A stretch of 45,558 bases of DNA, taken from Rhodospirillales bacterium (lineage in GTDB: Bacteria > Pseudomonadota > Alphaproteobacteria > BOG-932 > Roseiterribacteraceae). Where the stretch lies: assembly GCA_028291345.1 (NCBI GenBank), contig JAQGIF010000313.1, positions 1 through 45,558 of the forward strand. Reading direction: 5' to 3'. Numbering within the stretch: the first letter of the stretch is position 1; each line of letters opens with the position of its first letter. Shown here in pieces: positions 1 to 45,558 of this stretch. The position numbers were made by a program, and so were the translations under genes. Under the pieces are notes generated by a model. That model ran no database searches, was not told the origin of the DNA, and saw nothing but the letters and a program-made list of their open reading frames with translations.

Positions 1-305
1 TCGGGGCGCGCGCGTCGGTAGAGGTTCGCCACTTCCCTAACCGAAGCGAAGGCCCCGAACAGATTGATGCTGCCCCGCCGCCAACGGAGCGGATGCAGCG
101 CAAATCCCTCCCCACGGATCAGATCCCCATGGGCGCCGACCCGCGTCGCCACCAGGACCTGAAACCCGGCATCGCGCGCAGCGCGTGCCTGCGGCAGGCG
201 GTGCGCCCAGAAATACCAGTCTTCGGTCACCAGGAATATCAGCGTTGGGGCAGGCCCCTGAATTGGCGAGCGCCCGGCGTCCAACGCCAAATCAGGCAAC
301 GCCAT
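1..305 (-). CDS. Glycosyltransferase N-terminal part (runs off the left edge)
   Basis: The minus strand has an open frame from an ATG at 303-305 to the window edge, about 101 residues. The visible part contains the segment FLVTEDWYFWAHRLP followed by ARAARDAGFQVLVATRVGAHG, which resembles the N-terminal Rossmann domain of family 4/1 glycosyltransferases of polysaccharide loci. The start overlaps the last 14 nt of the epimerase gene, so the two are probably translationally coupled in one operon. The donor-binding C-terminal domain lies outside the window, so the sugar specificity cannot be judged. The function is inferred from the N-terminal motif and the neighbour. Confidence 0.7.
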   Translation of the reverse strand, partial: MALPDLALDAGRSPIQGPAPTLIFLVTEDWYFWAHRLPQARAARDAGFQVLVATRVGAHGDLIRGEGFALHPLRWRRGSINLFGAFASVREVANLYRRARP

Positions 306-1266
306 GATAGTCTTTATACCAGCGGGCGAAGAGCGGGATTCCTTCCTCGATCCCGATCTTGGGTTCGAAGCCGAGGTCGCGGCGGCTATCCTCGATTTCG
401 GCCGCGGTCGCCTTCACGTCGCCCGGCTGCATCGGTTCGAATTTCAGCATCGCCTTACAGTTCAGCGCCTGCTCGATCACCTTGATGAAGCGCAGAACCG
501 GCTCGGGCTTGTTGTTGCCGAGATTATAGAGTCGATGAAGCCGGACGGGATCGCTCGGCTGATCAAGCGCTGCCAGGATGCCCGCGACCGCGTCGTCGAT
601 ATAGGTGAAATCCCGCTCCAGCTTGCCCTCGTTGAAGACCGCGATCGGCTCGCCCGCTAGAATGGCTTTCGTAAAACTGTAATATGCCATGTCGGGCCGG
701 CCCCAGGGACCGTACAGCGTGAAGAAACGCAAGCCGGTCGAGGCCATGCCGTACATCGCCGCATAGCTTTCCGCCAGCAACTCGCCGCTGCGCTTGGTCG
801 CGGCATAGAGCGAAACCGGATGATCGACCCGATCCTTGACGGAAAAGGGAAACTTGTCGTTGCCGCCATAGACGGACGAGGAACTGGCATAGACGAAAGC
901 CGGCTGCGCGTTCAGCCGCCGCACGGCCTCGAATATCGCAACCTGCCCCAACACGTTGGAATGTACATAAGCGTAGGGGTTTGTCAGCGAATAGCGAACC
1001 CCTGCCTGTGCCGCCAGATGAATGATCCCGGTAACGTTGCCCGCCTCCGCAAGAATCGCGGAGACCTGCTCGGCGTCGGCGATGTCGGCGCGATGAAAGG
1101 TGAAACCGTCCTTGTCCGCAAGGTGCGCCAACCGGGCCTCTTTCAGACCTACATCGTAATAATCGTTGACGATGTCGATGCCGACGACCCGTTCGCCGCG
1201 CGCCAGAAGCGCCGCGGCAACATGGTAACCGACGAAGCCGGCAACCCCGGTAACAACCACGGTCAT
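292..1266 (-). CDS. NAD-dependent epimerase, UDP-glucuronate 4-epimerase type
   Basis: This is a 324-residue extended short-chain dehydrogenase. The NAD-binding glycine motif TGVAGFVG is at residues 5-12, the serine triad region ASSSSVYG near 128-134, and the catalytic pair Tyr154/Lys158 sits in SLYAATK. The DYYD segment after the second beta strand and the overall length match UDP-glucuronate 4-epimerases, which make UDP-galacturonate for lipopolysaccharide or capsule. A GTG three codons upstream (1275) is possible, but the ATG at 1266 is better spaced from GGGG. The downstream overlapping glycosyltransferase supports a surface-polysaccharide role. The exact sugar nucleotide is an inference; other UDP-hexose epimerases share the fold. 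Confidence 0.85.
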   Translation of the reverse strand: MTVVVTGVAGFVGYHVAAALLARGERVVGIDIVNDYYDVGLKEARLAHLADKDGFTFHRADIADAEQVSAILAEAGNVTGIIHLAAQAGVRYSLTNPYAYVHSNVLGQVAIFEAVRRLNAQPAFVYASSSSVYGGNDKFPFSVKDRVDHPVSLYAATKRSGELLAESYAAMYGMASTGLRFFTLYGPWGRPDMAYYSFTKAILAGEPIAVFNEGKLERDFTYIDDAVAGILAALDQPSDPVRLHRLYNLGNNKPEPVLRFIKVIEQALNCKAMLKFEPMQPGDVKATAAEIEDSRRDLGFEPKIGIEEGIPLFARWYKDYHGVA

Positions 1267-1329
1267 GACGGACACACCCCAAATCGACCCGGACGCATGA
1301 GCCGCCCGGGTCTATTAGGTGCTGAATCG

Positions 1330-1346
1330 GCGGCCCGCAAGGCCGC
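1330..1346 (-). terminator. Hairpin after the FadL-type gene
   Basis: A perfect 6-bp stem GCGGCC/GGCCGC with a 5-nt loop lies 8 nt past the transporter stop codon. No T tract follows it, so it could be a weak or Rho-assisted terminator, or only an mRNA 3' stabilising hairpin. Confidence 0.35.
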
Positions 1347-1354
1347 TCGACGTA

Positions 1355-2713
1355 TCAGAAACGATATGTAAATCCGACTGTCAGAATATCTAGCGAGACG
1401 GTGCTCGTCGCCTTGATCGTGCTGCTGGTCGGGATCGGGAACGGCGCGGTCGAATAGAATGGCCGGTTGATATTGATGTTGCTGTCATCGACGAAGATAT
1501 GGGCATAGCTGCCGTCGAGGCCGAGATTTTCGCTGATCTGGTAATGCAATCCGCCGGCCAGCCAATAGCGATCGCCGTCGGGCACGCGGGTATCGCGAAA
1601 AGCGTCGATGGTCGGGGTCTGATCGAATTTGACGCCCGCGCGCAGCTTGACCTGATCGGTCAGCTGATATTCGCCGCCGAGCGCGACCGAAAACGTGTCC
1701 TTGTAGTTCTCAGGCGTTATCAGATCGCCGCTATTGTCGAATAGATGAACGGCGATCTGCTTGAAATTGCTCCAGCTGTAATAATCGACCTCGCCCAGCA
1801 GAGTCAGTTCAGGCGAGATCTTCTGGGCGATACCGACGGACACGATATCCGGCAGGTCGAGTTGGGCAGATGCGCCGACATTGCCGTTGCGCGCCGCGAG
1901 CGGACCGGTCAGGCCGGAGAACGTGACCGAGCCCTTGTCGATATTATGCGTAATGCCATAGCGATAGGAGAAACCGATCTTGGTGTCCGGCGTCGGCTTC
2001 AGCAGGATGCCCATATTGAAGCCCGTGCTCCAGGTATGGCCCGTGAGGGTCAGGCGGCCGTCGGTCGAGGGCACCGGCCCGCCGATCGTCAGCGGATTCG
2101 GCAGGGCTTGGCGCAGTTTTATATAGGTATATTGTTCGTCCAGCCCGGCGCCGATCGACAGCCACTCGTTGATCTTCCAGGCCACCGTCGGCGCGATATC
2201 GACCGTTTCGATGAAGCTGTCGATCGAATCGTAGCGCGCAAAGCTGTCCTGAGCATACTTCGACGCGAAGCCGAAGGGCGAGCTGACGCCGAGCCCGAAG
2301 GTGAGCGGCGAATCCGGCATTTGATAGCTGACATAGAAATCGGGAACCGGAGAAGCAGAGCCGGGATTGCCGCCATTACCGCCCGAAGCGGGTACGAAGC
2401 CGCCCGAAGAGGGGTGTGCGAGGAAGGCCCCGGTGGAACGGTTGACGGAGCCGTTATTGGTCAGCCCGGAGTCCGGAACGATCAGGTCGATGCCGCCCGC
2501 CGCCTGAATGCCTTCGAGTTCGCTCAAACCGGCGGGATTGAAATAGATCGTGCTGGCATCGTCGGCCGCGACGACATTGCCGGCCTGGGCCCGGCCGACG
2601 CCGGCGGCCGACTGTTCCTGAATATAGAAGCTGCCGCCCGAAGCGGCGCCGGAGAGCGACATAGCTGACATGGCCAGGATGGCGCCGTAACTGCGATTTG
2701 ATCGCAAAGTCAT
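1355..2713 (-). CDS. OmpP1/FadL family outer-membrane transporter
   Basis: The 452-residue product begins with a signal peptide (about residues 1-26, ending near SGAASG) followed by GSFYIQEQSAAGVGRAQAG, the N-terminal hatch motif typical of FadL/TodX/OmpP1 proteins. The tract DDASTIYFNPAGLSEL is the family signature, and the chain ends in F-T-Y-R-F, an aromatic C-terminus expected for outer-membrane barrels. These proteins let hydrophobic substrates such as long-chain fatty acids or aromatic hydrocarbons cross the outer membrane. The ATG at 2713 was chosen because AGGGAG lies 9 nt upstream; the ATG at 2722 directly abuts that element. The gene stands alone, divergent from rubrerythrin, so its substrate is unknown. 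Confidence 0.9.
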   Translation of the reverse strand: MTLRSNRSYGAILAMSAMSLSGAASGGSFYIQEQSAAGVGRAQAGNVVAADDASTIYFNPAGLSELEGIQAAGGIDLIVPDSGLTNNGSVNRSTGAFLAHPSSGGFVPASGGNGGNPGSASPVPDFYVSYQMPDSPLTFGLGVSSPFGFASKYAQDSFARYDSIDSFIETVDIAPTVAWKINEWLSIGAGLDEQYTYIKLRQALPNPLTIGGPVPSTDGRLTLTGHTWSTGFNMGILLKPTPDTKIGFSYRYGITHNIDKGSVTFSGLTGPLAARNGNVGASAQLDLPDIVSVGIAQKISPELTLLGEVDYYSWSNFKQIAVHLFDNSGDLITPENYKDTFSVALGGEYQLTDQVKLRAGVKFDQTPTIDAFRDTRVPDGDRYWLAGGLHYQISENLGLDGSYAHIFVDDSNININRPFYSTAPFPIPTSSTIKATSTVSLDILTVGFTYRF

Positions 2714-2999
2714 TGTTATCATCTCCCTACCGAAATTTAGGTACCCACGTAGCACAACCGATTCAGCTATAAAAGTATGCGTGTTATTGCGCCGTTATCT
2801 CGCCTCAAAATTCATAATATCCGAGCAATCTGGACTCCTGTATCCAAATTTACGGTTTGTAGAATTGACCCGCCGATGTTCCGCAAATATTAATTTATAT
2901 TCATTTTAGAAAATTACCGCGGCAACGAACCTTGATTTGCGCTGCGATGCAGCGAGACGTCACAAAGAAAACGGATAACGCCATCCTGCGCAGCACAAT

Positions 3000-3016
3000 T
3001 TTAGATCAATTCTAAA
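3000..3016. promoter_or_regulatory. Candidate Irr box (ICE motif)
   Basis: The 17-bp sequence TTTAGATCAATTCTAAA is an inverted repeat with TTTAGA/TCTAAA arms and 5 bp between them. It matches the iron-control element recognised by Irr in alphaproteobacteria, remembered as TTTAGAA-N3-TTCTAAA, at all but one arm position. It sits directly upstream of a candidate promoter for rubrerythrin, a diiron protein. This fits iron or haem-dependent control, but Irr itself is not in the window. Confidence 0.6.
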
Positions 3017-3021
3017 GAGTG

Positions 3022-3051
3022 TTGCTTTTGAGGCTCCCGCCGCGATAGGAT
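3022..3051 (+). promoter_or_regulatory. Candidate sigma70-type promoter for rubrerythrin
   Basis: A -35-like TTGCTT (3022-3027) and a -10-like TAGGAT (3046-3051) are separated by 18 bp. They lie 5 bp downstream of the Irr-like box and about 60 nt before the start codon. The match is moderate, and the call rests mainly on position. Confidence 0.4.
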
Positions 3052-3110
3052 CGCGTTGATACAACCATCGGCGGCCCCATAAATCCGGCTGCCCATTTAA
3101 GGAGGATGAC

Positions 3111-3533
3111 ATGACCGCCCTGAAAGATTCGCAGACACTCGAAAACTTGAAAGCGGCGTTTGCAGGCGAGAGCCAGGCCAACCGTCGTTACCTCTATTTC
3201 GCACAAAAGGCCGATGTCGAAGGCTATAACGACGTCGCGGCGGTGTTCCGTTCGACCGCCGAAGGCGAGACCGGCCATGCGCATGGCCATCTGGAATTCA
3301 TGGAAGAGGTCGGCGATCCGGCCACCGGCAAGCCGATCGGCTCGACGGACAAGAACCTGGTGGCCTCGGTCGCCGGCGAAACCCATGAATATACCGACAT
3401 GTATCCGGGTATGGCCCGCACCGCCCGCGAAGAAGGCTTCGACGAGATCGCGGACTGGTTCGAAACGCTGGCCAAGGCCGAGCGCTCGCACGCTGGCCGG
3501 TTCCAGAAGGCGCTCGACAACCTGAACGCATAG
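3111..3533 (+). CDS. Rubrerythrin-type ferritin-like diiron protein
   Basis: The 140-residue product has a four-helix ferritin-like domain with ligand pattern E20, E53-x2-H56, E90 and E124-x2-H127, as in rubrerythrins. It has no C-terminal rubredoxin CxxC domain, so it is of the short class. Such proteins reduce peroxide or handle iron in the cytoplasm. A strong AAGGAGG lies 5 nt before the ATG. The gene begins a plus-strand unit with an Fe-S oxidoreductase and DUF3501. A hairpin terminator after it suggests that rubrerythrin is made in excess over the downstream genes. The Irr-like box upstream suggests iron-responsive expression. Confidence 0.92.
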
Positions 3534-3553
3534 CTCATCATTCGTTCGAACAG

Positions 3554-3586
3554 AGCCGGCGGCCCTTGGGTCGCCGGCTTCTTTGT
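3554..3586 (+). terminator. Hairpin terminator or attenuator after rubrerythrin
   Basis: An 8-bp perfect stem AGCCGGCG/CGCCGGCT (3554-3561 with 3572-3579) is followed by the T-rich TTCTTTGT. It lies between rubrerythrin and the Fe-S oxidoreductase, so partial termination would lower expression of the downstream pair. Confidence 0.6.
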
Positions 3587-3606
3587 ATGACCCGAAGGGC
3601 CTTGAT

Positions 3607-4953
3607 ATGGCTGAGCCGAATAGCGGCGCACCGTTCCGCCACGTCATCGAGTGGCAAAATGCCGATTTCTACGACCTCGAAAAGATTGAGGCCGAGATGG
3701 AGCGGGTATTCGACATCTGTCACGGCTGTCGGCGGTGTTTTAATCTTTGCGAATCCTTTCCGACCCTGTTCGACATGATCGACGCCACTGCGACCGGTGA
3801 ATTCGATGAGGTGCCCAAGGCGCGGTATAAAGAGGTCGTGGACGACTGCACGCTCTGCGACATGTGCTTCATGACGAAGTGCCCCTATGTTCCGCCGCAC
3901 GAATTCAATCTTGATTTCCCGCATCTGATGCTGCGCTATCGCGCCGCCGAATTCGCCAAGGGCATCCCGTCCTTCGCGGATAAGGAACTGGTCGCGACGG
4001 ACCGCAACGGCAAGCTAGGATCGGCTCTTAATCCCCTCACGAACTGGGCCGTCAACCGCGATAACAGGCTAACTCGGCCTTTGATGGAAATGGTCGGCGA
4101 CATCGACCGCAATGCCGAACTCCCGACATTCGACCGCCCCACCTTCGTCGCTAGGGCCAAGAGCAACGCGCCGCAGCGTGACGCAAGCGCCCCGGCCGCA
4201 GGCCGCAAAGCCCTGCTCTATGCAACCTGTTTCATCAATTACAACAACACCTCGATCGGCCGCGCCGCCCAGGCCGTGCTGGCCAAGAACGGTGTCGAGA
4301 CCAAGGTGGTCCATCCCGAATGCTGCGGCATGCCGCAGCTCGAGCTTGGCGACATCAAGGACGTGGCAAGGCGCGCCGCCCGGGTTGCAGCCTTCATGCG
4401 GCCGCAGATCGAACAGGGCTATCGTGTCGTCGCCCTCGTCCCGTCCTGCGCCCTGATGCTGAAATTCGAATGGCCGCTGATCCTGCCGGACAATGAAGAC
4501 GTCGCCTTCCTGGCCAAGAACACGTCGGACCTCAGCGAATATGTTGTCGACATCGCGAAGAAAGAGGGGTTGGCGCCTGGTCTGAAGCCGCTGGAAGGCG
4601 GCGTGACCCTGCACCTTGCCTGCCATGCCCGCGCCCAGAACATGGGTCAGAAGGGCACGGAAATGCTGCGGCTGATCCCGGAACCTGACATCGCGGTAGT
4701 TGAGCGCTGCTCGGGCCATGGCGGATCGTGGGGCGTAAAAAAGGGCAATTTCGAAAAAGCGATGAAGGTCGGCAAGCCGGTCGCACGGGCGACGGCCAAG
4801 AACGACAAGGCCTTTGTTGCATCGGAATGCCCGCTCGCCGGGATGCACATTTTGCAGGGTGTGGAGGCTATTGAAGGCGCGAAGGCCCCGACCAAGGTAC
4901 ATCCGATCGAATTGCTGGCAAAAGCCTACGGCCTGACGGACATAACCTCATGA
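3607..4953 (+). CDS. Fe-S oxidoreductase with two 4Fe-4S and CCG-type domains (GlpC/HdrD-like)
   Basis: The 448-residue product opens with two ferredoxin cluster motifs, C38-x2-C41-x2-C44-x3-C48 and C81-x2-C84-x2-C87-x4-C92. Two cysteine-rich CCG-type regions follow: YATCF with HPECCGMP, and LACH with [10 protein letters not shown]. The second is degenerate, with CSG in place of CCG. The architecture resembles GlpC and heterodisulfide-reductase D-like electron-transfer subunits. It could pass electrons to rubrerythrin, although the physiological partner is an inference. The ATG at 3607 follows AAGGG; a TTG at 3583 is less likely. Its stop overlaps the next start by ATGA. Confidence 0.88.
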
Positions 4954-5546
4954 CAACCTCACCACGCCAGATCACCCGCGCCGACATCATGCCCATGGCG
5001 GACTATGCCGCTATTCGCCGCGATCAGCGCGCGCGGATTTCGGAGAAGAAGCGGTCCCGCCGGATCGAGGTGGGCCCCTACTCGACGTTCTATTTCGAGA
5101 ATTACGACACGATGTGGCATCAGATCCATGAGATGCTGTTCGTGGAAAAAGGTGGCGAGGCCCAGATCCAGGACGAGCTGGATGCCTATAATCCGCTGAT
5201 CCCGAACGGCAGCGAGCTCATCGCCACCGTGATGTTCGAAATACCGGAGGCGGGCCGCCGCACCGCCGTTCTTCATATGATCGGCGGCATCGAAAATCAT
5301 ATGCTGCTGTCGATCGGCGGCGAGACTATTCGGGGTGAACCCGACACCGACCGCGAGAATACCAGCGAGGAAGGTAAGGCCTCATCGGTTCAATTCGTTC
5401 GCTTTTCGCTGACCGAGGCGCAGAAGGCAGCCTTCAAATCGCGGGGTACGCCGGTCATGCTCGGCTTCGATCATCCGCGCTATGGCCATCTGGCGATGAT
5501 GCCGGCTGCCACTCGTGAGACTTTGGCGCAAGACCTGGACGGCTGA
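4950..5546 (+). CDS. DUF3501 family protein
   Basis: The 198-residue soluble protein starts with ITRADIMPMADYAAIR and contains VGPYSTFYFENYDTMWHQI, both typical of DUF3501. It overlaps the Fe-S oxidoreductase by 4 nt (ATGA), so the two are probably translationally coupled. The same trio of rubrerythrin, Fe-S oxidoreductase and DUF3501 recurs in proteobacteria, from memory, and suggests a shared peroxide or redox task. The biochemical role of DUF3501 is unknown, and no catalytic motif is evident. Confidence 0.85.
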   Translation: MTTSPRQITRADIMPMADYAAIRRDQRARISEKKRSRRIEVGPYSTFYFENYDTMWHQIHEMLFVEKGGEAQIQDELDAYNPLIPNGSELIATVMFEIPEAGRRTAVLHMIGGIENHMLLSIGGETIRGEPDTDRENTSEEGKASSVQFVRFSLTEAQKAAFKSRGTPVMLGFDHPRYGHLAMMPAATRETLAQDLDG

Positions 5547-5618
5547 AATTGGCTATTTAGGTGAAAAACTCACCTGCGCCAAATTGTCCTTGCAAGCCAT
5601 CGGCGTTTCGAGTATCAC

Positions 5619-5648
5619 AAAAAAAACGGGCCGCACGTATGCGGCCCG
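5619..5648 (-). terminator. Rho-independent terminator of the sRNA
   Basis: On the minus strand an 8-bp G+C-rich stem (5627-5634 with 5641-5648), with a 6-nt loop, is followed by eight T (5626-5619). It forms the 3' end of the sRNA. Confidence 0.85.
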
Positions 5649-5710
5649 AGTTTAGGGAGGAAACGCCGCATAAAGCAGGCGTCGGATATGGCGGGGAAGA
5701 TGCCATATCG
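5619..5710 (-). ncRNA. alpha-r8 / suhB-family (MmgR-like) small RNA
   Basis: Read on the minus strand this is a compact sRNA of about 90 nt. Hairpin 1 has 8-bp arms GATATGGC/GCCATATC. Hairpin 2 is GACGCC/GGCGTT with an inner GC/GC extension. A single-stranded UUUCCUCCCU follows, then a terminator stem CGGGCCGC/GCGGCCCG ending in eight U. The anti-Shine-Dalgarno decamer between hairpin 2 and the terminator is the hallmark I recall for the alpha-r8 (suhB, MmgR) family of Hfq-dependent sRNAs, linked in rhizobia to carbon-storage control. A consensus promoter lies at the right distance. No protein is likely here. Confidence 0.85.
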
Positions 5711-5716
5711 ATTCTC

Positions 5717-5745
5717 AATATATTGCAACTGCGAAAGAACGTCAA
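5717..5745 (-). promoter_or_regulatory. sigma70-type promoter of the sRNA
   Basis: On the minus strand TTGACG (5745-5740) and TATATT (5722-5717) are separated by exactly 17 bp, close to the housekeeping consensus. The predicted start, near 5709-5712, coincides with the first base of hairpin 1. Confidence 0.8.
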
Positions 5746-5764
5746 GCGGAAAACCGCTTTTTTT
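5744..5764 (+). terminator. Terminator facing right, overlapping the sRNA promoter
   Basis: The plus strand shows the 6-bp stem AAGCGG/CCGCTT with an AAAA loop, followed by a T run through 5764. It could end transcripts from the rubrerythrin-DUF3501 unit. Its left arm overlaps the -35 box of the sRNA. Confidence 0.65.
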
Positions 5765-5902
5765 ATGTGCGTCGCGGTAAGCCATTCTTTCAATTAATGA
5801 ATTTTATTCTGCAGTGCACACGGATTTCGCGGCGGGACATGCTCTTTCGTCTGCGCGCCCTGTCCGTCATGCTCGATTCGCCCGTAACCGGAACCACTAG
5901 CG

Positions 5903-6289
5903 ATGGCCATCAACGACAAACCGCCTCGGAGTGAAGGGCCGCCTCAGAGTGAACGGCCGATCGAACCTTGGTTCTTCGATCTTGAGGCGCCATGCCAGCT
6001 CAATGACGAAGATCAGGAACGCATCAATGTCCTGAACGCCGCCGGCCGCGCGATCGTCACGCGCATGGTCGAGCATATCGCCATCGACGAAGACGTCCCC
6101 GCCGAGGCCTTGACGCCCGGATTCGCCGACATGGCGATCGACCGTGCCCGCGACGCGATCCACGCCGCGCGCAATGCCGGCCCGAAAGCGCGCCCGAAAA
6201 CCGATCTGGAAGAACTGGCCTTCCGCTATATGGATGCCATGCGTCTATGGCTGCGGATTTATCGCGCCGCGCGCGATGCGGCAGGCTGA
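5903..6289 (+). CDS. Conserved-looking hypothetical protein, 128 aa
   Basis: I do not recognise this family. The product is a soluble, charged protein. It has a proline-rich N-terminus (about residues 1-22), the segment EPWFFDLEAPCQLNDEDQER, and a mainly helical remainder rich in Ala, Arg and Asp/Glu. It has no signal peptide, membrane segment or cofactor motif. It begins at an ATG after a 350-bp intergenic region containing the sRNA, and a weak hairpin with a T run follows at 6485-6509. Codon use resembles that of its neighbours, so it is probably a real gene. Confidence 0.6.
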   Translation: MAINDKPPRSEGPPQSERPIEPWFFDLEAPCQLNDEDQERINVLNAAGRAIVTRMVEHIAIDEDVPAEALTPGFADMAIDRARDAIHAARNAGPKARPKTDLEELAFRYMDAMRLWLRIYRAARDAAG

Positions 6290-6317
6290 GACGCTGCGAC
6301 GCGAGGGTTGAAAGAAG

Positions 6318-6416
6318 CTACTCTTTTCCGGGAGCGACCTTGGTCGGAATCGCATCATTGATGGACGAACCTCCAGATTTCAGGCGCACCAGGTTTCCAG
6401 GTGTAAGATCCGCCAT
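6318..6416 (-). CDS. 32-aa YodC/DUF2158-like mini-protein
   Basis: A short minus-strand ORF encodes 32 residues that begin MADLTPGNLVRLKSGGSS and end KVAPGKE. The first half matches the N-terminus of YodC/DUF2158 proteins (polar-GDxVxLKSGGP pattern). The usual second half with its Cys-Trp segment is missing. A good GGGAGG lies 7 nt before the ATG, which argues that it is translated. It may be a genuine mini-gene or the remnant of a longer DUF2158 gene. Its role is unknown. Confidence 0.5.
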   Translation of the reverse strand: MADLTPGNLVRLKSGGSSINDAIPTKVAPGKE

Positions 6417-6484
6417 ACGCGCCTCCCGGAGGACGCTGGTAAAATCTTGTTTTGTAGGGGTTTTGCGGCGGCCTCCGCAATAAA

Positions 6485-6509
6485 CGCTACGTGTGTTAGC
6501 GCATTTTTT
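6485..6509 (+). terminator. Weak hairpin with T run
   Basis: A 5-bp stem CGCTA/TAGCG is followed by GCA and six T on the plus strand. It may end the transcript of the 128-aa gene at 5903. The stem is short, so support is limited. Confidence 0.35.
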
Positions 6510-6539
6510 CGGGCATATGCCGCAAAATTTCTGAGGTCC

Positions 6540-6947
6540 CTACTCCCAGTCCGCCTCATCCTCGGAAATCAGCGAGCCCAGCATCGACGGGCCGTGCGTA
6601 TGCACCTTCCCCGGCTTGCCGCAGACCAGATGGTGCCACGACGGCAGGTCCATCCCGAACGCCGCCAGCCGGTACCCGCAGGTATGCGGCAGCCAATCGA
6701 GCGACATGATATTCTCCGGTGTGACCTTGACGCAGTCCGGCACGTTGACCTTGCGGTTGTCATAGTCGCTGCATCGGTTGTTGCTAAGGCACAGAAACCG
6801 GCAGGCAACGTTCGACAGCGCGACCTCGCCGGTATCCTCATCCTCGACGCGGATCTGGCAGCACAGGCCGCAGCCGTCGCACAGCGATTCCCACTCCTCG
6901 GCAGTCATCTCGGCAATGGGTTTGGACAGGAAATCCGGCTGTTTCAT
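6540..6947 (-). CDS. YcgN/UPF0260 family cysteine-cluster protein
   Basis: The 135-residue cytoplasmic protein has the motif LCDGCGLCC (C23, C26, C29, C30) plus C49, C53, C59 and C72 in CRFLCLSNNRCSDY and VPDC. This is the conserved eight-cysteine pattern of UPF0260 (YcgN) and related YkgJ-type putative zinc or iron-chelating proteins. LPHTCGYRLAA and LPSWHHLV are also family-typical. The length is close to that of the family. The function is not established. It stands alone on the minus strand, convergent with nothing obvious. Confidence 0.88.
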   Translation of the reverse strand: MKQPDFLSKPIAEMTAEEWESLCDGCGLCCQIRVEDEDTGEVALSNVACRFLCLSNNRCSDYDNRKVNVPDCVKVTPENIMSLDWLPHTCGYRLAAFGMDLPSWHHLVCGKPGKVHTHGPSMLGSLISEDEADWE

Positions 6948-7046
6948 GAATTCGGTCCGGTTTCGCCAGGGTCACTGCAATAGTGCGTAGAGATCATATC
7001 ACGCCCGTTCGTCCAAACGAGACAGTCGACAAAACCACGCTTTCGT

Positions 7047-7077
7047 GCGGAATATCGCGAAAGCGGAATATGCGAAA
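7047..7077. repeat. Tandem direct repeat upstream of the PQQ dehydrogenase
   Basis: GCGGAATATCGCGAAA (7047-7062) is followed immediately by GCGGAATATGCGAAA (7063-7077), the same unit with one base missing. An overlapping inverted pair GCTTTCG/CGAAAGC is also present. The repeats lie 52 bp before the chosen start codon and may be operator half-sites. Confidence 0.5.
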
Positions 7078-7128
7078 CGGGGCGCCGGCATCACCGCGCA
7101 CGAAGAATACCCGCCCGGGAGGAACAGG

Positions 7129-9291
7129 TTGGATAAGAAATCCTACAGGGGAGTGCTGCCGTGCACCTTGGCGGCGGCTCTGCTCATCATGGTCATCGAT
7201 CCGTCGGCAACGCGCGGCGAAAACGTTATTATCTCCGGCACCGAGACCAGCAAAGGATATGGCGACTGGCTCACCACCGGCCACAGCTATGATGAAAGCC
7301 GCGACAGCCCGCTCGATGAGATCAATGACCGCAATGTGCAAAAGCTTGGCCTCGCTTGGTCATACGATCTGGACACCGACCGTGGCCAGGAATCGACCCC
7401 GCTGGCAGTCGGAGGCGTGCTCTACACGACCAGCGCTTGGTCCAAAGTCCAGGCCTTCGATGCCGCTAGCGGCAAGCTGCTCTGGCAGTTCGACCCACGG
7501 GTTCCGCGCAAGACTGGCGTTAAAAGCTGTTGCGACAGCGTCAATCGCGGTGCTGCCTATTGGAACGGGAAAATCTATGTCGGTACCATCGACGGCCGGC
7601 TGATCGCGATCGACGCCAAGACCGGTAGCCAGGCCTGGTCGACCGTCACCGTCGACCAGTCCAAGCCCTACACGATTGGCGGCGCGCCCAGGATCATTAA
7701 AGGCCGGGTCATCATCGGCAATGCCGGGGCCGATTACGCGGTTCGCGGCTATGTCTCCGCCTATGATTCGGAGACCGGAAAGCTACTCTGGCGGTTTTAC
7801 ACCGTGCCTGGGGAGCCTGGGAAAAGGGACGGAGCGGCCTCGGACGCCATTCTGGCCAATCTGGCGGCGAAAAGCTGGAGCGGCAAATGGTGGAGCGAAA
7901 CAGGCGGCGGTGGCGGCGGCACGGTGTGGGATTCGATGTCCTATGACCCGCGGCTGGACCTGCTCTATGTCGGCACCGGCAATGCCGATTACTGGAACAA
8001 GCTCTACCGCTCACCCGGCGACAAGGACAATCTGTTCGTCGCCTCGATCGTCGCGCTGAAGCCGGAGACCGGCGAATATGTCTGGCATTTCCAGGAAACG
8101 CCGGGCGACAGCTGGGATTATGATGCCACCCAGAACATGATCCTGGCCGACCTCACCATCGCAGGCCAGCCCCGCGAAGTGCTAATGCAGGCGTCGAAGA
8201 ACGGCTTCTTCTACGTTCTCGACCGGGCCACGGGGAAGCTCGTGTCGGCGAAACCCTTCATCCCGATCAACTGGGCCACCGGCACCGATCCCGCCACCGG
8301 CCGTCCGGACATTGTTGCCGATGCCCGTTATGACAAGACCGGCAAATTATGGGCCGCCCAGCCCGGGTCGATCGGCGGACATAACTGGCAACCGATGGCG
8401 TTTAGCAAGGAAACCGGGATGGTCTATATTCCAGCCCAGGAGGTCGGCGGCGCCTATGTCACCGAGAAAGGCTTCAAGCCCCGGTCCGTCGGCGTCAATC
8501 TTGGCGTCGATTTCCTCCAGGCCGGCCTTCCCGACGATGCCGAGAAGGTCAAGGCAATCAGGGCGCAGATGAAGGGCTATCTGCTGGCCTGGGACCCGAT
8601 CAACCAGAAGGAAGGCTGGCGCGCCCCGCACCCGGATTATTACAATGGCGGCGTCCTCGTCACCCGCGGCAACCTGGTAGTCGAGGGCGACAATGACGGC
8701 TTCCTGAATGCCTATAACGCCAAAACCGGCACAAAGCTGTGGTCGAGCGACGGCGGCAGCGCGATACTGGCCGCACCGATCACCTACTGGGCGCAGGGCA
8801 GGCAATATATCAGCGTGCTGGCGGGCTATGGCGGCTCATCCGGGCTCTATGCCGGCGAGGCCAATTGGGGGCCGGATGGCCCGCGTCACAATAAAAGCCG
8901 CGTCCTGACCTTTGCGCTTGGCGGCACCGCGACCTTGCCGCCGCGTGCGCGCGTCGAAACGCTGCGTCCCGAACCGCCGCCTCAATTCGCCGATGCGGCG
9001 ACCATCGCAGAGGGTGCACAAAATTTCACCCATAGCTGCCTCTACTGCCATGGCGGGGCGGCCAAGGGGACGGGCGTAATCCCCGACCTTCGCCATAGCC
9101 CCCTGATCGGAAACAAGGAGGCCTGGAGCGACGTGGTCAGCAACGGCATCCTGTCCGACAAGGGCATGGTCAGCTTCGCCGCCGCCTATAGTCCGGCCGA
9201 AATCGAATCCATCCGCGCCTATGTGATCGAGCGCGCGCAAATCGAGAAACGTCTTGAGAGTGGCGGGCATGAGCGGCCTGTCGGACAGTAA
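7129..9291 (+). CDS. PQQ-dependent quinohaemoprotein alcohol dehydrogenase
   Basis: The 720-residue periplasmic enzyme has a signal peptide (about residues 1-27) and an eight-bladed PQQ propeller with the vicinal disulfide C134-C135. A C-terminal cytochrome c domain carries the haem motif C637-x2-C640-H641. It should oxidise alcohols and pass electrons through haem c to the respiratory chain. The catalytic Asp region reads GDSWDYDATQ: D330, with Asp two residues later (D332). That is the residue tied to lanthanide rather than calcium use in XoxF-type enzymes. The TTG at 7129 was chosen because AGGAACAGG precedes it and the signal peptide then begins correctly; an ATG/GTG-type start at 7045 adds an unlikely leader. 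No pqq genes are present here. Confidence 0.92.
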   Translation: MDKKSYRGVLPCTLAAALLIMVIDPSATRGENVIISGTETSKGYGDWLTTGHSYDESRDSPLDEINDRNVQKLGLAWSYDLDTDRGQESTPLAVGGVLYTTSAWSKVQAFDAASGKLLWQFDPRVPRKTGVKSCCDSVNRGAAYWNGKIYVGTIDGRLIAIDAKTGSQAWSTVTVDQSKPYTIGGAPRIIKGRVIIGNAGADYAVRGYVSAYDSETGKLLWRFYTVPGEPGKRDGAASDAILANLAAKSWSGKWWSETGGGGGGTVWDSMSYDPRLDLLYVGTGNADYWNKLYRSPGDKDNLFVASIVALKPETGEYVWHFQETPGDSWDYDATQNMILADLTIAGQPREVLMQASKNGFFYVLDRATGKLVSAKPFIPINWATGTDPATGRPDIVADARYDKTGKLWAAQPGSIGGHNWQPMAFSKETGMVYIPAQEVGGAYVTEKGFKPRSVGVNLGVDFLQAGLPDDAEKVKAIRAQMKGYLLAWDPINQKEGWRAPHPDYYNGGVLVTRGNLVVEGDNDGFLNAYNAKTGTKLWSSDGGSAILAAPITYWAQGRQYISVLAGYGGSSGLYAGEANWGPDGPRHNKSRVLTFALGGTATLPPRARVETLRPEPPPQFADAATIAEGAQNFTHSCLYCHGGAAKGTGVIPDLRHSPLIGNKEAWSDVVSNGILSDKGMVSFAAAYSPAEIESIRAYVIERAQIEKRLESGGHERPVGQ

Positions 9292-9388
9292 TGCTCGACA
9301 GATGTAACGGAGCGGTGAATCATGTGCCAAACAAGCGCAGGCACCACCATCGGAACCGACCGGAGGGACATTCTAAATTTCTCAGCCA

Positions 9389-12379
9389 AGGAGGGTAGTC
9401 GCCGGCGTTGCCAGCGCGCGCACCAGCAGCGCGTCCTGGATACGCTCGATTCTCTTTGCATCGACCTTGCTGGTCGCCGGCATCGCTGGTTTCGCTGGAT
9501 GGATGTTGTGGGATGATTGGCACGTCATCGAACGGCATGCCGTGCAAACCGCGGACAGCCTGACGGCAGCTCTGGAAAACGATATCGACCGCAACATAGA
9601 GGCTTACGACCTGTCGCTACAGGGTGTCGCCGACGGGCTGCGCATCCCCGGGATCATGTCGGTCGATCCCGGAATTCGCAACGCGGCCTTGTTCGACCGA
9701 GCCGCGACGGCCAAGTATCTCGGCGCACTTTTCGTGCTGGATGAGCAAGGCCGCCCCATCATGTCGTCGTCGGCGGCGGCATTGGAAAGCGAGCGGCGAT
9801 TTGACGACCGGCCCTATTTTCGGGTTCAGCGCGACAAGCCTGATAGCGGTCTCTTCATCGGCTCCCCGTTTAAGGGAAGTGCCGGCAAAGAGTGGATTCT
9901 ACCGTTCAGCCGCAGGCTTGAGCATCCGGATGGCACGTTTGCCGGTGTGGTTGCCGGAACTCTCAAGCTCTCTTTTTTCAAAGACTTACTCGGCAGCATT
10001 CACGCTGGCCCACATGATTCGCTCATGGTCTTTTCCAGCGACGAGGTAATTGTCGCGCGCGCGCCCTATGATGAAGAAGACGTCGGACGCAACTTGAAGA
10101 AGTCGACATCGCTGAGGAAACTGTCCGAAGGGCGCGTTCAAAGCTATGAGGGGCCTTCGCGCGTCGACGGTGTTTCAAGATTCTACGTCGTTCGTCAGAT
10201 CGGCACGTATCCGCTTTTCATAACGGTAGGTTTGGCGACCCGTGACCTTTTCGCGGAATGGCGGGTAAAGGCCGTCATCGTGACCGTCGCGGTCGCTATA
10301 CTGGCGCTCATCGTGGCTGCGCTCGGCGCGCTCCTGTCGCGCGAACTGAAGCACCGGACAATCGCCGAAAGCGCCGCGGAGAAAAATGCCGCCGGCCTGC
10401 GGGACGCGAACCGCGTCCTGACCATGGCCGAGACGATCGCACGGGTCGGGCATTGGCGACTTGACGTCGCCACGAAAGAGATCGACTGGTCTGACGAAAT
10501 CCGGCGAATTTACGATACGCCGGAGGGCTTCGTGCCGCGTTTTGGAACCGATGTCTCACACTTCCATGCTGACGACCGGAACAATGTTGCGCGTTGCCTC
10601 GACCGGGCGATTACGCTCGGAGAGGGATACGAATTCGAAGCACGGCTGCTGCGCGCCGATGACAGCGTTCGGGAGGTCTTTTCGCGCGGTCAGCCCGAGC
10701 GCGGGCCGGATGGGAATGTCGTCGCCATCATCGGCATATTTCAGGACATCACCGAACGCAAACTCGAGGAGCGGCAGAAGCAAGAGCGCTACGCCGAACT
10801 CCAGGAAAGTCATAAACGCCTGGAGGAACAGCGATTAGCGCTGTCGGCGATGACCGATGAACTGGCACTGGCCCGCGACGCCGCCGAAGCGGCAAACCGT
10901 GCGAAATCCGACTTCCTGGCCAGTATGAGCCATGAAATCCGTACCCCGATGAACGGGATTTTGGGATTTTCCCAATTGCTGATGGACGGACACCTGACCG
11001 ACAACCAGCGAAAGCAAGTCATGCTGCTGCGGAACTCCGGCGAGTCGTTGCTGACGATTATCAACGATATTCTCGATCTTTCGAAGGTCGAGGCCGGCAA
11101 GCTGGAGTTGGAGGCCATTCCCTTCAGCGTAAGCAGTGTCGCCTACGGCGCCGTATCGATCGTCCGCCCGCAGGCGCTTGCCAAAAATATCACCGTCGAA
11201 CTCGATATGGCCGCGGACATACCGCTTTGGGTCGCAGGCGATCCGACGCGGTTGCGCCAGATATTGCTCAACCTGCTGACCAACGCCGTGAAGTTCACCA
11301 CCGCGGGCCGCGTGGTCCTCAAAGTATCCCTGGAAGACGTTGCGTCGGGCGAAATTCGCTTCGGGGTTTCCGACACCGGCATCGGCATACCAGCCGACCG
11401 CCAGCATCTGCTGTTCCAGAATTTCTCTCAGATCGATCGCTCGACGACCCGTAAATTCGGCGGCACCGGCCTTGGCCTGGCACTCTGCAAGCAGTTGGTC
11501 GAGGCCATGCACGGCACGATCGGCATGAATTCCGAGCCCGGTGTCGGGAGCACATTTTGGGTTCGCCTGCCCTTCACGCCGGCGGAGCAGCCCAAGCGGA
11601 TCAGGCCCCTTGAAACCGCGCAAAAGCTGAGAGCATCCGCGCGGATCCTGGTCGCGGAGGATCTGTACATCAATCAGGTCGTCGTGCGGTCGATGCTCGA
11701 AGGCGAAGGCTATGCCGTCACGATCGCCAAGGATGGCCTCGAAGCGGTCGAAGCGCTGATGGACGAGAAATACGATTTAGTCATGATGGACATGGAGATG
11801 CCCAATATGGATGGTATTGCCGCGACCCGCGCGATTCGGGAGCTTGGCGAGCCGGCACGCAGTGTTCCGATCATCGCGCTCAGCGCCAATGCGATGCAAG
11901 AGCAAATCGAACGCTGCCGGGCGGCGGGCATGAACGATCACCTGGCCAAGCCCATCGACCGCGACCAGATGCTGGCCGCGATCGAGAAATGGCTGAACGC
12001 CGGGTCCGACATGAGCGCGGTCATGACGAGGGTCGTCAACGCTCTGCCGATCGTCGATGAAGATGTCGCGCGGGAAATTGAGAGCCGCCTGCAGGAGCCG
12101 CAATTCCTGTCCATTCTCGCCGCATTCCGCGAACAGCTAGTCGCCGCCTCCGATAGGATTTCGGCAACGAACGAACGTTCAGAAATAGAAACGCAGGCCC
12201 ATGCGATGGTATCGATTTCCGGCGCACTCGGCTTCTCGCAATTGCTGGCTGCAAGCCGGGCGGCAATGAGCGCGGCGCGGGAAAATACCGCGGACCTCGC
12301 TGCCGCCACGGCAGAACTCGCAGCAGCAATCCGGTCGGCCCGGGGCGTTATAGACGAACGATACCCGGCGGCGGGCTGA
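9389..12379 (+). CDS. Hybrid sensor histidine kinase with receiver and HPt-like domains
   Basis: From the first permitted start (TTG at 9467) the product has 970 residues. It has an N-terminal membrane helix, a periplasmic dCache-like sensor with the FDDRPYFR motif, and a second helix near 270-290. A PAS/PAC domain follows, then HisKA (SMSHEIRTP, His489), HATPase (LLTNAVKFT, DTGIGIP, GGTGLGLAL) and a receiver with Asp775. The C-terminal HPt-like domain has His912 in QAHAMVSISGALG. Phosphorelay within one chain is expected. The frame stays open upstream and completes the first helix. AAGGAGG lies at 9388-9394, but no ATG, GTG or TTG follows it in frame, so the true start is uncertain. The adjacent alcohol dehydrogenase may be a target. 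Confidence 0.85.
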   Translation, partial: RRVVAGVASARTSSASWIRSILFASTLLVAGIAGFAGWMLWDDWHVIERHAVQTADSLTAALENDIDRNIEAYDLSLQGVADGLRIPGIMSVDPGIRNAALFDRAATAKYLGALFVLDEQGRPIMSSSAAALESERRFDDRPYFRVQRDKPDSGLFIGSPFKGSAGKEWILPFSRRLEHPDGTFAGVVAGTLKLSFFKDLLGSIHAGPHDSLMVFSSDEVIVARAPYDEEDVGRNLKKSTSLRKLSEGRVQSYEGPSRVDGVSRFYVVRQIGTYPLFITVGLATRDLFAEWRVKAVIVTVAVAILALIVAALGALLSRELKHRTIAESAAEKNAAGLRDANRVLTMAETIARVGHWRLDVATKEIDWSDEIRRIYDTPEGFVPRFGTDVSHFHADDRNNVARCLDRAITLGEGYEFEARLLRADDSVREVFSRGQPERGPDGNVVAIIGIFQDITERKLEERQKQERYAELQESHKRLEEQRLALSAMTDELALARDAAEAANRAKSDFLASMSHEIRTPMNGILGFSQLLMDGHLTDNQRKQVMLLRNSGESLLTIINDILDLSKVEAGKLELEAIPFSVSSVAYGAVSIVRPQALAKNITVELDMAADIPLWVAGDPTRLRQILLNLLTNAVKFTTAGRVVLKVSLEDVASGEIRFGVSDTGIGIPADRQHLLFQNFSQIDRSTTRKFGGTGLGLALCKQLVEAMHGTIGMNSEPGVGSTFWVRLPFTPAEQPKRIRPLETAQKLRASARILVAEDLYINQVVVRSMLEGEGYAVTIAKDGLEAVEALMDEKYDLVMMDMEMPNMDGIAATRAIRELGEPARSVPIIALSANAMQEQIERCRAAGMNDHLAKPIDRDQMLAAIEKWLNAGSDMSAVMTRVVNALPIVDEDVAREIESRLQEPQFLSILAAFREQLVAASDRISATNERSEIETQAHAMVSISGALGFSQLLAASRAAMSAARENTADLAAATAELAAAIRSARGVIDERYPAAG

Positions 12380-12526
12380 CATTCGTCCGTAGCATTCCGG
12401 ACATAACGCCCCAGCCGGTTACCCAGTAGCCCAAGGTTGGAATAGCTAATCCTGGCTGAAGGTTCTATCATCCTGTCCCATTGCATGTTTTCCTACAGCC
12501 CCGAAACGATCCGGTGGTCCAGGACA

Positions 12527-13726
12527 ATGAGCGAACGCAAACGGACGCATTCCTCGATCGTTTTCCTTAGCGCCGCGCTCGCCGCGGGCGCATTGGCACT
12601 CGCCGATTGCGGCCCGGCCGACGCACCGGCGCCGAAGCCGCCCACGGTCGCGGTCGCCAAACCTATCCGCAAGACGGTAACCGACTGGGACGAATTCACC
12701 GGTCGCTTCGAAGCGACCGCGCAGGTGGATATCCGTGCCCGGGTCAGCGGCTATCTTGAGACCGTCGCTTTCAAGGACGGCGCCATCGTCCAGAAGGGTG
12801 ACCTCCTATTCGTCATCGACCCACGTCCCTACGAAGCGGCGCTGAAGCGGTCGCAGGCAGCGCTGGCCAGCGCACAAGCGCGTGTAACCCAATCCGGGCG
12901 CGATCTCATAAGGTCGCAGGAGCTTCTCAGGGCCGGAAACGTTGCCGCAACGGTGAACGATCAGCGTGTCGCATCGGCGCGCCAAGCCGAGGCGGACGTT
13001 GCCGGCGCGCTGGCCGCGATCCAAACCGATGCGCTGAATCTTGAATTTACGAATGTCGTCGCCCCAATCAGCGGACGAATCAGCCGCAAATATGTGAACG
13101 AGGGCAACCTGGTGTCGGGAGGCGACGGCGCCACCGTGCTAACGACCATCGTCTCGCTCGACCCGATCCATTTCTATTTCGACGCCGACGAGCTCAGCTA
13201 CCTCAAATATACCCGCCTGTCGCTCGCGGGATTGCGGCCCAGTTCGCGCGACGTCCCCAATCCGGTGATGATCGCGACCTCGGACGAAACCGAGTTCACT
13301 CATGAAGGCCGGATGGATTTCGTCGACAACAGCCTGGACCGGGATACCGGAACGATGCGTGGGCGGGCGCTCGTCCCAAATCCGAAATATCTGTTCACAC
13401 CGGGCCAGTTCGGCCGATTGCGATTGCTGGGCAGCGCCCCCTATGAGGCGCTGCTGATCCCGGACGAGGCGGTAGGAACCGATCAGTCGCGCAAGGTCGC
13501 CTACGTGGTCGGCGGCGACAATGTGGTGGCGGCGCGGGAAATCAAGATCGGGCGGCTGTTCGATGGGCTGCGCGCCGTAACCGATGGGCTGAAACCAGAC
13601 GACACGGTGGTGGTGAGCGGCTTGCAGCGGTTGCGGATCGGCTCACCTGTCACGCCGGAGATGAAACCGATAAACTCCGGCACAAAAACAGGCGAGACAA
13701 CGGCAGGCGCCGGGGCCAAACAGTGA
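12527..13726 (+). CDS. RND efflux periplasmic adaptor (membrane fusion protein)
   Basis: The 399-residue protein has a hydrophobic N-terminal signal and a cysteine at the processing site (LADC, a non-ideal lipobox). It contains the family landmark VDIRARVSGYLETVAFKDGAIVQKGDLLFVIDPRPYEAAL, seen here in parts. A helical hairpin and a lipoyl/beta-barrel domain follow, as in AcrA/MexE. It links the inner-membrane pump to an outer-membrane channel. The ATG at 12527 follows AGGA; an in-frame ATG at 12485 would place 14 residues ahead of the signal. Its stop overlaps the GTG start of the pump gene by 4 nt. No outer-membrane factor gene lies nearby. Confidence 0.92.
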   Translation: MSERKRTHSSIVFLSAALAAGALALADCGPADAPAPKPPTVAVAKPIRKTVTDWDEFTGRFEATAQVDIRARVSGYLETVAFKDGAIVQKGDLLFVIDPRPYEAALKRSQAALASAQARVTQSGRDLIRSQELLRAGNVAATVNDQRVASARQAEADVAGALAAIQTDALNLEFTNVVAPISGRISRKYVNEGNLVSGGDGATVLTTIVSLDPIHFYFDADELSYLKYTRLSLAGLRPSSRDVPNPVMIATSDETEFTHEGRMDFVDNSLDRDTGTMRGRALVPNPKYLFTPGQFGRLRLLGSAPYEALLIPDEAVGTDQSRKVAYVVGGDNVVAAREIKIGRLFDGLRAVTDGLKPDDTVVVSGLQRLRIGSPVTPEMKPINSGTKTGETTAGAGAKQ

Positions 13727-16700
13727 ATATCGGTCGCCTGTCGATCGAAAGGCCTGTTCTCGCACTCGTTCTCTCAATCTTCGTACTGATCGTCGGCGTG
13801 TTGGCCTATTTTGGCCTCCCGATATCGGAATATCCGGAGGTCGCGCCGCCCACGGTCGTGGTCCATGCCAGCTATCCGGGTGCGTCGGCGCAGGTGGCAT
13901 CCGATACGGTGGCGACGCCGATCGAGCAGGAAATCAACGGCGTCGAGGACATGATCTACATGTACTCGCAATCGACCGGCGACGGGCAGGTGACGATCAC
14001 GATTACATTCAAGCTCGGCACCGATCTCGATCAGGCCCAGGTGCTGGTTCAGAACCGCGTTGCCATCGCGGTGCCGCGCTTGCCGGAGGAGGTTCAGCGG
14101 ATCGGTGTCACGACGAGAAAGAACTCGCCCGACCTGCTGCTCGTGATCTTCCTAACTTCGCCTGACGATACTTATGACCAACTCTATATCTCGAACTACG
14201 CGCTGCGCCGGGTGCGGGACACGCTGTTACGGCTGAACGGTGTCGGCGATATCCAGATTTTCGGCGCACGCGATTACTCGATGCGGCTGTGGCTCGATCC
14301 CGACAAGATCGCGGAACTCGGCATGACCGCCGGCGAGGTCATCGCCGCTGTCCGCGCCCAGAATGTCCAGATCGCCGGCGGCAAGATCGCCGAGCCGCCG
14401 ATTGCCGATAAAGCGTTCCAGCCCAACCTCGTCTTCACCGGCCGACTGAGCGATCCGGATGCCTTCGAGAGCATCGTCGTCAAGGCGGGGACCGGTGGCC
14501 GGATCGTGCGGCTGAAAGATATCTCTCGGATCGAACTCGGGGCGCTATCCTATTCGACGAACAGCTTTTTGATGCGCAAACCGGCCGTCGCGCTGGCGGT
14601 GTCGCAGCGGCCTGGCTCGAATGCGCTGGCAACTCAGAACGCTATCCTGAAATCGATGGCGGAGATGAAGAAGGAGTTCCCCAAGGGGCTGGAATATAAC
14701 GTCGCTTATAACCCGACCGAGTTCATCGGAGAGTCGGTGAATGAACTAGTCAAGACGATCTATGAAGCGGTCGCGCTGGTCATCGTGGTGGTGATCGTCT
14801 TCCTGCAGCGCTGGCGTGCGGCGATCATTCCCGTGGCAGCCATCCCGGTCTCTCTGGTCGGCACTTTCGCGGTCATGTCCGCGCTCGGTTTCTCGATCAA
14901 CAACCTGACCTTGTTCGGGCTGGTGCTGGCGGTTGGAATCGTTGTCGACGATGCGATTGTCGTAGTGGAAAATGTGGAGCGGCATCTGTCCAACGGCGCC
15001 AGCCCAAAGGAAGCCGCGTTACGTACCATGGCCGAAGTCGGCGGCGCGCTGGTCTCCATTGCTTTGGTCCTCAGCGCCGTCTTCATCCCGACAGCCTTCC
15101 TGTCTGGCATTTCAGGCGAGTTCTTCAAGCAGTTCGCCGTCACGATCGCGGCGGCGACCCTCATATCGCTCTTCAACTCACTGACCCTATCCCCCGCCCT
15201 CGCCTCGCTCATTCTGCGCGCCCATGCGCCCGAAGCCCGTTCCGGCGCACGCAGGGCCAATGCCGTCGAACGTGGACTCTCCTGGTTCTTCGAACGTTTC
15301 AACGCCGCTTTCGCGCGCACTGCCGCGGGCTATCGCCAAACGGTAGATCGCATCCTCAGGCATCGCCAGCCCATGGTTGGCGCATATGCCCTGCTGATCA
15401 TCGCGACCGCCTGGGTTCTGATCGTTGCGCCGAAAGGCTTCATCCCGGCGCAGGATCGCGGCTATGTCATTGTATCGGTCCAGCTTCCGGGTGGCGCCTC
15501 GCTTGCCCGGACCACCGCCGTGGTTAAGAAAATCGAGGAGATCGCGCTGGCGACGCCGGGCGTCGCCCGTGTGCCGTCGTTCGCGGGTTTCTCCGGCGCC
15601 ACACGCACCTTGTCTACCAGTGCGGCGGCCCTGTTTCCAGTTTTCGAATCATGGCAGGAGCGCGCAGCCAAGGGGCTGACCAATGCGTCGATCGTCGCCG
15701 ATCTGCAAAAACGCCTGAGCGCGGTGGACGAAGCGTTCGTGGTCATATTGCAGCCCCCGCGCGTGCCCGGCATCGGCACGGGCGGCGGTTTCGAGATGCG
15801 GGTGGAGGATCGCGCTTCACGCGGAACCGCGCTGCTCGCCTCCGCGACGCAGGAACTGGTGGCGGCGGCCAACAAAGCCCCCGGCCTGGCGGGCGTTTTT
15901 TCGCCCTTCTCGACCAATACACCGCAGCTTTTTGTCAACATCGATCGCGCCAGGGCGCAGATGCTGGCCGTGCCGATCGACAAAGTCTCGGAGGCAATCG
16001 AAACCTATTTCGGCTCGACTTATGTGAATGATTTCAACATTCTTGGCCGCACCTATCAAGTGACGGCACAGGCGGATTTCGACTTTCGTGAAGATGCCGC
16101 CGATCTGATGCGCGTCCGCACGCGCAGCAACCGTGGCCAGATGGTGCCGCTGGGCAGCGTGCTGCAGGTGTCCGACCGCGCCGGACCGGACCGCGTGCCG
16201 CGCTATAACCTCTATCCCGCCACTGAGGTTAAGGGCGAAGGCGCGCCCGGCGTCAGTTCCGCCAAGATACTCACGACGATGCAAAAGCTGGCGACCGACA
16301 TATTGCCGGACGGCATTTCGTTCGAATGGACCGACCTGTCCTATCAGCAGACGACCTCGGGCAATGCCGGGCTCTATATCTTTCCGCTCTGCGTTCTGTT
16401 CGTCTATCTGGTCCTGGCTGCCCAATATGGCAGCTGGTCCCTGCCGCTTGCGATTCTGCTGATCGTGCCGATGTGCCTGCTGGCGGCGAGCCTCGGCGTG
16501 CGGCTGTTGGGGCAGGACGTCAATGTACTGACCCAAATTGGCTTCATCGTGCTGGTCGGACTGGCGGCCAAGAACGCCATCCTAATCGTCGAATTCGCCA
16601 AACAGCAGGAGGAAGACGGCAAGCCCCGGGTCGAGGCGGTGCTGGAGGCCTGCCGGCTGAGGCTCCGGCCGATCCTGATGACGTCCTTCGCCTTCATCCT

Positions 16701-16869
16701 GGGCGTCCTTCCGCTAGTCCTGTCATCCGGCGCGGGCTCCGAGATGCGCCAAGCCGTCGGCACGGCGGTGTTCTTCGGGATGATCGGCGTGACCTTCTTC
16801 GGCCTGATCTTCACCCCAATCTTCTACATGATCATCCGCGGCCTGAGCGACCCGCCGAAGGAAGCCTGA
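13723..16869 (+). CDS. RND multidrug efflux permease (HAE1 family, MexF-like)
   Basis: The 1048-residue inner-membrane protein begins RLSIERPVLALVLSIFVLIVG, the first membrane helix of RND pumps, with a GTG start. Its length and layout match AcrB/MexF: two sets of membrane helices with large periplasmic loops. The central helix-4 segment AVGIVVDDAIVVVENVERH carries the paired Asp of the proton relay. The second half has the corresponding segment VGLAAKNAILIVEFAKQ. It exports hydrophobic or amphiphilic compounds together with the adaptor upstream and an outer-membrane factor encoded elsewhere. No local repressor gene is present, so regulation is not evident. Confidence 0.95.
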   Translation: MNIGRLSIERPVLALVLSIFVLIVGVLAYFGLPISEYPEVAPPTVVVHASYPGASAQVASDTVATPIEQEINGVEDMIYMYSQSTGDGQVTITITFKLGTDLDQAQVLVQNRVAIAVPRLPEEVQRIGVTTRKNSPDLLLVIFLTSPDDTYDQLYISNYALRRVRDTLLRLNGVGDIQIFGARDYSMRLWLDPDKIAELGMTAGEVIAAVRAQNVQIAGGKIAEPPIADKAFQPNLVFTGRLSDPDAFESIVVKAGTGGRIVRLKDISRIELGALSYSTNSFLMRKPAVALAVSQRPGSNALATQNAILKSMAEMKKEFPKGLEYNVAYNPTEFIGESVNELVKTIYEAVALVIVVVIVFLQRWRAAIIPVAAIPVSLVGTFAVMSALGFSINNLTLFGLVLAVGIVVDDAIVVVENVERHLSNGASPKEAALRTMAEVGGALVSIALVLSAVFIPTAFLSGISGEFFKQFAVTIAAATLISLFNSLTLSPALASLILRAHAPEARSGARRANAVERGLSWFFERFNAAFARTAAGYRQTVDRILRHRQPMVGAYALLIIATAWVLIVAPKGFIPAQDRGYVIVSVQLPGGASLARTTAVVKKIEEIALATPGVARVPSFAGFSGATRTLSTSAAALFPVFESWQERAAKGLTNASIVADLQKRLSAVDEAFVVILQPPRVPGIGTGGGFEMRVEDRASRGTALLASATQELVAAANKAPGLAGVFSPFSTNTPQLFVNIDRARAQMLAVPIDKVSEAIETYFGSTYVNDFNILGRTYQVTAQADFDFREDAADLMRVRTRSNRGQMVPLGSVLQVSDRAGPDRVPRYNLYPATEVKGEGAPGVSSAKILTTMQKLATDILPDGISFEWTDLSYQQTTSGNAGLYIFPLCVLFVYLVLAAQYGSWSLPLAILLIVPMCLLAASLGVRLLGQDVNVLTQIGFIVLVGLAAKNAILIVEFAKQQEEDGKPRVEAVLEACRLRLRPILMTSFAFILGVLPLVLSSGAGSEMRQAVGTAVFFGMIGVTFFGLIFTPIFYMIIRGLSDPPKEA

Positions 16870-16883
16870 CCGCGGATCGCAAC

Positions 16884-16908
16884 GGAACCGTAACAGCGTT
16901 TAGCCGTT
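16884..16908 (+). promoter_or_regulatory. EcfG-type general-stress promoter
   Basis: GGAAC (16884-16888) and CGTT (16905-16908) are separated by exactly 16 bp, the consensus of alphaproteobacterial EcfG (sigma-EcfG) promoters. Transcription would start near 16914-16916, about 25 nt before the ATG of the small basic protein at 16940. Confidence 0.7.
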
Positions 16909-16938
16909 CTCCGCATCAAATTAACATCGGAGAACGGC
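16903..16938 (+). promoter_or_regulatory. Perfect inverted repeat covering the Shine-Dalgarno site
   Basis: An 11-bp perfect inverted repeat GCCGTTCTCCG/CGGAGAACGGC (16903-16913 and 16928-16938) surrounds a 14-nt loop and contains the CGGAG ribosome-binding site of the gene at 16940. Read-through RNA from the efflux operon could fold and hide the site. RNA started at the EcfG promoter would lack most of the left arm. Confidence 0.55.
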
Positions 16939-16939
16939 C

Positions 16940-17254
16940 ATGCCCCGGGGTGACAAGTCGAGCTATACGGACAAGCAGGAGCGCAAGGCGGATCATATCG
17001 CCGAGAGTTACGAACATAAGGGCGTATCGGAAAAGGAAGCCGAAAGGCGCGCCTGGGCCACGGTGAACAAGGACGATGGCGGCGGCAAAAAATCCGGCTC
17101 CGGCCGCGGCGTCGATACCGGCCATCCTGCGGCGCATAAAGGTGGCGAAAAAGGCGGTGCTGCGTCCGCCGGCCGGTCCGCGGCCGCACGCTCGGCATCG
17201 GCGAAGAAGGCGGCGGCAACCCGCAAGCGCGACAATTCGCAGGCCTCGCATTAG
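16940..17254 (+). CDS. Small basic stress-type protein (often annotated plasmid stabilization protein)
   Basis: The 104-residue hydrophilic protein begins MPRGDKSSYTDKQERKADHI and contains KEAERRAWATVNKDDGGGKK. This is a widespread small family usually labelled plasmid stabilization protein, without experimental basis that I know of. The C-terminal 45 residues are a low-complexity Ala/Lys/Arg/Ser tail, suggesting nucleic-acid binding. There is no signal peptide. The EcfG-type promoter points to general-stress expression. Its stop overlaps the end of the convergent cinA-type gene by 4 bp. A plasmid role is not supported by the context. Confidence 0.8.
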   Translation: MPRGDKSSYTDKQERKADHIAESYEHKGVSEKEAERRAWATVNKDDGGGKKSGSGRGVDTGHPAAHKGGEKGGAASAGRSAAARSASAKKAAATRKRDNSQASH

Positions 17255-17787
17255 CGAATCGGCGGAGCTTTATCGCCCAGCCGTTCGATCGCTTCGCCGA
17301 TCAGACCGATTGCGCATCGCAGCGCCGCGATGCGGACGTCACCGCGCCCGGTCGCTGCGAAGCGCTTGAGCGCGTGCACCGTGTCGTGATCGCGGCAGGC
17401 CACGGCGAAATGGACCAGGCCGGGGAGATCGCCGGGGCCGCCTGGCCCGGCGAAGCCGGTGATAGCGACTGCGATATCGGCCTGTGAGTTCTCCAGCGCG
17501 CCCTGCGCCATTTCTATGGCCGCCTCGCGGGACACCGCTCCCGCGGTTTCGAGCGTGTGCGACGCGACCCCGAGCAATGAATGCTTGGCCGCATCGGTAT
17601 AGGTTACGAAACCCCGGTCGAAAGCCCGCCCGCAGCCCTCCACATCGGTCAATAGCGACGCGAGCAATCCCCCCGTGCAGCTTTCCGCGGTCGCGACGGT
17701 CAGGTCCCGGTCGCACAGAGCTTCGAGCACTCTGTGAACCGCCGCCTCGATATCGGTTGGAAGCGCTGGTGAAAGCGTTTCGGTCAA
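17251..17787 (-). CDS. CinA-family nicotinamide-nucleotide amidohydrolase (PncC-like)
   Basis: The 178-residue product is a stand-alone CinA C-terminal domain. It contains TVATAESCTGGLLASLLTDV, GFVTYTDAAKHSLLGV, GAVSREAAIEMAQGA and AVAITGFAGPGG, all conserved in PncC, which deamidates NMN in pyridine-nucleotide recycling. The TTG at 17787 was chosen because GGGGAGG lies 8 nt upstream. The longer open frame to 18063 overlaps the DUF4142 remnant and has no family similarity. The domain length of about 160 residues fits this start. It lacks the N-terminal molybdopterin-like domain of full CinA. Confidence 0.88.
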   Translation of the reverse strand: MTETLSPALPTDIEAAVHRVLEALCDRDLTVATAESCTGGLLASLLTDVEGCGRAFDRGFVTYTDAAKHSLLGVASHTLETAGAVSREAAIEMAQGALENSQADIAVAITGFAGPGGPGDLPGLVHFAVACRDHDTVHALKRFAATGRGDVRIAALRCAIGLIGEAIERLGDKAPPIR

Positions 17788-17865
17788 AGTGTGTACCTCC
17801 CCGGTCGTCGCGTTTATCGATCTGAAATTTGAACAGTTTTCACGGGGTTTCGTTCTCATGCGCCT

Positions 17866-18145
17866 TTGGCGGAACCCCGGGTCCCAAAATCTGTTTTGCC
17901 TGTCAGTGGGACTCCCGCCGATATGGGCGGCTCGCACCAGAAAATGCTGGACGACCTGACCGCCATCAAGAGCGCGGACTTTACGAAGAAGTATGGTGAC
18001 GATCAGCTCTCGGCGCATAAAGACGCGGTACTGCTGTTCAATCTTTGTGCAAGGCGGCGGCAACCCGGCGCTGAAGGCCTGGGCGGGTCAGACCCTGCCT
18101 ACCTTGAAAGAGCATCTGCCGATGGCCGAGGCGCTGGACAAATAA
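17866..18145 (+). pseudogene. DUF4142 gene remnant, N-truncated and frameshifted
   Basis: The segment encodes the C-terminal half of a DUF4142 protein: HQKMLDDLTAIKSADFTKKY and SAHKDAVLLF in one frame. Near 18042-18050 the reading continues in another frame as FVQGGGNPALKAWAGQTLPT and ends at a proper stop (18143-18145). A net loss of 2 nt or gain of 1 nt explains the shift. The N-terminal half and signal peptide normally present are missing. DUF4142 proteins are ferritin-like helical periplasmic proteins often under stress control. A sequencing error could explain the shift but not the truncation. Confidence 0.75.
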
Positions 18146-18217
18146 CACCAAATTCGAGGCGGCGCCCACTGCCTCACATTTGGGATCGCGGATTTATTTT
18201 TGAGATAGAGAACTGCC

Positions 18218-19156
18218 ATGCCAATGATGGAAGCCGTCCGTATCGAAAGCTTTGGTGGACCCGACGTCCTGCGCCTCCAGCAGGTTCTGGTGCCTTCACC
18301 CGGTGCTGCCGAAATCCTGCTCAAGGTACACGCTGCCAGTGTCAATCCCGTCGATTACAAGATACGCTCGGGCAAATACCCGGCGGTCAAAAGCGACATG
18401 TTGCCCTATACGCTGGGGCGCGATGCTTCGGGTCTCGCCGTAGCCTGCGGCCCCGGTGTGACGATCGCCGAAAAAGGCGACGCACTCTATGCGGTCCCCG
18501 CCATCGACCGGGGTTGTTATGCTCAATATGTCATCGTCAAACAGAAAGAGGCCGCACGAAAACCATCGTCGCTTGATCATGTGATGGCGGCGGCCGTTCC
18601 CCTGGCCGGTCTCACGGCATGGCAGGGTCTGTTCCGGCATGGCGGCCTGGAGGCCGGCCAGCGCGTGCTCATCCACGGCGGTGCTGGCGGCGTCGGCCAT
18701 TTCGCAATCCAGCTCGCCAAGGCGAAAGGCGCCTATGTCGTCACGACGGTCTCGAAGGACAATATCGATTTTGCCCGTCAGCTCGGCGCCGACGAGGTGA
18801 TCGATTACAAGAACGAGAGGTTCGAACACAAGGTCAGCGGCATGGACATGGTGTTTGACCTGGTCGCCGGAGAAACGCAGGACAGGTCATGGGGCGTGCT
18901 GAAGAAGGGCGGTATTCTCGTGTCGACCTTGACCCCGCCGCCTCCGGAAAAGGCTGCCAAATATGGCGTTCGCGGAATGCGCTACACCGTCAAGGAAAGC
19001 GGCGCGGAACTGGCGGAAATCGCCGCACTGATCGATGCAGGTAAGGTCGTGCCGCATGTCGCGCGGACCTACCCGCTGAACGAGGCCGCGGCGGCACACG
19101 AGTTTCTCGAAAAAGGCAGCATAACGGGAAAAATCGTACTGGTCGTAGAGGGCTGA
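18218..19156 (+). CDS. NADP-dependent quinone oxidoreductase (MDR family, zinc-free)
   Basis: The 312-residue protein shows the medium-chain dehydrogenase/reductase layout: MEAVRIESFGGPDVLRL at the N-terminus, HAASVNPVDYKIRSG, and a Rossmann segment with the nucleotide motif HGGAGGVGHFAIQLAKAKGA near residues 148-167. The cysteine and histidine ligands of zinc alcohol dehydrogenases are absent, placing it with quinone oxidoreductases such as QOR/zeta-crystallin. It should reduce quinones or enones in the cytoplasm with NADPH. It follows the DUF4142 remnant by 72 bp and faces the LLM gene tail to tail. Confidence 0.9.
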   Translation: MPMMEAVRIESFGGPDVLRLQQVLVPSPGAAEILLKVHAASVNPVDYKIRSGKYPAVKSDMLPYTLGRDASGLAVACGPGVTIAEKGDALYAVPAIDRGCYAQYVIVKQKEAARKPSSLDHVMAAAVPLAGLTAWQGLFRHGGLEAGQRVLIHGGAGGVGHFAIQLAKAKGAYVVTTVSKDNIDFARQLGADEVIDYKNERFEHKVSGMDMVFDLVAGETQDRSWGVLKKGGILVSTLTPPPPEKAAKYGVRGMRYTVKESGAELAEIAALIDAGKVVPHVARTYPLNEAAAAHEFLEKGSITGKIVLVVEG

Positions 19157-19167
19157 AGTCAGCGGCG

Positions 19168-20391
19168 CTACTTGAATTTCGGAAGCACATCGGTGCCGTA
19201 GAAGTCGAGCAGGCGTTTCTGGTCCGCTTGGCCGGTGTGGATATTCACTATCGTCGCGCCGCTGTCGAACAACTCCTGTAGCTTCTGGATATGAACTGCG
19301 GGATCGCTGCCGATGGCCCAGGAACTCAGCACCTTCTCGAGCGGGATCTCGCTGTGCGCGCGTTGCTGAATGGTACCGGGGTCGGGAATATCCTGATAGC
19401 CCTTGAAGGCCTTCGGACCGAAGCGCCAGAGTTCGGCGGCCGCCCGGGCCTCATTCGCATCGCCGACCACTGCATATTGTTCGATCAACACCGGCATGTC
19501 GGCAGGATTTTTACCAACTTCGCGGGCGCCGCCTTCCCATTCAGCTTTATATTGTTTCCAGGTCTCCGGATCGGTAACCAGCCCCTCGCCATACCGGCCC
19601 GCCAACCGCATGGATTTCTTGGCGTTCGCCGCGGTTAGAAGCGGGATCGGCTGCGCCGGTGGATCGTAGAGCCTTGCATCGACAGTATAATATTTGCCTT
19701 TGTGATGGACCGCCTCGCCGGTCCACAGCGCACGAATGATGCCGATCGCCTCGATCAGCCGGTCCCATCGCTCCTGCCATTTCGGCCACTGTCCGGTCGC
19801 GGCCAGCTCGTTCAGCGCCTCACCTGATCCCACACCCAAAAACACCCGTCCGGGATAGAAGAGGCTCAGCGATGCAAAAGCCTCGGCCACCACGGCCGGG
19901 TTATAGCGCAATGTGGGGCAGGTCACCGTCGTGCCTATCCAGCTATTGCCGCTGCGCGCACCCAGCGCGCCCATTGTGACCCACGCCAGGCCTGAATGCC
20001 CTTCATTGGTTTGCCACGGCTGAAAATGGTCGCTGGTGGCCAGCAGACCGAAGCCGGCCCGCGCCGCGGACTCACCGATCTCTAAAAGCTGGGGACCCGT
20101 GAACTGTTCGTGCCCCAGCATGAAACCGATGGTTCGCTTATTGAGCGGTGCGGCTTTTTCAGCGTTGTGTGCTCCAGGCGCTCCAACGGGCGCGCCTGGA
20201 GCGGCCCGCTGGGCAGCGGCCTGCGGGCCGGCGACGGCTTCGGCGCCGATAGTCGCTGCGATCGCGGACTTTAGCAGAAGACGGCGATTGAGGGATGGCT
20301 CGGCAAAAATCGAGGCGCGATCCGTGTCGGAACCGCACTCCGGGGAAAGGGAATTACCGGCGTCTGGAACATGGAAACCGTCGTTCGACAT
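19168..20391 (-). CDS. Tat-exported F420-type LLM-class oxidoreductase
   Basis: The 407-residue product has a twin-arginine signal (NRRLLLKSAIAATIGAEAVA, about residues 34-53) and then a luciferase-like TIM barrel. Family landmarks include FGLLATSDHFQPW, LGARSGNSWIGTTVTCPTLRYNP, FYPGRVFLGVGSGEALNE and HTGQADQKRLLDFYG. It is closest to the F420-dependent glucose-6-phosphate dehydrogenase group, including its Tat-translocated members. The ATG at 20391 has GGAGG 6 nt upstream; the longer frame to 20460 crosses a palindrome and is unlikely. Whether the cofactor is F420 or FMN cannot be read from the sequence. It lies divergently from the DUF6328 gene. Confidence 0.85.
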   Translation of the reverse strand: MSNDGFHVPDAGNSLSPECGSDTDRASIFAEPSLNRRLLLKSAIAATIGAEAVAGPQAAAQRAAPGAPVGAPGAHNAEKAAPLNKRTIGFMLGHEQFTGPQLLEIGESAARAGFGLLATSDHFQPWQTNEGHSGLAWVTMGALGARSGNSWIGTTVTCPTLRYNPAVVAEAFASLSLFYPGRVFLGVGSGEALNELAATGQWPKWQERWDRLIEAIGIIRALWTGEAVHHKGKYYTVDARLYDPPAQPIPLLTAANAKKSMRLAGRYGEGLVTDPETWKQYKAEWEGGAREVGKNPADMPVLIEQYAVVGDANEARAAAELWRFGPKAFKGYQDIPDPGTIQQRAHSEIPLEKVLSSWAIGSDPAVHIQKLQELFDSGATIVNIHTGQADQKRLLDFYGTDVLPKFK

Positions 20392-20413
20392 TGCCGCCTC
20401 CAATGTTGCAAAC

Positions 20414-20440
20414 ACTGAAATCGGTTGCGCCGATTTCAGT
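20414..20440. promoter_or_regulatory. Perfect 27-bp palindrome upstream of the LLM gene
   Basis: Arms ACTGAAATCGG and CCGATTTCAGT (11 bp, perfect) flank a 5-bp centre. The site lies 23 bp upstream of the LLM start codon, in the divergent region before DUF6328. It could be a repressor operator or an mRNA leader hairpin. No T run follows it, so a terminator is less likely. Confidence 0.6.
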
Positions 20441-20551
20441 TCCTCATCCAAAAGAAACAACGCCGCCGGTGGAGCCCGTAGACTTCACAGGATCAAAACG
20501 CCCGATCTCGGTTTTCTGTGTTCATTGCCACAACCGGCTACACGGACGGGC

Positions 20552-21487
20552 ATGAACGCCAGCGACACAGAACTTAAATCCAAAGTCAAAGACGTGCTGA
20601 ACGAGGCGCGGACCTTGGTGCTGGGGGCGCAGGTCCTGCTCGGCTTTCAATATCAAGCGTTTTTCTATCCCGGCTTTTCCCGCCTGCCTCCTGCGGCGCA
20701 ATGGGCGAATTTCGGCTGCCTCGTCCTCGACATGGTCATTCTTGCGCTGTTGCTCGCCCCGGCTCCCTTTCATCGGATCGCCGAGGATGGCAATGACAGC
20801 ACTCTGCTCAAGCATTTTGCCGCCAGGATGATCGGGACAGCGCTGCCTTTTCTCGCTGTATCTTTCGGCCTCGACCTTGCGCTCATCAGCGCGCGCACAG
20901 TCGGAAATCGAGTTGCGATAGCCATCGGCATCGGAACCATTCTGACCGCTCTGACACTATGGATTATTATGGGTCTATTGAACCGACACCAAGCCGCGAA
21001 CCGGCGCCAAGGCGCGGGGCGGACCGCTTCGAAGCGGGAAGCCTCGTCGCTGGAAGAGAAGATCGAGACGCTCACGACCGAGGCCAGGGTGATTTTGCCC
21101 GGTGTGCAGGCACTGCTGGGTTTCCAGTTCGCGGCGATGCTGACCGACAAGTTCGAAACCTTGCCGGCCACGTCGCGGCTGATCCATGTCGGCAGTCTGA
21201 TCCTGATCGCGCTAGCGGCGATCCTTCTGATAGCACCGGCCGCCTATCATCGCCTGGCCGCGAACGGAAATCCGCGCGAAGACGTCGAGCGCTTCGGCAC
21301 AAAAGCCGTACTCGGCGCCTTGGTGCCGCTCGCCGTTGGCCTGGCCGGCGAGCTTTACGTGGTCGCCGCCATACAGTTCGCTTCTTCCGATTGGGCTATT
21401 GGCGCGGCCGGATTCGCCATTCTTTTATTCGCCGGATTTTGGGCGCTCTACCCGCTGACCGTGCGCAAAATGAGGGCAGCGCGATGA
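20552..21487 (+). CDS. Membrane protein with two tandem DUF6328 units
   Basis: The 311-residue protein contains two repeats of the same helical unit. Each begins with E-A-R-x-L-x-x-G-x-Q-x-LLGFQ (about residues 15-31 and 181-198) and contains a P-x-x-x-HR-x-A segment after two hydrophobic helices (APAPFHRIAED, APAAYHRLAAN). Four membrane helices per unit are expected. DUF6328 proteins usually hold one unit, so this is an internal duplication or fusion. The function is unknown. The ATG at 20552 was chosen because upstream codons lack membrane or family character. The stop overlaps the pyrophosphatase start (ATGA). Confidence 0.75.
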   Translation: MNASDTELKSKVKDVLNEARTLVLGAQVLLGFQYQAFFYPGFSRLPPAAQWANFGCLVLDMVILALLLAPAPFHRIAEDGNDSTLLKHFAARMIGTALPFLAVSFGLDLALISARTVGNRVAIAIGIGTILTALTLWIIMGLLNRHQAANRRQGAGRTASKREASSLEEKIETLTTEARVILPGVQALLGFQFAAMLTDKFETLPATSRLIHVGSLILIALAAILLIAPAAYHRLAANGNPREDVERFGTKAVLGALVPLAVGLAGELYVVAAIQFASSDWAIGAAGFAILLFAGFWALYPLTVRKMRAAR

Positions 21488-22023
21488 CACAACGGGATCT
21501 CTCGAGGATGCCGCTCAAGCTGGAAGGCGGCGACGTTCACATCGTCATCGAAACGACGATGGGCAGTTTCAACAAATATAATTACAACCCGGAACTCGAC
21601 GCATTCGAGCTCAAGGATGTCCTGCCGCGGGGCAGTGCGTACCCGTTCGACTTCGGTTTTTTCCCGTCGACATTGAGCGAGGCCGGCGATCCGATCGATG
21701 CGCTGGTGCTCAGCGACCAGGGGTTGGACGTCGGCATCGTGCTCAAGGGCCGTCTGATCGGTGTCCTCGAATTCTCCGACAGCGAAGACGGTGAGATTAC
21801 CCGAAACGACCGGCTCATCGCCGTGCCGGTCTGTTCGGTCATGTACATGCAGGTAAAAACAGCAGGCGATCTGCCGCCCGCGCTGCTCGATCAGCTTGAA
21901 GCCTTCTTCGTCCATGATGCAGCTTTCAAGGGGAAGCGGCGCCGCCTGCTGCGTCGTGGCAACGCGAAGCGGGCGGAAAAGCTGCTGGCGAAAGGCAGCG
22001 CGGCTTTCAACAAGACCGGCTGA
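21484..22023 (+). CDS. ppa: Inorganic pyrophosphatase (family I)
   Basis: The 179-residue soluble enzyme contains FNKYNYNPELDAFELKDVLPRG, YPFDFGFFPSTLSEAGDPID and the metal-binding signature GDPIDALVL, the family I pyrophosphatase active site. It hydrolyses pyrophosphate to phosphate in the cytoplasm. The N- and C-termini diverge from the E. coli enzyme, and the C-terminal KGKRRRLLRRGNAKRAEKLL tail is strongly basic. It starts inside the stop of the DUF6328 gene (ATGA), so the two are coupled. It may be an accessory rather than the housekeeping copy, which is an inference from context. Confidence 0.88.
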   Translation: MTQRDLSRMPLKLEGGDVHIVIETTMGSFNKYNYNPELDAFELKDVLPRGSAYPFDFGFFPSTLSEAGDPIDALVLSDQGLDVGIVLKGRLIGVLEFSDSEDGEITRNDRLIAVPVCSVMYMQVKTAGDLPPALLDQLEAFFVHDAAFKGKRRRLLRRGNAKRAEKLLAKGSAAFNKTG

Positions 22024-22037
22024 AATGCCGAGTGGCT

Positions 22038-23084
22038 TCATCCAGCCGACAAAATCTCGCCAACGAGTTTCCCTGGACGCAACGGCCGCTCTAATTGGGC
22101 GAACGTGCATTGACGCGGAGCTTTATCGGGCCGCCAGCGCATCAGCTTGGTGCCATGCCGGAATCGTTTGCCGGTGACGTGATCGTAGCGAACCTCGACC
22201 ACCAGCTCGGGGCGAAGCGGCTGCCATTCGCTGGTGCGTTCCGTGCTCCAGCGGCTTGGTCCGCCCGGAGCGTCGCCGGTGAAACCGGGTGCCGCGATCA
22301 GTGCTTCGAGCCGCCGGGTCAGGTCCGGCCGTTCAGCGTCCGATAGGCCCGAAGTAAAGCCGACATGGTCAAGCTTTCCGGCATCGTCATAGAGCCCGAG
22401 CAGCAGCGAGCCGAGCTGCCGGCTGCCGCTTTCGTACCGAAAGCCGCCGACGACGCAGTCCGCGGTCCGCAACTGCTTGACCTTAATCATGTCGCGCTCA
22501 CCCGGGCGATAAGGGCCGGAAAGCCGTTTTGCGATCACACCGTCGAGGCTGCCGCCAACGCGGCCGAGCCATCTTTGTGCCTCCGATACGTCGCGTGTAT
22601 AGGGCGTTAATCTGAGCGGCCCGCGATCGTCGAGCGCGGCGAAAAAATCCTCCAGCGCCGCGCGGCGTTCGGTCAGCGGCGCATCGACCAGGCTCACGCC
22701 CTGCCCCTCCATCAGGCAATCGAAGACGATCATGATCGCCGGCGTTTCCGCCGCCAGCTTTCTGACACGGCTTTCGGCAGGGTGAAGCCGCATCTGCAAC
22801 GCGTCGAACGAGAGCGTGTCGCCGACCGGGATCGCCAACTCGCCGTCCAGCACGAACCGGGATGGGGCCAGGGCATTCAGCGCGGAAACAATATCGGGAA
22901 AATAGCGCGACAGCGATTTGCCCGATTTCGCCCTCAGTTCGAGATCCTCCCCGGATCTGAAGGCAAGGCAGCGGAAACCGTCCCACTTCGGCTCATATTG
23001 CCAGCCATTGTCGTTCGGCAGCGCTTCGGCTGTCCGGGCCTCCATCGGCTCGAGGCCTATGCTGATACTCCCGACACCAAGCAT
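22038..23084 (-). CDS. ATP-dependent DNA ligase (LigC/LigD ligase-domain type)
   Basis: The 348-residue protein has an adenylation domain with motif I EPKWDGFR (Lys33 is the AMP acceptor), LDGELAIP, DGVIAKRLSGPYRPGERD and MIKVK. An OB-fold domain follows, ending near RWRPDKAPRQCTFAQL. It lacks the polymerase and phosphoesterase domains of LigD, so it is a stand-alone LigC-like ligase used for DNA-break or gap repair. The ATG at 23084 follows GGGAGGG. An EcfG-type promoter about 30 bp upstream implies general-stress induction. No ku gene lies in the window. Confidence 0.9.
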   Translation of the reverse strand: MLGVGSISIGLEPMEARTAEALPNDNGWQYEPKWDGFRCLAFRSGEDLELRAKSGKSLSRYFPDIVSALNALAPSRFVLDGELAIPVGDTLSFDALQMRLHPAESRVRKLAAETPAIMIVFDCLMEGQGVSLVDAPLTERRAALEDFFAALDDRGPLRLTPYTRDVSEAQRWLGRVGGSLDGVIAKRLSGPYRPGERDMIKVKQLRTADCVVGGFRYESGSRQLGSLLLGLYDDAGKLDHVGFTSGLSDAERPDLTRRLEALIAAPGFTGDAPGGPSRWSTERTSEWQPLRPELVVEVRYDHVTGKRFRHGTKLMRWRPDKAPRQCTFAQLERPLRPGKLVGEILSAG

Positions 23085-23111
23085 CGTCGAACCCTCCCGG
23101 CACCTACACCG

Positions 23112-23136
23112 AACGCGGCCGGCGTCCGCCTGTTCC
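23112..23136 (-). promoter_or_regulatory. EcfG-type general-stress promoter for the DNA ligase
   Basis: On the minus strand GGAAC (23136-23132) and CGTT (23115-23112) are separated by exactly 16 bp, the EcfG consensus. The predicted start is near 23105, giving a leader of about 20 nt before the ligase ATG. Confidence 0.7.
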
Positions 23137-23211
23137 GGCAAGGGAACGAGAGCTTTCGGGAACTGTTGAAGCTGTCAGCGTCCCGAGGAGGATGGCCAGG
23201 AGGAGGATGGG

Positions 23212-23514
23212 ATGATCGACAGCGTCAGGTTCGAAGGCGTTTTCGTCGCGGAGCAAACCCATTACATGTGCCGCGCCGAAGGCGGCGTTTTCCGTGCGCC
23301 CATGGTCGATGTCACGATCTCCGACGGCTCTGCCTATATCCGCGTCGGCGCCATCGTCGAACTCGTTCGCAACCCGATCACAGATGACAGTGAGGGCAGG
23401 AAGCAGGTCTGGCCGAAAGGCGATTCGGCGACGGCCTGCATCGGACGGGTCGAGATTTCCTGCGAAACAGGTACGGTCGTCGGCGCCTGCGACGGCATAT
23501 GGGCCTGCCCCTGA
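23212..23514 (+). CDS. Hypothetical protein, 100 aa
   Basis: I do not recognise this family. The product begins MIDSVRFEGVFVAEQTHYMC and appears to be a small beta-rich soluble protein. Four cysteines are present (residues 20, 75, 83 and 92, near the pattern TACIG, SCETG and GAC/WAC), which could bind metal or form disulfides. It lacks a signal peptide. The start is preceded by three successive GGAGGATGG-like elements (23187-23211), unusually rich in Shine-Dalgarno sequence. It is divergent from the DNA ligase. A weak EcfG-like element (GGAAC-N16-TGTT at 23143) lies upstream, so it may share stress control. Confidence 0.6.
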   Translation: MIDSVRFEGVFVAEQTHYMCRAEGGVFRAPMVDVTISDGSAYIRVGAIVELVRNPITDDSEGRKQVWPKGDSATACIGRVEISCETGTVVGACDGIWACP

Positions 23515-23756
23515 CGGCATATGTCGCCGAGCGTGGATCGGACTAATCGGCGATAGACTCCGGGGGACTTGAAGCCATTCGCCGCCAAGCTGCTTGAACG
23601 CAACCACCCTCTCCAAGCCGAAATTTGAGGTGGTGGCCTGAATGCGGCTGGAGCATTGCCTCGGCGATTGCACCAGCATCAGCTAAAACCTATGTTTCGA
23701 CTTGCCGGCCGGAGCCCGGCAATGGCCACGAAGTCCGTCGTGAGAGGTCATACAGG

Positions 23757-25112
23757 ATGCCGGTCTCCCACCGGATAACGCGGCGCAGAATTCTAAAGAC
23801 GGGCATCGCCGCCCTGGCTCGGACGTCCTCGGCTTGGGCTACGCCAGTCGGATCGCGGGAAGCATTGGCGCGGGACGCCTATGTCTGGGGCTATCCGCTG
23901 GTCATGTTCGGCCGCTACCTGGATGCCTATAAGCAGCAGGGAAACCCGCTGAACCAGTTCCTGATCCAGTCGGCGCTGTCGACGCCGTCAACTCCCGGCG
24001 GCGGCCCGAATGTCGATACCATTTACGGCTATACGTGGATCGATATCAGGGCGGGACCACAGATATTGTACGTTCCCGATGTCCATGACCGCTATTATTC
24101 GATTCAACTGATCGACATGTACTCTGACAGCTTCGCCTACGTCGGACGACGCGCGACCGGGACAAAGGCTGGCGCTTTCGCAATTTTGGGGCCGCGTTGG
24201 AACGGATCGCTGCCGAAAGGCGTCACGCCGATCCGATCGCCGACAAATGACGTCATCGCCTTTACGCGGACCTTCGTTATGGACGATGCCGATCTGCAGG
24301 CGGCGCGCGACGCCCACAGCCAGTTTGCGTTCGGGGACTTGAGCGATTTTCCGCACGCGGTCCGCTATCCGATCGCGAAATGGGAAGTCCCGCTCCCGCC
24401 AATCCTCGATCTCTCCCAGGGCGGCATCGGCTTCTATGACGAGCTATGTGCAAGAGTAACGGCCGATCCGCCCCGGCGCGAAGAAACCGGCTATTTGAAG
24501 CGCTTCGAAAAAATCGGCATCGCGCCAGGACGCCACCCCTCCGCCTCCGCCGACGCGGCCTTGAAAACGGCATTCGAAGCAGCGATCCCCGCCGCCGACG
24601 CACTGATCAAGACCGCGCAATATGGCGTCCTCGTCAATGGCTGGCATGTCAATTTCAGCATGGTGAGCTTTCCGAAAGATCCGCTGCTGCGCGCCTCGTC
24701 GGTCAAATACGGCCCCGGCGGGCATATCCCGGAGGAAGCCCTCTATTTCAACCTAGACAAGGTCCCGGACGGCCAGCCGCTTGACGGCGCGCGAAACTAC
24801 GCGCTGCGGTTTCCCGCGGAGCGGCTGCCGCCGGTCGATGCTTTTTGGTCGCTGACCGCCTATGGCCCGGCCATGAATCTCACAGAAAACCCGATCAACC
24901 GCTACGCAATAAGAGGGCAGACGCCCGGTCTGGTTTACGGAACCGACGGCGCACTGGAACTCCAGATCCAGCACGCGCCGCCAGCCCAGGGAACGTCCAA
25001 CTGGCTGCCGGTGCCTGCGGGTCCCTTTCACCTCGTGCTGCGAACGTACCAGCCAACACAGGACATACTCACCCGGGCCTATAAGTTACCGGCCGTCATG
25101 CTCGTATCCTGA
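23757..25112 (+). CDS. DUF1254/DUF1214 protein with Tat signal
   Basis: The 451-residue protein starts with a twin-arginine signal (RITRRRILKTGIAALA). The DUF1254 domain follows (YVWGYPLVMFGRYLD, PNVDTIYGYTWIDI, VPDVHDRYYSIQLIDMYSDSF), then the DUF1214 C-terminal domain (AFWSLTAYGPAMNLTENPIN, NRYAIRG). Such proteins are periplasmic and of uncertain function, and are common in organisms degrading hydrophobic compounds. The ATG at 23757 places the Tat motif correctly; the frame extends upstream to 23625 without family similarity. Its last 34 bp overlap the convergent nitrile hydratase accessory gene. Confidence 0.88.
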   Translation: MPVSHRITRRRILKTGIAALARTSSAWATPVGSREALARDAYVWGYPLVMFGRYLDAYKQQGNPLNQFLIQSALSTPSTPGGGPNVDTIYGYTWIDIRAGPQILYVPDVHDRYYSIQLIDMYSDSFAYVGRRATGTKAGAFAILGPRWNGSLPKGVTPIRSPTNDVIAFTRTFVMDDADLQAARDAHSQFAFGDLSDFPHAVRYPIAKWEVPLPPILDLSQGGIGFYDELCARVTADPPRREETGYLKRFEKIGIAPGRHPSASADAALKTAFEAAIPAADALIKTAQYGVLVNGWHVNFSMVSFPKDPLLRASSVKYGPGGHIPEEALYFNLDKVPDGQPLDGARNYALRFPAERLPPVDAFWSLTAYGPAMNLTENPINRYAIRGQTPGLVYGTDGALELQIQHAPPAQGTSNWLPVPAGPFHLVLRTYQPTQDILTRAYKLPAVMLVS

Positions 25113-25480
25113 AGCGATCCGCATCGGGCGTTGCTCAGCAGAACTTCCTGACCATGCGGCGTTGAAAGATAGGCCTCTCGCCACCTCTCCGATCGGGCAC
25201 CTATGGCGCCCGGCGCAATCAATCCAAGCCTGTCGACCAGCTTCTCCAGAGCCCGAGCCCAGCGCTCATAGTACAGCCCGCCGGTAGTATCCGGAGGTGC
25301 CGATCCAATCTCCTGCGAGAGCAAATCGACCCATTCGCGCCATTCGAAATAGCCTGTCCGATAAAGCGTCAGGACCAGCGCAAAGGCCGAGGCCTCCCAA
25401 GGGGCAGCGAAGACCGGAGCCGCCTGATCGAGCGGTGTCTTGAGTTGTTCGAGTTCGTCCGGTTTCAGTTCCTCTATCAT
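25079..25480 (-). CDS. Nitrile hydratase accessory protein (P14K-like)
   Basis: The 133-residue protein has the family landmarks FAAPWEASAFALVLTLYRTG, FEWREWVDLLSQEI and YYERWARALEKLV, as in accessory proteins of cobalt nitrile hydratases. These chaperone the alpha subunit and help insert cobalt and oxidise the cysteine ligands. The N-terminal half also resembles the beta-subunit N-terminus, as expected for the family. It starts 3 nt after the beta-subunit stop, and is the last gene of the minus-strand operon. Its 3' end overlaps the DUF1254 gene by 34 bp, so read-through transcripts would be antisense to each other. Confidence 0.9.
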   Translation of the reverse strand: MIEELKPDELEQLKTPLDQAAPVFAAPWEASAFALVLTLYRTGYFEWREWVDLLSQEIGSAPPDTTGGLYYERWARALEKLVDRLGLIAPGAIGARSERWREAYLSTPHGQEVLLSNARCGSLQDTSMTAGNL

Positions 25481-25483
25481 CGC

Positions 25484-26125
25484 TTACCCGTCAACCCGCG
25501 ACTCTATGTAATCCTGGAACATCTCGGCGCTGAGCCGGTCGTTTGCAGCCGCCTCAGGGCCCCAGACATCGGTGGCCCGGAATTCGACCGTGTAGACAGG
25601 TTGGGGACGCCGCCCGGTTCGGGCGGCAAGCGCGTCGGGAAAATCGAAGATGCCCCGCTGTGCGGTGATCGTTCCGACCTGGCCGCGCAGATAACGCGGC
25701 AGGCGGGTATGCCCTTCAGGATTGATGCTGCGGATCCTGACGATATCGCCGGTGCGGAACAGGCTGGGCAACGGCACTTCCTGCCGTTCCCCCATGATCG
25801 CCGGGGGGACCGTAGCACGCGGGCCCAGCTTTATGCCGGCCATCCATGCCTCCAGGTCCCCCGGCATCAGCAGGCCCCGCCTTTCGAGCTGTTTTTCCAT
25901 TCCCGCCAAATAATTCGCGGGGAAACATTCCCGTGCATAGACCTGAAGCGGGAGACTTTCGACGTCGGCGCGGAAACCGTCGGTGTCGCACCAGCCGCCC
26001 GCCATTAGTCCCATCATCAGGCGAAATACGCGCTGCTCCGCATCGCTGTGGAAAGCGACGCCTTCCGGCGTCTTCCATACCGGGCCGAAACCGTGCATGC
26101 CGCCGAGATCGTGCAGGCTGTTCAT
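25484..26125 (-). CDS. Nitrile hydratase beta subunit
   Basis: The 213-residue subunit starts [16 protein letters not shown], the classic beta-subunit N-terminus. Its C-terminal SH3-like barrel contains [26 protein letters not shown] and [16 protein letters not shown]. It pairs with alpha to form the cytoplasmic enzyme that hydrates nitriles to amides. The start overlaps the alpha-subunit stop by ATGA. The order alpha-beta-accessory is seen here, while many cobalt enzymes are encoded beta-alpha-accessory. The length is within the family range. Confidence 0.94.
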
Positions 26126-26754
26126 GGGGCCGCCTTTGCCGGCGCCAGCGGCAGTGCGGTGCCGATCATGGAATCGCGCGTCACGAGGTCAGCGAGGTCA
26201 GCCTCGGTCATATGGTCAGTGCCGGCGGGCCGCTCGGGCAGGACCATGTAGCGGATATCGGCGTTGCTGTCCCACACCTTGATCGCGGTTTCGGGTGGGA
26301 CCGCCACGCCGAATTCTGCCAGTACGTCGCGGGGATGCGACACGGCGCGAGAGCGATAGGCGGCCGATTTGAACCAGATCGGCGGCAGGCCCATCGTCTG
26401 CCAGGGATAGCAGGAACACAAGGTGCAGACGATCATATTGTGGACGCCGGGCCGGTTCTCGACCATCACCAGATGGTCACCCGAAATACCAGGCATGGCG
26501 AGCTCAGCAATCGCTGCCTTCGGGTCCTTCAACAGGCGGGCCTTGAAAGTCGGATCGGCCCAGGCCCGCGCGACGATCCGTGCCCCGTTGCGGGGGCCGA
26601 CCTGGCGTTCATAAAAATCGACAACCGCATCCATCATCGCAGGATCGATGACCCCCATCTCGACCAGAAGCGATTCCATCGCTTTGATGCGCAGCTGGAT
26701 TTCAGGCGGCGGGGTGGTGTGGTCCTCTGCATGCGAGTGGTCATGGTCGGACAT
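26122..26754 (-). CDS. Nitrile hydratase alpha subunit, cobalt type
   Basis: The 210-residue catalytic subunit carries the metal-binding claw V-C110-T-L-C113-S114-C115. Thr after the first Cys is the mark of cobalt rather than iron enzymes. Downstream [14 protein letters not shown] and the upstream helix REQ-type segment [20 protein letters not shown] are family-typical. The N-terminus is His/Asp-rich ([12 protein letters not shown]), a possible metal-chelating start. The ATG follows GAGG by 6 nt. It is embedded in an operon led by a TonB-dependent receptor, so the nitrile is probably imported by that receptor or derived from what it imports. Confidence 0.95.
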
Positions 26755-26756
26755 GC

Positions 26757-27167
26757 TCAGCCTCCGGGCCAGCCGGCATAGGGGACGCGTTCGAACGGCT
26801 GTCCCTGTGGGATGGAGATGATCTCAAGCTCGGCGATCAGCCCGTCCCTGATGACGAAGCGGTCCATGATAGTGATCGCCCTGGCGTCGTCAAATTCCAT
26901 GCCGGACTCCCAAAGAACGACGACTGTCGATCTTTCCGGATCAACTGTCACCCGCAAATCCTTGCGTGCGGTCAGTTTTTCGCGGCGGATGTCGGCGCGG
27001 ACCGTGTCGGCGCCCTCGGTCATCTGCCAGACATAGGGCGCGCCCGGCAGGACCATCAGATGCGCCCGCTTCATATCCGGCGCGAGCGGCACCTTGCTGT
27101 CGTCGGCCGTCAATAGGGCGTCGATATAGAGCATCGCGATCCGCTCCAGCTCCTTTGCCTCCGCCAT
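26757..27167 (-). CDS. NTF2/SnoaL-like protein (second in operon)
   Basis: The 136-residue protein looks like a small cone-shaped alpha+beta fold of the NTF2 superfamily: an N-terminal helix with [20 protein letters not shown], then strands around [13 protein letters not shown] and [20 protein letters not shown]. Such folds serve as isomerases, dehydratases or ring-hydroxylating small subunits. No specific catalytic residue can be assigned. The start at 27167 follows AAAGGAG-type sequence; the longer frame to 27257 runs into the SDR gene. It lies 10 nt after the SDR stop and 2 nt before the nitrile hydratase start, so it is surely in the operon. Confidence 0.7.
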
Positions 27168-27177
27168 CGCCCGCCCC

Positions 27178-27978
27178 TTAGCCGATCCCGCCGAGCACAA
27201 AGCCTGCCGGCGCGCCGGGAAGGCCCGGTTGGTAATAGCCCGCGGCGTCACCGCCATCGACCATCAGTTCCGCCCCGGTGATATAGCTGGCGTCGTCGCT
27301 CGCAAGGAACAGCGAGGCGCGCGCAACCTCGATCGGTTCGCCGATGCGCTGGAGCGGTACATGTTTATAGCCTTTGTTGAGCTGTTCGAGGGTGGCGGTA
27401 CCGGGATTGTTCATCGGCGTATTCACCCCGCCAGGAACGATCGTGCAGACGCGGATGCCCGACGGCCCGAATTCCAGTGCCAGCGATCGGGTAATGCCGC
27501 GCACCGCCCATTTACTGGCCGAATAGGCCGACAGCCCATTCATGCCGATGACCCCGGTCAGCGACGACACATTGATGATGACGCCCCGTCCGGCCCTCCG
27601 CATGATCCCCGCCACGTTCTTGGCGCCCAACAGCGCGCCGAACACGTTGGTGTCGACGACCGCCCTCGCCCTTTCGACATCCATCTCCTCTATCGGCCAC
27701 ATCCCGACCATGGCGGCGTTATTCAAGAGGATGTCGATTCTGCCGAAGCGCTCGCGAAGCTCCGCCACCAGCGCCGCCCAGCCGTCATCGTCGCGGATGT
27801 CGAGATAGCGGAAGATCGCCTCACCGCCGATCCGCGCGGCGACCGCCTCGCCCTGCTCGCGATTGAGGTCGCACAGGACGACCTTCGCACCCTCGGCCGC
27901 GAACAGCGCGGCTGTTGTCGCGCCCATGCCGCTCGCGGCGCCGGTGACGATCGCGACCTTGTCCTGAAGCTTACCCAT
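27178..27978 (-). CDS. Short-chain dehydrogenase/reductase (SDR)
   Basis: The 266-residue classical SDR has the NAD(P) motif TGAASGMG (12-19), Asp37 after the second strand (LCDLNR), which favours NAD, the NNAA motif and Ser138/Ser139 with Y152-S-A-S-K156 as catalytic residues. It should oxidise a hydroxyl or reduce a ketone on the substrate of this operon. The C-terminal tail is rich in Gly and Pro (GGDAAGYYQPGLPGAPAGF). It sits between the two NTF2-like genes. Confidence 0.93.
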   Translation of the reverse strand: MGKLQDKVAIVTGAASGMGATTAALFAAEGAKVVLCDLNREQGEAVAARIGGEAIFRYLDIRDDDGWAALVAELRERFGRIDILLNNAAMVGMWPIEEMDVERARAVVDTNVFGALLGAKNVAGIMRRAGRGVIINVSSLTGVIGMNGLSAYSASKWAVRGITRSLALEFGPSGIRVCTIVPGGVNTPMNNPGTATLEQLNKGYKHVPLQRIGEPIEVARASLFLASDDASYITGAELMVDGGDAAGYYQPGLPGAPAGFVLGGIG

Positions 27979-28047
27979 TGAAACTCTCCGCCTGCGCGCA
28001 GGCTGTAATGATGCGGTGAAATTGAGCGGCGTTAGGCCACCAAGGCG

Positions 28048-28503
28048 TTAGACGGCGAAACCCATCTTCTTCGCCATGTCGTGATAGAGGCGGTTCTGAA
28101 AGACGAAGCGATCGATCCGCCAGCCCGCCGGCGTTCGCCTGGCATGGGATTTGTAGTAACCGCCCTGGGGAATGTTCAGCACATGGTTATGGCTGGCGAT
28201 GTCGGCCTCGTCCTTGTGCAGCTCGATCAGGTGGTTCGTCATGAAATGGGTCAGGCCCGGGCCGATCCCTGCCATCGAATTCGTCAAAAACGCGACGAAC
28301 TCCTGAGCGCCGCACATGACAGTCCGCTTGCCGGCCACGAACTCGCCAAGCGAACTGTAATCGATATACGCATCGTCGGAGAATACTTCAGGCAGTTTCT
28401 CAAATTCGCAATCATCAACGATGTGACAGTACTTCGCGAAGAGCTGCAATATATCCATGCGGTCGATACAGGCCTGGATATCGGTATGGGTCAGTGCCGC
28501 CAC
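28048..28503 (-). CDS. SnoaL/NTF2-like protein (first in operon)
   Basis: The 151-residue protein matches the SnoaL_4-type group found with aromatic and steroid degradation enzymes: DIQACIDRMDILQLFAKYCH, then the Tyr/Asp-containing SDDAYIDYSSLGEFVAG, and SHNHVLNIPQGGYYKSHARR, WRIDRFVFQNRLYH. The GTG at 28503 follows GGGAGG by 5 nt, while the longer ATG frame runs into the TonB receptor gene and looks unlike protein. The role is likely an isomerase or dehydratase, but no substrate is known. It begins 14 bp after the receptor stop. Confidence 0.8.
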   Translation of the reverse strand: MAALTHTDIQACIDRMDILQLFAKYCHIVDDCEFEKLPEVFSDDAYIDYSSLGEFVAGKRTVMCGAQEFVAFLTNSMAGIGPGLTHFMTNHLIELHKDEADIASHNHVLNIPQGGYYKSHARRTPAGWRIDRFVFQNRLYHDMAKKMGFAV

Positions 28504-28516
28504 GTCTGCCTCCCGG

Positions 28517-30802
28517 TTAGTATTTGACTTTAATGTCGAAGCCGAACGTGCGCGGCACACCATATTGTTTGGTGGCGAAGCCGAGCGACGGCCCGAAGTC
28601 GATACTCTGCACGATATAGTGCTCATCCAGCAGGTTCTCGCCGAAGACACTGGTTTCCAGGTTTGCTTTCCCACCCCAGATCGGGACATCGGCGAGCGTC
28701 AGGCGGGCACTGACAAGGTTCTGGGAAGGCGCCTTCGTCAGATCGGTGAAGGGATTTTGCGTCGGCAGGTTGATTATGCCGAAATACTTGGCACTTTGAT
28801 AAGAATAGTCCGCGCGCAATATCAGCGTGCCGAAATCCCATTCCGGAAATTCGTACTGAACGCCCAGATGGTCCGTCCAGTTCGGCACGAAACTGAAATG
28901 CGCCGAGCTTGCATAATTGCGTAACTGCCCGGTGACCGGATCGGGGAAATAGATCTTCTGATATTCGGGATGGACGTACCCGATGCTACCGTCGATGGTC
29001 ACGCTCTTGATCGGTCGGACCTGCGCCTCAAGCTCGAACCCGGTATAATCCGCGGCGGCGTTCAATATTCCGCCGGAATTGCCTCCGGACAACGTGTAGC
29101 CGGTATATTGAGAAACCTGCAGGTCTTCGTAATTCGTGTGGAATGCCGCCAAGTTGACGCGCAGGCGATGGTCCAGCCATTCGGACTTGACGCCGGCCTC
29201 GTAAACCTTGGCTTTCTCCGGTGCGAAATTCGGCGAAATGCCTGGCGTTGCCCGCAGGTTAAAGCCGCCCGAGCGATATCCGGTGGACAGCCGGGCATAG
29301 GTCATCAGGTCGGGTGTCCACTGGTAATTCAGCGTCACATTGTAGGACAGGTTATAGAACTTATCCGTTCCTGAAATATTCGTGGAACCGGACTCGACCG
29401 CCGACTTACTGTCATGCGTGTAGCGAAGACCGGTCGTAATCTCCAATTTGTCGTCCAGCACGGGCGGGCGGTAGCTCGTCTGGCCGAAGGCGGCTTCCGA
29501 GGTGGTCGACTGGGTCGCGACGAGCGGAGCGGTCACGTTGAAGCCTAGCGTAGGCGACAGGACGAAGGTCAGCTTCGACTGCTCGTTTTCGGCCGCCCGG
29601 TCATGGAAATAGTAAAGACCAACGACGTAGTTCCAGCGGTCGGTTTTCCCCAGAACCTGCAACTCTTCCGACGCCTGGTTAAGACGCTGGCCGGTTGGGC
29701 CCTCGTAAGGGGTCACCGGCCCGATGCCGGTAACGGTCGGGCCGATCAGATTGGGCGGCGCATAGGCGACATAGGAGCTCGACCAGAATTGCCGGTAGCC
29801 GGTGATCGACTTCACCGAGATCTCGGAATTGATATCGTATTGCAGCGTCAGTGCGTGACCGAGAACGCCGACACGGGCGTCGGGAATGGACTGCAGAGAG
29901 GCCCGGTCGGTATAGTTTGGGTTGACCGACAGGACGCTGCCCCCCAGAGCCGGCGACTGGCCGAAATAGGCGGCGACCGCAGGCAACGTGTATGAAATCT
30001 GCCCATAGGGCGATTGCCCGGTCAACCGGTCGAAGTCGAAGCTGTAATCGGCGCTGAACGCACCCCAGTCGCCATGCAGCTTGAACCATGCCGAGTCCGA
30101 CCTCAGCGCACCCGGGTCGTGATCGCTCGATGTGTTGATATTGTCGACATAGCCGTCGCGCTGCCGGTGCTGATAGGCCAGGATCGCCTTCAGGCCGGTG
30201 TCGCCGATGGCGCCGGTATTGATTTCGGTGCGGGCGGCCAGCTCGTCATAGCTGCCATAGATGAATTTCTCCTCGATACCGAAATCGTCGCTGGGCGTCT
30301 TGGTAACGATGTTGATCGCACCGCCAGTGGTATTGCGGCCGAACAAGGTGCCTTGCGGGCCTCGCAGGACCTCGACCCGCTGCACATCGACAAGGTCGAA
30401 GTTGGTGGAGGTGACGCCAGCGATGTACACGCCATCCAGATACTGCCCGACCGGCGGATCCTCGGTGATCAGGATTTCATGGTCGCCGATGCCGCGAATA
30501 TCTGTGGCGCTGCCCCCGATGAAGCCCGGCGTGGCGACGCTGGCGACGTTGGGAATGAATTGGCCGATCTTGTCGACACCATGAATATCGAGCCGATCGA
30601 GCGTCGCGCCGCTGATGGCCGAGACTGAGACCGGTGTTGTCTGAAGCACCTCTTCCCGGCGGCGCGCGGTCACAATTACTTCCTCAAGGCCCTCCCCGGC
30701 AGATACCGCTGTCTGGTTCGATTGGGCCTTCGCAGGCGAAATGTCGATTAACGCAATAATAGCTGTCGTGGCGCACAGCACCTTACTTAGATGTCCTGAC
30801 AT
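28517..30802 (-). CDS. TonB-dependent outer-membrane receptor
   Basis: The 761-residue protein has a signal peptide, a TonB-box-like EEVIVTARRREEVLQTTPVS after it, the plug segment LDIRGIG-type VDKIGQFIPNVA, and RGPQGTLFGRNTTGGAINIVT, typical of sphingomonad receptors. A 22-strand barrel follows and the chain ends in an aromatic-rich GFDIKVKY. It should import a scarce or large ligand across the outer membrane using TonB energy. It is the first gene of the nitrile hydratase operon and is preceded by GGGAG 4 nt from the ATG. The ligand is unknown. Confidence 0.95.
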   Translation of the reverse strand: MSGHLSKVLCATTAIIALIDISPAKAQSNQTAVSAGEGLEEVIVTARRREEVLQTTPVSVSAISGATLDRLDIHGVDKIGQFIPNVASVATPGFIGGSATDIRGIGDHEILITEDPPVGQYLDGVYIAGVTSTNFDLVDVQRVEVLRGPQGTLFGRNTTGGAINIVTKTPSDDFGIEEKFIYGSYDELAARTEINTGAIGDTGLKAILAYQHRQRDGYVDNINTSSDHDPGALRSDSAWFKLHGDWGAFSADYSFDFDRLTGQSPYGQISYTLPAVAAYFGQSPALGGSVLSVNPNYTDRASLQSIPDARVGVLGHALTLQYDINSEISVKSITGYRQFWSSSYVAYAPPNLIGPTVTGIGPVTPYEGPTGQRLNQASEELQVLGKTDRWNYVVGLYYFHDRAAENEQSKLTFVLSPTLGFNVTAPLVATQSTTSEAAFGQTSYRPPVLDDKLEITTGLRYTHDSKSAVESGSTNISGTDKFYNLSYNVTLNYQWTPDLMTYARLSTGYRSGGFNLRATPGISPNFAPEKAKVYEAGVKSEWLDHRLRVNLAAFHTNYEDLQVSQYTGYTLSGGNSGGILNAAADYTGFELEAQVRPIKSVTIDGSIGYVHPEYQKIYFPDPVTGQLRNYASSAHFSFVPNWTDHLGVQYEFPEWDFGTLILRADYSYQSAKYFGIINLPTQNPFTDLTKAPSQNLVSARLTLADVPIWGGKANLETSVFGENLLDEHYIVQSIDFGPSLGFATKQYGVPRTFGFDIKVKY

Positions 30803-30905
30803 GTAGCTCCCGTTCGTTTTTTCGAATTACGGTGCTTGCGCATTCGCTGGAACGGAGACTGCCAGGAAACTTGAGATCTGAAAGAACAATTTCCAGAACG
30901 ACACT

Positions 30906-30935
30906 ATATGTCATTTATGCTGAAGAAATATGTCA
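30906..30935. repeat. Direct repeat ATATGTCA, 22 bp apart
   Basis: Two identical 8-bp units at 30906-30913 and 30928-30935 are in phase on the DNA helix (two turns). They lie 104-133 bp upstream of the receptor start and may be activator or repressor half-sites. Confidence 0.45.
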
Positions 30936-31060
30936 CCTGGAGCATTTGAGAGGCTGCCAACGCATGCGAGCGCCTCCGGCTTGCGCTCCGATACGCGATG
31001 AGGGCCGGTCTTTAGGCGACGTGACTTTTGCCGCATAGTTTCTGGGTTCGCACGGCAGCG

Positions 31061-31090
31061 GGAATATTCAGACGCCGGAATATTCAGACG
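31061..31090. repeat. Direct repeat GGAATATTCAGACG before the regulator gene
   Basis: Two perfect 14-bp copies (31061-31074 and 31077-31090) lie 2 bp apart and 8 bp before the regulator start codon. Each contains the palindrome GAATATTC. The position suggests autorepression of the regulator, or a short duplication. Confidence 0.6.
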
Positions 31091-31098
31091 GGGTTTGC

Positions 31099-31899
31099 AT
31101 GACCATGAAAACGACAAAATCTCAGATCAATGTCTTGCTGGACGTGTTGCGCGAATTCCTCCGCGCCCGCGGCCTGCGCACCCGCGAAATCGCCGAGACC
31201 CTGAACGTCACCGAGCGGACCGTCATGCGCTGGTTCGCGAGCGAGGCGGTGGACACCAGGGTTCTGGAGAGGCTTTGCGGGCTGATCGACATCAGCTTTT
31301 TCGAACTGTGCGAAATGGCGGCCAAGCGCGTGGAAACCCGCCTTACGCAGCTCACCGTCCAACAGGAACAGGCGCTGGTCGATTATCCGCTGCTGAACTA
31401 TCTGTTCGTCCACGCCCTGAAGGGGTGGAGCTCGGCGGAGTTGCAGAGCGAGATGGACATACCCGAACCGATGTTCGTCGATGCCCTGATCCGGCTCGAG
31501 AAGATCGGGCTTATCGGATTGTTTCCGGGCAACGAGATCAGGCTGCGGACGGCCAAGGATATCCAGTGGCGAAAGGGCGGCCCGTATTCCCGCTACATGG
31601 ATATGTTTTTGAAATGGTCCCTCAATAGCCCGGATATTGCCGAACCGAAGTCGCTTTGGATTATCGAGCCACTGAAACTGTCTTCCGGCTCGCTGAGCCA
31701 GCTGCAACGTAAATTCGACGCGCTCAAAGGCGAAGCCGTGTCGCTCAGCGAACAGGACCGCCGCTCGAACGATATGTCGCGGGAATGGTTTTCGCTGGTT
31801 CTGACGGCCCGGCGAATTGAAATGACACCGCTGTCCGAGTGGCCGACGCAGTATCAGGCGACAGGCGAGCGACGCCGGGAAAGGAATGGGAAGCTATAA
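31099..31899 (+). CDS. Helix-turn-helix transcriptional regulator
   Basis: The 266-residue protein has an N-terminal Xre-like helix-turn-helix (RTREIAETLNVTERTVMRWF, about residues 27-46). A helical region with LERLCGLIDISFFELCEMAA follows, then a C-terminal domain without recognised ligand motifs. It resembles a family of sphingomonad-type regulators next to TonB receptors, but I cannot name it. The ATG at 31099 or the one at 31105 could be the start; no strong ribosome-binding site is seen. Divergence from the nitrile hydratase operon and the tandem repeats just upstream suggest that it controls that operon and itself. Confidence 0.75.
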   Translation: MTMKTTKSQINVLLDVLREFLRARGLRTREIAETLNVTERTVMRWFASEAVDTRVLERLCGLIDISFFELCEMAAKRVETRLTQLTVQQEQALVDYPLLNYLFVHALKGWSSAELQSEMDIPEPMFVDALIRLEKIGLIGLFPGNEIRLRTAKDIQWRKGGPYSRYMDMFLKWSLNSPDIAEPKSLWIIEPLKLSSGSLSQLQRKFDALKGEAVSLSEQDRRSNDMSREWFSLVLTARRIEMTPLSEWPTQYQATGERRRERNGKL

Positions 31900-31999
31900 G
31901 CTCCACCGCAGGTCCGACACCCCCCTTGGCTGCCTGCTTGCGTGAACTAAATATTATCGATGGTTATCTCCGCTTAATGCCCTTTGCTCGAGGTGTATA

Positions 32000-33046
32000 A
32001 TGTCGGCACCCGCAGTTCGTCTGACCAGCCTCGCCCATGGCGGCGGCTGCGGATGTAAGCTCGCCCCGTCCGTGCTGCAACAGCTTCTCGCCAATCAACC
32101 GGCAGCGGCTGCCTATGCGCAGCTACTGGTCGGAACCGAGACCGGCGATGACGCAGCGGTCTGGCAAGTCGATGAGCGGACCTGCGTCATCGCCACGACC
32201 GATTTCTTCATGCCCATGGTCGACGATCCGCGCGATTTCGGCCGGATTGCTGCCGCCAATGCTCTGTCGGACGTCTATGCAATGGGCGGCAAGCCGATCA
32301 TGGCGCTCGCCATACTCGGTATGCCGCTGGACAAGCTGCCGGTGGAAACAGTCCGCGCAATCCTGCAAGGCGGCGCATCGATCTGCGCGGAGGCGGGCAT
32401 TCCCGTCGCCGGGGGCCATTCGATCGACGCACCTGAGCCGATCTACGGCCTTGCGGTCGTCGGACTGTGCAGCCCTGAAAACGTGCGGCGCAATTCCGGC
32501 GCGCACGCCGGCGACGCGCTGATCCTGACCAAGGGCATCGGCATCGGCATCTATTCGGCAGCCTTCAAGAAGGGCGCCCTGCCTGACGCAGCCTATGACG
32601 AGATGATCGCCTCGACGACCCTTCTGAACCGGGTCGGCAGCACGCTCGCGGAGGACGGCGACGTCCATGCCGTCACCGACGTAACCGGCTTCGGCCTGCT
32701 TGGCCACGGGCTGGAAATGGCGCGCGGATCGGGCCTGACGCTGGATATCCAATATGAGCGCATTCCCTTCCTGGCCGAGGCCACGGCGCTCGCCCGCGAT
32801 GGGCATGCGACCGGCGCATCGGGCCGGAATTGGGCGAGCTATGGCGACGGGATCGTACTGCCGCCCAACCTGACGGCCTGGCAGCACAACCTGCTGACCG
32901 ATCCGCAGACCTCGGGCGGCCTGCTGGTCGCCTGCGCGCCAGAGCGCGCCACGGACATCCGCGCGTCTATCGCTGCGGCGGGCTATTCATCCGCCTCCAT
33001 CATCGGGTCCGTTTCGGCCGGAGAGCCGGTGGTTCGGATTTCCTGA
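32000..33046 (+). CDS. selD: Selenide, water dikinase SelD
   Basis: The 348-residue enzyme makes selenophosphate from selenide and ATP, the selenium donor for tRNA-Sec. The catalytic segment is HGGGCGCKL with Cys17 (not selenocysteine) and Lys20. TGDDAAVW and [20 protein letters not shown] bind ATP and magnesium. GAGG lies 6 nt before the ATG. It is on the plus strand, pointing toward the minus-strand selC-selB-selA-fdh genes. It should supply selenium to the formate dehydrogenase encoded 8-11 kb away. Confidence 0.95.
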
Positions 33047-33112
33047 GGTCTGTCAGGAACGGGAACGGGGTCCCACGCATTCTCATGGTCATCATCTATG
33101 AGGGGGCTGGCG

Positions 33113-33442
33113 ATGAACGACGTTCAAGGACTGCTCGCGATGATCGCGATATCGACTGCTTTTGCGGCCCCCGCCTGGGCGCAGGCGGGAAAAGCCGATC
33201 AGGCGCAAGGCGCCACGGCATGCGCCAACCGCCGTGCCGAGCCCGCGACGCCACAGTCGAGGGGGGCCGGCTCCGGCACGGCTCCAGGCAATTCCGGCAA
33301 CACCGCCTGGACCGGCGGTAAGTCTCCCGGCACCTCCGACAATGGCGCGAGTTCCGGTTCCCAGACCTGGCAGCCGAAGACGGCCCAAGGACTGGACCCG
33401 CTCAAGCCGATGCCGCAGGGAGATTCGAAATCCGCTTGCTGA
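33113..33442 (+). CDS. Small secreted protein, unknown
   Basis: The 109-residue product has a clear signal peptide (MNDVQGLLAMIAISTAFAAPAWA, cut after AWA). A low-complexity Gly/Ser/Thr/Ala chain ends in SAC. It should be periplasmic and probably disordered. Two cysteines (CANRR and the last residue) remain after cleavage. I do not recognise the family. The ATG at 33113 was preferred to 33098 because GAGGGGG then precedes the start and the signal begins properly. It lies between selD and the minus-strand Sec genes, without an evident link to selenium. Confidence 0.6.
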   Translation: MNDVQGLLAMIAISTAFAAPAWAQAGKADQAQGATACANRRAEPATPQSRGAGSGTAPGNSGNTAWTGGKSPGTSDNGASSGSQTWQPKTAQGLDPLKPMPQGDSKSAC

Positions 33443-33445
33443 AGG

Positions 33446-33826
33446 TCAGTGGGGCGCGATCTCTTCAAGCTTCAGCCGCAGCCCGCGACGGTCGAAGAAT
33501 TCGCCGTCGTTAAGGATTTTGCGGTCCTCATTCAAATGACGCACTAAGGATGCGAGCCGCTGCCTCGCCTCCGGATCGGCCACCAGCCCGTCGCTATCCG
33601 CCTGGAAGAAGGCCGCGCCGTTCCAGGACACTCCGGCGCCATCGAACAGCCGAATCATTTCCGGCCAGCGCGTCTCGTCGCCGACCACATGGAGATAGGT
33701 CGAGCGCAACGGCCTCACGGATTTGGCGCCGATATCGATTAGGATGATCAGGATCGTGAACGACCCGATCCGTGCATAGGTCCGCACCAGCCAATCATCG
33801 AAATCGGTCGTCAGCGGCGCCGTCAT
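33446..33826 (-). CDS. Hypothetical protein, 126 aa, downstream of selC
   Basis: I do not recognise this family. The soluble protein begins TTDFDDWLVRTYARIGSFTI and continues with an alpha/beta pattern (VVGDETRWPEMIRLFDGAGV, ASLVRHLNEDRKILNDGEFF). There is no signal peptide, membrane helix or obvious active site. It starts 16 bp after the 3' end of tRNA-Sec on the same strand, so it may be transcribed with selB and selC. It ends convergently, 3 bp from the secreted protein. A role in selenium use is only a guess from position. Confidence 0.55.
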   Translation of the reverse strand: MTAPLTTDFDDWLVRTYARIGSFTILIILIDIGAKSVRPLRSTYLHVVGDETRWPEMIRLFDGAGVSWNGAAFFQADSDGLVADPEARQRLASLVRHLNEDRKILNDGEFFDRRGLRLKLEEIAPH

Positions 33827-33841
33827 CGCTACTCACCGGGT

Positions 33842-33937
33842 TGGCGGAAGAGAGTGGGAGTCGAACCCACCCGGGACAGGCTCGCTGCCCCACCCGGATT
33901 TGAAGTCCGGACGTCCCACCGGAGACGATTCCCTTCC
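33842..33937 (-). tRNA. selC: tRNA-Sec (anticodon UCA)
   Basis: The minus strand folds into a selenocysteine tRNA of 96 nt including an encoded CCA. It has an 8-bp acceptor stem (GGAAGGGA with TCTCTTCC), longer than canonical, and a G discriminator. The anticodon loop is CTTCAAA with anticodon TCA at 33903-33901 on a CCGGA/TCCGG stem. The large variable arm has a 7-bp stem (GGGGCAG/CTGTCCC), and the T arm is GTGGG-TTCGACT-CCCAC. These features separate it from tRNA-Ser. The 5' end is 1 nt from the selB stop codon, so it is probably cut from a selB transcript. Confidence 0.97.
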
Positions 33938-33938
33938 A

Positions 33939-35903
33939 TCAAACCCCCTTGGGGTCTGGCAGTTGCGACCCTATCTCGAACGGTCCGAACAGGTCCAGCC
34001 GGTGCTTGTTAAGGCGGCGCAGGTCGCCGCGACGCAGGGTGACGCCGTGCCGGTCAAAGAAATCGAGAATCTGGATGGCGACTTTGCGGCCGTTCTCGAC
34101 CCGATCCCGGAACTGAGCGGCGGTGAATTCGCCGCCCGGCGCGCGCATCGCAACATCGACCAGGATCGAGACGATTTCCAGGATCGTCAACCGCAGGAAG
34201 AAATGGTCATGCGCCACCTCGTCGGCTCGCCCAAGCCGTCCCACCAGCTTGAGCAAGCGACGGATATCGGCTTCCGGCCGGTCCAGCAGGCTCGCGATGT
34301 CGCGGACCCGGGGCGGGCGAAAACGGTCTGGGCCGTCAAGCAGAGGGAATATCGCCTCCCAGATGACCTCATCCTGTTGCGTCAGGCGTACGGTATGGGA
34401 CGAAAGACGGACGAACGCGCCGTCGAGCGCGATAGCGCCATCGCCGGCGATAATCTTCATCGCGGAAATGAAGGCCGCACCCGGCAGGCGCGGCTGCAAT
34501 GACAGCCGCAGCCGTTCGCGGCTCATGCCCTGCAGGTCGGGATTTTCCCCGTGGAAAAGCGAGAGTTGTTCCATCAGGGTCGATTCGAAAACCCGCCAGC
34601 GTGCCGGCAGCATCGCGATCACCGTATCACCGGCTTCCAGCAGGATCAGCCGCAATCGATCGGCAAGCGCCGCTGCATCGGCCTGCGATAAAGCATGATC
34701 CCGCGTGAACACCCGCCAATCGAAAATGTAAGGCGCTGCGGCCAGGAGCGCCTGGAGCGACATCGCCGGATCAGTCAGCGCCAGCGCTTCCAGCTGGAGC
34801 CGTCGCTCCGGCGTGCGGCGCCGGCGGGCCGGCGCGCGGAGATCGAGAAAACGGCCGCCGCCGATGGTGCGCTGGGCCGAAACGTCGCGAATGACATAGC
34901 GGTCGCCGATGCCGGCCGCTATGGGCCGGTCGAGAACCAGCTGGACCGTGGCCGTGCCGCCCGGCTCTATCGGCAGGTCGTCGAGCAGCACGACGCGCGC
35001 CCCAACCTCAGCCGCGGCATGGTGCAACCGGACCGGGAACCATTGTCCGATCGGCTTCCTTCCGCCCTGCAGAACCCGCAGGCTGGCGTCGATGCGATCC
35101 GTCGGCGCGTGCAGGTCAGGGTCCAGCGCCAGGTCGCCGCGCCTTATCGCCTCCTTGGAGACATCCTCGCCCGCCAGGTTGAGGGCGCACCTATCCCCTG
35201 CGCGCCCCTCATTCGCCGGCCGGTTCTGCGTATGGATCGAGCGCACCCGCGCGGATAGGCCTGAGGGGCTGATCAGCACCCGGTCGCCGAGGCGGACCGA
35301 TCCGGAAAGCACCGTGCCGGTGACGACGACTCCGGCGCCCGAAAGGGTAAACGACCGATCGATCGCCAGCCGGAACCGGTCCGAGACGGGGCGCTGGAAC
35401 ATGTCGGCAGCGGCTGCGAAGAGACGGTGACGCAGCCCGGACACACCCTGCCCCGTCAATGACGAGACCGGATATATTTCCGCCGATTCCAAGGTCGTCC
35501 CCGCCAGCACCGCCCTGATCTCGTTGATGACCGCCGCAAGCCGTTCCGGCGATGCGACGTCGACCTTGGTCAGGGCTACGAGGCCTCGCCGGATGCCGAG
35601 CAAATCGACGATCGCGAGGTGCTCCAGCGTCTGGGGCTTGACCCCATCGTCCGCCGCGATCGTCAGCAAGGCAAAATCGATCCCAGTCGCGCCGGCCAGC
35701 ATGGTATGCACAAAGCGCTCGTGGCCGGGCACATCGACGAAGCCGATTACATCGCCTCCATCGTTCGGCAAATAGGCGAAACCGAGATCGATGGTGATTC
35801 CACGCGCCTTTTCTTCCTTCAGCCGGTCCGTATCGACCCCGGTCAGGGCTTTGACCAAAGCAGTCTTGCCATGGTCGATATGGCCCGCCGTGCCAATGAT
35901 CAT
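33939..35903 (-). CDS. selB: Selenocysteine-specific elongation factor SelB
   Basis: The 654-residue GTPase begins [22 protein letters not shown] with the P-loop at residues 4-14. [10 protein letters not shown] (switch I), DVPGHERF (switch II) and TKVD follow. The beta-barrel domains and C-terminal winged-helix domains bind the SECIS hairpin of the message. It delivers Sec-tRNA to UGA codons. It starts within the stop of the Sel1-repeat gene (ATGA at 35900-35903). Its stop is 1 nt from tRNA-Sec. The open frame extends far upstream to 36146, but that part overlaps the Sel1 gene and is not SelB. Confidence 0.95.
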
Positions 35904-36682
35904 GGCACGGCCACCGGCAGCGGCGCCTGCGAGCGACGGAGGGCTTCGGCGATCTCGTCCGGCGACAAGGCGGCACGCGCAGGCGCCAGGAACGGCGCCG
36001 CCAACGCACTGCCTCCCGCCTGAGCGCGAGACAGCCAAGCCATGGCTTCGACCCGATCGAGCGGGACTCCACTGCCCAGGTAATAGGCCGCGCCCAGCAT
36101 TGCCTGACCGTCGGGATCGCCGCGTTCCGCCCCACGCCGCCACCAATATGCGGCCTGAACAGGGTCACGATCGACCCCCATGGCGTTATGAGAGAGCATG
36201 CCAAGGCGCGTCATTGCCGATGCAATGCCGTTCTCTGCCGCCGCCAGTGCCCAACGGCGCGCCTCGCCGGGATCGGGGAACATCACGCTCCCCTCCAGCA
36301 GCATCCAGCTCAGCATGTCCTGGGCCGGGCCATCGCCCTGCTCCGCGGCCAAACGATAAAGGCCGGCGGCGCGATAGAAATCGGCCTGTACACCCAACCC
36401 GTTGAAGTAGACCCCCGCCAAATTGCGCTGTCCGACCGGATCGCCCGCGTCGGCGGCAAGGGTCAGCCATTTGAGCGCCAGGTCCTGATCGCGCTCGATG
36501 CCCAAGCCTTCGGAGAAGCAGGCCGCGATATTGTTCTGCGCCCGGGCGACGCCGGCGCGGGCCAGAGGTCCCCAAATGTTCAGCGCGGCGGCGTAATCCC
36601 CCGCTTGCGAGGCCGCCAGCGCCTCGGCCATGGGATCGCGCGGCGGCTCCGCCGCGCCGATCAAGCGATCAAGCCAGCGCAT
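35900..36682 (-). CDS. Sel1-like (TPR) repeat protein between selA and selB
   Basis: The 260-residue protein is built of Sel1-like repeats: [69 protein letters not shown] and [18 protein letters not shown], about one every 36 residues from residue 45 to 220. There is no signal peptide, so it is cytoplasmic. Such repeats bind proteins. It overlaps selA by 14 bp upstream and selB by 4 bp downstream, so it is made together with both. Assembly or scaffolding of the Sec machinery is possible but is only an inference from this coupling. Despite the name, Sel1 has no relation to selenium. Confidence 0.85.
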
Positions 36683-38078
36683 CGCAGTTCAGGCCCGCAA
36701 TGGTTGACAAGAATGCCGCCTCGTCACGAAGGCAACGCAGATCGAGTTTCAGCGCATTATCCTCGATCCGGCCGATCACCGGCATGGAGAGACCGCGCAA
36801 CTCGGTCGCCAAGCGCTCTAGAGCGCTGCCGCCACCACTCGAGCGGATCGCAAGGCCTGCGCTGGGAATGGTATCGAGCGGCAAGGCGCCGGAACCGATC
36901 TGGCTGTCGCAGGTGCAAGCCTCGACGGTGAAGGCCGCGCCGACGGCAGCTTGCATCGCCGGCTGGAGCCGTCCGGCCTGAGCCGCGATCTCCGCTTCGG
37001 TCCGAGCCAGGAGTCTCAGCGTCGGCAGGCGCTCGGTGAGGCGATCCGGGTCGCGGTAAAGCTTCAGCGTCGCCTCGATCGCCGCCAGGCGGAGCTTATC
37101 AACGCGCAACGCCCGCTTCATCGGATTACGATTGATCGCGGTGATCAAGTTCCGCTTGCCGACGATAAATCCGGCCTGCGGACCGCCCAGCAGCTTATCG
37201 CCTGAAAACGTCACCAGATCGGCGCCATCGGCGATTGCATCGCCTACGGTCGGCTCCTTCTCAAGCCCATAGCGCGATAGATCGATCAACGTGCCGGAGC
37301 CCAGATCATGCACCAAAGGGATGCTCGCGGCCTGCGCGATGCCGGAAAGCTCGGCGGCGTGGACTTCGGCGGTGAAGCCTTGAATCCGGTAGTTGGATGT
37401 GTGGACCTTGAGGATAAGCCCTGTCTCGGGTCCGAGCGCGGCGCGATAATCCTTGGAGTGCGTGCGGTTCGTCGTTCCGACTTCCACCAGTCTTGCGCCC
37501 GCGCGCGCCATGATGTCCGGCATGCGGAAGGCGCCGCCGATCTCGATCAGTTCGCCGCGCGACACAACCGCCTCCCGGCCGTTCGCCAGCGTGTTCAGCG
37601 CGATCAGGACAGCGGCCGCGTTATTGTTCACCACGGTTGCATCTTCCGCACCGGTCAGCTCGCAAAGGAGCGCCCTTACATGATCGTCCCGCTCGCCGCG
37701 CTTGCCGGTCGCCAGGTCGAATTCCAAGGCGACAGCGTCGCGCATCGCGGCCGTTGCTGCCTCTATCGCCGCCTCTGCAAGCAGCGCGCGTCCGAGATTG
37801 GTGTGCAGCACCGTGCCGGTGAGGTTGAAGAGCGGGCGCATGGCCGAGCGGTCGGCTGCGTCGAGCCGTCTCAATGCACGTACGGCGATTTCGTCCGCTC
37901 CGGGAACTGCCGGTGCTCCTGCCCGCAGCGCGCAGCGGGCGTCGTTCAGCTCTATCCGGATCGCATCCGCGGCGGCTTTATGACCGAAACGCGCCAGAGG
38001 CGCCGTCGCGGCCGGTGACTTCAGGACCAGATCCACCGAGGGCAGATCACGCAGGCGGAGAGACGCGAGCCTGTCCAT
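36669..38078 (-). CDS. selA: L-seryl-tRNA(Sec) selenium transferase SelA
   Basis: The 469-residue PLP enzyme converts seryl-tRNA-Sec to selenocysteinyl-tRNA-Sec with selenophosphate. It contains [67 protein letters not shown] and [12 protein letters not shown] with the PLP lysine at 295, the same number as in E. coli. Its start lies 7 bp after the fdhE stop, and its 3' end overlaps the Sel1-repeat gene by 14 bp. It is in one strand-consistent run from fdhA to selC. Confidence 0.96.
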
Positions 38079-38085
38079 CGGCGGC

Positions 38086-39003
38086 TCAATATCCGATCAG
38101 ATACGGATTCACGCCTGCGCGGCGATAGACATCAGCGCGCAGCAGAACATCCAGCCCCAGGCTCCCCACATCGTCGGCGACCGGGTCGAGCGCGACGTCC
38201 TTGTGCTGATAGAAAACCTTCACATACGAGCCGCATTCGTCGCAGGTTTCCGCCTTGATCGTTCCAGTACCGCCATCGACCTCCTGGTAGCCAATGCCCT
38301 TGGTCGAGCCGCAGGCCAGGCATTTGACACGGACCTCGTTCCACAAGGTCGAGCAGAGCGCGCAGGAGGCATAGCGCGTGCCTTCAGCGCCATACCAGCC
38401 GACGATCAGCGAGGCGACAGGGGGCCCGCCGCAGACTGGGCAGGCCCCGACCCCCACGGGCACCAAAGCCGCACTATCCAACCGGGCAGCCAGCCGGGCG
38501 AAATGAACCTGCAGGGTGGCGGCGACATAGACATGTTCGGCCACCGTTTCAAAGGGAATAGAATCCGACAGTATGCTGGCGATCATCGCGTCGAGCGCAG
38601 GACGATCCGCGCTGTGGACCCGACCGAGCGCCACCTCCGCTGCCTCAGGCTTCGAAATGGCGGCGAAAGCTTCGAGCAGGCAGGCGCAGGTCGCGCGCAG
38701 CGTCGCATCGGGCTTGAATGCGCCGCGATCGAGCGGCGGCATAGCGAACTGGCCGGCCCGCGCGACAATGGCCGCGTCAGGAAGCTCTGGCGGCGGCAGG
38801 CTGGGAACCGCGGCGGCCTGCGCCTCGGCGATCGATGCTAGAAAACCGAGATAGGGTGAGAGTTCGCTCGTCGCCGCCAACGTCGCGAATCGCGCCGCTC
38901 GTCGCGTAAAGATGGCGACAGGATCGGGAAGACGGACGAAGGGCGCCTTGGGAATACCGCCGATCATCGACGGATCGGGCTGGGTCGAACTGATATCGGA
39001 CAT
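38086..39003 (-). CDS. fdhE: Formate dehydrogenase accessory protein FdhE
   Basis: The 305-residue protein has the four CxxC pairs of FdhE: CPVCGG, CALCS, CLACGS and CDECGS, which bind iron. It also contains [20 protein letters not shown] near the C-terminus. It acts in the cytoplasm on Tat-exported formate dehydrogenases and interacts with the catalytic subunit before export. The ATG at 39003 follows GAGG; a GTG one codon upstream is possible. It lies 45 nt after the gamma subunit gene. The companion sulfurtransferase gene fdhD is not in the window. Confidence 0.94.
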
Positions 39004-39047
39004 CACGCCTCATCGGGCCCGCCGGGCCACGGAATTGGACGGGTCGA

Positions 39048-39734
39048 TTAAGCCGGCCCGCCTCTATTAGCTGGTTTCGCTGCCAATCGCTTCAACCACT
39101 TTCGATGATGCCGCCACGCCCAGCCGCCGCTGACCGACCCTGTGATCATCGAGTTGATGCTGCCGCGCACCCAGATCCCCGCGTACACATGGAGGATCCA
39201 GACCAAGATGATGATTACCGCTGCCACCGCATGGATCAGGACGGCGAACCGCTTCACTTCGATCGAAGTCAGGTCAAAGAAATACTCGTCCCAAATCATG
39301 ATGCCGGTAACGATCAGGATCGAAATCAGGATCGACATCGACCAGAAGATGAATTTCTGGCCGGCATTGTATTTGCCGACCTCGGGCATCTTCTCTTCAT
39401 GGCCGCTCACAAGGTCCTTGGCATGGGCCACCCATTCAACATCGGTCCGGTTCCAGAGATTAAGGCGCCAGAACTGAAGGAACAGCAGCAGAAAACTGAA
39501 GAACAGCACCACGCCGATCCATGGATGGATGGTTCGCGTGGCCTGGCCGCCGCCGAAGATCGCAGTCAAAAAGAACAGCGACGGATGGAACATCGATAGG
39601 CCCGACAGCGCCAGCAGCACCAGCGAGATCGCGGTCACCCAATGATTGAGCCGGGTCGCGCCGCGATAGCGATCGACAATGACCGGCTTGCCGGGGTGCA
39701 GAGCGTCGCCGGGCTCCAGTTCCACATCGCTCAT
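39048..39734 (-). CDS. Formate dehydrogenase gamma subunit, cytochrome b556
   Basis: The 228-residue inner-membrane subunit has four hydrophobic helices and the haem-binding histidines of FdnI/Fdo[16 protein letters not shown] and the double [21 protein letters not shown]. It takes electrons from the beta subunit and reduces quinone. The start overlaps the stop of the beta gene by 4 bp (ATGA), so the two are translationally coupled. The C-terminus is basic and cytoplasmic. Confidence 0.95.
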
Positions 39735-40702
39735 GTTCGTTCTTCCGGACCGCCGCCCACCAGCCGCTCGGCGTTCGCGTCATCCTCGGGGGCAACACGG
39801 TTCGGCTTGGCGAATACGCCGTGAAGCACGCTGGCCGCGGCCGCGAAGCTCATGGCGGCAAGGCCGACATATTTGGTGACGCCCTTCCAGGTCTGAACCA
39901 CTGCCGATATCTTCGGATTGTCCGGCAAACCGTCATAGATATGCGGCTTATCGGCGTGGTGCAGCACATACATCACATGGGTGCCGCCGACGCCCGGTGG
40001 GTCGTACAGGCCGGCATTGGCATAGCCGCGCGACTTCAGATCGGTGATCCGCCCCTCGGCATGTTTGATCATGTCCGCCTTGGTGCCGAACACGATCGCC
40101 TGGGTCGGGCAGGCCTTGGCGCAGGCCGGCCCCTGCCCCACCGCCACGCGGTCGGAGCAGAGGGTGCATTTATAGGCGCGATGATCTGTCTTGGAAATGC
40201 GCGGGATGTTGAATGGGCATCCTTTGACACAATATCCGCAGCCGATGCAGTTCTCATGCACGAAATCGACGATGCCGTTGGAATATTGCACGATCGCCCC
40301 GGGGGCCGGGCAGGCCTTCAGGCAGCCCGGATCGGTGCAATGCATGCAGCCGTCCTTGCGGATCAGCCATTCCAGATTGTCGGTCTCGGGATTGACCCAC
40401 TCCGAAAAGCGCATCAGCGTGAACATCTCGGGCGTCAGGTCATGCGGGTTCATATAGATCCCGACATTGTCCTCAATGGCCGGACTGGTGTCGTTCCATT
40501 CGATGCAGGCCGACTGGCACGCCTTGCAGCCGATGCATTTCGATACGTCGATCAGCTTGGCGACTTCAGTCAGCCGCCGAGCCGGCGGCGGCAGGTCGCC
40601 CGTCGCCGAACGACTGATCATATCGCTTGCGCCTAGGTTATTGACGAATTCCTGGACGGGCGGGTTGCTGACGGCGGTGGTGGGGCTATCTGGCATGGTC
40701 AT
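39731..40702 (-). CDS. Formate dehydrogenase beta subunit, 4Fe-4S ferredoxin type
   Basis: The 323-residue subunit contains four iron-sulfur motifs: [41 protein letters not shown] and CTLCSDRV with [11 protein letters not shown]-terminal membrane helix ([20 protein letters not shown]) anchors it, as in FdnH/FdoH. It carries electrons from the molybdenum site to cytochrome b. It overlaps the alpha gene by ATGA and the gamma gene likewise, so all three subunits are coupled. Confidence 0.96.
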
Positions 40703-43700
40703 ACCTCCGCCGGGCCAGAGGTCGGTTCGATATTCACCAGGAATGCCTTATATTCCGGCGTATCGATATTGGCGTCGCCGACAAATGGCGTCAGCGAATT
40801 CGGACCGAAGCCTTTCTTTGCCTCACCCATAAAGCCCCAATGCAGCGGAATACCGATGATATGGACGGTCTTGCCATTGCAGATCAACGGCCTGATCCGT
40901 TTGGTCACGACCGCCTTGGCCCTGATCGAACCGCGCTTTGACCAAACCCGGACCCAGCCGCCCAGGGGGATGTTTTTCTCCTTCGCAAGTTCTTCCGACA
41001 GCTCGACAAAGAATTCCGGCTGAAGGGCGGCATTCACGCGGTTGTGTTTGGTCCAAAAGTGGAAATGCTCGGTCAGGCGGTAGGACGTCGCCGCATAAGG
41101 AAACTCATCCGGCGTGCCGAACTGCGCCACGTCGTCCAGGAAGACCCGCACAACGGGATTGCCCCGGATTTCCGGATTGATAACATTCGCAACCGGCGAT
41201 TCGAACGGTTCGTAATGGACCGGGAATGGTCCATCCCGCAGCATTCCGCGTGCAAAGAGCCGCGCGGAACCTTCCGCGTTCATGATGAACGGACCGACCT
41301 CCTCGGGCTTCGCTGTCGGCGCGATATCGGGAACGTCGGAACCGATCCATTTCGCGCCATCCCATTCCAAAATCTTGCGGCTCGGATCCCAGGGCTTGCC
41401 CTGCAAGTCAGCCGAGGCGCGATTATAGAGCGTGCGCCGGTTGACCGGCCAGGACCAGGTCCAGTTGGGATAGGTGCCCAACCCGTCGGCGTCGGTATTG
41501 TCGCGCCGGGCCATGTTGTTGCCGGCCTCATTGAAGCATCCGGAATAGATCCAGCAGCCCGAACTCGTCGTGCCGTCGTCGCGCAGTTGCGAGAAGTTGG
41601 CCACCTGCTTGCCGGCCGGGACGACGATCTTTGTCGCATCGGTCGGATCATGCAGGTCGGTCAACGCCCGCCCGTTCATCTCGCGGGCGAGTTCGTCGGG
41701 CTTGGGCTCGTTCTCATCCTTGTAGTCCCAGGTGAGGTTGAGGATCGGATCGGGGAAGGCACCGCCTTCCTTGCGGTACAGTGCGCGCAGCCGCACAAAA
41801 ATCTGGCCCATGATCCAATTGTCGTGCTTGGCCTCGCCCGGGGGCGAGCCACCCGGCCAGTGCCATTGCAGCCACCGCCCGGAATTGGTCAGTGACCCTT
41901 CCTCTTCCGCGAAGCAGGTGGTGGGCAGTTGGATGACCTCGGTCTGGATCGACTTGGTGTCGACGTCGTTATATTCGCCGTGATTCTGCCAGAAGCGCGA
42001 TGTCTCGGTGTCCAACGGGTCCATCGTCACCAGCCATTTCAGGTTGGACAATGAGGCGGTGATCTTGGCGCGGTTGGGGAAGGCCAGGATCGGGTTGAAT
42101 CCCTGGCAGAAATAGCCGTTCACCTTCCCGTTAAACATCAGCTCGAAGGTCCGCAGCACGTCGTAGGCGGGGACGTCGAGCTTGGGAAGATAGTCATAGG
42201 CCCAGTCGTTCTCGGCCGTCGCCGCCGCACCGAACATCGCCTTTTGCAGGCTGACGAAGAACTTGGGGTAGTTCTGCCAATAGCTGGTCTGGCCCGGCCT
42301 GAGCGGCTTGAACTGGCGGGTGGACAGGTAAGTCTTGAGATTGGTCTCCTTTTCCACCGGCATATTGAGATAGCCGGGCATATACTGAGACAGCAGACCG
42401 ACATCGGTCAGGCCCTGGATATTGGAGTGACCGCGCAACGCGTTCATGCCGCCGCCGCGAATACCGATATTGCCCAGTATCAGCTGGAGCATCGCCATGG
42501 TGCGGATATTCTGCGAGCCACTGCTGTGCTGGGTCCAGCCCAACGCATACATCGACGTCATCGCCTTGTCGGGCGCGGATGATTCCCCGATCATCCGGGC
42601 CACCGTCAGGAATTTTTCCTTGGGCGTGCCGCAGATGCGCTCGACCATTTCAGGCGTGTAAATATCGACGTGCTGCTTCAGCAGGTTCCACACGCAGCGC
42701 GGATGCTGAAGCGTCATGTCGATCTGCGCGAAGCCGTCCGGACCAAGCTCATAGTCCCAGCTCGTGCGGTCATAATCGCGCTTTTCCGCGTCATACCCGG
42801 TGAACAGGCCATCGTGATAGGCGAAGGCGTCTTTCACGATCAACGCGGCGTTGGTGAAGTTCTTCGCGTACTCCCACTGCACCTTATTGTTTTCGATACA
42901 ATAGCGGATCACCCCCAGCAAAAAGGCGATGTCGGTGCCCTGGCGGATCGGCGCATAGAAATCCGATACCGAGGCTGTGCGCGTATAGCGCGGATCGACG
43001 ACGATCAGCTTCGCGCCACGGTTGGCCTTTGCCTCCGTGACCCATTTAAACCCGCAGGGATGCGCCTCGGCGGCATTGCCACCCATGACGATCACCAAAT
43101 CCGTATTCCTGATATCGGTCCAGGAATTCGTCATCGCGCCACGACCGAACGTAGGGCCCAAACTGGACACCGTAGGTCCGTGTCAAACGCGCGCCTGGTT
43201 GTCGAAAGCGAGGAGACCGACGCTGCGCGCGACTTTGTAGGTCGCGTAAGCAGTTTCATTGGTGGTTGCGGATGCGGCCAGGAACCCGACCGAGGTCCAG
43301 CGATTGACCGCGACGCCGTCCTTGTTCTTGGCGATGAAGTTCGCGTCCCGGTCGTCCTTCATCAGGCGTACGACGCGGTCCAGGGCTTCGTCCCACGAAA
43401 CGCGCTCGAACTTGTCCGATCCGGGCTTTCGCACCATCGGGTAGTTTAGCCGCGTCTTGGCATGGACGAAATCCTTCAGCGCCGCGCCTTTCGGGCAGAG
43501 CGTGCCGCGGTTGGTGGGATGATCGGCATCGCCTTCGATGTGGGTGATTTCCGCCGTCTGTCCCTTGCGCAGATCACCCTTGGAATAGAGGATGACCCCG
43601 CAGGCGACAGAGCAGTAGGGGCACGTGTTGCGCGTTTCCGTGGTCATCGCAAGCTTGTAGGCCCGGACATGGGCGACCTCCGCCGCCTCCGCCGCGCTGA

Positions 43701-43782
43701 AGCCGAAGGCTCCCAGCGCCGTCCCCGCGACCCCCACGCCGGCGGCTCTTAAGAAGCCACGCCGTGAGACCTCCATATTCAT
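40699..43782 (-). CDS. Formate dehydrogenase alpha subunit, selenoprotein (Sec200)
   Basis: The 1027-residue catalytic subunit begins with a Tat signal ([15 protein letters not shown]). It binds a 4Fe-4S cluster through [10 protein letters not shown] and TLCPKG. The frame is interrupted only by a TGA at 43185-43183, then continues in the same frame with [21 protein letters not shown]. The flanks NQARV-U-HGPTV are those of FdnG/FdoG, so the TGA is read as selenocysteine 200, the ligand of the molybdenum or tungsten. GAAGGAGG lies 6 nt before the ATG. It oxidises formate in the periplasm. All required Sec factors are encoded within 12 kb. Conventional callers report two ORFs, 43183-43782 and 40699-43170. 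Confidence 0.96.
43140..43182 (-). promoter_or_regulatory. Bacterial SECIS hairpin region of the fdh alpha gene
   Basis: Just after the UGA, the minus strand can form a short stem-loop. The apex is around CC-AGUUU-GG within GUCCAGUUUGGGC, at the same distance from UGA as the fdnG SECIS. The loop holds the G-U expected for SelB binding. Fold energy was not computed. Confidence 0.55.
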
Positions 43783-44006
43783 CGAGTCCTCCTTCGCAGG
43801 CGGGCGCCTTCACCTACGCCTGCTGTGCTGTCGTGGAGACCATTTTGTCGTGGCCACTATTCTGGCCCCACTTGCCGTGCCGTTTCAAGATGCTTCTCAC
43901 ATTTGGCTTCGCCAACCCCTCCGCAAGAGTGGTGGGGATCAAATTTGAAAGCAGCCATTACGCGCGCGCATCAAAGTGTTACCCACCGGGGGTGTTCTGT
44001 GCGGTT
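43783..44006. promoter_or_regulatory. Region upstream of the formate dehydrogenase operon
   Basis: This 224-bp gap between the permease stop and the fdh alpha start must hold the operon promoter. A perfect 7-bp inverted repeat GCAGGCG/CGCCTGC with a 14-nt loop lies close to the start (43796-43823), possibly a leader hairpin. No clear sigma70 or sigma54 consensus was found. Confidence 0.4.
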
Positions 44007-45059
44007 TCAGAATCCCAAACCGACCGCCATCAAACCGCCGACCATCCCGAATGCCACGACCGATACCGTCACGACCAGAAGCACGCGTGACCGGAACGAG
44101 CCTGCGAGCATGGCAAGCGACGGCACGCTGATCGGCGGCAGAGTCATCAGCAATGCGCCCGCGGGTCCGACACCCATCCCCAGCGAGAGCATCGCCTGGA
44201 CGATCGGCACTTCGCCGGCAGTAGGGATAACGAAGAGCGTACCGGCGATCGCAAGCGCGGCAATCCACCCTAGATGGTTGCCGATTTCCGGGCCGATATG
44301 CGGGAACAACCAGGCCCGCGTAGCGCCGAGTAACAGAATCAGCACGATATATTCGGGCACCAGCCACGACGCCATGCGCAACAAAATCCTGATCCAGCGA
44401 ACGAACGGCGCAGATGTTGGTGCGTTCGCCGTCAGTTCGGCAAGCCGCGCCTGCGCCGCTTGGGCTTCCTTTGGCGTCGCCATCCGATTCACCAGATAGC
44501 CGAGCCCAAATACCATCAGGAGTCCCAGCGCGAGCCGCAACCCGGTCCAGTTCCAGCCAAGAACGAAGCCCATGAACACGAGCGTCGCCGGGTTCAGCAC
44601 CGAATTTCCGAGCCAGAATGCGATCGCTCCGCCGGGAGACGCCTGACGTTCCCGAAGCCCGATGACGACAGGCGCCGCGCAGCAAGTGCACATCATGCCT
44701 GGGATTGACAACAAGCCGCCGGCGACTGCACTGCCAAATTCCGCGCCGCCCAGCACCTTCGCCACCCAATTGACCGGCAGCAGCGCCTGGATAGCCGACC
44801 CAAGCAACAGGCCGAGCACCATCGCCTTCCAGATCGCCTTGCCGTACGCCAACGCATAACCAAGCGCGGCGTCCAACGAGGGGGCGGGCGGGCTCGCCGC
44901 CGTGCCCATCAGAATCGACTGGCCGATCGAGTGCTTCGCCGCCGCCACAAATGCGCGGTCGTAATATGGGAGCCACTTCACGTAGAAAAGCCCCAGGACC
45001 GCAATCAACACGAACGTTACTAATCCCAGGGCCGGATTGGTTGTTCGAGTTTGACCCAT
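44007..45059 (-). CDS. DUF318/YraQ-type permease (ArsP-like)
   Basis: The 350-residue inner-membrane protein has about eight to ten hydrophobic helices. Its family core is GMMCTCCAAPVVIGLRERQA followed by GGAIAFWLGNSVLNPATLVF, repeated in looser form as VIPTAGEVPIVQAMLSLGMG. The CTCC motif resembles the cysteine motif of ArsP-type exporters of organoarsenicals, but the substrate here is unknown. The ATG at 45059 was chosen because the N-terminal helix then follows closely; an ATG at 45080 is also in frame. It lies upstream of the fdh operon on the same strand, 224 bp away. No arsenic gene is present. A 15-bp palindrome lies 79 bp upstream. Confidence 0.85.
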   Translation of the reverse strand: MGQTRTTNPALGLVTFVLIAVLGLFYVKWLPYYDRAFVAAAKHSIGQSILMGTAASPPAPSLDAALGYALAYGKAIWKAMVLGLLLGSAIQALLPVNWVAKVLGGAEFGSAVAGGLLSIPGMMCTCCAAPVVIGLRERQASPGGAIAFWLGNSVLNPATLVFMGFVLGWNWTGLRLALGLLMVFGLGYLVNRMATPKEAQAAQARLAELTANAPTSAPFVRWIRILLRMASWLVPEYIVLILLLGATRAWLFPHIGPEIGNHLGWIAALAIAGTLFVIPTAGEVPIVQAMLSLGMGVGPAGALLMTLPPISVPSLAMLAGSFRSRVLLVVTVSVVAFGMVGGLMAVGLGF

Positions 45060-45137
45060 TGATCCAGCTCGCGAACGCATTTAAGGCATGACAGGCAAAG
45101 TGAGTGGCAATTTTAGGGGGTTGTCAAGCTAAGTGAC

Positions 45138-45152
45138 CCGATCAATGATCGG
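45138..45152. promoter_or_regulatory. 15-bp palindrome upstream of the permease
   Basis: CCGATCAATGATCGG is a perfect palindrome around a single central base, 79 bp before the permease start. A TTGACA-like hexamer lies just downstream on the minus strand (around 45121-45126). It may be an operator. Confidence 0.4.
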
Positions 45153-45205
45153 CACATTGATTCTGATGGGCCCGGTACACCGGAGACAATTTTCGAAGGC
45201 CGGCG

Positions 45206-45243
45206 CGCCCCAGAAGGACTCGAACCTCCAACCTTCTGATGCG
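45206..45243 (-). other. tRNA 3'-half-like remnant
   Basis: The minus strand carries ATCAGAAGGTT, a T arm GGAGG-TTCGAGT-CCTTC and TGGGGCG, as in the 3' half of a tRNA-Arg-type gene. No matching 5' acceptor (CGCCCCA) or D arm lies upstream, so an intact tRNA is unlikely. Such fragments are typical of element attachment sites. Confidence 0.4.
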
Positions 45244-45558
45244 TAGCCGCGCATCATAAGGCCAGCCGACGATACGCCAAGGCCGATTGGCGTTCAGACA
45301 CAAGGCGATGGCCGGTTGGCCGACCGATTGAAGCCACCCCGGGTCAATCCTCGGAAACGGCCGTCCGGTACTCGTATCGGTACTTTCGGAGACATCAGGA
45401 CGCCCCCCAGGCTTTCCGGGCCTGCATCCTTAGGCGAGGTGCCTCCGCTCTATCCCCCTGTTACGACCTCCCTGTTGCCCAAAATCATTCTACTGCAACT
45501 CCTCGATCGCGCGAGCGGTATCGAGCAGCTGCGTTTTTAAGCCTGTGAGTTAGACCGT

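Follow-up and report, generated by a model that had tools for sequence, protein, structure and literature searches.

An αR8-family small RNA in an uncultured Rhodospirillales lineage, probably under PHB-storage control and directed at TonB-receptor and phasin messages

An αR8 RNA gene and its copies

The window analyzed here is a stretch of 45,558 nucleotides from a Rhodospirillales bacterium (assembly GCA_028291345.1, contig JAQGIF010000313.1, forward strand). On its plus strand, an operon runs from a rubrerythrin gene (3111–3533, PF02915) through a gene for an Fe-S/CCG-domain protein (3583–4953, PF02754) to a gene for a DUF3501 protein (4950–5546, PF12007, 8.7e-61). Convergent with this operon, on the minus strand, lies an sRNA gene with a predicted transcript of 93 nt (5619–5711), the start being placed ≈6 nt after the −10 box and the end at the last base of a U8 run. 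The preliminary description of this DNA had called the locus an alpha-r8/suhB sRNA of the MmgR family and had proposed a covariance-model search with RF00519, which proved positive. In a window-wide Rfam search, this family (Rfam title suhB, 'Makes More Granules Regulator') matched 5613–5687 on the minus strand over the full model (1–77) with 43.5 bits and an E value of 8.5e-6, relative to the gathering score of 41 bits that we used as the cut-off for membership, and it was also the top family when all Rfam families were compared on a 241-nt stretch around the sRNA. The sRNA locus is a genuine αR8/MmgR/SisA family gene. By itself, it is a sound but ordinary addition to the family from an uncultured Rhodospirillales lineage. 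A RyhB assignment was rejected, its 19.9 bits falling short of the 55-bit cut-off.

The predicted RNA is more stable than expected by chance, with a minimum free energy of −41 kcal/mol compared with −22.0 ± 2.6 for 200 shuffled sequences, none of which was as stable (z = −7.24). Its three hairpins (5709–5685, 5683–5662, and 5648–5627 on the minus strand) are those that had been anticipated. The 5′ hairpin (5685–5709) is an 8-bp stem with a CU-rich loop, GAUAUGGC-AUCUUCCCC-GCCAUAUC, and recurs as GAUAUGGC-A(U/C)CUUCCCC-GCC(A/G)UAU(C/U) in all seven copies of the genus that we aligned (alignment A2, from which L146, G001:C218, was left out at 31.7 bits). Every cell of this helix is paired in the seven copies, and six of its eight pairs are invariant. 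Pair counts for covariation in the helices of these copies did not exceed those of shuffles; because the copies are too alike for covariation, the evidence for the 5′ hairpin is its conservation together with its folding energy. It was not seen in the sister genus g2, and its pattern had no match in viral contigs. The second hairpin, GACGCC...GGCGUU (5662–5683, minus strand), is supported by folding and by the alignment of the genus copies.

The conserved core UUUCCUCCCU (5654–5663, minus strand), an anti-Shine-Dalgarno seed, is the same as the core named in the available text of PMC12559287 and sits 3′ of a weak hairpin, as expected for the αR8 family. Eight of its 10 columns are invariant in our class-wide alignment of 27 αR8 loci (A1). 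The segment had been described as single stranded, which is largely so in the fold, except that its first two U residues pair weakly in hairpin 2. RNAalifold found no pairs on the MAFFT alignment of the 27 class-wide sequences, and our αR8 model R1 is therefore sequence-only. The RNA ends in an intrinsic terminator (5619–5648, minus strand), recovered by both the terminator scan and the fold, in which a 9-bp stem with eight G-C pairs (5648–5627) precedes the expected eight U residues (5626–5619).

The 5′ hairpin gives the genus sRNA a second CU-rich loop, AUCUUCCCC, a feature that recalls the AbcR (alpha-r15) RNAs, which are described as carrying two CU-rich anti-Shine-Dalgarno motifs and as having partial homology to RF00519 (PMC7143759, available text). 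We regard an AbcR-type RNA in place of αR8 as very improbable, however, since RF00519 is covered in full length and ranks best among the Rfam families, the predicted length of 93 nt falls short of the 114 to 120 nt of AbcR, and the core is identical to the αR8 10-mer. The AbcR assignment was rejected on the Rfam ranking, and the resemblance to AbcR1 and AbcR2 is confined to the CU-rich anti-Shine-Dalgarno segments and the partial RF00519 homology.

The source genome, G000, with 401 contigs totaling 5.6 Mb, was compared with two others of the same genus (G001 and G002) and two of sister genus g2 (G003 and G004). G000 contains a second αR8 copy (C315:8600–8671) that, at 55 bits, scores above the window copy; four RF00519 matches were found in G001 and two in G002. 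Of the six genus copies other than that of the window, five exceed the cut-off and one (L144) reaches 40.9 against 41. In wider searches, RF00519 matched 32 of the 59 genomes of a relatives set (above the cut-off in 29) and 171 of the 289 genomes of a class set (above it in 135), with no match in the plasmid collection searched. Of the two controls, Caulobacter matched as expected and Thermus composti also matched, one of the two above the cut-off. Tandem αR8 triplets within ≈600 bp occur in three genomes, all in family f33 (G036, C7:54432–55030; G151, C4:3801090–3801687; and G231, C1:743793–744391).

Given that the window copy, just above the cut-off, scores below its C315 paralog, it might be decaying while the C315 copy does the work. 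The conservation of the locus speaks strongly against this, and we consider it most unlikely. From its terminator to its −35 box, the locus hardly differs between G000 and G001 while the flanking intergenic DNA has diverged, and the 5′ hairpin, core, terminator, and promoter are all intact in G001. G002 likewise retains a copy with a near-identical promoter, TTGACG ... TATATC, which the promoter scan does not call because the last base differs. The lower score of the window copy is consistent with an insertion, shared with G001, in the hairpin 2 loop.

Gene neighborhood and convergent transcription

The locus had been characterized as lying beside an iron-linked operon instead of suhB. The gene order is as stated, but the usual αR8 neighbor is an FGase gene (PMC12559287, available text), as in the sister genus, where αR8 lies 202–219 bp from the FGase gene in convergent orientation in both G003 and G004. 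The adjacency is frequent and not obligatory, since sisB-D lack it. No αR8 was found on five FGase stretches from G000 and G001.

Could the sRNA serve the rubrerythrin/DUF3501 operon as an iron- or oxidative-stress regulator in a RyhB-like role? Its adjacency to the operon is shared by G000 and G001, which have the same arrangement of sRNA and rubrerythrin/Fe-S/DUF3501 genes. In G002, however, the αR8 copy lies between a FadL-type porin gene and a VOC-type gene (types judged by eye from ORF translations, FadL by likeness to window 1355–2755, PF03349) with no DUF3501 operon beside it, and DUF3501 had no match in this genome, which is only 65% complete. Only one of 68 named DUF3501 loci has αR8 adjacent, and that one is a MAG of the same genus; one more has αR8 ≈4.6 kb away by the sequence-only model. 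Because the G002 copy lacks the operon and so few DUF3501 loci adjoin αR8, the iron link is not functional evidence. An iron-operon function as the main role was rejected on these grounds, and with RyhB scoring below its cut-off as well, we give this explanation very little credence. Judged from the gene orders compared, the adjacency appears clearly to be a local accident confined to the genus.

Within the genus, a FadL-type porin gene accompanies the αR8 copy in all three species (window 1355–2755, minus strand; L036 2228–3553, minus strand), and the DUF3501 operon lies between the two in two of the three. A 22-nt block, CCTGCGCCAAATTGTCCTTGCA (5574–5595), between the DUF3501 stop codon and the sRNA terminator is identical in G001 amid diverged intergenic surroundings and was not found elsewhere among the fetched loci.

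The sRNA promoter does overlap a terminator for the opposite strand, as the preliminary description held: the plus-strand terminator of the convergent operon (5744–5759, T-run to ≈5766), called by the terminator scan, shares two bases with the −35 box. The same description had the two transcripts meeting in 40 bp, which understates the predicted overlap. The scan found no plus-strand terminator-like site between the DUF3501 stop codon (5546) and 5744, and the operon transcript would therefore traverse the entire sRNA in antisense and end only within the sRNA promoter. The plus-strand hairpin is kept in G001 with the same stem and a changed loop (AAGCGG-GCGAA-CCGCTT) and is absent at the G002 αR8 promoter. 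With the terminator lying in the promoter where the operon exists, a complete complement of the sRNA is to be expected in the operon 3′ UTR.

This arrangement raises an alternative in which the main role is exerted in cis: operon read-through would produce an antisense RNA, duplex formation and collision would silence both partners, and the sRNA would be sponged by the 3′ UTR of the operon. The long terminator-free stretch and the presence of the promoter-embedded terminator in the genome with the operon (G001) and not in the one without it there (G002) are both as this alternative predicts, and sponging of αR8 by a G/A-rich RNA is known, as CrfA sponges Caulobacter SisA (PMC12559287, available text). 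The arrangement is nevertheless found in only two of three species of the genus, the G002 sRNA persists with its promoter where the operon is missing, and the second G000 copy at C315 has no DUF3501-type partner in the listed ORFs. On balance, we think it unlikely that the principal function lies in cis.

The promoter and PhaR-type boxes

The sRNA is preceded by the sigma-70-type promoter TTGACG-N17-TATATT (5717–5745, minus strand) exactly as it had been proposed, with TTGACG at 5745–5740, a 17-nt spacer, and TATATT at 5722–5717. Both hexamers are the same in G001, and in a scan of 5000–6400 this promoter was the sole match (shuffle mean 0.5). A pattern search places a dyad, TTCGCAGTTGCAATA (5721–5735, minus strand), between the −35 and −10 boxes; it is a YGC-N4-GCR variant of the PhaR/AniA box. 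In Sinorhizobium meliloti, the mmgR promoter is reported to contain a box of the form WNWD2NYGCRNYGCRNH2WNW to which PhaR (AniA) binds (PMC12542648, available text), and a review, in its available text, describes mmgR regulation as dependent on a conserved dyad located between −35 and −10 (PMC8401924). In a Bradyrhizobium study, the consensus reads TGCRNYGCASMA (PMC6201568, available text). Tested for the PhaR/AniA box, the window αR8 has YGCRNYGCR at 5768 and 5810 upstream and the N4 variant in its core promoter. The upstream boxes of canonical spacing are TGCGTCGCG (5768–5776), conserved with base changes in G001, and TGCAGTGCA (5810–5818), which reads TGCACCGCA in G001 and, by position, CGCGCCGCA in G002. 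Some 85 bp after the second box starts a plus-strand ORF of 128 aa (5903–6289) that is conserved in G001 and has no Pfam or NCBIfam match; this ORF could itself be storage-regulated.

The canonical box is widespread upstream of αR8 genes in the class. With one representative per family among the matches listed in the relatives and class searches, 48 of the 65 families carry YGCRNYGCR within 120 nt upstream of αR8, compared with 11.3% of 710 flank windows (p ≈8e-32) and with a mean of 6 and a maximum of 12 in dinucleotide shuffles of the upstream regions. In this count, L031 was left out as below the cut-off, L307 was kept though it lacks the usual core, and family f1 is represented by the window copy, whose N3 count rests on the upstream box at 5768. 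Measured from the model start, the proximal boxes have a median center of −31, and 40 of the 48 fall within −70 to −10. The spacings N2, N5, and N6 are not enriched in the 65 families, and neither, class-wide, is N4 (nine of 65), the spacing that the window's own family uses in the dyad between −35 and −10. The presence of the box in 48 families suggests an old and general storage control of αR8 that is no peculiarity of Sinorhizobium. A class-wide αR8 box was not found in the literature searched, which did not cover Lagares 2016 or Ceizel Borella 2018.

The exact dyad pattern TTCGCANNTGCRAWA, with which six genomes were scanned for further PhaR genes, has four sites in G000, two of which are the αR8 promoters (the window copy and the second copy), and in G001 (two sites) and G002 (one site) it marks only αR8 promoters. 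Inspection by eye of the ORFs flanking the two extra sites in G000 and the three extra sites in G044 showed no recognizable PHB gene; one of the G044 sites lies inside an FGase-like ORF. PhaR genes are present in G000, G001, and G002, and a TGC-N3-GCA box precedes three of the four G000 phasin genes. PhaR control of the window sRNA is likely on this pattern evidence, with the N4 dyad falling short of proof: because N4 is not enriched across the class and the local phasin promoters use N3, a different repressor could bind the dyad.

The locus shares with MmgR of S. meliloti the RF00519 match, three stem-loops, the anti-Shine-Dalgarno core, a dyad between −35 and −10, and a phasin mRNA as a possible target. 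It differs from MmgR in its greater length (≈93 versus 77 nt), in the N4 spacing of its dyad where MmgR has N3, in its gene neighborhood, and in the presence of two copies in G000. The Caulobacter crescentus SisA-D RNAs likewise have the UUUCCUCCCU core, multiple siblings, and TonB-receptor starts as likely targets. Unlike sisA-D, whose promoters are reported as unrelated, the authors having found no common promoter motif (PMC12559287, available text), the two G000 copies share a promoter motif and the 5′ hairpin.

Candidate targets and proposed role

Complements of the core are enriched at the starts of TonB-receptor genes in G000. A core complement of at least 7 nt is present at 13 of 63 receptor starts and at four of 110 control ORFs (p = 5e-4), and one of at least 9 nt at five of 63 compared with none of 110; the receptor set comprises the 63 of 64 genes with a usable start, and the controls are mechanical ORFs. 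A generic Shine-Dalgarno 10-mer is not enriched at the receptor starts (2/63 versus 1/110). Pairing with the 16S tail is likewise better at the receptor starts, and the margin by which the sRNA exceeds 16S reaches only p = 0.057. Among the eight longest matches, the 5′ UTRs are not clearly alike beyond the ribosome-binding site (median 0.46). A count of 18/64 versus 4/127 was set aside because it had taken in gene-internal GAGGAAA codons belonging to the LEEIVVTAR motif.

Exact AGGGAGGAAA-N2-9-ATG sites number five each in G000 and G001 and none in G002, G003, or G004; the reversed pattern has no sites. TonB-dependent receptor genes begin at two of the five sites in G000 and at one of the five in G001, the latter judged by sequence, and in a third G000 receptor (C86) a single base separates the 10-mer from the ATG. 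The phasin at C16 and its G001 relative both carry GGAGGAAAC at the ribosome-binding site, which is absent from that of the other three G000 phasins. Caulobacter SisA is described as repressing TonB receptors by ribosome-binding-site pairing through the same core (PMC12559287, available text), and the enrichment at receptor starts suggests that this target class also applies in the present genome. An hfq gene is present in G000, G001, and G002.

Taken with the promoter evidence, we consider it probable that this αR8 RNA is a trans-acting anti-Shine-Dalgarno sRNA of the Hfq type, under PHB-storage control, that represses TonB receptors and a phasin; it most likely works like MmgR and SisA. For the window sRNA, we infer expression, Hfq binding, PhaR binding, and repression along the following lines. 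The sRNA would be transcribed from its own sigma-70-type promoter, where a PhaR/AniA-like repressor probably occupies the dyad between −35 and −10 together with the upstream boxes, and the level of the RNA would therefore increase as PHB stores titrate out PhaR. The open UUUCCUCCCU core, probably on Hfq, would then pair with AGGGAGGAAA-type ribosome-binding sites, so that the sRNA probably blocks the translation start of nutrient-receptor and storage-granule messages, with a set of TonB-dependent receptors and a single phasin as the best candidate targets.

A wider proposal, which we advance tentatively and with less than even confidence, is that PhaR-sensed PHB status controls αR8 across the Alphaproteobacteria and that αR8 in turn sets the TonB-receptor repertoire, forming an ancestral storage-to-uptake circuit to which the operon in this genus adds antisense titration. 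If true, the work on MmgR and PHB in Sinorhizobium and that on SisA and TonB receptors in Caulobacter would describe two halves of one circuit. The class-wide box and the receptor enrichment together make this circuit directly testable.

The source genome encodes 64 TonB-receptor plug domains in its 5.6 Mb, one of them in the window (30317–30646, minus strand). Elsewhere in the window, a tRNA-Sec gene (33846–33937, minus strand) and a bacterial SECIS element (SECIS_3; 43130–43188, minus strand) suggest a selenoprotein gene nearby.
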